Assembly (NCBI GenBank): GCA_002700095.1 | Contig: PACL01000039.1 | Location: 82,212 to 146,211, forward strand | DNA: 64,000 nt | Origin: Fulvimarina sp. | GTDB lineage: Bacteria; Pseudomonadota; Alphaproteobacteria; Rhizobiales; Rhizobiaceae | Reading direction: 5' to 3' | In this document: piece after piece, positions 1 to 64,000 of the stretch | Position numbering within the stretch: the first letter of the stretch is position 1 | How the letters are laid out: the number at the start of each line of letters is the position of its first letter | The notes under the pieces: model-generated | The model's input: only the letters and a program-made list of their open reading frames with translations | What the model was told of the DNA's origin: nothing | Databases searched by the model: none | Position numbers and translations under genes: made by a program

Positions 1-223
1 CCTCATGCGCCTGTGCATCGCGCTCGCGGCGGCGTTCCTCGGCCTCGGCGAGCGCGCGGCGGGCTGCGGGCGTGAGTGTCTTGTCCGCGCTGGCGGCCGG
101 TTTCTGCTCGGAGGAAAGGCGCATCCGGGCGAGCACCGCGTCGCCGCTGCCGGCCTCGTCCGCTGCGTTCTTCTTCGTCTCGCCGTCGTCGCCCATCGCT
201 GCGATCCTCGCTTCGTCGTGCAT
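1..223 (-). CDS. DUF1674 family protein (SDHAF4-like), truncated by the window start
   Basis: Manual minus-strand translation from ATG at 223: MHDEARIAAMGDDGETKKNAADEAGSGDAVLARMRLSSEQKPAASADKTLTPAARRALAEAEERRRERDAQAHE...; open to the window edge. The LTPAARRALAEAEERR block resembles DUF1674. Not in the ORF track because it runs off the edge. Confidence 0.6.
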   Translation of the reverse strand, partial: MHDEARIAAMGDDGETKKNAADEAGSGDAVLARMRLSSEQKPAASADKTLTPAARRALAEAEERRRERDAQAHE

Positions 224-510
224 CGTTTCGTCTCGTCACATAGTCGGTGACGGCACCGAACCGAAGAGCATTGGCGCGAAATCCTGCATTCCGGTCGGGC
301 CGGCGGCGGGATCATCCCGCGATGCGGCCCCGCAGCAAGCGCCGGGGAAACGGCGAGGGTCGCGGCGCGGCGCGCCACCGTCAGATGGCGGGCCGAATGG
401 CGGCCGGCAGGCAAGTCGTGTGAAACTTGAAGCCGGGACGGGAAATGCCCAGATTTCCGGGTGATCGGGCGCTCTCTGCCCGCAACGGATCGAACGGTGC
501 GAGCCACCCC

Positions 511-1602
511 ATGAACATGATCAAGACGGCGATGCTGATCGCCTTCCTCACCGCGCTCTTCATGGGCGCGGGGCTTTTGATCGGCGGGCGGGCCGGCATG
601 CTGATCGCGCTGGTCGTCGCGCTCGGCATGAACCTCTTCGCCTACTGGAACGGCGACAAGATGGTGCTGAAGATGTACGGCGCCCGCCAGGTCGACGCGC
701 GCACGGCGCCGGAATTTTATCGGATCGTCGAGCAGCTCACGGCGCGGGCCGGGCTGCCGATGCCGCGGGTCTTCGTCATCGACAGCGACCAGCCCAACGC
801 GTTTGCCACCGGCCGCAACCCGCAGAATGCCGCCGTGGCGGCGAGCCGCGGGCTCCTGGAGGCGCTGACGCCCGAGGAGGTCGCCGGCGTCATGGCCCAC
901 GAACTCGCCCATGTCGAACATCGCGACACCCTGACCATGACGATCACCGCGACGCTCGCCGGCGCGATCTCGATGCTCGCCAATTTCGGCTTCTTCTTCG
1001 GCGGCAGCCGCGACAACAACAATCCGCTGGGCTTCGTCGGGGTCCTTGCCGCGATGATCGTCGCGCCGCTCGCCGCTATGATGGTGCAGATGGCGGTCAG
1101 CCGGACGCGGGAATACGAGGCCGACCGTCGGGGCGCGGAAATCTGCGGCCAGCCCTTGTGGCTCGCCTCGGCGCTGGGCAAGATCGCCGGCGCCTCCCGT
1201 CGGATCCCGAATCGGAGCGCGGAACGCAATCCAGCCACGGCTCACATGTTCATCATCAATCCGCTCAGCGGACAGCGCATGGATGGTCTGTTCTCGACCC
1301 ATCCGGCGACGGAAAACCGCATTGCCGCACTTCGCGAGCTGGCGACGCAGATGGGCGGCGAGACGCTCGGCTTCGAGGCGCGGGACCGGCTCGGCGACGG
1401 CACCGCACCTCGCCGCAGCGAGCCACGCGCGGCTTCGCAGCTGCCGGGCGGCAGTGCCGCCAGGGCCGGGCCGTGGGACGGGCGGGCATACGATCCGCGC
1501 AGCGACGAGCGCGAGGACGACCATCCCGGTCCCTGGGGCCGGGGCTCGGCCGAAAAGCGCCCCTCGACGCGCGGCCGCTCCAATCGCGGACCCTGGGGTT
1601 GA
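511..1602 (+). CDS. htpX: HtpX-like M48 zinc metalloprotease
   Basis: N-terminal TM segments, [10 protein letters not shown] zinc motif (HExxH), [15 protein letters not shown]; start taken at MNMIKTAML. Confidence 0.93.
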
Positions 1603-3047
1603 GCGGCCCGCAGGAGCCCGGAACGGCGGGTGAAGCCCCGCGGCCGAAGCGCAAACAGGCGGGAGCCGGCGCAAGGCGTCCGCAGGGCGGCAAGCCGAAT
1701 TTCGGCGACGCCGACCGGCCGGGACTTGCGGCGCGGCAGGTGGCGGCGCGGCTTCTTTCCGCCGTCGTCGACAAGCAGACCTCCCTCGACGGGCTGACCG
1801 ATCCGGTCGGCGGCCATCCGCATTTCCGCCAGCTGAGCCCCCGCGACCAGTCGCTGGTCAAGGCGATCCTGACGTCGGCGCTCCGGTTTCGCGGCACCAT
1901 CGAGGCGGAGATCGCCGCGCGGCTCGAACGGCCGCTGCCGCCCAACGCGGCGTCGCTGCGTCACATCCTGCATGTCGGCGCGGCACAGATCCTCTGCCTC
2001 GACGTGCCGGACTCGGCCGCCGTCGACCTTGCTGTGGCGAGCGCCACCGCCGATCCGCGTGCCCAGCGCTTCACCGGCCTCGTCAATGCGGTGCTGCGGC
2101 GGATCGCCCGCGAGGTGAAGCATCTCGGCGCCGAGACGGCCGATGCCCGCAAGAACTGCCCCGACTGGCTGTGGAACCGGCTCGCCGCGCAATATGGCGC
2201 CGAGCGCGCTGGCGCGATCGCCGCCGCCCATCTGTCGCGGGCGCCGATCGACCTGACGGTGAAGCGCGATGCCGAGGCCTGGGCTGCGCGTCTCGGCGGC
2301 CGCGCGATCGGCGGCGAGGCCGGGAACGGCCCGGCAACGGTGCGGCTCGATGGCAGCGAGGGCGCGATCTCGGCGCTCGACGGCTTTGCCGAAGGCGACT
2401 GGTGGGTCCAGGACGTCGCGGCGACGCTGCCGGTCCGGCTTCTCGGGGAGGTGAGTGGCCTTGCCGTCGCCGATCTCTGCGCCGCTCCCGGCGGCAAGAC
2501 GGCGCAGCTCTGCGCGCTGGGCGCCAGGGTCACGGCGCTCGACCAGTCCAAGACGCGGATGAAGCGGCTCGAGGACAATCTCGGCCGGCTCGGCTTTTCC
2601 GCCGAGACGGTGGTCGGCGACGTGCTGGAGTTCTCGCAGGAGACCCGCTTCGACGCAGTGCTCCTCGACGCGCCCTGCTCCTCGACCGGCACCATCCGCC
2701 GTCATCCGGACGTCGCCTACACCAAGGACGACGCCGAGATCGACAAGCTCGCGGCCCTGCAGCTGAGGCTTCTCGACAAGGCCGCCGACCTCGTCGCGCC
2801 CGGCGGCCGGCTGGTCTTCGCCAACTGCTCGCTGGACATGCGGGAGGGCGAGGCGGTCGCGAAAGCCTTCCTTGCGGCACGGCCAGGCTATCGCCTCGAA
2901 GCGATCGAGCCCGGCGAAATGGCGGGATTCGAATTCGCCGTCTCGGCCGAGGGAGGCCTGCGCACCACGCCCGACATGCTGGGCGGCGCGGCGGGCGGCG
3001 GCATGGACGGATTCTTTGCCGCAAGGTTCAGACACGAAAAACCTTGA
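1599..3047 (+). CDS. rsmB: RsmB/NOP2-family 16S rRNA (cytosine-C5) methyltransferase
   Basis: NusB-like N-terminal domain plus SAM motifs [14 protein letters not shown] and [17 protein letters not shown]. Likely TTG start at 1599 overlapping the htpX stop (TTGA). Confidence 0.88.
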
Positions 3048-3219
3048 TTTCCAGACTAATACGGCGCTCCATTCCGTTACGTGATCCCTGCGGTCGGTAA
3101 GGCTTTGTTTACCCTAATGGCGGAAACTTGGCTCTCGACGGCCTGCGAAGACGCCCGAAACGGCGCCTTTTGAGGCTTCAAAGGCGACGCGTGAGCCCTC
3201 GCGAAGGGCCGGCCATGGG

Positions 3220-4926
3220 GTGATCGGAGTGTCGACGGCGTTGGCGGAAAACCCGCAAATTGCGGTTCTGACGATGCAGGAGGCCTGGCGGCGCCTGCGT
3301 CGGCGGCTGCGTACCGGTCCGCTGCACAGCCTGCGCTTTGTCGGCTCGGCGCCAGAGCGCCTCGCCGTCATCCCGCCGACGCTGCACCAGGGCGATCCCT
3401 TCGTCGCCGAGGCGATCTATGCCGGCAGCTTCCATCTCGCCGGGCGGCTCGTCGAGGCGGGCAGGGGCTCGATCTTCCAGGCACCTTCGCCCTCGGACGA
3501 GTTTTCCGCCGAACTCCACAGCTTCTTCTGGCTGCGCCACCATGCGGCGGCCGGCGACGCCCTGGCGATCAGGAACGCCCGGGCCCTCGTCTCCGACTGG
3601 CTGCGCCATTGTTCCGGCCGGCTCGGCGGGCCGGCCTTCGAACCGGAGGTGGCGGCAAGGCGCCTGATCGCCTGGCTGAACCATGGCGACCTTCTGCTCG
3701 GCACGGCCGACTACGAATTCTACCGGAGGTTCCTGCGCAGCCTCAGCGCCCAGACCCGCTATCTGCGGTCCATCGCCCAGGAGGCGCCGGCCGGCATGCC
3801 GCGGCTGATGGTGCGCATGGCGATCGCGCTGGCCGGCGTCTGCCTGCCGATGCCGTCGGGCCGGGCGAAGGCGAGCGTCCAGCATCTCGCCGACGAGCTC
3901 GACCGGCAGATCCTGCCCGACGGCGGCCATGCCAGCCGCAACCCGGCGGCCCTCGCCGCGATCCTCGCAGAGTTGCTGCCGATCCGCGAAACCCTCGTCA
4001 ACCAAGGCCAGCCGGTTCCCAAGGGCATCTATTCGGCGATCGACCGCATGCTGCCGGCGCTGCGCTTCTTCCGCCATGCCGACGGCACGCTGGCGCTGTT
4101 CAACGGAACCGGGGCCTGCGAGATGCAGCTTCTCGCGGCGCTGATGCGCTTCGACGAGACGCTCGGCGAGCCGCTCTCCAACGCCCGCCATTCCGGCTAC
4201 CACCGGCTGGCCGCCGACGGCACGGTGGTGATCGCCGACACCGGCTGCCCGCCGCAGGTGGCGCTGTCGCGCAGCGCCCATGCCGGGACGCTGGCCTTCG
4301 AACTGTCGTCGCAGGCGGCGCGCATCGTCGTCAATTGCGGCTCGCCGCAGCCCGGGCAGCCCGAATTGCGGCGTCTCTCCCGCTCGACGGCGGCCCACTC
4401 CACCGTGACGGTGGAGGATCGCTCCTCCTCGCGCTTTGCCGGACAGCCGCAGCTCGACCGGTTTCTGGGCTCGCCCCTCGTTCCCGGGCCGACGGAGGTT
4501 CGCGTCGAGGAGATCGCCGCCGAAGGCAGCGAGCGCACCATCGGCTTCGACGCGGCCCATGACGGCTACGAGCGCGAATTCGGCTTCCTGCACCAGCGTC
4601 GCCTGCAGCTTTCGACCGACGGCGCGATGCTGTCGGGCAGGGACCATCTGCTGGCGACCCGCAAGCCGCGGGGGCGCGAAGACACCAAGCGGGCGGCGAT
4701 CCGGTTTCACCTCCATCCGCAGGTCAGCGTCGAGACGATCGGCGACACCGCCCGCCTGTCGCTGCGCGGCCAGCTCTGGCGCTTTTCCGCCGACCGGCCC
4801 TTCACGGTAGAGGATTCGATCTTCTTTGCCGACAATTCCGGCTCGCGCCGGACCCTGCAGCTGGTCGTCGAGGTCGATCCGGGGCTGACGCCCGAAGTCG
4901 CCTGGGCCTTCGAGCGGATGTCCTGA
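3220..4926 (+). CDS. Heparinase II/III family protein
   Basis: 568-aa ORF with HSGYHRLAADGTVVIADTG, SRSTAAHSTVTVEDRSSS and HDGYEREFGFLHQRRL, typical of heparinase II/III-like proteins; GTG start. Confidence 0.82.
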   Translation: MIGVSTALAENPQIAVLTMQEAWRRLRRRLRTGPLHSLRFVGSAPERLAVIPPTLHQGDPFVAEAIYAGSFHLAGRLVEAGRGSIFQAPSPSDEFSAELHSFFWLRHHAAAGDALAIRNARALVSDWLRHCSGRLGGPAFEPEVAARRLIAWLNHGDLLLGTADYEFYRRFLRSLSAQTRYLRSIAQEAPAGMPRLMVRMAIALAGVCLPMPSGRAKASVQHLADELDRQILPDGGHASRNPAALAAILAELLPIRETLVNQGQPVPKGIYSAIDRMLPALRFFRHADGTLALFNGTGACEMQLLAALMRFDETLGEPLSNARHSGYHRLAADGTVVIADTGCPPQVALSRSAHAGTLAFELSSQAARIVVNCGSPQPGQPELRRLSRSTAAHSTVTVEDRSSSRFAGQPQLDRFLGSPLVPGPTEVRVEEIAAEGSERTIGFDAAHDGYEREFGFLHQRRLQLSTDGAMLSGRDHLLATRKPRGREDTKRAAIRFHLHPQVSVETIGDTARLSLRGQLWRFSADRPFTVEDSIFFADNSGSRRTLQLVVEVDPGLTPEVAWAFERMS

Positions 4927-5024
4927 CGAGACGGGTGGCAACGAGGTGCGGCGCGGCGGGAGGAACCCGCCGTCTCGCGCGCCGCGGCCTTTACCTTGCC
5001 GCCGGCCCCGCCAGATCTCGGCGC

Positions 5025-5219
5025 ATGACCCCCTTGCGCCCGCGCTACCCCACCGTCCTCGTTCTTGCCGGCCTCCTCTCCGCTTCGCTTCTCGGCGGCT
5101 GCGGCGGCATGAACCGGGCGGTGACGACGGTGCCGAAGACCTTCGACGATCTGGGGGCGAAGACCGCGCCCTTCCGGGCCGGGCGCTCGTCCGAAGACGA
5201 GGCCGGACCCGACCGCTGA
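5025..5219 (+). CDS. Small putative lipoprotein
   Basis: MTPLRPRYPTVLVLAGLLSASLLGGCGGMNRAV: signal peptide with lipobox LGGC. Confidence 0.6.
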   Translation: MTPLRPRYPTVLVLAGLLSASLLGGCGGMNRAVTTVPKTFDDLGAKTAPFRAGRSSEDEAGPDR

Positions 5220-5627
5220 GCCACCCGCTGCCGCTCTTGCGGCATCGCGTCCCCGGAAAGCATGTCTTCAGAAGCCCGCGCGCCGCGATTGACTCCGCAG
5301 GCGGCGAGGCTCATGGACGCGCCGCGTCCGTCCCGTGCGCCGCTTGGGCCCGGCCGGGCGACATTGCGTGAACTTAATGATGCCGGCGGCATTATGGGCT
5401 GACGAACGATGCCTCGCTGTCCCATATCTGGTCGGACCAACCATGGAACGATGCCCGCGGCGTGACGATGCCGGCGCAGTCCAACCCGGCCGGCCGGCGC
5501 CGCCCTGAGGGCGCCCGCCGGCCGGTCCTCGTGAACAATCCCAAGCTTTTCCCGACGGGCCGTCACCGGTGCGCAGCCACCGCCGCGACGCCTGCGTAAC
5601 GGAGTGACGGCTTTTCGCCGTTCGATC

Positions 5628-7544
5628 ATGATCGATACCCCCATCGATGCTTCCCGGCCCGGCACCCCGGCCACGGCCGGCCATGGCGCCACGGCCGGCA
5701 CCGCCCTGACCATCGGCGCCCTCGGCGTCGTCTTCGGCGACATCGGCACCAGCCCGCTCTACGCCTTCAAGGTGGCGCTGACGGCGAGCGGCAGCGCCGA
5801 CGCGCCCGCCGTCCTCGGCGTCCTGTCGCTGATCCTGTGGGCGCTGATCCTCGTCGTGACGGCGAAATACCTGTTCTGGATCCTGCGCGTCGACAATGCC
5901 GGGGAGGGCGGCATCCTGGCCCTCGCCGCGCTGCTCCGGCTCGATCGCCGGCATGGGATGACGCCGCGGGCGCTGTTTCTTCTCGCCGTCGCGCTTGCCG
6001 GCGGCGCCCTGCTCTTCGGCGATGCGGTGCTGACGCCGGCGATCTCGGTGCTGTCCGCCGTCGAGGGGCTGGGCGAGATCACCTCCAGCCTCGATCACCT
6101 GATCGTGCCTGTCGCGCTCGCCATCGTCATCGGCCTGTTCGCCGCGCAGTTCCTCGGTGCCGGCCGCATCGGCCGGGCCTTCGGGCCGATCATGCTGGTC
6201 TGGTTCGCCATGCTGGCGGTTTCGGGGGTGATCCAGATCGTCCGGGTTCCGGCGGTGCTGGAGGCCGTCTCGCCGCATTATGCCATCGTCTATCTCGCCG
6301 CCCACCCGGCCGTCGCGGCGGCGGTCTGCGGCGCGGTCTTCCTCGCGGTGACCGGCGGCGAGGCGCTCTATGCCGATCTCGGCCAGTTCGGCCGGCGGGC
6401 GATCACCAATGCCTGGATGTTCATCGCCTTTCCGGCGCTGGCTCTGAACTATTTCGGCCAGGGCGCGCTGGTATTGTCCGGCCAGGTGACGGACAGCACC
6501 TTCTACGGCCTGTTCGGCGGGCTCATGCTGCCCGTCGCGGTGATCCTCGCAACACTCGCCTCGATCATCGCCTCGCAGGCGGTGATCACCGGCATCGCCA
6601 GCCTCGCGAGCCAGTCGATGCGCCTCGACTTCCTGCCCTCGATGCGGATCCGCTACTTCTCGCCGACCAACCCCCACGACCTCCTCGCCCCGGCGGTGAA
6701 CACGCTGGTCGGGTTCTGCACGGCGATCGTGATCCTGACCTTCCGCTCGTCGGACGCCTTGTCCAGCGCCTACGGCATCGCCGTCGCCGGCGCGATGCTG
6801 AGCACCACGGCGCTCTATCTGGCCTACCGGCTCAAGGAGCCGGGGCGCGGCGGCTGGCGGGCGGTCTCGGTGGGCATCACGGTGATCTTCCTCGGCCTCG
6901 ACCTCGCCTTCGTCGGCGCCAATCTCGGCAAGCTGGAGGCCGGCGGCCTCCTGCCGATCGGGCTGTCCTCGGCGGTGATCTTCCTTGCCGTCTCCTGGCG
7001 GATCGGCCAGATGCGCATGGCCCGCATCCAGGAGGGCGAGGAGCAGGGGATGCGCGAATATCTGAAGGCCTGCGGCGGCCGCCCGCCGACGACCGGCCGC
7101 TCGGCGGTCTTCCTGGTGCGGCGCGGGGCGAACATCCCGCACACGCTGGTGGAGATGACCGATCTCGCCGAGACGCGGTTTTCCCGCACGATCCTCGTCT
7201 CGGTGCGCACGCGGGCGATCCCGCGCGTTCCCCAGGACGAGCGGATCCAGCGGACCGACATTAGGCCGGATATCGCCCGCATCGTCGTCAATGTCGGCTA
7301 TCTGCAGCGCATCAACCTGCCCTCGCTCATCGCCGGGGAACTGCTGAGCCTCGGCGCGGATCCGGAGAACACCGTCTATATCGTCGGGCTCGAACGGCCG
7401 GTGTCGCCGCCGATCTTCTCGCGGACCCTCGGGCTCTTCCTGTTCGCCTATGCCACCATGGCACGGCTGGCGCTGCGGCCGGCGGACCGCTTCAACCTGC
7501 CGCCGACGCGCACCCTCGAACTCGGCATGCCGCGCTACCTGTGA
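5628..7544 (+). CDS. kup: Kup-family potassium uptake transporter
   Basis: IGALGVVFGDIGTSPLYAFK signature followed by multiple TM segments; start ATG 5628 or GTG 5604. Confidence 0.95.
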   Translation: MIDTPIDASRPGTPATAGHGATAGTALTIGALGVVFGDIGTSPLYAFKVALTASGSADAPAVLGVLSLILWALILVVTAKYLFWILRVDNAGEGGILALAALLRLDRRHGMTPRALFLLAVALAGGALLFGDAVLTPAISVLSAVEGLGEITSSLDHLIVPVALAIVIGLFAAQFLGAGRIGRAFGPIMLVWFAMLAVSGVIQIVRVPAVLEAVSPHYAIVYLAAHPAVAAAVCGAVFLAVTGGEALYADLGQFGRRAITNAWMFIAFPALALNYFGQGALVLSGQVTDSTFYGLFGGLMLPVAVILATLASIIASQAVITGIASLASQSMRLDFLPSMRIRYFSPTNPHDLLAPAVNTLVGFCTAIVILTFRSSDALSSAYGIAVAGAMLSTTALYLAYRLKEPGRGGWRAVSVGITVIFLGLDLAFVGANLGKLEAGGLLPIGLSSAVIFLAVSWRIGQMRMARIQEGEEQGMREYLKACGGRPPTTGRSAVFLVRRGANIPHTLVEMTDLAETRFSRTILVSVRTRAIPRVPQDERIQRTDIRPDIARIVVNVGYLQRINLPSLIAGELLSLGADPENTVYIVGLERPVSPPIFSRTLGLFLFAYATMARLALRPADRFNLPPTRTLELGMPRYL

Positions 7545-7697
7545 ACCGCTCCAATCGCCGGAAGAGGGCGGTTGTCGCGGCGGGGCAAGCCGACTATCAG
7601 GGCGCCAAGACCTTGCGGCGCAGCCAGATGCCGCGTGACAAGCGCCCGGTCGTTGCGCCGCCTCCGGCCGACGGGCGAAAGCCGAGGAAGCCGAGAG

Positions 7698-9314
7698 ATG
7701 TCCGTCAAAGCCAACGCCACGCCGCTGCCCGACCGGGTGAAGATCCGCCGTGCCCTGATCTCGGTCTCCGACAAGTCCGGCCTCGAGGACTTCGCCAGGG
7801 GTCTTTCCGACTTCGGGATCGAGCTGGTCTCGACCGGCGGAACGCGCCAGGCGCTCACCGAGGCGGGCCTTGCCGTCCGCGACGTTTCCGAACTGACCGG
7901 CTTTCCCGAGATCATGGACGGCCGCGTGAAGACGCTGCATCCGGGCGTCCATGGCGGCCTTCTCGGCATTCGCGACGATGCGGCCCATGCCCGCGCCATG
8001 GAGGAGCACGGCATCGCCGGCATCGACCTCCTCGTCGTCAACCTCTACCCCTTCGAGGCGACGCGGGCCTCCGGCGCTTCACGTGAAACCATCGTCGAGA
8101 ACATCGACATCGGCGGGCCGGCGATGATCCGTGCCGGCGCCAAGAACCACGGCTATGTCGCCGTCGTCGTCGATCCGGCCGACTATGGCGACGTGCTCGC
8201 CGCCCTCAAGGACACCGGCGGCGAGACGGGGATCGCCCTGCGCCGCGACCTCGCCGGCCGTGCCTATGCCCGCACCGCCGCCTATGACGCGGCGGTCTCG
8301 GCCTGGTTCGCCGAGAGCCTCGGCGAGACGACGCCGAAGCGGGTCGCCATCGCCGGCGAACTCGCCGAGCCGCTGCGCTACGGCGAGAACCCGCACCAGT
8401 GGGCGGGTTTCTACCGCACCGGCGAGGCCCGGCCGGGCGTTGCCACGGCCCGGCAGGTGCAGGGCAAGGCGCTCTCCTACAACAATATCAACGACACTGA
8501 CGCCGCCTTCGAGCTGGTCGGCGAGTTCGACCCCGCCCGGACCGCGGCGGTGGCGATCATCAAGCACGCCAATCCCTGCGGCGTTGCCGAAGGGGCCGAC
8601 CTCGTCTCGGCCTACCGCGCGGCCCTCGCCTGCGACCCGGTCTCGGCTTTCGGCGGCATCGTCGCGCTCAACCGCCGGCTCGATGCGGCAAGCGCCGAAG
8701 CGATCGTCCAGGTGTTTACCGAGGTGATCATCGCGCCGGAGGCCGACGACGAGGCGATCGCCATCGTCGCCGCCAAGAAGAACCTCCGCCTGCTCCTCAC
8801 CGGCGGCCTGCCGGACCCCCGCGCGCCGGGGCGCTTCGTGAAGTCCGTCGCCGGTGGCCTGCTCGTCCAGTCCCGCGACAACGGCGTCGTCGACGATCTC
8901 GACCTGAAGGTCGTGACGACGCGCGCGCCGAGCGAGGCGGAGCTCTCGGATCTGCGCTTTGCCTTCCGCGTCGCCAAGCACGTGAAGTCCAACACCATCG
9001 TCTATGCCAAGGGCGGGGCGACGGTGGGCATCGGCGCGGGGCAGATGAGCCGGGTCGATTCGGCCCGGATCGCGGCGCGCAAGGCCGAGGACGCGGCGCG
9101 GGCGATCGGCGCCGACAAGCCCGCGACGATCGGCTCGGTGGTCGCATCCGACGCCTTCTTCCCGTTTGCCGACGGGCTCCTGTCGGCGGTGGAGGCAGGC
9201 GCCACGGCTGTGATCCAGCCCGGCGGCTCGATGCGCGACGACGAAGTCATCGCCGCGGCAAACGAGCATGGCATCGCCATGGTGCTGACGGGGATGCGGC
9301 ACTTCCGGCATTGA
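7698..9314 (+). CDS. purH: Bifunctional AICAR transformylase/IMP cyclohydrolase
   Basis: [47 protein letters not shown]; full length. Confidence 0.97.
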
Positions 9315-9336
9315 GGAGGCGGAGCGTCGGGCGAGA

Positions 9337-9738
9337 TCACGGATCGAAGGGCTTGAGAGCGGGAAGCTCGCGTGTCTCCTGACCGCCTTGCCGCGCCAGG
9401 CGAGAGATCCTCGTTCCATCCAGAGCCATGACGATGTGCGCGCCGGGCTGGGCATAGGCGAGCTTATCGACGATGTCGGGGACACGCTCCAGCATAGTCC
9501 GGCGCTTGTTGTGCGGGAGCGCGATTACGGCGATGCTCCTGCCGGCAAGGCTCTGCTGGCTGGCCATGTTCTTGTCGTTGGTGAGAAGAACGTCGTATCC
9601 GGCTCGTTCGACGGCAGACAGCAGGTCTCCGTTCGTCAGCCCGGCCCACGTCTTGTCGAACCGGTAGGTGTCGATGCCATCGCGGCGCAGGGCCGGGACG
9701 AGATGGCGTGGAACGCCCTCGTCGAGAACCACCTTCAT
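9337..9738 (-). CDS. DUF5615-like PIN-fold protein (putative toxin)
   Basis: [23 protein letters not shown]...[14 protein letters not shown]: acidic-residue pattern of the DUF5615 PIN-like family; ATGA overlap with the upstream DUF433 ORF. Confidence 0.72.
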
Positions 9739-9968
9739 GCGGCGACGGGTTTGGCGATCACGCCGGGGGAAAGCTCCAGGACACGGACGACGTCTTCCCG
9801 GTCGAGTGTCTGATATTCGTCGAGGATCTCGGCGAGGGACAAACCGTCAGCCAGATTCTCGAACAGCACTTCGACGGGAACCCGAGTTTCGCGGAACACC
9901 GCGCGACCACCCATGATGTCGGGGTTGCGCACGATGAGTTCGTCAAGGGTGGGGGCTTCGGCAGTCAT
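9735..9968 (-). CDS. DUF433 domain protein (putative antitoxin)
   Basis: IVRNPDIMGGRAVFRETRVPVEVLFENLADGLSLAEILDEYQTLDREDV, typical DUF433 sequence. Confidence 0.82.
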   Translation of the reverse strand: MTAEAPTLDELIVRNPDIMGGRAVFRETRVPVEVLFENLADGLSLAEILDEYQTLDREDVVRVLELSPGVIAKPVAA

Positions 9969-10234
9969 CGTCGACTTCTCCGTGGCAACGAACCGTCCGG
10001 CAGGATCGCGCTGCGGCGTCCACGTCGCAAGATATCGGGCCGGAAAAGCCGGCGAGCAAGGCCTGTCTGGCGCGCGCCGCCTGCGACCATGGCTGCGGGT
10101 GAGACCAAGTCAGACCGTCGGCCCCGGTCTTTGACCGGCGCCAAGGGGTCTACGCTCAATCTCCGCGCGGGCTTCATACCACAGCCCGGGGTCATTCTCC
10201 CGGCCTTGTGGGTATCAGACCCCACCCCTGCCGT

Positions 10235-10615
10235 TCAGGCCAGCGCCCGTTCCGGCGCCAGGAACGCTCGCAGGCCGCTCTCGAGGGATTTCCGGTCGAA
10301 GGGCTTGTGGAGATAGCCCTCGACGCCGGCCCGTTTCAGCCGGGTCATCAGGCCGAGATTGGCCTCGACGATCATCGCGACGACGTGCATCGAACTGCCC
10401 GCCCGCTCGCGCAGCCGCTTGATCTCGTCGACGACGGTCTTGTCCTGGGGGCTCGCGGCGACGATCAGGATGTCCGGCGCGCCGTGGCTGTCGATCCAGC
10501 CGAACGCCTCGGCCGGCGTCTCCAGCGTGTCGACGTCGAGCCCGTCGCGGCTGAGGAGCCGGAAGGCGATCTTCCGGATGACCGGAGCCTCGTCGATGAT
10601 CAGGCAGGTCTTCAA
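10235..10615 (-). CDS. Receiver-like protein lacking the phosphoacceptor Asp
   Basis: LKTCLIIDEAPVIRKIAFRLLSRDG...APDILIVAASPQDK...GVEGYLHKPFDRKSL; receiver fold features with Ala at the phospho-Asp position. Start tentatively TTG 10615. Confidence 0.65.
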   Translation of the reverse strand: MKTCLIIDEAPVIRKIAFRLLSRDGLDVDTLETPAEAFGWIDSHGAPDILIVAASPQDKTVVDEIKRLRERAGSSMHVVAMIVEANLGLMTRLKRAGVEGYLHKPFDRKSLESGLRAFLAPERALA

Positions 10616-10973
10616 GGCTTCATCCTCCGACGCGGGCGGTCCCGATGCGAAACAGGCGAGAGGCGGCGCAGCGACGGCTGGCATCGCCCTGCGAGCGGGA
10701 GCCCTTCGACGTCCGCGCGACGCGATTCCGCTTCCGCGATGCCGGATCGGGGCCGCGAAGACGCGAGCGCACCTCTCGAGTGACGCCAAGGTAACGTTAC
10801 GGCTTTGCCAGAGCGTTCAGGAAGATGGCTAACGCAGGGTAAATCGGTGCGAGCATGCCGGGGAGCCGGCAATTGCGGGCGGCAGGCGACCTTGCGCAGG
10901 CGCCCCGCCGCTCGCCGCCTGCGGGCCGCGGCGCCTGCCGGTCGCGCCAGTCGCCGACGGTTGTTCGCGAAGA

Positions 10974-11624
10974 TCAGGCGGCGGCTTCGGCCGGCTTCGG
11001 GGCGAGCCGGAACACCACCTGCTCATCGGTCTTCTCATAGGTGACGGCAAGGCCCGATTCCTCGGCGAGGAAGAGCGTGTAGTAGGGCTGGATCGCCTGG
11101 GCATCCAGCGCCTCATCGGCGTTCACCCCGTCGAGCATCTGGACGAGGCGCTGCTGCAGGCGGATGCGCTGGCCGGTGGCGCTGATCGTCGCGCCGAAAG
11201 GCTCGATGCTGTCGATCATCACCTTGACCTCGCCGCCGCGGCTGATCGAGGCGCTGGCCATGACGACGAGATTGAGGACGATCTTGGCGCAGTTCTTCGG
11301 CACGTAGCCGGGCTCGCCTTCCCAGACGAGATTCGGCTTCTCGTGCGCCATGTAGCCGGTCGCGACCGTCCTGGCGTCGTTGAGATCGATCGTCGCGGTC
11401 TGCGATCCGGCGGCGCCGAAGGCGATGCGGGCGAATTGCAGCTTGGCGACGGCCGCCTTCAGCGAGGAGCGCACCAGCTCCATGGATTCCTTGTCGCCGG
11501 GCATGTCGTCGAGGAGCTCGAGCCCACTCTGGATGCCGAAGACGGGGGAGATGATGTCGTGGCAAAGGCGGCTCGACAGAAGCGCCGCAAGATCCGCCGC
11601 GGAGATGGAGGGCAGGCTGGTCAT
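10974..11624 (-). CDS. chpT: Histidine phosphotransferase ChpT
   Basis: ADLAALLSSRLCHDIISPVFGIQSGLELLDD with the phosphorylatable His in LCHD, followed by a degenerate HATPase-like domain. Confidence 0.88.
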   Translation of the reverse strand: MTSLPSISAADLAALLSSRLCHDIISPVFGIQSGLELLDDMPGDKESMELVRSSLKAAVAKLQFARIAFGAAGSQTATIDLNDARTVATGYMAHEKPNLVWEGEPGYVPKNCAKIVLNLVVMASASISRGGEVKVMIDSIEPFGATISATGQRIRLQQRLVQMLDGVNADEALDAQAIQPYYTLFLAEESGLAVTYEKTDEQVVFRLAPKPAEAAA

Positions 11625-11930
11625 GGGCACACCTTGGCTCGGGTCAGCTCGTCTGGAAGGGCGAATCATCGCCGGTTGCATCGTCGGACCATGATTCCGC
11701 GGCGCCGGGAGGTCAACCGAGGCGCCGGCAGGCGATGGGTCCGCGATGGGCTCGAAGGCCCTTCGGAAGCACCGGTCGCCATCACCGGAGAGCCGGCGGG
11801 AACAGGAAAGTTCGGGTTCTTTGCGATCCATTAGTCATTCGGAAACCACGATCGGATCAAATTGCGCGGGAATGGGACGAACACGTCCCTCCCGGGGCCG
11901 ACACGGCCTCTTACGCGAAAGGAATGGATC

Positions 11931-12521
11931 ATGCGCTCGATCATCGGGACGTTCCGCACTCTTCTCGCCGCCGCTTGCCTCAGCCTTGCGGCGATCGGCA
12001 TCCTCGCCAGCCCCGCCGCTGCCCAAGCCGTCGGGCGCAACGGCTACACCATGGACGAGGTGATCAATACCGGCCAGCAGTTCTTCGGCTCGACGTCGGG
12101 CGGGCTTGCCCAGCTGATCGAGCGGGCCTTCCAGAGCTACGGCCTGCCGAACGGCTACATCCTCGGCCAGGAAGCCTCCGGCGCCTTCTTCGGCGGCCTG
12201 CGCTTCGGCGAGGGCACGCTGTTCACCAAGAATGCCGGGCAGCGCAAGATCTTCTGGCAGGGCCCTTCGCTCGGCTTCGACGTCGGCGGCGACGGCGCCC
12301 GCACCATGATGCTGGTCTACAACCTGCCGTCGGTCGAGTCCGTCTTCGGCCGCTTCGGCGGCGTCTCGGGCAGCGCCTATCTCGTCGGCGGCGTCGGCAT
12401 GACGGTGCTGGCGCGCGACAACGTCCTGCTGGTCCCGGTGAAGACCGGCGTCGGCGCCCGGCTCGGCCTCAATCTCGGCTATCTGAAGCTGACGCCGATG
12501 CCGACCTGGAACCCCTTCTGA
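11931..12521 (+). CDS. DUF1134 family secreted protein (EipA-like)
   Basis: Signal peptide; YTMDEVINTGQQFFGSTSGGLAQLIERAFQSYGLPNGYILGQEASGAFFGGLRFGEG. Confidence 0.85.
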   Translation: MRSIIGTFRTLLAAACLSLAAIGILASPAAAQAVGRNGYTMDEVINTGQQFFGSTSGGLAQLIERAFQSYGLPNGYILGQEASGAFFGGLRFGEGTLFTKNAGQRKIFWQGPSLGFDVGGDGARTMMLVYNLPSVESVFGRFGGVSGSAYLVGGVGMTVLARDNVLLVPVKTGVGARLGLNLGYLKLTPMPTWNPF

Positions 12522-12785
12522 TCCCATCTCTCGCCGCGCATCGCGGCGGGTCGCAACCGGGATTTGCCTACTACTCGGCGCCGGAACCGCAAGCGCGGTC
12601 CGGCGCTTCTGCATGGGCCGGGTCCGGCGAGGCCCGTCCGCCGGCATGGGGCGAGGCCGCGATGTGCTCCGTGACGAATTCACCATAGGGCGTTGCTTTT
12701 ATGTCCCTTCGCGCCGCCGAGACGCGCATCGGACGCGCAAATGTTCTATATGTCCTCGCGAAGGACGTGAATTTCCGGAACTTCG

Positions 12786-14195
12786 ATGATCGCCACCGCC
12801 CTCACATTCGTGTCCGGCTTCCTGACTGCGACACTGATCGCCCTCGTGATCGCGCCGCTGTTCTGGTCGCGGTCCCGGCGTCTCGCTCTCAGGGAGTACC
12901 GGGCCGCCATTCCGGCCACGGCGCGGGAGATCCGCGCCAGCCTCGATCACGTCCGGGCCGAGGCGGCCCAGGCTGCCCGGCGCCGCGAGATCAAGGCCGA
13001 GGCGGAGATGGAGAAGGCCGCCCTGGCGCGGGCCGAGGCCGGCCGCGTCGCCGGCGAGAATGCCGAGCTGCGCGCCCGCAACACCGTCCTCGTCGAAAGC
13101 CTCGCCCATACGACGGCGGAGCTCGAGGAGGCGAGCGAGCAGATGGCGATCCGTGACGCCGAGATCGAGGAGCTCGACGCCGAGCTGCGCGCCGTGCGCC
13201 ACGATCTCGACATCCGCTCGGACGAACTCGAGGCGCTGGCCGCGCGGTTCACCGATCTCGGCGCCATCGCCGACGAGCGCAAGACGATGATCGTCGATCT
13301 CGAGACGCGGCTGGAGGATCTCTCCGATGCGCTGCGCGAGGCCGAGCGCAGCCGCCGGGAGGCGAGCCATGCGGTCGAGCGGCTGCGCGGCGAGGTCGCG
13401 TCCCTCGAGGCGCATCTCGGCAAGGAGAAGAACGCCGTGAAGCGGCTCGACGAGAAGGCGGCGCGGCTGGCGGCGCAGCTGTCGGAGCGCGACGAGCAGG
13501 TCGCCCGGCTGCTCGGCGAGACGGCGGCGAGCGCCGCGGCCCTCGGCGTCTCCCAGCATCATGGCGCGTCCGGCGATGCCGGCTCCGGTGGCGCGTCGGA
13601 GGACGATCTTTCGGGCGAACGACGGCTGCGGCTGCGCCCGGCCGTGCGGCCCGCCTTCGGCCGGCGCAGCGAAGAGGCGGAGGCGGCGGAACTCGCCGCC
13701 CGCACGGCCACGACGCGGACTGCCGTCGCCAATGCAGCCGCCAGTGTCGCCGCAGAACCGGCGGCGAAGCCAGCCGCCGCCGCCGTTCCGGCCAGGCAGC
13801 CGGCCGCTGCCAGCGCAGCGCACGCCGCGCCGCGGGCGCCTGCCTCAACGGCAGGCGTTCCCGGTGCCGCCGATGGAGCCGCCGCCGCGACGCCGTCCGG
13901 CGAGGGCGCTGCGGCAGCGCCGACGGCCTCGCTCGCCGCAAGCCTCGGCCTTGCCGCCAAGCCCGATTTTCCCGACGATCTCGACGACGAAGGCGTGCGG
14001 CAGAAGGTCGGCGAACTCGCCGCCCGGGTCATCGCGCTCACCGCCGAGAAGGAGGGGCCGCGCTCCCCCCTCGACGCCATCCTGTCGTCCGAGACCTCGC
14101 CGGCCGAGGCCGGAGCGCGGGACGGCTCGCAGCCCTCGCTCGCCGACCGGGTCCGCAGGATCCGCGACGAGGCGCGCGATCACGCCGCCGAATAG
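12786..14195 (+). CDS. Membrane-anchored coiled-coil protein with Ala/Pro-rich C-terminal region
   Basis: N-terminal TM ([27 protein letters not shown]), about 220 aa of charged heptad-like sequence, then low-complexity Ala/Pro. Confidence 0.7.
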
Positions 14196-15034
14196 AGCCG
14201 CGACAGCACGATTGCCGCGCTCGTCGCGACATTGAGACTGTCGATCCCCGGCGCCATCGCGATCCGCACCGTCTCGCAGCGTTCCATGAGCGCCTCCGGC
14301 AGGCCGCGGCCCTCGCTGCCGAGAAGCAGCGCGATGCCCGGCCGGGGCACGAATCCGGACAGATCGCTCGTGCCGCGCGGCGACAGCGCGACGGGGTGGT
14401 GGCCGGAGACCTCCAGCGCCGGGACGATCGCCTCGATCGCCGCCCCGTGATGCCAGGGCAGCGTCAGGGTGGTCCCGACCGAGACGCGAATCGCCTTGCG
14501 GTAGAGCGGGTGGCAGGAGGTGGCGTCGAGGACGACGCCGGATGCGCCGAAGGCAGCGGCATTGCGGAAGATCGCGCCGACATTGTCGTGATTGGCGAGG
14601 CCGACGGCGACGACCAGCGGGCCGCCATGCCGGCGCGCCGCGAGGAGAAGGTCGGCGAGCCCGCCGGTCTCTTCTCGCTCGGCCTCTTCGCCGGAAGCCT
14701 CGCGTTCGACGCCGTGGGCGAGGACGCCGCGATGGATGGCGAAACCTGCTACCTCGTCCATCACCGCGCGGTCGGTGACATAGACCGGCACGTCGGCGGG
14801 AACGCGGGCGAGCCGTTCGGCGATCCCTTCCAGGCGGCTGTTCAGGACGAACAGGCTGGTCGGCCGGAAGCGGGCCGATTTCAAGAGGTGGTCGAGAACG
14901 ACGGTGCCCTCGGCGATGAAGCCGCCGCCGCCGATGCGGTCGCGCTCGCGGATGTCGCCATAGTCGGCGACGCGCGGATCGTCGGCATCGGTGATCTGGA
15001 TGAGCCGGGCGGCGATGTCTGGGTGAAGAGCCAT
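14180..15034 (-). CDS. TrmH/SpoU-family RNA methyltransferase
   Basis: [41 protein letters not shown] and [17 protein letters not shown] motifs of SPOUT methyltransferases. Confidence 0.9.
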
Positions 15035-15274
15035 GGCCGATGTTATCGGAACGGCGATGCGGAATTAAGGCCTTCGGTCGCCGGCACGCGCGTCCCGCCC
15101 CGGTCGCGCCGGCATCTCCCTCTTGCGGCGATCCGGCCGGCAGGGCAGAGGGGGCTATCCTTGCGGAGCGCCGCAGCCCGGTTGCCGGAGTTTTCTGACC
15201 GGGCGGGCGCATCCGCTCCTCCTCGCGGTGCCGGGCCGGCGCCGGACGCGTCATCGAACAGCGAGACCCCAGCC

Positions 15275-16012
15275 ATGATCCTGTTTCCCGCGATCGATCT
15301 GAAGGACGGCGCCTGCGTGCGTCTGAAGCTCGGCCTGATGGAGGAGGCGACGGTCTACAACGCCGACCCTGCGGGCCAGGCGAAGGCCTTCCGGGACGTC
15401 GGCTTCAGCCATCTCCATGTCGTCGACCTCAACGGCGCCTTCGCCGGCCGGGCGGTCAACGACGATGCGGTCGACGCCATCCTCGCCGCCGTCGGCAAGG
15501 AGATGAAGGTGCAGCTCGGCGGCGGCATCCGGACGATGGAGGACATCGAGCGCTGGCTGGCCAAGGGGCTTTCGCGGGTCATCCTCGGCACCGTGGCGGT
15601 GCGTGATCCCGATCTCGTGAAGGCGGCAGCCGGGCGCTTTCCCGGCCAGATCGCCGTCGGCATCGACGCCAAGGGCGGCAAGGTGGCCGTCGAGGGCTGG
15701 GCCGAGACGTCGGAGCTGACCGCCGTCGACCTCGCCAGGCGCTTCGAGGACGCCGGCGTCGCGGCGATCATCTACACCGACATCGACCGGGACGGGGTTC
15801 TGGCCGGCATCAACTGGGACGCGACCATCGACCTCGCCGAGGCGGTGTCGATCCCGGTGATCGCCTCCGGCGGCCTCGCCTCGATCGCCGACGTCGTCCG
15901 CATGACGATGCCGGATGCGGCGAGGCTCGAGGGGGCGATTTCGGGGCGGGCGCTCTATGACGGCCGGCTCGATGCGGCCGAGGCGCTGAAGGTGCTTGCC
16001 GGCGAGGCGTAG
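15275..16012 (+). CDS. hisA: Phosphoribosylformimino-5-aminoimidazole carboxamide ribotide isomerase
   Basis: [55 protein letters not shown]. Confidence 0.95.
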
Positions 16013-16143
16013 CTTTTGCGGACGGGCGGCCGAGGCGGGGCCGCTTCGGAGAGGCCATGAGCCGGCGCGCCGGGGGACGACGCGCCGACGATGCCTCGAT
16101 TGGGGCACGACGCCTCTGGCATGGGCGAGGATGAATCGCTAGA

Positions 16144-16159
16144 TTGGAATTATTCTAAA
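16144..16159. promoter_or_regulatory. Candidate iron control element (ICE) for Irr upstream of mbfA
   Basis: TTGGAATTATTCTAAA, i.e. TT-N-GAA-NNN-TTC-N-AA, matching the TTTAGAA-N3-TTCTAAA type ICE dyad; about 50 bp upstream of the mbfA start. Confidence 0.7.
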
Positions 16160-16207
16160 TCATAGGCGCGATGGCCCTGCCGGCGCGTCTGCCATTGCGA
16201 GGTCGTC

Positions 16208-17185
16208 ATGCTCTCCTTCGCCCCCGGCCGCCGCCGCTTCTCCGACCTGTCCGAACGCGAGATCCTGGCGCTCGCCATCTCCGCCGAAGAGGACGACGGG
16301 CGGATCTATGCCAGCTATGCCGAGCGGCTGGAGGCCGATTATCCGGCGAGCGCCGGCATCTTCCGCGAGATGGCCAAGGAGGAGGACGGCCATCGACGGG
16401 CGCTGATCGCCGAGCACGAGCGGCGCTTCGGGCCGACCATCCCGCTGATCCGGCGCGAGCATGTCGCCGACTACGTCTCCCGCCAGCCTGTCTGGCTGGT
16501 CGAAAATCTCGGGCTGGAGCGTATCCGGGCGCAGGCCGAGCGGATGGAGAAGGACGCCGCGCGCTTCTACGAGGTGGCGGCGCAGCGCAGCACCGACGCC
16601 GGCACGCGTCGCCTGCTCGGCGATCTCGCGGCCGCCGAGCGGGAGCACGAGCACAGGGCCGAGGAACTGGCCGAGCAGAATCTCGGCGGCGAGAGCCGGG
16701 AGACGGAGGACAGGACCGCCCGGCGTCAGATGATTCTCACCTTCGTCCAGCCGGGTCTTGCCGGCCTGATGGACGGCTCGGTTTCGACGCTGGCGCCGAT
16801 CTTCGCCACCGCCTTCGCCACCCGGGACCCGCATACGACGCTGCTCGTCGGCCTTGCCGCCGCCGTCGGCGCCGGCATTTCCATGGGCTTCACCGAGGCG
16901 GCCCATGACGACGGCAAGCTTTCGGGACGCGGCTCGCCGATCAAGCGGGGCCTGGCCTCCGGCATCATGACGACCGTCGGCGGCCTCGGCCACGCGCTGC
17001 CCTACCTCATTCCGGATTTCTGGACCGCGACGGCCCTCGCCTTCGTCATCGTCTTCCTGGAGCTCTGGGCGATCGTCTGGATCCAGCACCGCTTCATGGA
17101 GACGCCGGTCTGGCGCGCCGCGATGCAGGTGGTCGTCGGCGGGGCGCTGGTGCTCGCAGCCGGCGCGGCGATCGGGGCCGGGTGA
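16208..17185 (+). CDS. mbfA: Rubrerythrin-VIT1 fusion, membrane-bound ferritin MbfA
   Basis: N-terminal di-iron ferritin-like domain (AISAEEDDGRIYASYA...KEEDGHRR) and C-terminal VIT1-like membrane domain (GLAGLMDGSVSTLAPIFATAF). Confidence 0.9.
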   Translation: MLSFAPGRRRFSDLSEREILALAISAEEDDGRIYASYAERLEADYPASAGIFREMAKEEDGHRRALIAEHERRFGPTIPLIRREHVADYVSRQPVWLVENLGLERIRAQAERMEKDAARFYEVAAQRSTDAGTRRLLGDLAAAEREHEHRAEELAEQNLGGESRETEDRTARRQMILTFVQPGLAGLMDGSVSTLAPIFATAFATRDPHTTLLVGLAAAVGAGISMGFTEAAHDDGKLSGRGSPIKRGLASGIMTTVGGLGHALPYLIPDFWTATALAFVIVFLELWAIVWIQHRFMETPVWRAAMQVVVGGALVLAAGAAIGAG

Positions 17186-17244
17186 CGAGACCGGGGCGGC
17201 GGCCGGGCAGGATCTCGTCGTCCGACTGAAGCTCTCAACGGAAG

Positions 17245-17274
17245 ACGCCGCGCCTCCGGGTGGAAGCGCGGCGT
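17245..17274. terminator. Bidirectional terminator-like hairpin between mbfA and ctrA
   Basis: ACGCCGCGC...GCGCGGCGT, 9-bp perfect stem between two convergent stop codons. Confidence 0.5.
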
Positions 17275-17318
17275 TTCAGAGATTGTTGGGCCCAGCCGGC
17301 CTTGCGGCCGGCGGAATA

Positions 17319-18008
17319 TCAGGCGGCGACTTCTTCCGGCTCGCGCAGCACGTAGCCGCGGCCCCAGACCGTCTCGATGTAGTTCTTGCCGTCGGCCGCC
17401 GTCGCCAGCTTCTTGCGCAGCTTGCAGATGAAGACGTCGATGATCTTCAGCTCCGGCTCGTCCATGCCGCCATAGAGATGGTTGAGGAACATCTCCTTGG
17501 TGAGCGTGGTGCCCTTGCGCAGCGAGAGGAGCTCCAGCATGGCGTATTCCTTGCCGGTCAGATGGACCCGCTGGCCGTTCACCTCGACGGTCTTGGCGTC
17601 GAGATTGACAGTCAGGTCGCCGGTGTGGATCACCGACTGGGCATGGCCCTTGGAACGCCGGACGATGGCGTGGATGCGGGCGACCAGCTCGTCCTTGTGG
17701 AACGGCTTGGTCATGTAGTCGTCGGCGCCGAAGCCGAGCCCGCGGACCTTGTCCTCGATGCCGGCCATGCCGGAGAGGATCAGGATCGGCGTCTTGACCT
17801 TGGACAGCCGCAAGGTGCGCAGCACCTCGTAGCCGGACATGTCGGGAAGGTTGAGATCGAGGAGGATCAGGTCGTAGTCGTAGAGCTTGCCGAGATCGAC
17901 GCCCTCCTCGCCGAGGTCGGTCGTGTAGACGTTGAAGCTCTCCGACTTCAGCATCAACTCGATGCTCTGTGCGACCGCGCTGTCGTCTTCGATCAAAAGA
18001 ACGCGCAT
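17319..18008 (-). CDS. ctrA: Cell cycle response regulator CtrA
   Basis: [23 protein letters not shown]...[18 protein letters not shown]...[52 protein letters not shown]. Confidence 0.97.
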
Positions 18009-18219
18009 CAGAAAGTCCTCTCAGCCAGCCGAGCCGAACCCGGGAAATTCGGCATAGCGATTATTGTCATCGTTTGGCCCAAACTGGCACTGAATGGTTA
18101 ACAAATCCTCCTGGTCCTTCATGGACCCAGGTCGCAGCGGCACCGCGGCCTGATTGGCGGGAGCCGGCAGAGCGCCTTGGCGGTCGTCTCCTGCCGGGCA
18201 GAAGACCTCGCCGTTTCGG

Positions 18220-18234
18220 TTTACCCTGCCTTAA
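18220..18234. promoter_or_regulatory. Candidate CtrA box in the ctrA/fliJ divergent region
   Basis: TTTA-CCCTGCC-TTAA, one mismatch to TTAA-N7-TTAA. Confidence 0.45.
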
Positions 18235-18250
18235 ACCCTCGATCCTATGA

Positions 18251-18278
18251 TTAACCGTGCGCGTAAACAGACGGTTAA
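18251..18278. promoter_or_regulatory. Perfect inverted TTAACCGT half-sites
   Basis: TTAACCGT-N12-ACGGTTAA in the ctrA/fliJ divergent region; the half-site resembles TTAACCAT. Confidence 0.45.
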
Positions 18279-18369
18279 GGGCATAGGTCACGAGCCTTGC
18301 CCGAAGCAGTTCGCTGCGCTGAGTTTTAACGCGCTCCGCCTGGCGGAGCCGTGAGTTGAGGGTGTGTGC

Positions 18370-18738
18370 ATGAAACGCGACAACATGGTGCGGCTAACGC
18401 GCTTCAAGGTTCTGGAGAAGCGTCGCCAGGTCGAGCAGCTCGACCTCATGCTGGAGGACTTCTCCCGGATGGCCGCGGAGCTGGACGCCCAGATCCTCAA
18501 CGAAGAAAAAAAGTCGGGGATCACCGACATGAATCACTTCGCCTATTCGACCTTCGCCAAGGCGGCCCGTCTGCGGCGCGACAATCTGCAGAACTCGGCC
18601 AAGGACCTGAAGGTCCAGATCAATGCGGCGCGGCTGTCGCTGGAAGAGGCCGAGGCCGAACTCGAGAATGCCGAGAAGATGGAACAGCGTGACGGCCTGC
18701 GCGACGATCACGAGCCGCGGCGCACCGCCATCGGCTGA
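18370..18738 (+). CDS. FliJ-like flagellar export coiled-coil protein
   Basis: MKRDNMVRLTRFKVLEKRRQVEQLDLMLEDFSRMAAELDAQI..., helical FliJ-like protein divergent from ctrA. Confidence 0.7.
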   Translation: MKRDNMVRLTRFKVLEKRRQVEQLDLMLEDFSRMAAELDAQILNEEKKSGITDMNHFAYSTFAKAARLRRDNLQNSAKDLKVQINAARLSLEEAEAELENAEKMEQRDGLRDDHEPRRTAIG

Positions 18739-18957
18739 GGCGGGCATCGCCTCTGCCTCAGGACTGCATGGCCGGGGACGCGTTCGCCATGGGCGCGGCG
18801 CCCGGCAGGATGAGCGGGACGGTCGCTTCCCCGGGTGAGCGTTCACCGCCGGTGCGGCGGCGCCCTCGGGTTCTGCCGAAACGATTCGCGACGTCGAAGC
18901 CGGCGAGTGGCGGAACGGCGTCCGGCATCCGGCTCCATCGCCCGGGCGAGCCGGTCG

Positions 18958-21753
18958 CTATGCCGTGCGCTGCGACGCGTCGCCTGTCACGATATTGGGG
19001 ACGACCTCGGGGGCAACCCCGGCGACGATCCCGGCGATCTCGCTGCGGCAGGAGCCGCAATTGGTGCCGGCCTTCAGCAGCTCTCCCACCGCCTCGACGC
19101 TGATTGCCCTGCCGGAGGCGATCGCCCCGGCGATCTCGTTGATCCCCACCGAAAAGCACGAGCAGACGATGGCGCCGGGATCCGGCCGGTCGGCCCCGCC
19201 GCGCCCGGCGAGCAGGCGGGTGCGCGCCGGCGATGGATGGGCTCCGGCAAGCTGCGCGGCGGCCCAGCCGCGCGAGACGGCGACCGGCGAACGGGAGAAA
19301 TAGAGCGCGGCCACCAGCCGCTCCCCGGCAAAGGCGGCGAAGCGATGGGCGCCGCCTGCATCGTCGCGATAGGCCAGAATGGCGCCCGCGGAAACGCCGG
19401 AGAGCCGCTCGGCGAGGCGGGCGGGATCGTCCAGTGTGACAAGACCGGCCATCTCCAGCCGCCATCCCCGTTCCGCCCGGGCCAGCGCGAAATAGTCGAG
19501 CCCTGCCGTCGGCGGGCGCTCGGCCGTCACCGCGAAGCCGTACCAGGCGGCTTCGAACCGGCTGACGGTGACCGGCGTCGCCTTCAGTCCCGGTTGGCCG
19601 GAGACCGGATCCACCGCGGAGGAGACCAGCGCGTCGATCCGGCCGTCGGAGGACGTGTCGCCGGTCCAGTGCATCGGCACGAAGACCGAGCCGAGGCGCT
19701 GCCGGTCGCTGACCAGCAGCCGCACGACCACCGCACCGCGCGGCGAGACGATCCGCACGAGATCGGCGTCGCCGAGACCGAGACGCGCGGCATCGGCCGG
19801 ATGCAGCTCGGCATAGGGCTCGGCGATATGGGCCGAGAGCCGCGCCGAAAGCCCGGTGCGGGTCATGGTGTGCCAGTGGTCCCGCCCCCGGCCGGTGTTG
19901 AGGGTGAGGTGGCCTGCGCTGCGCGCTGCGGCGTCGAGCGGCGTCGTGGTGAGGCTCTCGGCAGCGTCGTCTTCTGGCACGCGGCGCACGGCCGGCATCG
20001 GTACGAAGCGGGCGCGGCCGTCGGCGTGAAAGAAGCCGCCATCGGCGAAGAAGCGGGTATCGTCGGCCGACGGAAAGGCGGGGTGCGGGACGGAAACCGT
20101 GCCGCCTTCGACCTTTACGGCCGGCCGGGGCCATTGCACCGGGCCGAGCGCGTCGTAGCCGGCGGCGCCCAGCCCGGCGAGGCCGCCGATGTCGAAATCC
20201 CGGCGTCCATCATTCTCGAAGCCCGACAGCCGGGCGTGCTCGTCGAAGATCGCGGCCGGGCCCGGGTAGTCGAAGGCGGAGCCGGCGCCCATGCGCCTTG
20301 CGACCTCGCAGATCATCCACCAGTCCGGCCGCGCCTCGCCGGGCAAAGGCAGGAAGGCGCGCTGGCGCGAGATGCGGCGTTCGGAATTGGTGACGGTGCC
20401 GTCCTTCTCGCCCCAGGCGGCGGCCGGCAGGGCGACTTGTGCGTACTTCATCGTGTCGGTGCGGGCGACGACGTCGGAGACGACCACGAAGGGACAGGCA
20501 GCGAGCGCCCGCGCCACCCTGTCGGCATCGGGCATGGAGACCACCGGATTGGTGCCGATGATCCAGATCGCCTTGATCGTTCCCGAAGCCACCGCGTCGA
20601 ACATCTCGACCGCCTTCAGGCCGGGCTTCTCGGCGAGCTTCGGTGCGTTCCAGAAACGGCGGACGATGTCGCGCTCGGTCTCGTTTTCGATCGCCATGTG
20701 GGCGGCCAGCATGTTGGCCATGCCGCCGACCTCGCGCCCGCCCATGGCATTGGGCTGGCCGGTGATCGAGAACGGGCCCATGCCGGGGCGGCCGATCCGG
20801 CCGGTGGCCAGATGCACGTTGATGATGGCGTTGACCTTGTCGGTGCCTGAGACCGACTGGTTGACGCCCTGGCTGTAGACGGTGACGGTCTTCCCCGCGG
20901 CGGCGAAAAGCTCGTAGAATCGGCGAATGTCGGCGGGGGCGAGACCGGTGGCGGCGGCCACAGTGGGAATGTCGAGCTGGGCGGCGGTATCGAGGGCGGC
21001 GTCGAGGCCCGACGTGTGGGCCGCGACATAGGCCCGGTCGATCGCGCCGACATCGGCGAGATGGTGAAGTAAGCCGGCAAATAAACTGGTATCGCCGTCG
21101 CTCGCGATGGGCAGATGCAGGTCGGCGATCTCGGCCGTCGCCGTGCGGCGCGGATCGATCAGCACGACCTTCATCGCCGGCCTTGCGGCCTTGGCCGCGG
21201 CGAGGCGCTGATGGATGACGGGATGGCACCAGGCGAGGTTCGAGCCGACGAGGACGACGAGGTCGGCAAGCTCCAGGTCCTCATAGGTGCCGGGCACCGT
21301 GTCCGAGCCGAAGGCGCGACGATGGCCGGCGACGGAGGATGCCATGCAGAGGCGGGAGTTCGTGTCGATATTGGCCGAGCCGACAAAGCCCTTCATCAGC
21401 TTGTTGGCGACGTAGTAGTCCTCGGTCAGGATCTGGCCGGAGACGTAGAAGGCGACGGAGTCCGGCCCGTGTTCGGCGATGGTGCGGGAAAAGCGGTCCG
21501 CCACGAGGTCGAGGGCGGTGTCCCAGTCGGTCCGCACGCCGTGATGCAGGGGATGAAGCAGCCGGCTTTCCAGCCCCAGCGTCTCGCCGAGCGCCGAACC
21601 CTTGGAGCACAGGCGGCCGAAATTCGCCGGATGCTCCGGATCCCCGGCAATGGCGACGCCGCCGTCGCCGCGCGGCGTCGCCAGGATGCCGCAACCGACG
21701 CCGCAATAGGCGCAGGTGGTGCGGACGGATTTGCGCGTCGGGGCGGCGTCCAT
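18958..21753 (-). CDS. nasA: Assimilatory nitrate reductase catalytic subunit with C-terminal BFD-like [2Fe-2S] domain
   Basis: TTCAYCGVGCGILA [4Fe-4S] motif, molybdopterin-binding motifs (GFVGSANIDTNSRLCMASSVAGH), C-terminal CSCFSVGINEIAGAI...NCGSC; start ATG at 21753. Confidence 0.93.
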   Translation of the reverse strand: MDAAPTRKSVRTTCAYCGVGCGILATPRGDGGVAIAGDPEHPANFGRLCSKGSALGETLGLESRLLHPLHHGVRTDWDTALDLVADRFSRTIAEHGPDSVAFYVSGQILTEDYYVANKLMKGFVGSANIDTNSRLCMASSVAGHRRAFGSDTVPGTYEDLELADLVVLVGSNLAWCHPVIHQRLAAAKAARPAMKVVLIDPRRTATAEIADLHLPIASDGDTSLFAGLLHHLADVGAIDRAYVAAHTSGLDAALDTAAQLDIPTVAAATGLAPADIRRFYELFAAAGKTVTVYSQGVNQSVSGTDKVNAIINVHLATGRIGRPGMGPFSITGQPNAMGGREVGGMANMLAAHMAIENETERDIVRRFWNAPKLAEKPGLKAVEMFDAVASGTIKAIWIIGTNPVVSMPDADRVARALAACPFVVVSDVVARTDTMKYAQVALPAAAWGEKDGTVTNSERRISRQRAFLPLPGEARPDWWMICEVARRMGAGSAFDYPGPAAIFDEHARLSGFENDGRRDFDIGGLAGLGAAGYDALGPVQWPRPAVKVEGGTVSVPHPAFPSADDTRFFADGGFFHADGRARFVPMPAVRRVPEDDAAESLTTTPLDAAARSAGHLTLNTGRGRDHWHTMTRTGLSARLSAHIAEPYAELHPADAARLGLGDADLVRIVSPRGAVVVRLLVSDRQRLGSVFVPMHWTGDTSSDGRIDALVSSAVDPVSGQPGLKATPVTVSRFEAAWYGFAVTAERPPTAGLDYFALARAERGWRLEMAGLVTLDDPARLAERLSGVSAGAILAYRDDAGGAHRFAAFAGERLVAALYFSRSPVAVSRGWAAAQLAGAHPSPARTRLLAGRGGADRPDPGAIVCSCFSVGINEIAGAIASGRAISVEAVGELLKAGTNCGSCRSEIAGIVAGVAPEVVPNIVTGDASQRTA

Positions 21754-21870
21754 GGATGTGTCCTTCGTCGGTTGTGGCGGCTGGCTTGCGGGGCGACGGC
21801 GGATCGATGGATCTTTGGACGGGCGCGCTCGGCATGTCCCGCTGCTCCGTCTGATCCGTGGGGCGCGGGG

Positions 21871-21912
21871 ACTCCCCTCTGTCCTGCCGGACATCTCCCC
21901 ACAAGGGGGGAG
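21871..21912. repeat. REP-like intergenic palindromic element, copy 1
   Basis: ACTCCCCTCTGTCCTGCCGGACATCTCCCCACAAGGGGGGAG; inverted relative to the copy at 22035-22078. Confidence 0.6.
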
Positions 21913-22034
21913 ACTGGACCTCGTTTGACCTCGGCCCACACCGGACCTTTCCTCCGTCTGAGCCCGACGATCGGTCGCCACCCCGGCCGCCATGTTCAGA
22001 CATCTCTGGACAGGGATCGCCAAACTCCCAGCCG

Positions 22035-22078
22035 ATCTCCCCCGCGTGGGGGAGATGCCCGGCAGGGCAGAGGGGGGC
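22035..22078. repeat. REP-like intergenic palindromic element, copy 2 (inverted)
   Basis: ATCTCCCCCGCGTGGGGGAGATGCCCGGCAGGGCAGAGGGGGGC. Confidence 0.6.
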
Positions 22079-22213
22079 GCTCCTGCGCTGTCGCCGGCAG
22101 AGCTGTCCTCCGACGAGCCGTCGTCTGGCGAGGAGCCCAAATCCTCGGAAAACCCCGTCGCCCGTCCAGCGACGCCGCAATCGACGGCCGGCTGCCTCAC
22201 CCGATCTCGCCCG

Positions 22214-22570
22214 TCATTCGGCCGCTTCCCTCAATCCCGCCACCTCCTCGGCCAGCGAAAGCTCGATCACCTCGGTTATCGGATCGACCCGGACGGAAAA
22301 CACCCGCACCCGGCCCTCGTCGGGCCCTCGCATCTCGCCGCTGGTCAGCGAGATCACGGCATTGTGGAGCGGACAGGTGACCGAGGCATCATGGACGATC
22401 CCCTGGGAGAGCGGCCCGCCCTTGTGGGGGCAGCGGTCCTCGGTGGCGAAGATGCGGTCCTCGGCGGTGCGGAAGACGGCGATCCGTCCGATGGGCGTCA
22501 CGACGCAGCGGGCGCCGCGGCGGGGAATGTCGGTGACGAGGCCGATCCTGTGCCAGGAGCTGGTCATCAT
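22214..22570 (-). CDS. nirD: Nitrite reductase small subunit (Rieske-type)
   Basis: DRCPHKGGPLSQGIVHDASVTCPLHNAVISL Rieske-like motif; overlaps the nirB stop. Confidence 0.93.
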   Translation of the reverse strand: MMTSSWHRIGLVTDIPRRGARCVVTPIGRIAVFRTAEDRIFATEDRCPHKGGPLSQGIVHDASVTCPLHNAVISLTSGEMRGPDEGRVRVFSVRVDPITEVIELSLAEEVAGLREAAE

Positions 22571-25020
22571 TCGGCGGCCTGCTGGAGGCCGATCGCGGCC
22601 ATGGGCTCGAATTCGTGGCGGGCGACGCCGCCCGTGGCGCGGTCCGCCCAGGGGTCGCGCTGGGAAAACTGCTGGCTGAAGACGAAGCGGTCGTAATAGT
22701 GTCGGCGCTTGCCCGGATCATCGACGATCGCCGCCTGGATGGACTCCATGCCGACCCGTTTGAGCCATTTGTACATGCGCTCGAGATAGTGGCCCTGCTC
22801 GCGGTAGAGCTGGACGAGGGCGACGATGGTCTCCAGCGCCTCGTCCTCGGTCCTGACCTGGGTGAGGACTTCCGTCGGCTTGATGTCGAGGCCGGCGGCG
22901 CCGGCGAAATGGATCTCGAAGCCGGCATCGGTGCAGATGACGCCGACATCCTTGCAGGTCGCCTCGGCGCAGTTGCGCGGGCAGCCGGAGACCGCCATCT
23001 TGACCTTGGCGGGGGTCCAGGAGCCCCACATGAAGCGCTCGATCCGGATGCCGAGGCCGGTGGAATCCTGCGTCCCGAAGCGGCACCAGTCGGTGCCGAC
23101 GCAGGTCTTCACCGTGCGCAGCGCCTTGCCATAGGCGGCGCCCGAGACCATGCCGGCGGCGTTGAGATCGGCCCAGACGGCGGGCAGGTCCTCCTTCTTC
23201 ACGCCGAGCATGTCGATGCGCTGGCCGCCGGTGCATTTGACGGCGGGGATCTGGAACTTGTCGACCACGTCGGCGATGGCCCTGAGCTCATTGGCCGAGG
23301 TCATGCCGCCCCACATGCGCGGGACGACGGAATAGGTGCCGTCCTTCTGGATGTTGGCGTGGACGCGCTCGTTGATGAAGCGCGACTGCTTGTCGTCGAC
23401 ATATTCGCCCGGCCAGTCGGCGAGGAGATAATAGTTCAGCGCCGGCCGGCATTTGGCGCAGCCGCAGGAGGTCTTCCATTCGAGCTCCTGCATGACCTCG
23501 GGGATCGATTTCAGGGCTTTCGCGACGATCAGCCGGCGCACGTCGGCATGGCCGAGATCGGTGCAGGGGCACATCGGCTTGACGGCCTGGGGATTGAAGG
23601 CGTCGCCCAGCGTCAGTGCCATCAGCTGCTCGACGAGGCCGGTGCAGGTGCCGCAGGACGACGAGGCCTTGGTGTGGGCGCGGACCGCGTCGAGGGAGGC
23701 CAGGCCCCTGGCCGTGATCGCCCCGGTGATCTTTCCTTTGCACACGCCGTTGCAGCCGCAGATTTCCGCATCATCCGGCAAGGCTGCAACGGCCGCCATA
23801 GGGTCCAGGGGGGCGCCTCCCTGGTAGGACTGGCCGAAGATCAGCGTCTCGCGCATCTGCGACACGCTGGTCTTCTTCTTCATCAGGTCGAAGAACCAGG
23901 CGCCGTCCGCCGTCTCGCCGTAAAGGACCGCGCCGATGATCGCATCGTCCTTGATGACGAGGCGCTTGTAGACGCCGACCGAGGCGTCGCGCAGCACGAT
24001 CTCCTCGCGGTCGTCGCCTTCCGCGAAGTCGCCGGCGGAAAACAGGTCGATGCCGGTGACCTTCAGCTTGGTCGAGGTGACCGAGCCGAGATAGGCGTTT
24101 TCGCAGGGGCCGCGGAGCTGCGCGGCCACCACCTCGGCCATTTCGTAGAGCGGCGCGACGAGGCCGTAGCACATGCCGCGATGCTCCACGCACTCTCCGA
24201 GGGCGAAGATGTCGGGGTCCGACGTGCGCATGTCGTCGCCGACCCTGATGCCGCGGCCGACGTCGAGGCCGGCCTGTTTCGCGAGATCGGTGGAGGGCCG
24301 GATGCCGACGGCCATGACGACGATCTGAGCGTCGATCACCGTGCCGTCGTCGAGCTTCACGTTCTCGACCTTGTCCTCGCCGAGGATGGCGTGGGTGTTG
24401 GCCCTGGTGACGACATCTATGCCGCGCGCCTTCAGGGAGCGTTCGAGGAGGAAGCCGGCGGCCGGATCGAGCTGGCGCTCCATCAGCGTCGGCATGAGAT
24501 GGAGGACCGTGACGTCCATGCCGCGCAGCTTCAGGCCGGCGGCGGCTTCGAGACCGAGCAGCCCGCCGCCGATGACCACGGCGCGGCCGCCGTTCTTCGC
24601 CGCCTCCAGCATCTTCTCGACGTCGTCGAGGTCGCGATAGGCCAGGACGCCGGGCAGGGTGGAGCCCGGGATCGGCACGATGAAGGGGTTCGAACCGGTG
24701 GCGACGATCAGCTTGTCGTAAGGCGCCGTCGTGCCGTCGGCTGCCGTGACGGTCTTGCCCGCCCGGTCGATCGCCTCGACCCGCTTGCCCTTGTGGAGGG
24801 TGACGCCGTGGGCCGCGTACCAGGCGTCGTCATGGGTGACGATCTCCGCATAGGTCTTTTCGCCGGACAGCACCGGCGAGAGCATCAGCCGGTTGTAGTT
24901 GACGCGCGGCTCGGCGTTGAAGATCGTCACCTCGTACTGGCCGGGGGCCCGTTCGAAGAGGCGTTCGAGGGCACGGCCGGGGGCCATCCCGTTGCCGATG
25001 ACGACGAGTTTCTCAGGCAT
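22567..25020 (-). CDS. nirB: NAD(P)H nitrite reductase large subunit
   Basis: FAD domain MPEKLVVIGNGMAPGRALE, BFD-like CGCNGVCKG, sirohaem/4Fe-4S region KTCVGTDWCRFGTQDS and SGCPRNCAEATCKDVGVI. Confidence 0.96.
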   Translation of the reverse strand: MPEKLVVIGNGMAPGRALERLFERAPGQYEVTIFNAEPRVNYNRLMLSPVLSGEKTYAEIVTHDDAWYAAHGVTLHKGKRVEAIDRAGKTVTAADGTTAPYDKLIVATGSNPFIVPIPGSTLPGVLAYRDLDDVEKMLEAAKNGGRAVVIGGGLLGLEAAAGLKLRGMDVTVLHLMPTLMERQLDPAAGFLLERSLKARGIDVVTRANTHAILGEDKVENVKLDDGTVIDAQIVVMAVGIRPSTDLAKQAGLDVGRGIRVGDDMRTSDPDIFALGECVEHRGMCYGLVAPLYEMAEVVAAQLRGPCENAYLGSVTSTKLKVTGIDLFSAGDFAEGDDREEIVLRDASVGVYKRLVIKDDAIIGAVLYGETADGAWFFDLMKKKTSVSQMRETLIFGQSYQGGAPLDPMAAVAALPDDAEICGCNGVCKGKITGAITARGLASLDAVRAHTKASSSCGTCTGLVEQLMALTLGDAFNPQAVKPMCPCTDLGHADVRRLIVAKALKSIPEVMQELEWKTSCGCAKCRPALNYYLLADWPGEYVDDKQSRFINERVHANIQKDGTYSVVPRMWGGMTSANELRAIADVVDKFQIPAVKCTGGQRIDMLGVKKEDLPAVWADLNAAGMVSGAAYGKALRTVKTCVGTDWCRFGTQDSTGLGIRIERFMWGSWTPAKVKMAVSGCPRNCAEATCKDVGVICTDAGFEIHFAGAAGLDIKPTEVLTQVRTEDEALETIVALVQLYREQGHYLERMYKWLKRVGMESIQAAIVDDPGKRRHYYDRFVFSQQFSQRDPWADRATGGVARHEFEPMAAIGLQQAAE

Positions 25021-25099
25021 GGAAGGCTCCATGGTTCAGGCGATTGTCGTCGGCCGCGTTGCCACTTAAGATGGCGCCAACCGAGCCGGGGCGGGGGCG

Positions 25100-25396
25100 A
25101 TGGCGGGCGAAGTCTTCGACTGGGACGAGGCGAAGCGGCGGGCGAACCTCGCCAAGCACGGCGTCGATTTTTCGCTGGCGCGCGAATTTTACTGGGACAT
25201 CGCCGTCATCGAGAGGGACGGCCGAAACGACTATGGCGAGGACCGGCTTTCCGTCACGGCGCCCTTGCTGGGCCGTCTCCACGTCATGATCTATGTGGTT
25301 CGGGACGGCATGATCCGGATCATCAGCCTTCGCCGGGCGAACAAGCGAGAAAGGCGACGTTATGAAGAAGCGATGGCAGACCGAGCCGATAAGTGA
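25100..25396 (+). CDS. brnT: BrnT family toxin
   Basis: FDWDEAKRRANLAKHGVDFSLAREFYWD...RLHVMIYVVRDGMIRIISLRRANKRERRRYEE. Confidence 0.9.
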   Translation: MAGEVFDWDEAKRRANLAKHGVDFSLAREFYWDIAVIERDGRNDYGEDRLSVTAPLLGRLHVMIYVVRDGMIRIISLRRANKRERRRYEEAMADRADK

Positions 25397-25658
25397 CGAG
25401 GAAGACGCGGCGATCACCGCGGCGGCCCTGTCGGACCCCGACAACCCGCCGCTGACCGACGAGCAGATGGACCGCATGCGCCCGGCGCGGGACGTGATGC
25501 CGCGCGAGCTGTTCGAGAGGCTGACCGAAACCCGGGCCGTCTTCGTGCCGGAAAAGACCGTCGCGACCTTCAAGAAGGCGTTCGGCGCCGACTGGGAAGA
25601 GGCGATGCGCGATGTCCTGCGCGAGGCGGCCGAGCGGAAGGACGAGGCGGCGGAGTAG
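25362..25658 (+). CDS. brnA: BrnA family antitoxin
   Basis: SDEEDAAITAAALSDPDNPPLTDEQMDRMRPARDVMPRELFE; overlaps the 3' end of brnT in another frame, as usual for brnTA. Confidence 0.85.
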   Translation: MKKRWQTEPISDEEDAAITAAALSDPDNPPLTDEQMDRMRPARDVMPRELFERLTETRAVFVPEKTVATFKKAFGADWEEAMRDVLREAAERKDEAAE

Positions 25659-25686
25659 TCTCCGGTCCGGGGGCAGGTACGAACCA

Positions 25687-27456
25687 TCAGGCCGCCTCCC
25701 TGGCCTTTGCGGATGGTGCTGGCTTGCCATCCTCGGCGGCAGATGTTCCCGCGGCGGGCCTCGCGCCCCCCTCGTATTCTTCGAGGAAATCGAGCAGTTC
25801 CTGGCGGGTGCGCCAGTAGTCGGGATGCTCCAAGAGCGCCTTGCGGCTGCGCGGGCGGGGCAGATCGACGCTCATGATCTTGCCGATCCTCGCCTTCGGA
25901 CCGTTGGTCATCATCACCACCCGGTCGGCGAGGAGGATCGCCTCGTCGACGTCGTGGGTGACGCAGATCGCGGTTACCTGGGTGCGCTTCCAGACGTCCA
26001 TCAGGACGTCCTGCAGCTCCCAGCGCGTCAGCGAATCCAGCATGCCGAAGGGCTCGTCGAGGAGGAGCAGCTTCGGCGACAAGGCGAAGGCGCGGGCGAT
26101 GCCGACCCGCTGCTTCATGCCGTTGGAAAGGTCGGCCGCCTTGCGGTGCATGGCATCGGCGAGCCCCACCCGGTGGAGATAATGCTCGACCACGTCGCGG
26201 CGCTCGGCGGGGGCGGCGTTGGGATAGACCCGGTCGACGCCGAGCGCGACGTTTTCGCGGGCGGTCAGCCAGGGCATCAGCGACGGCGCCTGGAACACCA
26301 CGGCGCGGTCCGGCCCGGCGCCCGAAACCTCGCGGCCGTCGAGGATGATGCCGCCGGAGGAGATGTCGGTCAGCCCCGCGGCCATCGACAGCACCGTCGA
26401 CTTGCCGCAGCCCGAATGGCCGATCAGCGTGACGAACTCGCCCTGGCGCATCGTCAGGTCGAAGCCGTCGACGACGGTGAGCGGCCCCTTCGGTGTCGGA
26501 TAGACCTTGCGCACCTCGAAGAACTCGGCGAAGCCGCGCTCGATCGGCGAGCGGGCGGCGTCGAGATAGGCCTTGGGCAGATCCGGCGAGGGGGTGCGCT
26601 TCTTCGAACCGAGGGTGATCGGCGTGACGTTGGGCAGGGCGACGGCGTCGCCGGCCTCGGCGCTGGCATGCCGGCCCTTTTCGACGAGATAGCCGGTGAT
26701 CTCGCGGCGCAGGCGCTTGAAGGTCTCGTTGCCGTTCATCGATCCGCGCTCTCGCGGATGCGGCAGATCGACGGCGAATGAGGGTCCGAGCGAGGCGCGC
26801 GGGCCGGGATCGAGCGGGATGATCCGGTCGGCGAGGAGGATCGCCTCGTCTACGTCGTTGGTGATGAGGACGATGGTCTTCTTCTCGATCTGAGAGATCG
26901 CGGCGAACTCGTCCTGGAGCTTGCCCCGGGTGAGCGCGTCAAGGGCCGAGAGCGGCTCGTCGAGGAGGAGGATCTCGGGGCTCATGGCGAGCGCCCGCGC
27001 CACCGAGACGCGCTGGCGCATGCCGCCGGAAAGCTCGGCCGGCTTGCGGCTCTCGGCATGGGAGAGGCCGACCATGGCGATGTATCTGTCGATCCGGGCG
27101 TTGCGCTCGGCCTTCGAAGCCTTGGCGAAGACGGTGTCCACGGCGAGCGCGACATTGCCGCGAACCGACAGCCAGGGCATCAGCGAATAGGACTGGAAGA
27201 CGACGCCGCGCTCGGGGCCGGGGCCGGTGACCGGCTTGCCCTTCATCAGGACCTTTCCGGCATCCGGCGCGATCAGCCCGGCCAGCAGCGAGATCAGCGT
27301 GGTCTTGCCGGAACCGGAGAAGCCGACGATGGCGATGAACTCGCCTTCCGCGACCGTCAGATCGACGTCCTTCAGGATCTCGGCGCGGTGCTTGCCCTCG
27401 CCATAGGCCTTCGAGACCTTGTTCAGCTCGATGATCGGGGTCGGCGCCATATCCAT
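25687..27456 (-). CDS. nrtCD: Nitrate ABC transporter ATP-binding protein with two fused ABC domains (NrtC/NrtD-like)
   Basis: Two Walker A motifs (GFSGSGKTTL and GHSGCGKSTV) and two signature motifs (LSGGMRQRVSVARA and LSNGMKQRVGIARA) in one 589-aa ORF; start ATG 27456 overlaps the permease stop. Confidence 0.92.
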   Translation of the reverse strand: MDMAPTPIIELNKVSKAYGEGKHRAEILKDVDLTVAEGEFIAIVGFSGSGKTTLISLLAGLIAPDAGKVLMKGKPVTGPGPERGVVFQSYSLMPWLSVRGNVALAVDTVFAKASKAERNARIDRYIAMVGLSHAESRKPAELSGGMRQRVSVARALAMSPEILLLDEPLSALDALTRGKLQDEFAAISQIEKKTIVLITNDVDEAILLADRIIPLDPGPRASLGPSFAVDLPHPRERGSMNGNETFKRLRREITGYLVEKGRHASAEAGDAVALPNVTPITLGSKKRTPSPDLPKAYLDAARSPIERGFAEFFEVRKVYPTPKGPLTVVDGFDLTMRQGEFVTLIGHSGCGKSTVLSMAAGLTDISSGGIILDGREVSGAGPDRAVVFQAPSLMPWLTARENVALGVDRVYPNAAPAERRDVVEHYLHRVGLADAMHRKAADLSNGMKQRVGIARAFALSPKLLLLDEPFGMLDSLTRWELQDVLMDVWKRTQVTAICVTHDVDEAILLADRVVMMTNGPKARIGKIMSVDLPRPRSRKALLEHPDYWRTRQELLDFLEEYEGGARPAAGTSAAEDGKPAPSAKAREAA

Positions 27457-28550
27457 CACCGCGTGCCGGAGAAGGTGAAGGCGGCCTGCAGCGCGGCCAT
27501 GATCCGGTCGAGGACGAAGCCGACGATGCCGATGGTGATGACCGCGACGATGATCCTGGCGAGCGAATCCGACGAGCCGTTCTGGAACTCGTCCCAGACG
27601 AACTTGCCGAGGCCGGGATTCTGGGCGAGCATCTCGGCGGCGATCAGCACCATCCAGCCCACACCGAGCGACAGCCGCAGGCCGGTGAAGATCAGCGGCA
27701 TCGCCGAGGGCAGCACCAGCTTGGTGATGGTCTTCGTCGTCGACAGCTGCAGCACCTTGCCGACATTGACGAGGTCCTTGTCGATCGAGGCGACGCCGAG
27801 GGCGGTGTTGATCAGCGTCGGCCAGAGCGAGCAGAGCATCACGGTGATGGCCGAGACGACCATTGACTTCGGCATGGCGTCGGAGGCGTTCACGTAGAGC
27901 GCCGAGACGATCATCGTGACGATCGGCAGCCAGGCCAGCGGCGAGACCGGCTTGAAGATCTGGATCAGCGGGTTGAGCGCGCCGCTGACGGTCGGCGACA
28001 GGCCGCAGGCGATGCCGACCGGCACGGCGATGATCGTGGCGAGGACGAAGCCGAGGAAGACGGTCTTCAGCGAGGTGAGGATCTGCTCGGGATAGGTCGG
28101 CGCGCCGGTATAGTCGCGGATTTTCACCCGGTCGGCATGGCCGGCCTCGACGAGCTTCTGGTTGCGGGCCTCCTGGCGCTCGTAGAACTCCGCCTTGTCG
28201 GCGGAGGTGCGCTGGTAGTCGGCATAGAGCGCCTCGGCCTGGCCCCAGACGGCGGCGGGGCCCGGCACCGTGCCGAGCGAGGTCTGCACCTGCGGGGCAA
28301 GCGCCGCCCAGGCGGCGAGGAAGGCAAGAATGCCGATCAGCGGCACAACCAGCCCCATCCAGAGCCCCTTCAGATTGGCGCGGGGATCGTCGCCGGCGGC
28401 GATCTTCATGATCGGCACGGTCCAGCCGAGGCCGATGGCGGTCAGCGGGCCGGACGCCCGGGTGATGCGCATCATGCGCGTCTCGCGCTTCAGCACCCGG
28501 CGCGCTTCGGCCGAAGGCACGTCGCCCATGAAGTCGGAGGCGGTGGTCAT
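27456..28550 (-). CDS. nrtB: Nitrate ABC transporter permease
   Basis: Multi-TM BPD-transport inner-membrane protein, LSLGVGWMVLIAAEMLAQNPGLGKFVWDEFQNG; adjacent to nrtA and nrtCD. Confidence 0.92.
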   Translation of the reverse strand: MTTASDFMGDVPSAEARRVLKRETRMMRITRASGPLTAIGLGWTVPIMKIAAGDDPRANLKGLWMGLVVPLIGILAFLAAWAALAPQVQTSLGTVPGPAAVWGQAEALYADYQRTSADKAEFYERQEARNQKLVEAGHADRVKIRDYTGAPTYPEQILTSLKTVFLGFVLATIIAVPVGIACGLSPTVSGALNPLIQIFKPVSPLAWLPIVTMIVSALYVNASDAMPKSMVVSAITVMLCSLWPTLINTALGVASIDKDLVNVGKVLQLSTTKTITKLVLPSAMPLIFTGLRLSLGVGWMVLIAAEMLAQNPGLGKFVWDEFQNGSSDSLARIIVAVITIGIVGFVLDRIMAALQAAFTFSGTR

Positions 28551-28634
28551 CTCGCCATGTCCTCAAATGGAGTTTGGATTGCCGCATCTGGGTCCGCGGC
28601 GAGCGCCTCGCCGCGGAGCGGCCGTGTCGGCCGG

Positions 28635-30017
28635 TCAGTTCGAGAGGCTCGCGACGTCCTCGTCGCCCTTCAGGCCGATCTCGAATTTCTGCAGATATTC
28701 GTTGGGCCGCGAGCCGTCATATTCGACGCCATCAATGAACTCGGCCGTCGAGGGCTTGTAGCCGTCGGTCTCGGGAATGTCGGCGGCGTCGAGGAGGCCG
28801 TCGTCGATGAGCGAGGCGGCGGCCTGTCTGTAGATGTCCGGGCGGTAGACGCTTTTGGCCGTCTCGGCATACCAGTCGTCGGACTTCTCTTCCGCGATCT
28901 GGCCCCAGCGGCGCATCTGGGTGAGATACCAGACGGCGTCGGAGTAATAGGGATAGGTGGCGAACTTCTTGAAGAAGACGTTGAAGTCCGGCGCCGGGCG
29001 CTTGTCGCCCTTCTCGTATTCGAAGGTGCCGGTCATCGAATTGGCGATGACTTCGGCGTCGGCGCCGACATATTCGGGCCGCGCCAGGATCTCGACGGCC
29101 TCCTTGCGGTTTTCCGGGCTTTCGTCGAGCCATTTGCCGGCGCGGATCAGCGCCTTGGTGAGGGCGATCGTCGTCTGCGGGTTCTCCTCGACGAACTTCG
29201 CGGTCAGGCCGAAGACCTTTTCCGGATTGTCCTTCCAGATCTCGTAGTCGGTGATGACCGGCACGCCGATGCCCTTGAAGACGGCCGCCTGGTTCCACGG
29301 CTCGCCGACGCAGTAGCCCTGGATGGTGCCGGCCTCGAGCGTCGCCGGCATCTGCGGCGGCGGCGTGACGGAGAGGAGAACGTCGGCCTTCACCTGGCCG
29401 GACGTGTCCGACGGCGTGTAGTAGCCGGGGTTCAGCCCGCCGGCGGCGAGCCAGTAGCGCAGCTCGTAATTGTGGGTCGAGACCGGGAAGACCATGCCCA
29501 TGTTGAAGGGCTTGCCCGACGCCTTGTACTGTTCGACCACCGGCTTCAGGGCGCTCGCCGAAATCGGATGCTGCGGCCTGCCCTCGGCATCCTTGGCGAT
29601 GTGCGTCTTCATCTCGGCCCAGACGGCGTTGGAGACGGTGATGCCGTTGCCGTTGAGGTCCATCGAGAAGGGCGTGACGATATGCGCCTTCGTGCCGTAG
29701 CCGATGGTGGCGGCCAGCGGCTGGCCGGCCAGCATGTGGGCGCCGTCGAGTTCGCCGGTGATCACCCGGTCGAGCAGCACCTTCCAGTTCGCCTGGGGCT
29801 CGATGGTGACGTAGAGACCCTCGTCCTCGAAGAAGTGCTTCTCCTTGGCGATGGCGAGCGGCGCCATGTCGGTCAGCTTGATGAAGCCGAACTTCAGCTC
29901 GTCCTTTTCGGGGATCAGCATCTCGGCGGAAGCCGGCAGAACCGTCAGGGCGGCTCCGGCGATGGCTGCGCGAAGAAGAAGACGGCGGGTAATCGCAGTC
30001 AGGATCGGCATGAACAA
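28635..30017 (-). CDS. nrtA: Nitrate ABC transporter substrate-binding protein
   Basis: Twin-Arg-like leader ([23 protein letters not shown]), [72 protein letters not shown]. Confidence 0.94.
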
Positions 30018-30070
30018 AGCTCTCCCGTGGCCTGGCGTGGAAACGCACCGGCTTGGCGATGTCTGGAAAA

Positions 30071-30142
30071 AGAAAAAGGCTGCCCGACCCTTCCCGTCAC
30101 GACCCGAAGTCTGTGACGATGCAAAGAAGTGTCGGCAGCCTT
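30071..30142 (-). terminator. Leader intrinsic terminator upstream of nrtA
   Basis: Minus strand AAGGCTGCCGAC...GTCGGGCAGCCTT followed by TTTCTTTTT; 12-bp stem with one bulged G. Confidence 0.8.
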
Positions 30143-30168
30143 GCCAGTGGCGCCCGCCCTTGGACGCC
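30133..30168 (-). promoter_or_regulatory. Putative NasT (ANTAR) antitermination target: tandem hexaloop hairpins
   Basis: Minus strand P1 GGCGTCC-AAGGGC-GGGCGCC (7 bp) at 30149-30168 and P2 TGGC-AAGGCT-GCCG (4 bp) at 30133-30146; both loops have A1 and G4, and P2 overlaps the terminator 5' arm. Confidence 0.75.
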
Positions 30169-30417
30169 GAATGCTGAAGACGACTATGGTCGCCTCACGG
30201 AACCCTGTTTAGAACAAGCCGAAGCGTGGTGCAATGCGAAATGGGGGATTTACGCGAGATTTTTGGGCGGTAGGAGATTATGAATAGAATTTAGGCAGGA
30301 TGAATTCGCCTTAGGCATCTCGGGTGCAAGCCAAGTGTGCAAGCGCACGCCCTTTCGCATACCACTGAAAACGAGCACTCGCGGAGGGATCAACGTAGCT
30401 CATGACAATTGAGCTCT

Positions 30418-30612
30418 TCAGAAATGTTTCGAAAGGCCGGCGTCCTTGAGAGATTGGTTCGCGGTGTGCCGCGACTTGATATCGGAATCGACGGTGAAGT
30501 AACGGCCCGTGATCGGACTGTACCAGATCTCATGATCACCTCTTCCCTGCCGGTGAAACCAACAGCCGGCGGCCAGAAGAAGTGTCTTCAATTCTCGGGT
30601 GTAGCCTGGCAT
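30418..30612 (-). CDS. hicA: HicA-like toxin
   Basis: MPGYTRELKTLLLAAGCWFHRQGRGDHEIWYSPITGRYFTVDSDIKSRHTANQSLKDAGL, HicA dsRBD-like fold with GDHEIW (usual motif GSHxxW). Confidence 0.85.
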   Translation of the reverse strand: MPGYTRELKTLLLAAGCWFHRQGRGDHEIWYSPITGRYFTVDSDIKSRHTANQSLKDAGLSKHF

Positions 30613-30615
30613 CGT

Positions 30616-30858
30616 TCAATGCCGGGGATTTGGGATCCGGGACAACTGCTCCGCCATGAAGTGCACCGGAATTTCAGACGTCTCGTAGCTGGGGCCGTTG
30701 AGTTCGATCAGATCCGCAAGTGCTCCGAAAACCTTGTCCCTCAGGCGGTCCAGGCTGGCTGCCTCGATCGACAGGCCGGCGACGTCGTCGCTGCTGGCAA
30801 CCCAGACGCTCGCCTCCTCGTCCCAAACCGCTCGCACGATGATCGACGCATGACGCAT
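30616..30858 (-). CDS. DUF1902 family protein (putative HicB-like antitoxin)
   Basis: ASIIVRAVWDEEASVWVASSDDVAGLSIEAASLDRLRDKVFGALADLIELNG; immediately upstream of hicA; SD-like GGAGAA before the ATG. Confidence 0.8.
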   Translation of the reverse strand: MRHASIIVRAVWDEEASVWVASSDDVAGLSIEAASLDRLRDKVFGALADLIELNGPSYETSEIPVHFMAEQLSRIPNPRH

Positions 30859-32063
30859 GGGTTTTCTCCGAGAGTTTTAATGTCTCGCCGAAATTGGCAT
30901 GTGACGAGCGGATTTGCGAGCCCGGCCCCTCCCCCCTCCGCGTCGAACAACCCCGCCGGCCTGTCGCCAGCGTCGCCGGTGACGGCGCCGGCGCCCGGAT
31001 CGCCGACCACGCCCGTCGCGGCATCGAAAAGCTGCGGCGAAAACGTCTCGCCGGCGATCGTCAGGCCGTGGTCGGAGAAGGGGGCGTCGCCCCAGCCGGC
31101 CATCTGGCGATAGAGCCAGCGGCCGTGGCCGTGGTCCGGCCGGTTGGCGCCCGAGCCGGCAAAGACCATGAAGTCGGGAATCGCGCGGCTGCGGCCCGGC
31201 GCCGTCTCCAGGCGGCCCGTCAGGCCCGGCATCAGCGCCGCTTGCTCGACGTCGAGCCGGTCTGGCCCGGCGAGAAGCGTGGCGAGTTCGGGGACGTTGT
31301 CCGCGTCGGCGCACCATGCGGCGGCGTCGCCGAGGGCGAGGAGGAGGTTCGCCAGCGTCTCGGGGTTCTCCTCGGCGAAGGCTTTTCGCACGCCCAGCAC
31401 CTTTTCCGGCCCGCGCCGCCAGATCTCCGCCCGGCTGGTGACGATGCGCCCGGCGCCGCGACGGACCGCGATCGTGCCCCAGGGCTCGCCGGCGCAAAAA
31501 CCGTCGATGCCGCCGCCGGCCAGCGCGTCGGGCATCAGCGGCGGCGGCACCACGGTGATCTCGACGTCCGTCTCCGGCGCAAGGCCGCAGGCCGCGAGCC
31601 AGTAGCGAAGGTCGTAGTTGTGGCTCGAATGGGGATGCACGACGGCAAGCCGCAGCGGCGTCCCGCCCGCTTCGCCGCGCTGGCGAACCACCGCTGCCAA
31701 GGCCGCGCCGGCGGTCGCGGGAGACGCGTCGTAGCCGGACGGCCCCAGTCGGTCCATCGCCGCGGCGACGGCGTTGGAGACGGTGACGCCGTTGCCGCCG
31801 AGCGCCAGCACCATCGGCGCCAGCATCGGCACGGGCAGGGGGCCGAGGCCGAGATTGGCGGCGATCGGCATCGGCGCCAGCATGTGGGCGCAGTCGAACT
31901 GGCCGACGCCGATGCGGTCGCGCACCGTCGCCCAGGAGGTTTCGCGCTGCAGGGAGAGAATGATGCCGCGTTCCTCGGCAAAGCCCTTGGCCGCGGCGGC
32001 GACGATGACGGCGCTGTCGAGGAGCGGGACGTAGCCTGCGCGGATGAAACTCGGCCCGGCCAT
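30741..32063 (-). CDS. nasS: Nitrate-sensing NasS-like protein (NrtA/CmpA family)
   Basis: FIRAGYVPLLDSAVIVAAAAKGFAEERGI, FDCAHMLAPMPIAANLGLG, GFCAGEPWG; no signal peptide; ATGA overlap with nasT. The C-terminal about 70 aa look non-native. Confidence 0.88.
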   Translation of the reverse strand: MAGPSFIRAGYVPLLDSAVIVAAAAKGFAEERGIILSLQRETSWATVRDRIGVGQFDCAHMLAPMPIAANLGLGPLPVPMLAPMVLALGGNGVTVSNAVAAAMDRLGPSGYDASPATAGAALAAVVRQRGEAGGTPLRLAVVHPHSSHNYDLRYWLAACGLAPETDVEITVVPPPLMPDALAGGGIDGFCAGEPWGTIAVRRGAGRIVTSRAEIWRRGPEKVLGVRKAFAEENPETLANLLLALGDAAAWCADADNVPELATLLAGPDRLDVEQAALMPGLTGRLETAPGRSRAIPDFMVFAGSGANRPDHGHGRWLYRQMAGWGDAPFSDHGLTIAGETFSPQLFDAATGVVGDPGAGAVTGDAGDRPAGLFDAEGGGAGLANPLVTCQFRRDIKTLGENPCVMRRSSCERFGTRRRASGLPAATTSPACRSRQPAWTA

Positions 32064-32653
32064 CAGTCGTCTCCGAGAAGGGTATAGGCGGAAACGAGGT
32101 TGGCGGCGACCTCGCCGATCCGGCGGTTCTCGTTCATCGCGGTGCGGCGCAGGAGCTTGTAGGCGGCGGCCTCGTCGAGCTTCTTCACCTTCATCAGGAT
32201 GCCCTTGGCGCGGTCGATGGTCTTGCGTTCGGCGAGTTCGGAGCGCGCCTCGGCGAGCTCGCGGGACAGCCGGCTGACGGCGTTGAAGCGGGAGATCGCC
32301 ATTTCGAGGATCGGCTTGATCCGCTCCTTCTTCAGCCCGTCGACCACATAGGCCGAGACGCCCGCCTCGATGGCCGCCTCGATCTCGGCGGTGTCGGAGC
32401 GATCGACGAACATCGCCATCGGCCGCTTCACCACCCGGGAGACCTGGAAGAAATGCTCGAGCTGGTCGCGGTTGGGATTCTCCAGATCGACGACGATGAC
32501 GTCGGGCTCCAGCTTCTCGATGCGCTTCACCAGCCCCTCGACGGTGGTCACGACCGAGACGTTGCCGTAGCCGGCCTCACGCAGCCCCTCTTCGATGATC
32601 GAGGCGCGCAGGCCGTTGTCATCGACGAGAAGGATGTTGAGCGGCTGCGACAT
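32063..32653 (-). CDS. nasT: ANTAR-domain transcription antiterminator NasT
   Basis: Receiver-like N-terminus (NILLVDDNGLRASIIEEGL) and ANTAR C-terminus (ELAERKTIDRAKGILMKVKKLDEAAAYKLLRRTAMNENRRIGEVAANLV). Confidence 0.94.
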   Translation of the reverse strand: MSQPLNILLVDDNGLRASIIEEGLREAGYGNVSVVTTVEGLVKRIEKLEPDVIVVDLENPNRDQLEHFFQVSRVVKRPMAMFVDRSDTAEIEAAIEAGVSAYVVDGLKKERIKPILEMAISRFNAVSRLSRELAEARSELAERKTIDRAKGILMKVKKLDEAAAYKLLRRTAMNENRRIGEVAANLVSAYTLLGDD

Positions 32654-32855
32654 GCGCCGGATATTGCACCTGCGAAGATGCAATGCGCAACGGCAAAAGA
32701 AGGCCGGCGCACCCGCCGCGAGCCGCTTCGCCAGGCGGGCCGCAAAGGGCGCATCGAGCAGGCTGGCTTGCGGGTAAGGCTGCTCCGCTTGATCCCGATC
32801 AAGGTGGCCGCCACCGGCGGCCTTAAGGTGGGAACAACCGGATGGAGGTTCCGAC

Positions 32856-33929
32856 ATGACCCAGATGATGAAAGCCGCCGTCGTCCATGCCTTTGGCGAC
32901 AAGCTGGTGCTCGAAGACGTTCTCGTTCCGCGGCCGGGTCCCGGCGAGGTGCTGGTCAAGGTCGCCGCCTGCGGGGTCTGCCATACCGATCTTCACGCCG
33001 CCGAGGGCGACTGGCCGGTCAAGCCCTCGCTGCCGTTCATTCCCGGCCACGAGGTGGTCGGCACGGTGGCCGAACTTGGACAAGGCGTGAGCGATCTCGC
33101 CGTCGGCGACCTCGTCGGCGTGCCGTGGCTGCATGATGCCTGCCGGGCCTGCGAATATTGCGAGACCGGCTGGGAAACGCTCTGCGAGCACCAGCACAAC
33201 ACCGGCTACAGCGTGAATGGCGGCTTCGCCGAATATGTGATCGCCGCCGCACCCTTCGCCGCGCGCCTGCCGGCCGGCGTCGATCTGGCGGCGATCGCGC
33301 CGATCCTCTGCGCCGGCGTCACGACCTACAAGGGCCTGAAGGAGACCGATGCCAAGCCCGGCCAGTGGGTCGCGATCTCCGGCATCGGCGGTCTCGGCCA
33401 TGTCGGCGTGCAATATGCCAAGGCGATGGGCTTCAACGTCGTCGCCCTCGATATCGCAGCGGACAAGCTGGAACTGGCGAGGCGCGACGGCGCGGACGTC
33501 GTGATCGACGCCTCGGCGCCGGATGCGGTCGAGAAGGTCCTCGAGGCCACCGGCGGCGGCGCCCATGGCATCCTCGTCACGGCGGTGTCCGTGCCGGCCT
33601 TCAGCCAGGTGCTGCAGATGGTCCGACGGCGCGGCACGATCAGTCTCGTCGGCCTGCCCGCAGGGGAATTCCCGACGCCGATCTTCGACGTCGTCCTGAA
33701 GCGCATCACCGTGCGCGGCTCGATCGTCGGGACGCGGGCCGATCTCGACGAGGCGGTGGCCTTCGCCGTCGCGGGCAAGGTGAAATGCGAGGTCCGCACG
33801 GCGCCGCTCTCCGCGATCAACGACATCTTCGCCGACCTCAAGGCCGGCAGGGTCGAGGGCCGCATGGTGCTCGACATCGACATCGCCGGCGCGACGCGCC
33901 TTGCCGCAGCCCCGGCGAAAGCCGCCTGA
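32856..33929 (+). CDS. Zinc-dependent alcohol dehydrogenase (AdhP-like)
   Basis: GVCHTDLHAAEGDWPVKPSLPFIPGHEVVG, CEYCETGWETLCEHQHNTGY, GIGGLGHVGVQYAKAMG. Confidence 0.93.
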   Translation: MTQMMKAAVVHAFGDKLVLEDVLVPRPGPGEVLVKVAACGVCHTDLHAAEGDWPVKPSLPFIPGHEVVGTVAELGQGVSDLAVGDLVGVPWLHDACRACEYCETGWETLCEHQHNTGYSVNGGFAEYVIAAAPFAARLPAGVDLAAIAPILCAGVTTYKGLKETDAKPGQWVAISGIGGLGHVGVQYAKAMGFNVVALDIAADKLELARRDGADVVIDASAPDAVEKVLEATGGGAHGILVTAVSVPAFSQVLQMVRRRGTISLVGLPAGEFPTPIFDVVLKRITVRGSIVGTRADLDEAVAFAVAGKVKCEVRTAPLSAINDIFADLKAGRVEGRMVLDIDIAGATRLAAAPAKAA

Positions 33930-33949
33930 GCCGAAACGGAGCCAGACCC

Positions 33950-34777
33950 ATGTACAAGACGATCCTCGTCTGCCTCGATTCCGCCGAGCGTTCCGACCGG
34001 TTGCTCGACGTCGCCGTGCCGCTTGCCGAGCGGCATGGCGCCCATCTCGTCGGCCTGCACGTCACGCCCAGCGTCCTCACCGACCTCGTGAGCGAGGTGT
34101 CGGTGGAATATCTCGAGGCGACGCGAAAATCCCTGAAGCAGGCGGCCGAGGCGGTGCGGGCGGCGTTCGAAGCCCGTGTCGCGGGAGAGGGCGTCTCGGC
34201 CGAATGGCGCTGCGAGGAGCCGGCCGATCCGGACTATGCCCGGGCAGTGACGCGCCACGCGCTCTGTTCGGACCTCGTCGTCGTCGCCCAGTCCCACACT
34301 TCGCAATGGAATGGCGGCGGCCTCGTGACCGAGGTCCTCTTCGAGACCGGTCGGCCGATCCTGTTCGTGCCAAGGGAAGGAGACTATCCGACGCTCGGCG
34401 AGCGCCCCGTCATCGCCTGGAACGGCACGCGGGAAGCGGCGCGGGCCGCCTTCGACGCAGTCCCGATCCTGTCGGCGGCCGGAACCGTCCGCCTGCTTGC
34501 CGTCGATCCCCATCGCACCGGCGGCAAGGGCGGCCTCGCGCCGGCCGACGACCTGGCGGTGACGCTGGCGCGCCACGGCCTGACGGTCGAGGCCGGCGTC
34601 ACCTATAGCGGCGACCTTTCGGTCGGGAACGCGCTGCTGTCCTACCTCGCCGATGTCGGCGCGGATCTGCTCGTCATGGGGTGCTACGGGCATTCGCGGA
34701 TCCGCGAGATGCTGTTCGGCGGCGTCACGCGGCAGATCCTGCGCGAGATGACGGTACCTGTGCTGATGTCGCGCTGA
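33950..34777 (+). CDS. Universal stress protein, UspA family
   Basis: MYKTILVCLDSAERSDRLLDVAVPLAERHGAHLVGLHV; C-terminal LLVMGCYGHSRIREMLFGGVTRQILREMTVPVLMSR. Confidence 0.92.
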   Translation: MYKTILVCLDSAERSDRLLDVAVPLAERHGAHLVGLHVTPSVLTDLVSEVSVEYLEATRKSLKQAAEAVRAAFEARVAGEGVSAEWRCEEPADPDYARAVTRHALCSDLVVVAQSHTSQWNGGGLVTEVLFETGRPILFVPREGDYPTLGERPVIAWNGTREAARAAFDAVPILSAAGTVRLLAVDPHRTGGKGGLAPADDLAVTLARHGLTVEAGVTYSGDLSVGNALLSYLADVGADLLVMGCYGHSRIREMLFGGVTRQILREMTVPVLMSR

Positions 34778-34844
34778 GGCGGTATCCGGCGGGCGGCCGG
34801 GCAGACTTCGGCGTCCGCTGGCCAGGGCTTTGAGGAAATCTCGC

Positions 34845-34880
34845 AAAAAAAAGACCCGGCCCGCGGCAGCGGTTCGGGTC
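34845..34880 (-). terminator. Intrinsic terminator for the minus-strand small ORF (34951-35112)
   Basis: Minus strand GACCCGAACCGCTGCCGCGGGCCGGGTC followed by eight T. Confidence 0.7.
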
Positions 34881-34950
34881 CTTGTGGCGCGTCCAGACGA
34901 AGCTGACGGCGCGATGCAGGGCGGTCCGGTGTCGGCGGACCTCGCCGTGA

Positions 34951-35112
34951 TCAGCGATAGCGCGAGAAGATCTCGCTGTTGAGGCCAAGCTGGCGCAGCG
35001 CGGATTCCGGCGGCCTGCGGCCCGCCTCGATGGCGACGGCGCAATGGCGTGCGGCCCTGACATCGGACCAGAAATCCGCAAATCCTCCGACGAAGCCTTT
35101 TCGGCGGCTCAT
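34951..35112 (-). CDS. Small 53-aa basic protein (DUF1127-like?)
   Basis: Manual translation: MSRRKGFVGGFADFWSDVRAARHCAVAIEAGRRPPESALRQLGLNSEIFSRYR; SD AGGAGAG 6 nt upstream of the ATG; good terminator downstream. Not in the ORF track. Confidence 0.6.
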   Translation of the reverse strand: MSRRKGFVGGFADFWSDVRAARHCAVAIEAGRRPPESALRQLGLNSEIFSRYR

Positions 35113-35241
35113 GACACTCTCCTTTGGTCAATCTGATACGTTTCAAGATAGACATGGGAGGGGGCCGCTTGAAGCGACGATCCGACGTTGCTGCAATGCA
35201 CTCCCTGCATCTCTCGAGGGCGTGATTTGATCGACGCACAT

Positions 35242-37230
35242 ATGAAGCCCGCGGCTAGGGGACCGGTCGCCCCTGCCGGCGGGCGGGCCCGGCAGGCGGG
35301 ACGCGCCTCGCGCGTGGCAAGGCCGCACCTCGCCCGGCAGAAGGGCCGCCTCACCGGCTGGCGCATCCGCCGCCGCTTCGCCGCAACGCGCATCGCCGTC
35401 CTCGCCATGCTGGCTCTCTTTGCCGCGGTCGCCATCCTGTCGGCCGGGCGGTTCGCCGCGCGCCAGGCTTTCGCCGAGGTCTATGCCGGCGCGCTCGAAA
35501 CCCTCAACGTCCAGACCGCGACGCTCGACGGCGTCCTCGACAAATACCGGGTGCTGCCGCCGCTGCTCGCGCAAGGAGCGGAGTTCCGGCGCTTCTTCGC
35601 CGAGCCGGCAGGGCCTGCCGGCGGCGCCGATGCGGCGAGAATGCGGATCGCGGCGGAATCCGTGGTCGGCCTTTCCGGGGCGCTCGATCTCCTGCTGATC
35701 GATCCCGCCGGCGCGATCTTCCATTCGGCGCGGGGCCGGCTGAGCGAGACGCGGGACCGGCTGGAGGAGGCGATCGCCGCCGCCCGCCAGGGGCGGCTCG
35801 GCCGCCAGAGCCTCGTCCTGCCGGACGGCGAGCGGGCCTATGTCTTCGTCGCACCGGTCCGCCGGGGCGCCTCGCTCGGCGGCTTCATCGCCCTCGTCGT
35901 CGACCTCGAGAATGTCGAGGCGACCTGGGCGCTGTCGAAGAACACCGTCTATGTCACCGACCGGTCGGGGCGGATCTTCCTGTCGAACCGCCGGGACTGG
36001 CGGATGGCGCAGCCGGAGGCGGTGACGGCGAGCGTCGGCGCGGGGGGGAGAGAGCCTCTCGACCTGACCCGCGGCCTGCCGCTGCTCGAATGGCAGATCC
36101 ACGTCCTCGCCGACACGGCGGCCGTCGCCGAGGCGCGGCTCGGCGGCCAGACGGTGGCGGGGCTGGTCAGCCTGGTCCTCGCCGGCATCGCGGTGATCGC
36201 GTTGCGCCGGCGGGAGACCGGCATCCTGCGCGAGCGCCGCGACCGGGCACTGGCGCTGCGGCTCGAGCGGGTGGTGCGCGACCGCACCCGGGCGCTCAGC
36301 CAGGCGAACCTCTTCCTGAAGGACGAGGTCGAGGAGCGGCGCCTGACCGAGGCGAAGCTGCGGCGCACCCAGGACGAGCTGGTCCAGGCGGCGAAGCTAG
36401 CCAGCCTCGGCCAGATGGCGGCGGCGCTCGGCCACGAGTTCAACCAGCCGCTCGCCGCGATCCGTACCTATGCGGACAATGCCGAGCGGTTCCTGTCCCG
36501 GGAGCGCACCGACATGGCGAGCGGCAACCTCAAGCGCATCGTGGCGATGACCGACCGCATGGCCGAGATGTCGAAGACGCTGCTGGCCTTTGCCCGCAAG
36601 CCGGGCACCGCCTCCAACCCGGTCGCGCTCGGGCCGATCCTCGACGAGGCGATGATCCTGGTCCGCCCGCGCCTGCGCAAGGCCGGCATCGCGCTCGCCG
36701 TCGATCCGGCGCTGCGGCAGGTGACGGTCATGGGCGGGCGGGTGCGCCTCGCCCAGGTCTTCGTCAATCTCGTCAACAATGCCGCCGACGCAATGTCCGG
36801 AATGGGGGTCGGTCTCGGCGCAGGGGCCGGCCGGGGTGACGTATCGTCCGGCTCCGGCTCCGGCTCCGGGGGCGAGGCGGCCGGCGGCCGGATCGCGATC
36901 GGCCTCGGCCCCGGCCCTGGGTCTGGCGCAGCTTCTTCTGGCGGTCCGGGCGGCGAGGCAGCGCCCGGTACTGTTGAGATCCGCGTCGCCGACGACGGTC
37001 CCGGTATCCTGCCGGCGATGCAGGACCAGATCTTCGAGCCCTTCGTCACCACCAAGGCGAGCGGCGAGGGGATCGGCATCGGCCTGTCGATCGTCAGGAA
37101 CATCCTCGCCGACTTCGGCGGAACGATCCGGCTGGTGGCAAGCGGCCCCGGGGGGAGCGAATTTGCAATCGTCCTCGTCAGCGCCGATACCGGCGAGACA
37201 GTGCGCGACCCGTTTCTCGAGGTGTCCTGA
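35242..37230 (+). CDS. DctB-like sensor histidine kinase
   Basis: Periplasmic sensor flanked by TMs, HisKA motif LGHEFNQPLAAIRTYADNAERFL, N box VNNAADAM, DDGPGI, GIGIGLSIV; followed by a DctD-like regulator. Confidence 0.87.
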   Translation: MKPAARGPVAPAGGRARQAGRASRVARPHLARQKGRLTGWRIRRRFAATRIAVLAMLALFAAVAILSAGRFAARQAFAEVYAGALETLNVQTATLDGVLDKYRVLPPLLAQGAEFRRFFAEPAGPAGGADAARMRIAAESVVGLSGALDLLLIDPAGAIFHSARGRLSETRDRLEEAIAAARQGRLGRQSLVLPDGERAYVFVAPVRRGASLGGFIALVVDLENVEATWALSKNTVYVTDRSGRIFLSNRRDWRMAQPEAVTASVGAGGREPLDLTRGLPLLEWQIHVLADTAAVAEARLGGQTVAGLVSLVLAGIAVIALRRRETGILRERRDRALALRLERVVRDRTRALSQANLFLKDEVEERRLTEAKLRRTQDELVQAAKLASLGQMAAALGHEFNQPLAAIRTYADNAERFLSRERTDMASGNLKRIVAMTDRMAEMSKTLLAFARKPGTASNPVALGPILDEAMILVRPRLRKAGIALAVDPALRQVTVMGGRVRLAQVFVNLVNNAADAMSGMGVGLGAGAGRGDVSSGSGSGSGGEAAGGRIAIGLGPGPGSGAASSGGPGGEAAPGTVEIRVADDGPGILPAMQDQIFEPFVTTKASGEGIGIGLSIVRNILADFGGTIRLVASGPGGSEFAIVLVSADTGETVRDPFLEVS

Positions 37231-37233
37231 ACG

Positions 37234-38658
37234 ATGACCGGCTTCGGCGAACCGAGCGTCCATCTCGTCGACGACGACGACGACCTGCGCGACGCGCTCT
37301 GCCAGGGGCTCGAACTGGAGGGCATGCCGGTCGAGCTGCACAAGGACGGTTCGACGCTTTTGGCGAGAATCAGCCACGAGGCCTATGCCGTCGTGGTCAG
37401 CGACATCCGCATGCCAGGCCTCGACGGGCTGGAACTCCTGAAGTCGGCACTGGCGATCGACCCGACCCTGCCGGTCATCCTGATCACCGGCCATGGTGAC
37501 GTGCAGATGGCGGTGGATGCCATGCGGGCCGGTGCCTACGACTTCATCGAGAAGCCGTTTTCGGTGTCGCGGCTGCATGCGGTGGTCGAGCGGGCGCTGG
37601 AGAAGCGCCGCCTGGTGCTGGAAAACCGCATCCTGCGTTCCACCCTCGACGACGGCGACGAGCTGGCCCTCAGGCTCGTCGGCCGCACCCCCGGGATCCA
37701 GCGGCTGCGCCAGCAGATCCACGCGCTCTCCGACACCGACGTCGACGTCCTGGTGCTGGGCGAGACCGGCACCGGCAAGGAGGTGGTGGCGCGGGGCCTG
37801 CACGAATGCGGCAGCCGGGCGAAGAAGAACTTCGTCGCCATCAACTGCGCGGCGCTGCCCGCCGACATCATCGAATCGGAGCTCTTCGGCCACGAGCCCG
37901 GCGCCTTCACCGGCGCCGCCAAGCTGCGGATCGGCAAGCTCGAACATGCCGACGGCGGCACGATCTTCCTCGACGAGATCGAATCGATGCCGCTCGACCT
38001 GCAGGCCAAGCTGCTGCGGGCGATCGAGACACGGGTGATCGAGCGGCTCGGCTCGAACCGGCCGATCCCCCTCGACGTGCGCTTCGTCGCCGCCACCAAG
38101 ACCGACCTCGCCGAGGCGGGCCGCACCGGCCGCTTCCGCTCCGACCTCTATTATCGCCTCAACGTCGTGACGCTGACGATCCCGCCTTTGCGGGACCGGC
38201 GCGAGGACGTGCCGCTCCTGTTCTTCCACCTGGCGCGGGAAGCCCGGGCGCGGTTCCGCCGCGAGATCCCGGCGGTCGATCACGGGCTGGAGATGCAGCT
38301 GATGCGCCGCGACTGGCCGGGCAACGTGCGCGAACTGCGGAACTACGCCGACCGCTTCGTGCTCGGCATGTGGTCGGGCTTCGACGAGGGCGAGGCCACG
38401 GCGACGTCGAATGGAGGGGGCGCGGGGGGACTGCGGGCCGGAGCGACCGGCGTCGAAGGGGCCGGCGGGGGCGCCGGCGGGGGCGGCTCGCTGGCCGACC
38501 GGCTCACCGCCTATGAGCGGGCGGTCATCGAGGCCGAACTCGCCCGCAATGGCGGCGCCCTGCGGCCGACCTACGAGGCCCTGCAGATCTCGCGCAAGGG
38601 CCTCTACGACAAGATCCGCCGGCTGGGCATCGAGAGCGGCGAAGCGCTGGAAGATTGA
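37234..38658 (+). CDS. DctD-like sigma54-dependent response regulator
   Basis: Receiver (VHLVDDDDDLRDAL...VVSDIRMPGLDG), AAA+ (GETGTGKEVVARGLH, ELFGHEPGAFTGA), C-terminal Fis-like HTH. Confidence 0.92.
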   Translation: MTGFGEPSVHLVDDDDDLRDALCQGLELEGMPVELHKDGSTLLARISHEAYAVVVSDIRMPGLDGLELLKSALAIDPTLPVILITGHGDVQMAVDAMRAGAYDFIEKPFSVSRLHAVVERALEKRRLVLENRILRSTLDDGDELALRLVGRTPGIQRLRQQIHALSDTDVDVLVLGETGTGKEVVARGLHECGSRAKKNFVAINCAALPADIIESELFGHEPGAFTGAAKLRIGKLEHADGGTIFLDEIESMPLDLQAKLLRAIETRVIERLGSNRPIPLDVRFVAATKTDLAEAGRTGRFRSDLYYRLNVVTLTIPPLRDRREDVPLLFFHLAREARARFRREIPAVDHGLEMQLMRRDWPGNVRELRNYADRFVLGMWSGFDEGEATATSNGGGAGGLRAGATGVEGAGGGAGGGGSLADRLTAYERAVIEAELARNGGALRPTYEALQISRKGLYDKIRRLGIESGEALED

Positions 38659-38996
38659 GGCGGCGTGCGGCTCGACCGTGAGGACTGCCGCAGCAAGACC
38701 CATGCAGATGACGGAGCGGACATCGCGTCTCCGTGCCGTTTCGTCACAGACGATACTTCGGACAACCCACTGATCGTTCGGAATTGTTCGCGCCCATCCC
38801 CCATTTTGGGGATGCGCTCACCTGATGGTTTGTTTCCAATACTGGCGGGGCCAGCGCAATTGCCCCAGCCACGAGGCCCCCCAACGCGGTCCGGTCGCTC
38901 CCAACGGCCGGACCGCGTTCAGATCATGGCGTGCGGCTCCCGGGGCGTGCGGGGCCACGACGGCTCCGATTGGACGGATCAACTCCAGCGCGTAGA

Positions 38997-40100
38997 ATGG
39001 CGACCATGCTCGATGCGATCCTGGATGAACTCTACGGCACGATCGACGGCCAGGTCGAATGGCGGAGCGCTTTACGCTCGGCGATCCAGGCCGCCGGTGC
39101 AGAGCGGCTTTCCATCCACGTGTTCGGAGCGGACGGTTCGTTCCGGCAGGAAACCGAGCCCTTCGATCCGGAAGGCGTGCTGCTCTATGCCCGCGATTTT
39201 GCCGACAAGGACCTGCGGGTCGGCCGGATTCTCGGCGGAAGGCGGGGCGTCCTCGCGACCCAGGACGTGATGACCGGCGAGGAGATTGCCCGCTGCGCCG
39301 TCCACAACGAGTTCTACCGGATCTATCCGGAGTGCTGGAACACGGTCAACGTCGCCTTGGACGGGGACAAGGCCCTGTGGGTCCCCTCGTTCTTCCGCAG
39401 CGCCAGGCGCGGCAGCTTCTCGGCGGACGAAAAGCGGAAACTCGCCATCCTGGCGGCGCATATCGCCAGGGTTTCGGAGACCCGGGAGGCCCTTTCTCCG
39501 CAGAGTTCGAGCCTGTCGAGGGACGGCATCCTCGCCGCCTATGACGCTCTCGACGACGGCATCGTCATCTTCGACCGGTTCGGCTGCGTGCTCCACATGA
39601 ACCAGGCGGCGCGTCGCCTCGCCGGGACGATGGACGGCATCATGGTCCGCGACGGCGTCCTCCTGGCCTCCCACCGCGACTGCGCGGAGCCGCTGGCGAC
39701 CATGATGGCCGCCACGATCCGCGTCGCGGCGGGCGAAGCCCTCGAGATGCCGCGGCCGATCGGTCTTCGCCGCACGACGACGCCGCATCCGCTGCTGGTG
39801 CGGGCCTATGTCGCGCCAAACGGCGCCGATGGCGGCCGCATCAGCGTCCTGAAGCTGCAGGACCATGCCCATTGGGCGCTGCCTTCGCCGGAGATGGTGC
39901 AGGCGGCCACGGGCTTGAGCCCGGCCGAATCCCGCCTCGCCATCGCCCTCCTCGAAGGCCTCGGCGCTTCGGCCTACGCCAAACGCGCCGGGGTGTCGGA
40001 GCACACCGTGCGCAGCCAGCTGAAGGTGATCCGCGCCAAGCTGCGGGTCTCGCGCCAGGCGGACGTCGTCGCCCTCATCGCGCGGCTCTGCCGCGGATGA
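38997..40100 (+). CDS. LuxR-family (helix-turn-helix) transcriptional regulator
   Basis: C-terminal HTH LSPAESRLAIALLEGLGASAYAKRAGVSEHTVRSQLKVIRAKLRVSRQADVVAL; N-terminal PAS-like region. Confidence 0.85.
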   Translation: MATMLDAILDELYGTIDGQVEWRSALRSAIQAAGAERLSIHVFGADGSFRQETEPFDPEGVLLYARDFADKDLRVGRILGGRRGVLATQDVMTGEEIARCAVHNEFYRIYPECWNTVNVALDGDKALWVPSFFRSARRGSFSADEKRKLAILAAHIARVSETREALSPQSSSLSRDGILAAYDALDDGIVIFDRFGCVLHMNQAARRLAGTMDGIMVRDGVLLASHRDCAEPLATMMAATIRVAAGEALEMPRPIGLRRTTTPHPLLVRAYVAPNGADGGRISVLKLQDHAHWALPSPEMVQAATGLSPAESRLAIALLEGLGASAYAKRAGVSEHTVRSQLKVIRAKLRVSRQADVVALIARLCRG

Positions 40101-40309
40101 GGAGGAAACGGGCCGTTACCCGTCTGCCGCCGCGCGAGAAGGCCTGCGTGATTCGCTTCGGGATCCAGCGCCGCTACCGTCCGACCAACGACAACCGCCA
40201 GCTGTCGGCCATCGGCGGATTGTCGCCGGGGCCGCTCTGGGCCGCCATCGCATTTGCCGTGTGCAGCTTCTGGCTCGGCGTCGCGGCGCTGCTCGTCGGG
40301 CTGATGTGA
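40097..40309 (+). CDS. Small putative membrane protein (70 aa)
   Basis: ATGA overlap with the LuxR regulator; basic N-terminus then one TM (LWAAIAFAVCSFWLGVAALLVGLM). Confidence 0.45.
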   Translation: MRRKRAVTRLPPREKACVIRFGIQRRYRPTNDNRQLSAIGGLSPGPLWAAIAFAVCSFWLGVAALLVGLM

Positions 40310-40438
40310 TTCGGCGCCCGACGTCCCGAAGAAAGACGCCGAACCTGATGTCATTGGCCGCCCGATCGATCGGAGCGGGGTCTGTTTCGGCCCCGCTCGG
40401 CGCGCGAGCGGCCCGTGCCTCGATGCGGTCTGCCTCGC

Positions 40439-41050
40439 TCAGGCAGCCTTCAGCCCGGCGATCGCGCCGAGGGCATCGTTGGTGGCCTTCTCGCGCTGCT
40501 CGGGACCGGTGGCGATGCCTTCGGCGACGATCACTTCGAGATTGGTGACGCCGAAGAAGCCGAAGACCGTGCGCAGATAGGTTTCGGCATGTTCGAAGGC
40601 GGCGGCCGGGGTGCCGGCGCCGTAGAATCCGCCGCGGGCGATGGTGAGGATCACCCGCTTGTCGCCGGCCAGACCCTCCGGCCCCGCTTGCGTGTAGCGG
40701 AACGTCTTGCCGGCCACGGCGACGCGGTCGACCCAGGCCTTCAACTGGCTCGCCACCGAGAAATTGTAGAGCGCGACGCCGATCACCACGACATCGGCCG
40801 CGAGGAACTCCTCGAGGACCCGGCCGCCGAGGGCGAGATCCTCCTGCAGGGCCTGGTCGTGCTGGACCGGCGCGCTCTGGCCGGCGAGATACTGGCCGGT
40901 CAGATGGGAGATCGGCTCGGCGACGAGATCGCGATAGGAGACCTCGATGCCGGGGTTTTCCTCGACCAGCCGCTCGACGGTGGCCTTCGAGAGCGTGCGG
41001 CTGACGGAACTCTCGCCGAGAATGCTGGAATCGAGATGGAGCAGTTTCAT
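40439..41050 (-). CDS. azoR: FMN-dependent NADH-azoreductase
   Basis: MKLLHLDSSILGESSVSRTLSKATVERL, GVALYNFSVASQLKAWVDRVAVAGKTFRYT. Confidence 0.93.
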   Translation of the reverse strand: MKLLHLDSSILGESSVSRTLSKATVERLVEENPGIEVSYRDLVAEPISHLTGQYLAGQSAPVQHDQALQEDLALGGRVLEEFLAADVVVIGVALYNFSVASQLKAWVDRVAVAGKTFRYTQAGPEGLAGDKRVILTIARGGFYGAGTPAAAFEHAETYLRTVFGFFGVTNLEVIVAEGIATGPEQREKATNDALGAIAGLKAA

Positions 41051-41238
41051 GGCTGTATCCTCTGGGCACGGCGGCATCGGTCCGAGAATCGACAGCGATC
41101 CCCGGTCGGTCCGATGCGGCGGATGGATGGGACGGAGCGTCGGTCCTGCGGCTTGTCGGGCGTCCGGCGCTCCAGGTATGGTTTTGATACCGAGGCTCAT
41201 TAAATGACCGTCATGCTGCGGCGCAAGGAGGCACATTT

Positions 41239-41637
41239 TTGGAACCTGAGAACAGCGCTGTGACCCATGAGGACCATCGGTTTCCCGGCGGTTGCCAGGC
41301 GGTGGGCAGCGTGTTGTCGCGGATCGGCGACAAGTGGTCAGTGCTGGTGGTGATGCTGCTCGCCGGCGGGCCGAAGCGCTTCAGCGAATTGAAGCGGGCG
41401 ATCGGCACCATCTCCCAGCGCATGCTCACGCTGACGCTGCGCGGGCTGGAACGGGACGGCCTCGTCACCCGCACCGTGACGCCGACGATCCCGCCGCGGG
41501 TCGACTACGAACTCACCGATCTCGGCCATTCGCTCTGCGTCCCGGTGCGCGGCATCGGCGACTGGGCGTTCGAGAACCACGCCCGGATCGAGGCGGCGCG
41601 GCAGAGCTATGACGGACGGCAGGACGGCGCTGGCTGA
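41239..41637 (+). CDS. HxlR-family transcriptional regulator
   Basis: CQAVGSVLSRIGDKWSVLVVMLLAGGPKRFSELKRAIGTISQRMLTLTLRGLERDGLV; divergent from azoR. Confidence 0.93.
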   Translation: MEPENSAVTHEDHRFPGGCQAVGSVLSRIGDKWSVLVVMLLAGGPKRFSELKRAIGTISQRMLTLTLRGLERDGLVTRTVTPTIPPRVDYELTDLGHSLCVPVRGIGDWAFENHARIEAARQSYDGRQDGAG

Positions 41638-41710
41638 AGGATGCGCGGCCGCCTTCGGCTGGGGGCCGCGGGGTCGGGATGGCGCGCAGTCGGAATATCG
41701 GCCGCCCTTG

Positions 41711-42091
41711 TCAGCCCTGCGAGCGCCGATAGGCCTCGATCATGTCCGTCACCAGGATGCCCTCGATGCGCATGTCCGTCAGGTCGGCGTTGCGGATCTC
41801 GGCCTTCGCCAGCGTCGCGCCGTCGATGACGACGCCGGATAGATTGGCGTCGGTGATGGCCGCGCCGGCGAGATTGACGTTGTTGAACCGGGCCTTTGCC
41901 AGGTTCACGTCGTCGAAGACGGCTTCGCCGAGATTGGTGTCCTCGAAGCTCGCCCGGGTCAGGACGGCGTGGAAGCGCGCATCGGCAAGGTTGACGCCGT
42001 CGAAGGTGGCACCCGTCATCTCGGCCCGGTGATATCGCACCCCTTCCAGCCTTTCGCCGTTGAAGGGTCTGCTCGTCTCGTCGTCGCTCAT
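41711..42091 (-). CDS. Pentapeptide-repeat protein
   Basis: Repeating A(D/N)LxxA units, e.g. LGEAVFDDVNLAKARFNNVNLAGAAITDANLSGVVIDGATLAKAEIRNADL. Confidence 0.85.
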   Translation of the reverse strand: MSDDETSRPFNGERLEGVRYHRAEMTGATFDGVNLADARFHAVLTRASFEDTNLGEAVFDDVNLAKARFNNVNLAGAAITDANLSGVVIDGATLAKAEIRNADLTDMRIEGILVTDMIEAYRRSQG

Positions 42092-42312
42092 GATCGGCCT
42101 CCACGCCTTCGCTTGCCCGGGCAGCATCGCAGACCGGGGGCGGCGATGCACCGGTTTCGCATCGACGCCAGTCCCGGAACCTCGTTCGGGATTTTGTCCG
42201 GGGCCTGCGCGAGATCGTCGTCCTCTGCCGGGCTCGCGGGCCGCGCCGCGCTTCCGCTTCGGCTCCATCTCCTGTATCCCGTGGCTTTTCCGCCGATGTC
42301 ACGGAACTGCTC

Positions 42313-42798
42313 ATGGACCGGCTCGACAAGAAGATTCTGCGGCTCCTGCAGGAGGACGCCACCCTCGCCGTCGCCGACGTCGCCAAGCGCGTCGGCCTGT
42401 CGACGACGCCCTGCTGGCGGCGCATCCAGCGGCTGGAGGAGGACGGCGTCATCATGCGACGGGTCGCGGTGCTCGACCCGGAGAAGATCAACGCCCGCGT
42501 CACGGTCTTCGTGGCGATCCGCACCAACTCCCATTCCACCGAGTGGCTGAAGCGGTTTTCCGAGGTGATCGGCGAGTTTCCCGAGGTGATCGAGTTCTAC
42601 CGCATGAGCGGCGACGTCGACTACCTGCTGCGCGTGGTGGTGCCGGACATCGCCGCCTATGACGCCTTCTACAAGCGGATGATCGAGAAGATCGAGATCC
42701 GCGACGTGTCGTCCTCGTTTGCCATGGAGCAGATAAAATACACGACCCAGATGCCGCTGGACTACATGGTGCTCGACAAGGAGCCGCGGGGGGAGTGA
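42313..42798 (+). CDS. Lrp/AsnC-family transcriptional regulator
   Basis: MDRLDKKILRLLQEDATLAVADVAKRVGLSTTPCWRRIQRLEEDGVI. Confidence 0.95.
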   Translation: MDRLDKKILRLLQEDATLAVADVAKRVGLSTTPCWRRIQRLEEDGVIMRRVAVLDPEKINARVTVFVAIRTNSHSTEWLKRFSEVIGEFPEVIEFYRMSGDVDYLLRVVVPDIAAYDAFYKRMIEKIEIRDVSSSFAMEQIKYTTQMPLDYMVLDKEPRGE

Positions 42799-42965
42799 CG
42801 GCCTGCCGCGGCACGGCGATTTAAACGGCCTCGGCACCTGATGCGCCGGCTGGACGGTGGCTGCCTCACTGGAACCGGCACACCCTGATGGGGCGACCGT
42901 CACGGAAACGTCACAGGGCTAACCCATAGTTGCGGGCGAGGGGCGAGTGAGCCGGGAGCAGCGCG

Positions 42966-44216
42966 ATGAAACTCGTCCTGACGACATGGAACCTCGAATG
43001 GTTCGGCCAGCTTCTCAAGGGGCATGACAGAACAATCGCCACCGAGGCCAAGCGCGTCACCAGCGCCGCCGGTAAGCGGCTGCAGGCACTGCAGAAGGCG
43101 CAGATCGCCGAGGAGATCCGGCTGATCGGGCCCGACATCCTGTGCATCCAGGAAGGGCCGAGCACCGGCCAGGCGCGTCTGCTGCAGGCGTTCTGCGACG
43201 AGGAACTCGCCGGCGAATACGTGCCGATCCTTCGCCCGGACGGCGACCGCTACTACATCCGTGGGGCGCAGGGCATCTGGTTCCTGGTAAAGCGCCGGCG
43301 GCTCGATCTGCTCCAGCCGACGCTCCTGCCGATCCCCAAATGGTGGGAGGCGACGGAGCGCCAGAGCCGCTTCGATCCGGCCCAACCGGGTGAGCACGGT
43401 GCGACCTGGCCGATCAACCATCCCGCCTACAAGCCCGGGCGACGCGAGCCGGAGCCGGAGGACGAGGAGGGCGAGCCGCTGCCGCCCGACCTCGGCGACC
43501 GCGAGCATTTCCACTATCGGCATCCGCAGACCCTGGTGTGCCGGATCGGCGGCAAGCGCGTCGATTTCGTCGGCGTCCACCTGAAATCGAAGTTCAGCGG
43601 CGAGGACTACGAACCAGCCGGCCGGATCCGCCGCGCGCTCCGCCTCGAGGAGCGGGCCGCGAGCGAGGCGGAGGCCGCGACCATCGCTGCGGCGGAGCAG
43701 AAGGCCGTCGAGGCGCGGATCAAGATCTCCACCGAGGCCGAGGACATCCGCTACTATATCGACGCTCGCTTCGAGGACGAGCCGTTTCCGGCGATCTTCC
43801 TGCTCGGTGACATGAACGACGGCGTCGGCAAGGAATATTTCGAGCGCCGCTACCTCTTCCACGACCTGATCTCGAACCTGCAGGGCGACGTCTTCTTCGC
43901 CCGGCGCTTCCTCAACCACGCGCTGTTCGACTACGGCATCGACGGCGAGACGGACTATCGCTGGACCGTGCGCTTCCTCGACGCCTGGGAGCCCTATCGC
44001 GACCCGAAGATCCTGCTCGACCACATCATGTTCACCCAGTCCGTGGTGGGCGAGAATGCCTTCGAGCATTCGCCGATCCGCGTGCCACCCCATGCCGGCC
44101 GGGTCGAGCATGCGGCCCACAATGCCGCCAATGTCGTGTTCGAACGGAGCGAGGACCAGACCAGCGATCACCGGCCGGTCAGCGTCGACATCGAGGTCGA
44201 TGCCAGGGTCGCCTGA
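42966..44216 (+). CDS. Endonuclease/exonuclease/phosphatase family protein
   Basis: LTTWNLEWFG, PDILCIQEG, FLLGDMNDGVG, TSDHRPVSVDI. Confidence 0.87.
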   Translation: MKLVLTTWNLEWFGQLLKGHDRTIATEAKRVTSAAGKRLQALQKAQIAEEIRLIGPDILCIQEGPSTGQARLLQAFCDEELAGEYVPILRPDGDRYYIRGAQGIWFLVKRRRLDLLQPTLLPIPKWWEATERQSRFDPAQPGEHGATWPINHPAYKPGRREPEPEDEEGEPLPPDLGDREHFHYRHPQTLVCRIGGKRVDFVGVHLKSKFSGEDYEPAGRIRRALRLEERAASEAEAATIAAAEQKAVEARIKISTEAEDIRYYIDARFEDEPFPAIFLLGDMNDGVGKEYFERRYLFHDLISNLQGDVFFARRFLNHALFDYGIDGETDYRWTVRFLDAWEPYRDPKILLDHIMFTQSVVGENAFEHSPIRVPPHAGRVEHAAHNAANVVFERSEDQTSDHRPVSVDIEVDARVA

Positions 44217-44314
44217 ACCGGCGGCAATCCAAGAGCCGCCCTCGCCGATGGTCGACGGCAAGGCCGCGCCTGTCGCAAGGCTCGGCAGTCGGAATGCGGC
44301 CTGCAGTGATGCGG

Positions 44315-45184
44315 TTACCGGTTGAGCAGCGCCAAGAGGCTGGACGTGTCCCAGCGCTTGCCGCCCATCGCCTCAACCTCGGCGTAGAACTGGTCGACGA
44401 GGGCCGTGACGGGCAGGCGGGCGCCGTTGCGCTTGGCTTCAGTGAGGCAGATGCCGAGGTCCTTGCGCATCCATTCGACGGCGAAGCCATGGTCGTAATG
44501 GCCCTGGTTCATGGTCTTGTGGCGGTTTTCCATCTGCCACGAGCCGGCGGCGCCCTTGGAGATCACGCCGACGACCTTCTCGATGTCGAGGCCGGCCTTC
44601 TGGCCGAAGGCGATGGATTCCGACAGGCCCTGGACGAGGCCGGCGATGCAGATCTGGTTCATCATCTTGGTCAGCTGGCCGGAGCCGGCCGGCCCCATCA
44701 GCCCGACCATCTTGGCATAGGCCTCGATGACCGGCTTTGCCGCCGAAAAATCGGCTTCCTCGCCGCCGCACATCACCGTCAGCGCGCCGTTCTCGGCGCC
44801 GGCCTGGCCGCCGGAGACCGGCGCGTCGATGAACTTGAAGCCCTTCTCGCTGGCGGCCTCCGCCAACTCGCGGGCGAGTTCGGCCGAGGCGGTGGTGTTG
44901 TCGATGAGCGTCGCGCCCGGCTTCATGCCGGCGAAGATGCCGTCGTCGCCATGGACGACGGAGCGGACATCGTCGTCATTGCCGACGCACATGAAGACGA
45001 AGTCGGCGTCCCTTGCCGCTTCTCGCGGGGTCGGGGCGTGGCCGCCGCCGTACTGGGCCGCCCATTTCTCGGCTTTCGCGGCCGTGCGGTTCCAGACGGT
45101 GACGTCGTGGTCGCCCTTGGTCTTCAGGTGGCCCGCCATGGGATAGCCCATCACGCCGAGCCCGATGAATGCGACCTTGGCCAT
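44315..45184 (-). CDS. NAD(P)-dependent 3-hydroxyisobutyrate dehydrogenase-like oxidoreductase
   Basis: MAKVAFIGLGVMGYPMAGHLKTKG, FIDAPVSGGQAGAENGALTVMCGG. Confidence 0.92.
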   Translation of the reverse strand: MAKVAFIGLGVMGYPMAGHLKTKGDHDVTVWNRTAAKAEKWAAQYGGGHAPTPREAARDADFVFMCVGNDDDVRSVVHGDDGIFAGMKPGATLIDNTTASAELARELAEAASEKGFKFIDAPVSGGQAGAENGALTVMCGGEEADFSAAKPVIEAYAKMVGLMGPAGSGQLTKMMNQICIAGLVQGLSESIAFGQKAGLDIEKVVGVISKGAAGSWQMENRHKTMNQGHYDHGFAVEWMRKDLGICLTEAKRNGARLPVTALVDQFYAEVEAMGGKRWDTSSLLALLNR

Positions 45185-45301
45185 TTGTCCCGTCTCCCTG
45201 TCCGTGCGTTTCCGCCCCTCGGTTCGTCTGCGAAGTAGTCCGGCGGGGGTGGAGCGTCAATCGCGAACGGCCGGCGCCCGCAATCCTCGCCGCCGGCTGG
45301 C

Positions 45302-47563
45302 TCAGGCCGCGCGGGCGACCGGCATCCGGCCTTCGCTCGGCAGGGTGAATGTGTCGACGAGGCCGTTCAGGCGGTCGCCCTCGTCGGCGAGCCCCTCGAT
45401 CGCGGCGGTCGTCTTGTCGACCATCGCGGCGTTCTGCTGGGTGACCTGGTCGAGTTCGCGCATCGCCTGGCTGACCTCGCCGAGACGGCGGGCCTGATCG
45501 CGGGACATCTCGGCGATGCCCTCCAGCGCCGAATTGACGGTCTGGATGTTGGTCTCGATGCTCGCAAGGGATTCACCGGTACGACGGACGAGCATGACGC
45601 CGCCCCCGACTTCGTCGCTGGAGCGCTTGATCAGCTTGCCGATCTCGGCGGCGGCCCCGGCCGAGCGCTGGGCAAGTTCGCGCACTTCCTGGGCGACGAC
45701 CGCGAAGCCCTTGCCGGATTCGCCGGCCCTCGCCGCCTCGACGCCGGCGTTGAGCGCCAGGAGATTGGTCTGGAAGGCGATCTCGTCGATGACGCCGATG
45801 ATCGTCTCGATCTCCTTCGACGAGGTCTCGATCCGCTCCATCGCCAGCACCGCCTGGCTGACGACCTCGGACGAACGACCGGCGTCGGCGACGGTCCGCT
45901 CGGTGGTCTTCACGGCGTCGTCGCAGCGGGCCAGCGAGCTGTGCACCGCGTCGTTGGTCTCGGCCAGCGCCGCGGCGGTCTCCTCCAGCGTCGCGGCCTG
46001 CCGCTCGGTCCGGCTCGACAGGTCCTGCGAGGAGGCCTGCAGCTCGAAGGATTCGTGGCGCACGTTCGTCGCCGCTTCGCGGATCGACAGGATGGTCTCC
46101 GCCAGCTGGTCGAGGGAGCGGTTGTAGTCGAGGCGCAGGCTCTCCAGCGCCGGCGGGAAGGGCGTCGTGATGCGGGTGTCGAGGCGGCCGGAGGCCAGCG
46201 CCTTCATGCCGTCGGCGAGGATGCGCACGGTCCGCTGCAACTCGCCGGCGCTCCGCTCGCGCTCGGTGCTGGTCTGTTCGCGCTCCTGTGCCAGCTCCCG
46301 GTCCTTGGCAAGCGTGCTCGCCTCGATCTCGTCCTTCTCGATGGCGTTGCGCCGGAAGGTATCCAGCGCCCGCGCCATCTCGCCGATCTCGTCCTTGCGC
46401 CCGGTCGCGTCGATGACGATCGTCTTGTCGCCGTCGGTCAGGCGGTTCATCAGCCGGGCGATGTCGATCAGCGGCCGCGTCAACCGCGACGAGACGACAA
46501 AGCCGACCAGCGCCATGGCCAGCACGATCGCGAGGGTCGCCCAGAGCGCATATTTCGCCAACTGGTCGGCGGAGGCCAGCATGGTCTCCTGGTCCTCGCC
46601 GATGACCAGCAGCATCGGTTCGTCGAGGACGTCGAGCGGCTGCCAGACGTAGAACTTCCCGCGGCCGTCCACCTCGGCGAAGGCGGTGCCGCTGCCGCCG
46701 TCCCGGGCGGCGCTTTGCAACGCGGCGGGCAGTTCGGCCGCCTCGGTTCCCGGGCTGCCGGCCGCGACCCGTCCATCGGACGAGACGAGCATCGCCGAAC
46801 CGACGCCGTTGGCGTCGTCCTGCGGGGCGACGACCGCATCGAGGGCCTTGTCGGAGATCCGGATGACGATCGTGCCGCGGCGCTCGAGCTCGCCCCAGTA
46901 GTTGAAGGCCAAAGGCTGTGCCAGGAAGGCGGAGCGGCCGCTCGTGCCTGCCGGATAGGCGGTCAGGCCGGTCGTGACCACGTCCGTCAGGCCGGCCGCC
47001 TGCGATCGCTGGACGAGATCGGCGAGAACGCCGTCCTTGAGCGACGCGACGTTCTGCAGGAGCTCCGGCCCCTTGGCGGCGCTGAAGGCCACCACGCCGT
47101 CGGTTCCCACCACATAAATGTCGGCGAGCCTGGCATTCGACAGGGCGTTGACGAAGGAGCCGTGGAACTTGCCGTATTTCATCGCATAGAGCAGCCGCGA
47201 TCCGTCGCCGTCGGCGGCGATCCGCTGCTCGTCGGTCAGGTCCGGATTGCGGAAATAGGTCAGGATCTTCGCGTTTTCCGACTGGAGGAGCCTGTCGAGG
47301 CCATCCATGGTCTCGCCGATCGAGTTGTTCTGAGCGATCTCGGCGAGCGCCTGGCGGGCGCGGTGCATGTGGCTTTCCAAGGCGTCTGCGCGGATCCTAG
47401 CGACCATGTCGAGCCGGGCTTCGCTGGCCTCGATCAGTCCGGCCCTGCCGATGCGGTAGCTGAGGACGCCGACGGCAGTGCCTGCAACCAAGGCGGCCCC
47501 AACGACGACGAGGGCGAATTTCGCCTTGATGGAAAGAGTACCGAACCGCATGGGATCTCTCAT
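45302..47563 (-). CDS. Methyl-accepting chemotaxis protein
   Basis: TM-periplasmic sensor-TM-HAMP layout; signalling core [50 protein letters not shown]. Confidence 0.95.
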   Translation of the reverse strand: MRDPMRFGTLSIKAKFALVVVGAALVAGTAVGVLSYRIGRAGLIEASEARLDMVARIRADALESHMHRARQALAEIAQNNSIGETMDGLDRLLQSENAKILTYFRNPDLTDEQRIAADGDGSRLLYAMKYGKFHGSFVNALSNARLADIYVVGTDGVVAFSAAKGPELLQNVASLKDGVLADLVQRSQAAGLTDVVTTGLTAYPAGTSGRSAFLAQPLAFNYWGELERRGTIVIRISDKALDAVVAPQDDANGVGSAMLVSSDGRVAAGSPGTEAAELPAALQSAARDGGSGTAFAEVDGRGKFYVWQPLDVLDEPMLLVIGEDQETMLASADQLAKYALWATLAIVLAMALVGFVVSSRLTRPLIDIARLMNRLTDGDKTIVIDATGRKDEIGEMARALDTFRRNAIEKDEIEASTLAKDRELAQEREQTSTERERSAGELQRTVRILADGMKALASGRLDTRITTPFPPALESLRLDYNRSLDQLAETILSIREAATNVRHESFELQASSQDLSSRTERQAATLEETAAALAETNDAVHSSLARCDDAVKTTERTVADAGRSSEVVSQAVLAMERIETSSKEIETIIGVIDEIAFQTNLLALNAGVEAARAGESGKGFAVVAQEVRELAQRSAGAAAEIGKLIKRSSDEVGGGVMLVRRTGESLASIETNIQTVNSALEGIAEMSRDQARRLGEVSQAMRELDQVTQQNAAMVDKTTAAIEGLADEGDRLNGLVDTFTLPSEGRMPVARAA

Positions 47564-47871
47564 GGAGGATGATCGTTTCGCAGGATACTTTCTGCTTTCC
47601 CTTTCGAAATGGTGAATTTGCAACGTCTCGTTATACGAAAGGCCGGCCGGCCGGCATGCCACGTGCCCCTGGGCGCCGCTGCCGCATCCACACGGTGCGG
47701 AAAGCGCCTTTGGACAATGCTGCGCGGCGGAGGTTCGAGAGGCCGGGACGCGTGAAATCAGGCGCCATGGTCAAAGTCTCGTCAATTGGGACCCGATCAC
47801 GCAAGTTCCCTTGCGGCGCGAAAGACTGCGCATTGACTCGTCGCGGGACGCTGGCCGTCCCTCGCAAGGCC

Positions 47872-48684
47872 TCAGCGCTTCAGATGCCGGGTCAACCGTC
47901 GTTCGGCCCAGTTGGTGGCGTGGCGCAGCGCCTCGACGAGGGCGAGATAGAGCAGCGCCGCCCAGACATAGGTCTGGAAGTCGTAGGTGCGGGAATAGGC
48001 CTGGCGGGTTTCGCCGAAGAGATCGTAGACGGTGATGATCGCGACGATGGCCGAGGCCTTGATCATCAGGATGATCTCGTTGGCATAGGGGCGCAGGGCG
48101 ACGATCATCGCCTGGGGCATCACCACCTTGAAGAAGATCACCTGGCGCGACAGCCCCAGCGAGCGCCCGCCCTCCCATTGGCCCTTCGGCACGCTCTCGA
48201 TGGCGCCGCGCAGGATCTCCGCCTGATAGGCGGCGGTGTTGAGCGCCAGCGAGAACAGCCCGCAATACCAGGCTTCCCGGAAGAACCACCACAGGCCGAT
48301 CGTCTCGAAGAAGCCGCGGAACTGGCCGAAGCCGTAGTAGAACAGGAAGATCTGGGCGATCAGCGGCGTGCCGCGGAAGAAGTAGACGAAGGCGAAGGCC
48401 AACCCTTGCGCAATCGGGTTCGACGCCATGCGGCCGAGCGCCACCGGCAGCGAGACGATCGCGCCGAGGACGAAGGAGACGCCGACGAGCGAAACCGTGA
48501 CCCACAGGCCGTGGAGATAGGACCAGCCGAACCGCTCGATCAGCGTCACGTCGAAGGCGCGGACGAAATAGAAGGCGAAGGCGGCGGCCACCGCGATCCA
48601 CAGGCCGATCGCGACGAACCCGGCGGGCTTCAGCTTCTCCCGCGGCGCGGCGGGGGCGGCCAGGGCCGGATTGTTGCCGCTCAT
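47872..48684 (-). CDS. Polar amino-acid ABC transporter permease (HisM-like)
   Basis: YLHGLWVTVSLVGVSFVLGAIVSLPVALGRM, YFFRGTPLIAQIFLFYYGF. Confidence 0.92.
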   Translation of the reverse strand: MSGNNPALAAPAAPREKLKPAGFVAIGLWIAVAAAFAFYFVRAFDVTLIERFGWSYLHGLWVTVSLVGVSFVLGAIVSLPVALGRMASNPIAQGLAFAFVYFFRGTPLIAQIFLFYYGFGQFRGFFETIGLWWFFREAWYCGLFSLALNTAAYQAEILRGAIESVPKGQWEGGRSLGLSRQVIFFKVVMPQAMIVALRPYANEIILMIKASAIVAIITVYDLFGETRQAYSRTYDFQTYVWAALLYLALVEALRHATNWAERRLTRHLKR

Positions 48685-49391
48685 TTCGCCACCTCGCCGC
48701 GCTTGGTCCAGCGGTCGATGCCGCCGATGGCGATGGACGAGAGGATGGTCAGGACGAGATAGAGGGCGATCGCCGTGCCGAAGAACAGGAACGGCTCACG
48801 CGACACCCGCGCCGCGACCTGCGCCTGGCGCAGGATGTCGGCAAGGCCGATGACCGAGACGAGGGCGGTGTCCTTCAAGAGGTTCATCCAGAGATTGCCG
48901 AGGCCCGGCAAAGCGATCTTGATCAGCTGCGGCAGGATGACGAGGACCATGACCTTCGCCCGCCCGAGGCCGAGCGCCATGCCGCCCTCGCGCTGGCCAT
49001 GGGGGATCGCCCGGAAGGCGGAAAGGAACACCTCGCTCGAAAAGGCCGCGAAGACGACGCCGAGCGCCACCATGCCGGAGACGAAGCTCGACAATGCGAT
49101 GTCCGGCAGGCCGGTGGCGGTGGAGAGGGACTTCAGCGCGGCATTGACGCCGAAATAGACGAGGAACAGCGTCAGGAGTTCGGGCAGGCCGCGAAAGATC
49201 GTCGTGAAGATGTCGGCGGACAGCTTCAGGAGGCGATCCTCCGACTGCTTGGCGAGCGACAGGAGGAAGCCGAGGCCAAGGCCGATCGGCAGCGTCGCCA
49301 GCGACAGGGTGACGGTGACGACGACGCCGGTGGCGAGATCGTCGCCCCAGCCGGTTGATCCGAAGCCGAGAAGGGTGAGGGATTCGTTCAT
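48681..49391 (-). CDS. Polar amino-acid ABC transporter permease (HisQ-like)
   Basis: FRGLPELLTLFLVYFGVNAAL, REGGMALGLGRAKVMVLVILPQLIKIALPGLGNLWMNLLKDTALVSVIGLADI. Confidence 0.92.
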   Translation of the reverse strand: MNESLTLLGFGSTGWGDDLATGVVVTVTLSLATLPIGLGLGFLLSLAKQSEDRLLKLSADIFTTIFRGLPELLTLFLVYFGVNAALKSLSTATGLPDIALSSFVSGMVALGVVFAAFSSEVFLSAFRAIPHGQREGGMALGLGRAKVMVLVILPQLIKIALPGLGNLWMNLLKDTALVSVIGLADILRQAQVAARVSREPFLFFGTAIALYLVLTILSSIAIGGIDRWTKRGEVAK

Positions 49392-49457
49392 CCGGTCCGT
49401 TCGTCACTGCGCTGGCGGTGGCTCTCTTTCGCCGGGCACGGGTCTTTCACGAAGACG

Positions 49458-49490
49458 AAAAAGGCCGCCGGGCGCAATGCCGGCGACCTT
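49458..49490 (-). terminator. Intercistronic terminator/attenuator-like hairpin between the substrate-binding gene and the permeases
   Basis: Minus strand AAGGTCGCCGGCATTGCGCCCGGCGGCCTT followed by TTTCG. Confidence 0.5.
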
Positions 49491-49515
49491 GATCATTGTT
49501 GTCCGAGGACGGGCC

Positions 49516-50328
49516 TCACTGGGCAGCCGGCTCTTTGCCATAGACGTCGAAGTCGAAATACGTCTTCTGGATCTTGTCGTAGGTGCCGTTCTCGCGGATC
49601 GCCACGATGGCGTCGTCGAGCATCGTCTTCAGCTTGTCGTCGCCCTTGCGAAGGCCGACGCCGACGCCCTTGCCGTAGATCGCCGGATCGGCGGTCAGGG
49701 TGGACAGAAGCTTGCAGCAGGCGCCCGCGTCGCTCTTCAGCCACTCGTCGAGGACGACGACGTCGTCCATCACCGCGTCGAGGCGGCCGTTCTCGATGTC
49801 GAGCTTGTATTCCTCGGCGGTCGGATACTGGCGGACGTCGGCGCTCGGGAAGAGGGCGGCCGCGGCCTGGGCGTGGGTGGTCGAGACCTGCGCCCCGATC
49901 GCCTTGCCGGAGAGCGTCGCATCGGTCGCCTCGGTGATCTCCGAATCCTTCGGGACGGCGATCGCCGGCGGCGTCTGATAGTACTTGTTGGTGAACGCGA
50001 TCTGTTCCTCGCGCTCCGGCGTGATCGACATCGAGGCGACGAGGGCGTCGAAATTGCCGTTCTGAAGCGCCGGGATCATGCCGTCCCAATCCTGGGTGAC
50101 GAAGGTGCACTCGACCTTCATCTCAGCACAGAGCGCCTTGGCGATGTCGACGTCGAAGCCCTTCAGCTCGCCCGATGCGTCGAGGAAGTTGAAAGGCGGA
50201 TAGGCCCCCTCGGTGCCGATCACGACCTTCGACCAGTCCTTGTCGGCGTCGCTCTGTTGAGCCACGGCGGTTCCGGCGAAGAGACCGGCAAGCGCGGCGG
50301 CGAGAGCGAAGGATTGGGCAAGACGCAT
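49516..50328 (-). CDS. Polar amino-acid ABC transporter substrate-binding protein
   Basis: Signal peptide; VVIGTEGAYPPFNFLDASGELKGFDVDIAKALCAEMKVECTFVTQDWDGMIPALQNGNFDALVASM. Confidence 0.93.
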   Translation of the reverse strand: MRLAQSFALAAALAGLFAGTAVAQQSDADKDWSKVVIGTEGAYPPFNFLDASGELKGFDVDIAKALCAEMKVECTFVTQDWDGMIPALQNGNFDALVASMSITPEREEQIAFTNKYYQTPPAIAVPKDSEITEATDATLSGKAIGAQVSTTHAQAAAALFPSADVRQYPTAEEYKLDIENGRLDAVMDDVVVLDEWLKSDAGACCKLLSTLTADPAIYGKGVGVGLRKGDDKLKTMLDDAIVAIRENGTYDKIQKTYFDFDVYGKEPAAQ

Positions 50329-50512
50329 GGAGAACCCCTTTGTCGTCAGGAAAAGATCGATCTTGATGTCATGCAACGGCGCAGCGTCGTCCCTGCCGCG
50401 CGATTGAGCATGCCGTGTCGGGAGGCATGCTGCCATTTTTCGAAAGCCGAGCGCAACAGCGATCTGCCTGTGAGCACAACCGAATTTCGCGACGGGACGC
50501 CGGGTTCGCCGC

Positions 50513-51139
50513 TCAACCACGGGACGTCCGATCGAGGAAGACTTCGGCGGCCACGAGGTCGTCCGGCGTGTTGACGTTGAAGAACGGGTCGCCTGCGGGA
50601 GCGTCAGCGGTGGCGTCGATCGCGGCGACGTCGAAGCCGATGTCGGCGAGGAAGGCGCGAATCGCCAGCGGCCGTCCCGCATCGAGCCAGCGGGTGAGAT
50701 CGGCGAGGATCCGGCCCGGCCACAGCCCGGTCGCCGGCTGCAGCCGGCCGTCGAAGGCCGCGATCACCGGCCGCTCGCCGGCCCGTTGCGCAAGGCGTTC
50801 GGCGAGATCGCGCGGCAGGAAGGGCGTATCGCCGGGCACGACGAGGAGACGGCGCCCCGGCTCGCCCGGATGGCGCGCCGCCAGCGCCGCAAGGCCCGCC
50901 TCGATGCCGGCAAGCGGGCCGGGCAGGCCGGGGCGGTGATCCGGCGCGAGCGTCAGGGCGAAGCGCTCGTAGCCGCGATCCCGGGGCGCTGCGAGAATGA
51001 GCGGCTCCGCCTGGGGCTCCAGCCGCGCGATGACATGGCCGACCAGCGGACGGCCGCCGAGCAGCGTCAGCGGCTTCGGCGTCCCGCCGCCCATGCGGCT
51101 TCCCCGGCCACCGGCCAGGACGAGACCCGCCGGCTTCAA
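50513..51139 (-). CDS. mobA: Molybdenum cofactor guanylyltransferase
   Basis: GLVLAGGRGSRMGGGTPKPLTLLGGRPLVGHVIARL, PGPLAGIEAGL, VPGDTPFLP, FFNVNTPDDL. TTG start overlapping the MFS stop. Confidence 0.85.
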   Translation of the reverse strand: MKPAGLVLAGGRGSRMGGGTPKPLTLLGGRPLVGHVIARLEPQAEPLILAAPRDRGYERFALTLAPDHRPGLPGPLAGIEAGLAALAARHPGEPGRRLLVVPGDTPFLPRDLAERLAQRAGERPVIAAFDGRLQPATGLWPGRILADLTRWLDAGRPLAIRAFLADIGFDVAAIDATADAPAGDPFFNVNTPDDLVAAEVFLDRTSRG

Positions 51140-52353
51140 GTGGCGTGCCGGACGCGCCGCACCATCAGCGCGACGACGAGCGAGCCGAGACCGAAGGCGG
51201 ACATCAGCGCGAACAGGCCGAGCGGGCCGCCGTAGCGGGTGGCGACCAGCGAGGCGATGAAGGAGGCCAGCGCCCCGGTGCCGATCTGCAGCGCGCCGAG
51301 CATGCCGGCGGCGGCCCCAGCCGCATGGGGCACGACGCTGATGCCGCCGGCAGTCGAGGTCGGCGTCGCCAGGCCGTTGCCGATGCCGACGATGAACATC
51401 GGTCCGAACAGCGTCAGCGGCGTCAGCCAGCCGGAGGCGATGAAGCCGAGGGAGAGGAGGGCGGCGGCCATGGAGGTGGCGCTGCCGGCCACCATCAGGG
51501 TCTTGATGCCGAGCCGCTCGGACAGCTGCGCGGTGACGAAGTTGCCGGCGATGTAGCCGGCGGCGCAGAGGCCGAACCACAGGCCGTAGGCGGCCGGTGT
51601 CATGTGGAGGATGTTGACTGCGACGAAGGGCGCCCCGCCGAGAAAGGCGAAGAACACCGCCGAGATCAGCGCCGAGACGAGGGCGTAGGTCCAGAACGAG
51701 CCGGCCGCGAGCAGCACGCCGTAGTTCTTGAACTGGTCGCGCATCGGCTTGCCGCGCTCGGCATTGGTCTCGGAGAGATCGGCGAGGAGCAGGCCGAGGG
51801 TCAGCGCGCCGATCGCCGCGAGCAGCCAGAACACCATGCGCCAGCCGAAGGCCGTGTCGATCGTTCCGCCGACGAGGGGGCCGAGCAACGGTGCGACGGC
51901 AAAGCCCATGGTGACGTAGCCGATCATCGCGGCGGCGCGCTCGCGCTCGTAGACGTCGCGCACGATCGCCCGGGAGAGGGCGATGCCTGTGGCGCTCGCC
52001 GCCTGCACGACACGTCCCGCGAGAAACAGCCAGACGCCCTCGGCGGCGATGCACATGAAGGTGCCGACCATGAACAGCACCATGCCGCCGATGATCACCG
52101 GGCGGCGGCCGTAGCGATCCGACAGCGGCCCGGCGAGGAGCTGGATCAGCGCGGTGGCGGCGAGATAGAGCGACAGGCCGAGACCGACGATCGCCTCTTC
52201 CGCGACGAGATCGTCGGCGATCGAGGCCATCGACGGGATGTAGATGTTGATCGCCAGAGGAGAGAGGGCCGAGGCGATCATCAAAGTGATGAGCATCGGC
52301 CGGCGGGCGGCGATGCCGGCTGCCGGCGCTGGCGTGTCGCGAAGGCTCGTCAT
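51136..52353 (-). CDS. MFS transporter, Bcr/CflA type
   Basis: LSPLAINIYIPSMASIADDL, GPLSDRYGRRPVIIGG, ATGIALSRAIVRDVYERERAAAMIGYVTMGFAVAPLLGPLVGG. Confidence 0.92.
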   Translation of the reverse strand: MTSLRDTPAPAAGIAARRPMLITLMIASALSPLAINIYIPSMASIADDLVAEEAIVGLGLSLYLAATALIQLLAGPLSDRYGRRPVIIGGMVLFMVGTFMCIAAEGVWLFLAGRVVQAASATGIALSRAIVRDVYERERAAAMIGYVTMGFAVAPLLGPLVGGTIDTAFGWRMVFWLLAAIGALTLGLLLADLSETNAERGKPMRDQFKNYGVLLAAGSFWTYALVSALISAVFFAFLGGAPFVAVNILHMTPAAYGLWFGLCAAGYIAGNFVTAQLSERLGIKTLMVAGSATSMAAALLSLGFIASGWLTPLTLFGPMFIVGIGNGLATPTSTAGGISVVPHAAGAAAGMLGALQIGTGALASFIASLVATRYGGPLGLFALMSAFGLGSLVVALMVRRVRHAT

Positions 52354-52661
52354 GATGGGATCGTCGCGCCTCTTGCGGCCATTGCGGCGGAAGGGCGATG
52401 CCTCCCGGTTCGCCGGCAAGATGTCGCTGCCGGGCTGCGAAGGCAAGTCGCGACGTGGCGGGCCGCGCCGCCGGCTGAAGCAAGGGAAGGCTGCGAACCG
52501 GGCCCCGCGACGCTGCGCCTGGTTAACTCCGTTGAAATACTAAGTATGCAGAATCAAAAGCGGAAATCCGCCATCCGTTAAAATGTCGCCTCATTCCGCA
52601 AGGGAATCGCAGAGCTTTCGTGGTCAAGACTGACGCTCCGCCATAGGCGTGAGGAACCGGA

Positions 52662-53234
52662 ATGGGCTTCGATTTTTCCGCAATGACCGCTCTGCTCGGT
52701 GGCTATGCCGATTCGCGCCAGCGGCCCCACGACTATCACCCGGGCGAGCGCCGGCAGCGCGGATCCTGGCGGCAAAGGCCGGCGCCCGGGAGCGAGGCCG
52801 GGTCGCGCGATGCGTCAGCCGATGCGGCGGCGGACGCCTCGGACGCTGCCCCGCGGCTCGCCCTTCCGCCGGTGACCGGCGGCGCGCCGGGGCAGGTCGG
52901 CGGCGTCGGTCGGGCGCTCGACGCCCTGATCGCCGCCGAGGAGACGCGCCGACGCAAGACCCCGCCGGAGTCTGCGGCAAAAGCCGACCATTGCGAACTC
53001 TCGAGCGTGCTGAAGGCCTCGCTACCCCCGCGGCGGCCGGCTCCGCAGGACGCTGCACCGGCCCGGGCGCCGGCTGCCGCGACCACCGGGGGCGGACGTG
53101 ACTGGGGGCAGATCCGCGACCTCATCGAGGCGTTGGCGAAAGCCGATCGGCCGTCGGTCGCGGAACAGGCGCGCAGCGAACCGCTTGCCGACGCCCGCGA
53201 CACGCGGCCCTGGCGACCGAGGCATGCCCCGTGA
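52662..53234 (+). CDS. Hypothetical protein
   Basis: 190-aa ORF, low complexity; weak support. Confidence 0.4.
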   Translation: MGFDFSAMTALLGGYADSRQRPHDYHPGERRQRGSWRQRPAPGSEAGSRDASADAAADASDAAPRLALPPVTGGAPGQVGGVGRALDALIAAEETRRRKTPPESAAKADHCELSSVLKASLPPRRPAPQDAAPARAPAAATTGGGRDWGQIRDLIEALAKADRPSVAEQARSEPLADARDTRPWRPRHAP

Positions 53235-53294
53235 CCGTGGCACGAGCCGAAAGCCGGGCCCTTGCCTTGTCAGTTTCCGAGCTCGGACAGACTG

Positions 53295-53338
53295 ATGAGA
53301 CTTATGAGATCGTGAAATGAGACTTATGAGATCGTGAA
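53295..53338. repeat. Perfect 22-bp tandem duplication
   Basis: ATGAGACTTATGAGATCGTGAA x2, directly adjacent. Confidence 0.9.
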
Positions 53339-53376
53339 AAAAGCCGGAGCGAGCCGTCAGGTCGCGGCCGGCCGTG

Positions 53377-53856
53377 TCAGCCCGAGGGGCCCTGCAACGA
53401 ATTTGTCACCGGCCCGACGAGCCGGTCGTAGCGCGAGCGCAGGTTCTTCGGATAGCGGATCGCCACCGAGTGGATCAGGTCGCCGCGAAAGATGTAGCGC
53501 TCGTAGAAGATCTTGCCGTCGCGGTAGCCGGAGACCACCGCCCAGCGCTGGCCGGAGGCCTTGTATGTGACGTCGTCCGCCTGGCCGCGATCCCGGATGA
53601 TCGACGCGGGCGTCTCGCTGCCGCCGTTCTGGCGCGCATAGATGAAGAGCTGGGCGCCGTCGGGCGAAGCCCAGGCCAGCCCGTCGCCCTCGACCGGGGC
53701 GGGCAGCTTCTCGGGAAAGGCCTCCGAGGGGAAGCTCGCCTTCGTCCCGAAACGCTGGTTCTGGTAGGTCACCTGGTCCGCCAGCGCGGGGCCGCAAAGA
53801 ACCGCCGCGGCGAGGCTCGAAGCCGCCACGAGAGATCCGATCCGCCATTTCGCCAT
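53377..53856 (-). CDS. Hypothetical secreted protein downstream of moaA
   Basis: Signal peptide MAKWRIGSLVAASSLAAAVLCGPALADQVTYQNQRFGTKASFP; starts 3 nt after the moaA stop. Confidence 0.75.
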   Translation of the reverse strand: MAKWRIGSLVAASSLAAAVLCGPALADQVTYQNQRFGTKASFPSEAFPEKLPAPVEGDGLAWASPDGAQLFIYARQNGGSETPASIIRDRGQADDVTYKASGQRWAVVSGYRDGKIFYERYIFRGDLIHSVAIRYPKNLRSRYDRLVGPVTNSLQGPSG

Positions 53857-53858
53857 GT

Positions 53859-54869
53859 CTATCCTCCGGTCACGCTCATATGCCGCGAGACGGCGGGCTT
53901 GCGCGTCTCCCGATCGATAATGAAGTCGTGTCCCTTCGGTTTCCTGCCGATCGCCTCGTCGATGGCGTTCGACAGGAGTTCGTTGCCCTCGGAGGCCCGG
54001 AGCGGCGCCCTGAGATCGGCTGCATCCTCCTGCCCGAGGCACATGTAGAGGGTGCCGGTGCAGGTGAGGCGGACGCGGTTGCAGCTTTCGCAGAAATTGT
54101 GGGTCAGCGGCGTGATGAAGCCGAGCCGGCCGCCGGTCTCCTTCACCTCGACATAGCGGGCCGGCCCGCCGGTCGCATAGGGGATGTCGGCGAGAGTGAA
54201 GCGCTCGGCGAGCTGCGCGCGCACCGCCGACAGCGGCAGGTACTGGTCGGTCCGATCGCCGTCGATTTCGCCCAGCGGCATCGTCTCGATGAGGGTCAGG
54301 TCGATGTTCTCGCCATGGGCCCAGCGCAGCATCTCGGGGATCTCATCCTCGTTGAAGCCCTTCAGCGCCACGGCGTTGAGCTTGACCCGGATGCCGGCGG
54401 CCTGTGCCGCGCGGATGCCGGCCATCACCTTGTCGAGATTGCCCCAGCGGGTGATCTGCTTGAACTTGTCGGGATCGAGGGTGTCGAGCGAGACGTTGAT
54501 CCGCCTGACGCCGCAATCGGCGAGCTCGGCGGCGAAGCGCTCCAGCTGCGAGCCGTTGGTGGTGATCGTCAGCTCCTCGAGGGCGCCGGTGCCGAGATGC
54601 CGCGACAGCGAGCGGATGAGATGCATGATGTTGCGCCGGCCCAGCGGCTCGCCGCCGGTCAGCCGCAGCTTGCGCACGCCCTTCTCGACGAAGGCGGTGG
54701 CGAGCCGGTCGAGCTCCTCCAGCGTCAGAAGGTCCTGCTTGGGCAGGAAGGTCATGTCCTCGGCCATGCAATAGACGCAGCGGAAGTCGCAGCGGTCGGT
54801 CACCGAGATCCGCAGATAGGAGACCGTGCGGCCGAACGGATCGATCATCTGGCCGGCGGGAGCCCGCAT
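53859..54869 (-). CDS. moaA: GTP 3',8-cyclase MoaA
   Basis: [30 protein letters not shown] radical SAM CxxxCxx[14 protein letters not shown]-terminal [17 protein letters not shown] 54869; TTG 54923 is an alternative. Confidence 0.95.
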
Positions 54870-55074
54870 GGGGACGGCCGCCGCTGCACCGGGCCGGTCT
54901 GCGATGTCGCGGGAAATGTCCAAGAATTCGTCCCTTCGAACGCGCGTCTGCTTGCAATCTGAACGACGAATGTGGAAGTCCCGGGGGGAAGGGTCAAGCC
55001 GCCCCATCCAATGAACCCATGGGAATCAGACTCGTAATGGGCCGGCCGCGACCGCTGCGAAGGAATGATTGGTG

Positions 55075-55440
55075 ATGAACGCAAGCATCGAAGCGCCGAG
55101 CGAACTGCGGGTCGCCAGGGATCGACGCCTCCTGACGGTCGTCTGGCCGGACGGGGCGAGGGACGAATTCTCGGCCGAGATGCTGCGCGTCCTGTCGCCG
55201 TCTGCCGAGGTGCGCGGCCATTCGGAGGCCGACCGCAAGACCATGTCCGGCAAGCGCGACGTGACGATCGCCGATCTCCAGCCGATCGGCCATTATGCGA
55301 TCCGGGTGGTGTTTTCCGACGGCCACGATTCCGGGCTGTTCTCGTGGAGCTACCTGTCCGAACTCGGCCGGGAGAAGGATGCCCGGTGGCAAGGCTATCT
55401 GGACGAGCTGAAGGCCAAGGGGCTGCGGCGCGAGCCGTGA
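55075..55440 (+). CDS. DUF971 domain protein
   Basis: LTVVWPDGARDEFSAEMLRVLSPSAEVRGH...IRVVFSDGHDSGLFSWSYL. Confidence 0.88.
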   Translation: MNASIEAPSELRVARDRRLLTVVWPDGARDEFSAEMLRVLSPSAEVRGHSEADRKTMSGKRDVTIADLQPIGHYAIRVVFSDGHDSGLFSWSYLSELGREKDARWQGYLDELKAKGLRREP

Positions 55441-55475
55441 GCCGCCGGGCCTGAGGCGGCTTCCGCCGGAGCGTT

Positions 55476-56090
55476 TCAGTAGATCGTCTGCTTCAGACGC
55501 TCGGGATAGTCGGCGTCGTATTTCGCCCCGTCGAAATCCGCCATCCGGGCGGCCAGCATCTCGCCGGTGCTTGGCAGGCTCTGGCGCTCGACATGCCGGG
55601 AGGGATCCCAGAGCTTCGAGCGCACCAGCGCCTTCTGGCACTGGAAATAGACGCTTTCGACATGGATCCGCACGACGCTGCGCGGCGGCTTGCCGTTGAT
55701 CGCCATTCGCTCGAGCAGGGCCGGCGCGGTGTCGATCTCGGCCGTCCCGTTGACCCTGAGGGTCTCGCCGACGCCGGGGATGAGGAAGATCAGCGCCACC
55801 CGCGGGTCGCGGACGATGTTTCGCAGCGTGTCGGTGCGGTTGTTGCCGAGCCGGTCGGGGATCAGCAGCGTGCGCTCGTCCTCCACGACGACGAAGCCGG
55901 CCGGATCGCCGCGGGGCGAGCAGTCGAGCCCTTCCGGCCCGGCGCTGGCGATGAGGACGAAGGGCGAGGCTTCGACGAAGGCGCGGTAATGCGCCGTGAG
56001 GTGGTCGGTCTCCTTGGCGAGGGAGGTGGCCAGCGGCTGACCGTATAGCGCCTCGAGATCCGCGATCGAGCGGATGATGGTGTCGCCCAT
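55476..56090 (-). CDS. Pyridoxamine 5'-phosphate oxidase-family FMN-binding protein
   Basis: FVLIASAGPEGLDCSPRGDPAGFVVVEDERTLLIPDRLGNNRTDTLRNIVRDPRVALIFLIPG. Confidence 0.88.
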   Translation of the reverse strand: MGDTIIRSIADLEALYGQPLATSLAKETDHLTAHYRAFVEASPFVLIASAGPEGLDCSPRGDPAGFVVVEDERTLLIPDRLGNNRTDTLRNIVRDPRVALIFLIPGVGETLRVNGTAEIDTAPALLERMAINGKPPRSVVRIHVESVYFQCQKALVRSKLWDPSRHVERQSLPSTGEMLAARMADFDGAKYDADYPERLKQTIY

Positions 56091-56267
56091 GGGGGTGCCC
56101 TCCTCTGCGTGACTGCCGTGCCCGCCTCGGCCGTTCGTCGTGTCCGGCCATTGATGCTGCGGCTCCGCAAGCTGTCAACGATCGATGCGTGACCGTTGCA
56201 AAGCGCCGCCGGGAGCGTCCGCGGTTCTCGGCGGCGAAAGCGGCAGGGGAAGGCCGGGTCGCGAGCC

Positions 56268-56879
56268 TCAGGCGGCCTGGCCGCGCCGGAACGCCTCCCG
56301 TCCGGTGACGCGGGCGACGAAGCCCTTGATCGCCTCGCTCTCGGTCAGGCGCGGCGCGCCGAACATCGATAGCCACCAGAGCGTCGCGCCGAGCGCCAGA
56401 TCGGCGGCGGTGAAGGTTTCGCCGGTGACGTAAGGGGCTTTGGCAAGCTGGCCTTCCAGCGTGTCGATGACGTCGTCGTAGCTGCCCCAGCCGAGCGCCA
56501 TCTTCGGCAGCGGCTCGCTGCCCTTGCGCATCATCGCGTCGATGCCGGCCGGCTCCAGGCAGGAGGGGCCGAAGAAAAGCCAGCGATAATAGGACGCCCG
56601 CTCGCCGGCGCCGAGGGCAGGGGCGAGGCCGGCGGCGGGAAAGCTGTCGGCCAGCTGGGCGAGGATCGCGGCGGTCTCGGTCATGACCGTTCCGTCGGGC
56701 AGGATCAGCGTCGGCAGCTTGCCCATCGGATTGACGGCGAGGAAGTCCGGCGTGCGGTTCTCGCCCGCCTGGATGTCGACGGGGACGAGTTCGTAGTCGG
56801 CGCCGACCTCTTCCAGCATCCAGCGCGCCACCGAGGCACGGCTCTCGGGGTTGTAATAGAGCTTGTAGCGGCCCTGCAT
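56268..56879 (-). CDS. Glutathione S-transferase family protein
   Basis: YKLYYNPESRASVARWMLEEVGADYELVPVD, NPMGKLPTLILPDGTVMTETAAILAQLAD. Confidence 0.92.
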   Translation of the reverse strand: MQGRYKLYYNPESRASVARWMLEEVGADYELVPVDIQAGENRTPDFLAVNPMGKLPTLILPDGTVMTETAAILAQLADSFPAAGLAPALGAGERASYYRWLFFGPSCLEPAGIDAMMRKGSEPLPKMALGWGSYDDVIDTLEGQLAKAPYVTGETFTAADLALGATLWWLSMFGAPRLTESEAIKGFVARVTGREAFRRGQAA

Positions 56880-57046
56880 GACGTCGCCTCCTCGCGAACA
56901 AAACATGAATACCTGCATATGCGCCGGCGATCGTGACGCCATTGTGACGCTGCGACAGGGCGATTGCGGCAGGGCGATTGCGATGGGGTGATCCCGGCGG
57001 GGCAGGGGCGGCGGGGTGGTAGCGGCGGATGTCCTGGACGAACCTC

Positions 57047-57751
57047 CTACAACAGGCGTGGCTGCGCCGGCTCGGCGGCGGCCTCGCCGCCGTCCTCCCG
57101 CGCGCCCTCGGCGACGATCCGGAGCGCGCCGTCGGGCAGCGGACGCTGCAGCGCCGACGCCGCTTCCCACGGGCCCGTCAGCCAGAGGTCGATCTCCGCC
57201 GGCTCGGTCAGGATCACCGGCATGGCCTTGGGATGGACGCGCCGCACCTCGGCATTGGGTTCCGATGTCAGGAAGCCGAAGAGGTCCGCCGTGACCTCGC
57301 CCTCCTTGACCTTCCGGACGCTGGTCCAGCTGGTCCAGAGCCCGGCGAAGACCGCCAGCGGGCGCTCCTCGGACAAAGCGAACCAGACCGGCACCTTCCT
57401 GCCGTCCCGGTCCTCATATTCGGAGAAGCTGGTGAAGGGCACGACGCAGCGGTGCTGCGTGCCGAGCCAGCGCCGCCAGTGCGGGCTCTTGACGTTGCGG
57501 ATGTTGGTGACGCCGGGATCGGTCTTGCGGTTCTTCAGGACGAAGGCCGGGGAGGGCATGCCCCAGCGCATCATCGTCAGCTCGCGGCTCCCGGCGACCC
57601 CCTCGGCGCCGGGAACCACCCGCACCACCGGCGCCGCGGTGTCCGGGAAGATGCCCGGCAGCGGCGGCAGGTTGCCGGTCCGATCCTGCGTCGCCCGCAG
57701 GAACTCGCGGATCGCCTGCTGGCCCTTGGTCACGGAATAGAGGTTGCACAT
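57047..57751 (-). CDS. SOS response-associated peptidase (YedK/HMCES-like)
   Basis: MCNLYSVTKGQQAIREFLRA, MRWGMPSPAF, VVPFTSFSEYEDRDGRKVPVWFAL; Cys2 preserved. Confidence 0.92.
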   Translation of the reverse strand: MCNLYSVTKGQQAIREFLRATQDRTGNLPPLPGIFPDTAAPVVRVVPGAEGVAGSRELTMMRWGMPSPAFVLKNRKTDPGVTNIRNVKSPHWRRWLGTQHRCVVPFTSFSEYEDRDGRKVPVWFALSEERPLAVFAGLWTSWTSVRKVKEGEVTADLFGFLTSEPNAEVRRVHPKAMPVILTEPAEIDLWLTGPWEAASALQRPLPDGALRIVAEGAREDGGEAAAEPAQPRLL

Positions 57752-57791
57752 CGTATCGCTCCCGGCTGGCTCTCCCGACCAAGGTAGGGCG

Positions 57792-58328
57792 CTAGAGGGT
57801 CGCCGCCGTGCGGGCGGCCTGGTCGTAGTGGCCGGACAGGAGCCGCAGGAGATGGGCGATCTCGCTCATTCGCTCGGCGGAGAGGCCAAGCTCGGAGATG
57901 CCCGCGACGAGGATGCGCTCGCGCAGGTCCCGGTAGCGCGAACAGGCCGCTTCGCCGGCCGGCGTCACCTGGATCAGCCGCTCCTTGCCGGCCTTGCGGC
58001 GGATGACGAGGCCCTTCTCTTCCAGCTTCCTGACCGCATAGGTGACGAGGTGGGTGTCCTCGATGCCCAGAACCAGGCAGATGTCGGCGAGGCGCTTGGA
58101 CGTGCCGCGATGGGTGACGGTGTGGAGGACGGTGACCTCCGTCGCGGTCAGCCCCGCCTCGCCCGCCGCCGTCATGCAGCGGACCATCCAGCGCTCGAAG
58201 GCGTGGCTGGACAGGAGCATGCCGAACTCGACCTCCGACAGCGCCGGCACCGCCCCGTCGGCGAGATGGGCCGAAGAGACGATCGGGCCGATGGATGCGG
58301 CGGGCCGGGTGTTGTTGCTGGCACTCAT
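57792..58328 (-). CDS. MarR-family winged-helix regulator
   Basis: LTATEVTVLHTVTHRGTSKRLADICLVLGIEDTHLVTYAVRKLEEKGLVIRRKAGKERLIQVTPAG. Confidence 0.85.
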   Translation of the reverse strand: MSASNNTRPAASIGPIVSSAHLADGAVPALSEVEFGMLLSSHAFERWMVRCMTAAGEAGLTATEVTVLHTVTHRGTSKRLADICLVLGIEDTHLVTYAVRKLEEKGLVIRRKAGKERLIQVTPAGEAACSRYRDLRERILVAGISELGLSAERMSEIAHLLRLLSGHYDQAARTAATL

Positions 58329-58501
58329 CTTGCCTCCCGAGGTGGGCGTCGGCGGGCCGGGGCTGTCGCTGCGATCGACGGGCGGGGCGCCCGGCGATCC
58401 GGGCACCGAGATCGCCTCACCGGATTTGCCGGCCGGCCTCGACGCTGATAATCTACCGATAAATCATTGGCAAATGAACCGCGAACGCACAAGGGCCCAT
58501 C

Positions 58502-61500
58502 ATGCAGCCAGACAACCGGCCGGAATCCGAAAGTCCCGACGATCGCGGCAACCGCTGGGACTTCTTCGTCGATCGCGGCGGCACCTTCACCGACGTCATC
58601 GGCAAGGCGCCGGACGGCTCGCTGCATCCCAGGAAGCTCCTGTCGGAGAACCCCGGCGTCTACGATGACGCGGCGCTGGAGGGCATTCGCCAGACGCTCG
58701 GTATCGAGACCGGCGGCGCGATCCCGCCCGGCCGCGTCGGCACGGTGCGGATGGGAACCACGGTGGCGACCAATGCGCTCCTGGAGCGCAAGGGCGACAA
58801 GACGCTGCTCCTGATCACCCGGGGCTTTCGCGACGCGCTGAGGATCGCCTACCAGGCCCGGCCGGAGATCTTCGCCAAGGAGATCATCCTTCCCGAGCAG
58901 ATCTATGCGAAGGTCTGCGAAGTCCCGGAGCGGGTGCTGGCCGACGGCACGGTCGAGACCGATCTCGACGAGGCGGCGACGGCCGAGGCGCTGAAGGCTG
59001 CCAAGGCCGATGGGATCGACGCCGTCGCCATCGTCTTCATGCATTCCTGGCGCTATCCCGAGCACGAGGCCCGCGCCCGCAGGCTGGCTGAGGACGCAGG
59101 TTTCGGCCAGATCTCCGTCAGTCACGAGGTCTCGCCGCTGGTCAAGCTCGTCGGGCGCGGCGACACGGCGGTGGTCGACGCCTATCTCACGCCGATCCTC
59201 CGGCGCTATGTCGACAAGGTGGCGGCGGCGCTCGGCGCCGAGACAGGGGACGAGGCCGCGCCGTCGCTGCAGTTCATGATGTCGTCCGGCGGGCTGACGG
59301 CGGCCGAGATGTTCCAGGGCAAGGACGCGATCCTCTCCGGGCCGGCCGGCGGCGTCGTCGGCATGGCCGAGACGGCGAAGGCGGCGGGCTTTGCCGAGGT
59401 CATCGGCTTCGACATGGGCGGCACCTCCACTGACGTCACCCACTATGCCGGCGCCTACGAGCGGGCGCTGGATTCCGAGGTCGCTGGCGTGCGCATCCGG
59501 GCGCCGATGCTGCGCATCCATACCGTCGCGGCCGGCGGCGGCTCGATCCTGTCGGTGGACCAGGGCCGGTTCCAGGTGGGGCCGGCCTCGGCCGGCGCTA
59601 ATCCCGGCCCCGCGGCTTACGGCAAAGGCGGACCGCTGACCGTCACCGATGCCAATGTCATGGTCGGCAAGCTGAAGCCGGAGCTCTTCCCCGCGGTGTT
59701 CGGGCCGAACCAGGACCAGCGGCTGGACGTCGCCGTCGTGCGCGAAAAATTCGCCGCCCTTGCCGAAAAGCTGGGTGACGGGCGCAGCCCGGAGGCGCTG
59801 GCCGAGGGCTTCCTCACCATCGCCGTCGAGAACATGGCCAATGCGGTCAAGAAGATCTCGGTGCAGCGGGGCTACGACGTCTCGAAATATCTGCTCAACT
59901 CGTTTGGCGGAGCGGGCGGGCAGCATGCCTGTCTCGTCGCCGACGCCCTGTCGATGGAGAGCGTGCTCATCCATCCGATGTCGGGGCTGTTGTCGGCCTA
60001 TGGCATCGGTCTGTCCTCGCTGTTTTCCAGCCGTTCGCAGGCGCTGGTCGTTGAGCTGGCTGACGGCGCCAAGCGGGAGATCGAGGCGCTGGCCGAGCGC
60101 CTGGCCCGGGAAACCACCGGCGAGATCGAAACCCAGGGCGTACCGGTCGGGGGCCATGACACCGAGGTCCTTCTGCAACTGCGCTACGACGGCACCGACA
60201 CGACGCTGCCGGTCATCTATGACGGCTCGCTTGAGCATGCCCGCGAAGGCTTCGAGGCGGCGCACAAGGCGCAGTTCGGCTTCGTCTATCCCGGCCGGTC
60301 GATCACGGTGGAGAACGTCTCCGTCGAGACCTCCGAAAAGCCCAGAGAGGCTGCTGAGGGATCGACGAGCGATGCGACTAGCTTCGAGGCCGATGGTACC
60401 GAGACCGGCCGCTTCTTCACCGGGGGCGAAGCCCGTGACGCCGCGATCATCCGCCGGGAGAATTTCGGCCCCGGCGCGAGCGTGAAGGGCCCGGCGCTGA
60501 TCGTCGAGCCGAACCAGACCATCGTCGTCGAGCCCGGCTGGGCGGCCGAGACGACGGCGGACAATGACGTCCTCCTGCGGCGCATCGAGAAGAAGCCGCG
60601 CCTCGCAGCGCTCGGCACCGCTGCGGCCGGTGGCAAGGGCGCCGATCCGGTGCTCTTGGAAGTCTTCAACAATCTCTTCATGTCGATCGCCGAGCAGATG
60701 GGCGTGACGCTGCAGAACACCGCCTCCTCGGTGAACATCAAGGAGCGGCTCGACTTTTCCTGCGCCGTCTTCGACGCCTCCGGCGCCCTCGTCGCCAATG
60801 CGCCGCACATGCCGGTGCATCTCGGCTCCATGGACCGCTCGGTGGAGGCGATCATCGCCCAGAACGAGGGGCGGATCCGGCCGGGCGACGTCTTTGCGCT
60901 CAACGCCCCGTATAATGGCGGCACCCATCTGCCGGACATTACCGTGGTAACGCCGGTGTTCGACGACGCGAAAGGGCACATCCTCTTTTACGTCGCCTCG
61001 CGCGGCCATCATGCCGATGTCGGCGGCATCGCGCCGGGCTCGATGACGCCGCGGGCGACCAAGGTCGACGAGGAGGGCGTGCTCATCGACAATCTCAAGC
61101 TCGTCGACCAGGGCACGTTCCAGGAGGAGGAACTGCGCCGCGTCCTCACGGACCATCCCTATCCGGCCCGCAATCCGGACCAGAACGTCGCCGACCTGAA
61201 GGCCCAGATCGCCGCCAACGAGAAGGGTGTCGCAGAACTGCGCCGGATGGTCGAGAATTTCGGCCTCGACACGGTGAAGGCCTATATGGACTTCGTCCAG
61301 GACAATGCGGCCGAGGCGGTGCGCGAGCTGATCGACCGGCTCGACGACTGTTCCTGCGACTATCCGACCGACAGCGGCCAGGTGATCAGGGTGACGATCA
61401 CCATCGACAAGGAGAGGCGTGAGGCGACGGTCGACTTCACTGGAACGTCTGCCTCCATCGGCAACAACTTCAACGCCCCCGAGCCGGTGACGCGGGCGGC

Positions 61501-62188
61501 GGTGCTCTACGTCTTCCGGGTGATGGTGGAAAAGCCGATCCCGATGAATGCCGGCTGCCTGCGGCCGGTGACGATCGTCGTGCCGGAAGGCTCGATGCTG
61601 AAGCCGCGCTATCCGGCCGCCGTCGTCGCCGGGAACGTCGAGACCTCCCAGCACGTCACCAACGCCCTCTTCGGCGCCTTCGAGGCGCTGGCGAATTCCG
61701 AGGGCACGATGAACAACCTTACCTTTGGCGACGAGCGCTACCAGTATTACGAGACGATCTGCTCGGGCTCGCCGGCCGGCCGGATGAACGACGGGACGAG
61801 CTTTGCCGGCACCTCGGGCGTCCATGTCCACATGACCAATTCCCGGCTCACCGACCCGGAGATCCTTGAGATGCGCTACCCGGTGGTGTTGGAGGATTTT
61901 CACATCCGCAAGGGCTCGGGCGGGGCCGGAGAGAAGCGCGGCGGTGACGGCACCAAACGGACGATCCGGTTTTTGAAGGAGATGGACTGCGCCATCCTCT
62001 CCTCCCACCGCACCCGGCCGCCGGAAGGGATCTGCGGCGGCTCTGCCGGCGAGGTGGGGCGAACCGAGGTTCGGCGGCTGGACGGTTCGCTGGAGGAACT
62101 CGCCGGCTGCGACCAGACGGTGCTCGCCGCCGGCGAGGCGGTGATCGTCACGACGCCGACGCCGGGCGGATACGGGCGGGCGGGGTAA
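58502..62188 (+). CDS. 5-oxoprolinase/N-methylhydantoinase, HyuA-HyuB fusion (1228 aa)
   Basis: N-terminal [21 protein letters not shown] and [33 protein letters not shown]-terminal ENFGPG..., [55 protein letters not shown]. Confidence 0.95.
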
Positions 62189-62483
62189 CCGGGCATCGCC
62201 TCGAGTGGCCGATCTGCGATGTCGCGTTCGCGCAATTGCCGAGCACCCGGCCCGTTGGCCTCATGCCGGGCCATCCTGCCAGGTCGTCGCCGCGTTGCGC
62301 GACCGGGCAGCCGGCGACAGGCTGCGACCGCAAGCAGACACTCATATGCAATGATTACTGATCAGGGTGGAGTTGCAGTTTTCGTATTGTATCAACTGAT
62401 AATATTGCCTTCAGCGTTGCATTTAATACTCAATACTTCCTTTAATTCCCTGGATTTAATCAGGCGAGAACCTGAGGAATTAA

Positions 62484-64000
<1,517 letters not shown>

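Follow-up and report, generated by a model that had tools for sequence, protein, structure and literature searches.

The window, that is, the whole stretch of 64,000 nucleotides analyzed here, carries on its minus strand an array of nitrate assimilation genes preceded by their putative regulators. The nrtA gene (28635 to 30011), encoding the substrate-binding protein of a nitrate ABC transporter (NMT1_2, E 2.1e-98, and orthologues), is the first gene of the operon and is followed by the permease gene nrtB (27456 to 28550; BPD_transp_1 and TIGR01183 ntrB) and by nrtC/D, which encodes a double ATP-binding protein (25687 to 27450, start approximate; TIGR01184 ntrCD). Further along lie nirB, for the large subunit of assimilatory nitrite reductase (22567 to 25032; TIGR02374, E 2e-267), nirD, for its Rieske-type small subunit (22214 to 22570), and a gene for a nasA-type molybdopterin nitrate reductase with a BFD domain (18958 to 22200, start approximate). 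Between nrtC and nirB, a gene for a BrnT toxin and another small open reading frame are found on the plus strand (25100 to 25658), and the nitrate operon may therefore be interrupted at this point.

Upstream of nrtA, nasT (32063 to 32653) encodes a REC-ANTAR antiterminator of 196 aa, recognized by its ANTAR domain (E 1.6e-18, with the longer reading frame) and by alignment to the EutV, Rv1626 and NasR structures. It is followed by nasS (30741 to 32063), which overlaps the stop of nasT and encodes a cytoplasmic nitrate/nitrite sensor, a paralogue of nrtA (NMT1_2, E 1.1e-69), whose C-terminal end is uncertain. The presence of both genes just upstream, as given in the preliminary description, is thus borne out by domains and synteny, and nasT-nasS is located directly upstream of nrtA in most loci examined. 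The nasS frame has no stop where the similarity of most relatives ends (30741 to 30900) and continues out of frame into a DUF1902/HicB-like gene, which together with a HicA toxin gene (30421 to 30858) separates nasS from the nrtA leader. Within the genus the presence of this pair varies: two loci (L003 and L007) have both genes, L004/L041 have hicB alone, and neither was found in the remaining Aurantimonas loci tested. The window comes from an Aurantimonas, its nrtA sharing 97% identity with the gene of Aurantimonas sp. 22II-16-19i.

The leader lies on the minus strand between the hicBA-like pair and nrtA. Its first hairpin, P1 (30149 to 30168), is formed by a 7-bp stem, GGCGUCC and GGGCGCC, closed by the hexaloop AAGGGC, and a linker of only two nucleotides, AC (30147 to 30148), separates it from P2 (30133 to 30146), the presumed antiterminator, in which a 4-bp stem, UGGC and GCCG, with three G-C pairs and one U-G pair, carries the hexaloop AAGGCU. 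Both loops have A at position 1 and G at position 4 (A1 and G4), and these are kept throughout Aurantimonas. A strong intrinsic terminator follows, with a 5' arm AAGGCUGCCGAC (30131 to 30142) that overlaps the loop and 3' strand of P2, a 3' arm GUCGGGCAGCCUU (30076 to 30088) and a U tract UUUUUCUUUUU (30067 to 30077). On the transcript, AAGGCTGCCGAC (30142 to 30131) pairs with GTCGGGCAGCCTT (30088 to 30076) over 12 bp with one G bulged, and TTTTTCTTTTT comes next, the tail reading U5CU5. The T tract ends at 30067, 56 nt before the ATG of nrtA at 30011. The loop and 3' strand of P2 supply the 10 nt, AAGGCUGCCG, with which the 5' arm of the terminator begins, so that both folds cannot coexist. 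Exact placement on the sequence agrees in every computable part with what had been described before, namely two consecutive minus-strand hairpins with these loops, a 7-bp first stem, a 4-bp second stem sharing sequence with the terminator, a terminator about 55 nt before nrtA and mutually exclusive folds.

The dual hexaloop rule for ANTAR targets (Ramesh et al., 2012, PMC3369931) describes this arrangement closely: the leader has two successive hairpins with 6-nt loops, stems of at least 3 bp (7 and 4 here), A1 and G4 in both loops, and a second hairpin mutually exclusive with an intrinsic terminator. Linkers of 5 to 12 nt are known from eut leaders, in which the function of EutV suffered when the linker was shortened to 3 nt (PMC3369931), whereas the linker measures 2 nt in the window and ranges from 1 to 9 nt across nrtA leaders, 1 to 4 nt being common. 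A trade-off between the length of P1 and that of the linker was considered and set aside, being partly built in as a longer stem consumes linker.

Conservation was assessed in leaders of nrtA sampled from 81 genomes (that of the window and 80 relatives) and in 80 named loci. Strict string matching of the hairpins recovered just 30 of 103 leaders, and a covariance model built from 27 leaders, all outside Aurantimonas, was used instead. Across these 27 leaders, 97.5% of cells are paired, compared with 31 to 57% when one strand is slid, a percentage that is biased upward since most of the leaders were selected for forming the hairpins. Four pairs of P1 are changed on both sides across these leaders of other genera, and one pair of P2, with three compensatory changes at the outer pair, the core GGC/GCC of P2 being kept in relatives. 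In the genus alignment, selected by homology alone, the block formed by P1, P2 and the terminator is the best-conserved part of the leader among Aurantimonas and its closest relatives, and P1 shows three compensatory pairs there (G-C to A-U, C-G to U-A and G-C to A-U). The terminator arms are nearly invariant within Aurantimonas, where their covariation is uninformative.

The model gives the site 43.7 bits (E 5.5e-9), against 13.7 bits for the second-best match in the window, and genome-wide (5.6 Mb) the nrtA leader is the only credible match (E 4.8e-7). The runner-up in the genome (27.9 bits), located within an H+-pyrophosphatase gene in antisense orientation, has no terminator and was rejected as a chance match. 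In 80 nrtA loci (869 kb), 32 of the 33 matches with E up to 0.1 are on the coding strand and at most about 260 nt before nrtA; they include six leaders from outside both Aurantimonas and the training set (L049, L075, L095, L084, L046 and L114), with 28.9 to 45.6 bits. The covariance search proposed earlier thus recovers the site with our own model, and Rfam, searched at gathering scores and at permissive thresholds, gave no relevant family for the leader. Covariation, conservation of A1 and G4 and the held-out match all support the suggested likeness to a two-hairpin ANTAR target. In two leaders, L114 and L117, the terminator is preceded by three A1/G4 hexaloop hairpins in tandem rather than two, about 150 to 260 nt before nrtA.

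The arrangement is also uncommon by chance. On both strands of the 64-kb window, a pair of A1/G4 hexaloop hairpins overlapped by a terminator occurs at this site only, and hairpin pairs of this form lacking the terminator overlap number a handful per strand. Among 20,000 dinucleotide shuffles of the leader, none had the full arrangement and 109 had the hairpin pair alone. The fold of the 161-nt leader is more stable than those of its shuffles (z = -2.7). The fold with the terminator reaches -61.1 kcal/mol, compared with -47.1 kcal/mol for that with P1 and P2. As the terminator is more stable by about 14 kcal/mol, the choice between them must be kinetic, with NasT acting during transcription. 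When folded without protein, P2 prefers an additional A1-U6 pair that closes the loop to a tetraloop, and the open hexaloop is therefore probably formed or selected by the protein.

A candidate promoter, TTGCAC-N17-TAAACA (30206 to 30234, minus strand), is suggested by its conservation in the genus, a similar sequence being present in most Aurantimonas genomes, 34 to 36 nt ahead of P1, and by a weak resemblance to the sigma-70 consensus; a sigma-70 consensus scan of the leader region did not detect it. The element TTGCACCA also seems to resemble half an NtrC site, and it could therefore be a regulator site instead of a -35 box. In most relatives scanned, a sigma-54 signature, TGGCAC-N-TGC, is found 21 to 45 nt before P1, and this -24/-12 signature was present before the element in none of the Aurantimonas genomes scanned. 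Close to where the transcript is expected to begin lies P0 (30178 to 30195, minus strand), a hairpin or palindrome of the form AGGCGAC-CATA-GTCGTCT that folds as 7 bp; its arms vary among Aurantimonas genomes and, by eye, usually stay complementary.

The link to NasT is drawn from gene neighborhood and from the protein itself. In many Alphaproteobacteria the element stands immediately ahead of an nrtA that adjoins nasT-nasS. The model matched 29 of 66 loci with nasT nearby versus 1 of 14 without (p 0.008), and the single match without a nearby nasT belongs to Mesorhizobium L-8-3, which encodes nasT elsewhere in its genome. No element was found before nrtA by model search in five genomes without detected NasT, namely a Cohaesibacter, three Maritalea and a Rhizobiaceae MAG. 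The association is imperfect, 37 of the 66 loci with nasT nearby being unmatched by the model, at least some of which show variant hairpins by eye. The ANTAR part of NasT aligns without gaps to EutV (6wsh) and retains the equivalents of EutV R142, K143, K149, E160, Y164, R168, M172, N173 and R177; the numbering of contact residues was mapped by hand from the alignment onto their published roles in EutV (PMC8934654). Nine of the 11 EutV residues contacting RNA are identical, the two others being a K to R and an R to N substitution. Among the retained roles, glutamate and tyrosine bind G4 and methionine plugs the loop (PMC8934654), and the asparagine at the R to N position is the residue used by NasR, N373 (PMC7496416). 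The REC domain of NasT apparently lacks the conserved lysine (VVDG versus LVKP in EutV and Rv1626), which, judged from the sequence, would fit control through binding of NasS and not through phosphorylation.

Related systems have been characterized in several bacteria, and RNAs of this type had already turned up in published searches, ahead of genes for nitrate transport and nitrite reductase (PMC3369931). In Paracoccus, nitrate releases NasT from NasS and NasT binds a nas leader (PMC3795266), in which a hairpin is required (PMC5424462). The nasA leader of Paracoccus denitrificans resembles the present one in having nasT-nasS directly upstream and in controlling nitrate assimilation genes (PMC3795266, PMC5424462), and by analogy the binding of NasT and the essential role of hairpin I may extend to the leader of the window; it controls nasABGHC, whereas nrtABC come first here, and the two leaders are likened at this level rather than base by base. 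In Bradyrhizobium diazoefficiens, NasT likewise antiterminates via leader hairpins, yet it also serves the nos/nap denitrification genes (PMC6759348), whereas the search of the genome of the window found one target. In the nasF leader of Klebsiella oxytoca, ANTAR antitermination likewise makes a nas operon responsive to nitrate, although through the one-component NIT-ANTAR regulator NasR in place of NasS-NasT (PMC7496416). With the dual-hexaloop motif and the EutV-RNA structure (PMC3369931, PMC8934654) the leader shares two A1/G4 hexaloop hairpins, the second overlapping the terminator; it differs from the eut motif in its 2-nt linker, its 7-bp P1 stem and a cognate protein presumably sequestered by NasS rather than controlled by phosphorylation.

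We thus propose, with high confidence, that the nrtA leader works as a classical ANTAR switch in which NasT governs transcription antitermination. When nitrate is absent, NasS would keep NasT inactive, the leader would form the 12-bp terminator and RNA polymerase would halt before nrtA. In the presence of nitrate or nitrite, NasS would free NasT, whose ANTAR domain is predicted to bind each A1/G4 hexaloop as it emerges, first that of P1 and then that of P2, a successive binding by the NasT dimer that is taken from work on Paracoccus and EutV (PMC3795266, PMC5424462, PMC8934654). Held by NasT, P2 would withhold GGCUGCCG from the terminator 5' arm, and with the terminator blocked transcription would proceed through nrtABC and probably into the genes that follow. 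The time available to NasT would correspond to some 45 nt, from the completion of P2 to the arrival of the terminator 3' arm. Binding of NasT, dependence on nitrate and readthrough at this leader are transposed from published work on Paracoccus, Bradyrhizobium, Klebsiella and Enterococcus.

Other readings of the leader were weighed against this switch. A constitutive intrinsic terminator closing the upstream nasT-nasS(-hicBA) transcript, with P1 and P2 as chance hairpins, would account for the strong terminator, which would indeed also stop readthrough from upstream; it is nevertheless very improbable, given that P1 lies outside the terminator and yet has its pairing preserved by compensatory changes, that the A1/G4 loops are conserved, that the leader is the only credible model match of the genome and that the element was not found in genomes without detected NasT. 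It seems just as improbable that antitermination depends on a leader-peptide attenuator or on another ANTAR protein instead of NasT. Such a protein, AmiR-like (G000:C89), is encoded in the genome, but its gene (L002, 1063 to 1719) is flanked by those of two urea/amide-type substrate-binding proteins, nasT-nasS adjoin nrtA in most loci examined, and an unsystematic look between P0 and the terminator revealed no apparent leader peptide.

As a NasT target, the leader might also affect not termination but translation or the stability of the mRNA, since some actinobacterial ANTAR RNAs are described as acting on translation (PMC8164766). We regard this as the least probable of the three, as P2 overlaps a complete intrinsic terminator with its U tract and the ribosome site is outside both folds, some 40 nt beyond the terminator.

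Nothing in the proposed NasT switch is new in kind, ANTAR targets with two hairpins having already been published, among them NasT targets ahead of nitrate genes, and it departs from the textbook target only in its 2-nt linker, common to relatives, and in its different promoter. Our literature search found no paper linking Aurantimonas to ANTAR control. The locus offers a clean and testable NasT target in this genus, together with a model, built from 27 sequences, of the form that the element takes before nrtA in Alphaproteobacteria, where Rfam gave no match. It also points to a possible promoter swap before a conserved RNA switch: nrtA of Aurantimonas may have moved from a sigma-54 to a sigma-70-like promoter, a tentative and rather doubtful scenario in which the NasT switch would have become the main gate of the nitrate genes, replacing a combined control by nitrogen limitation and nitrate.
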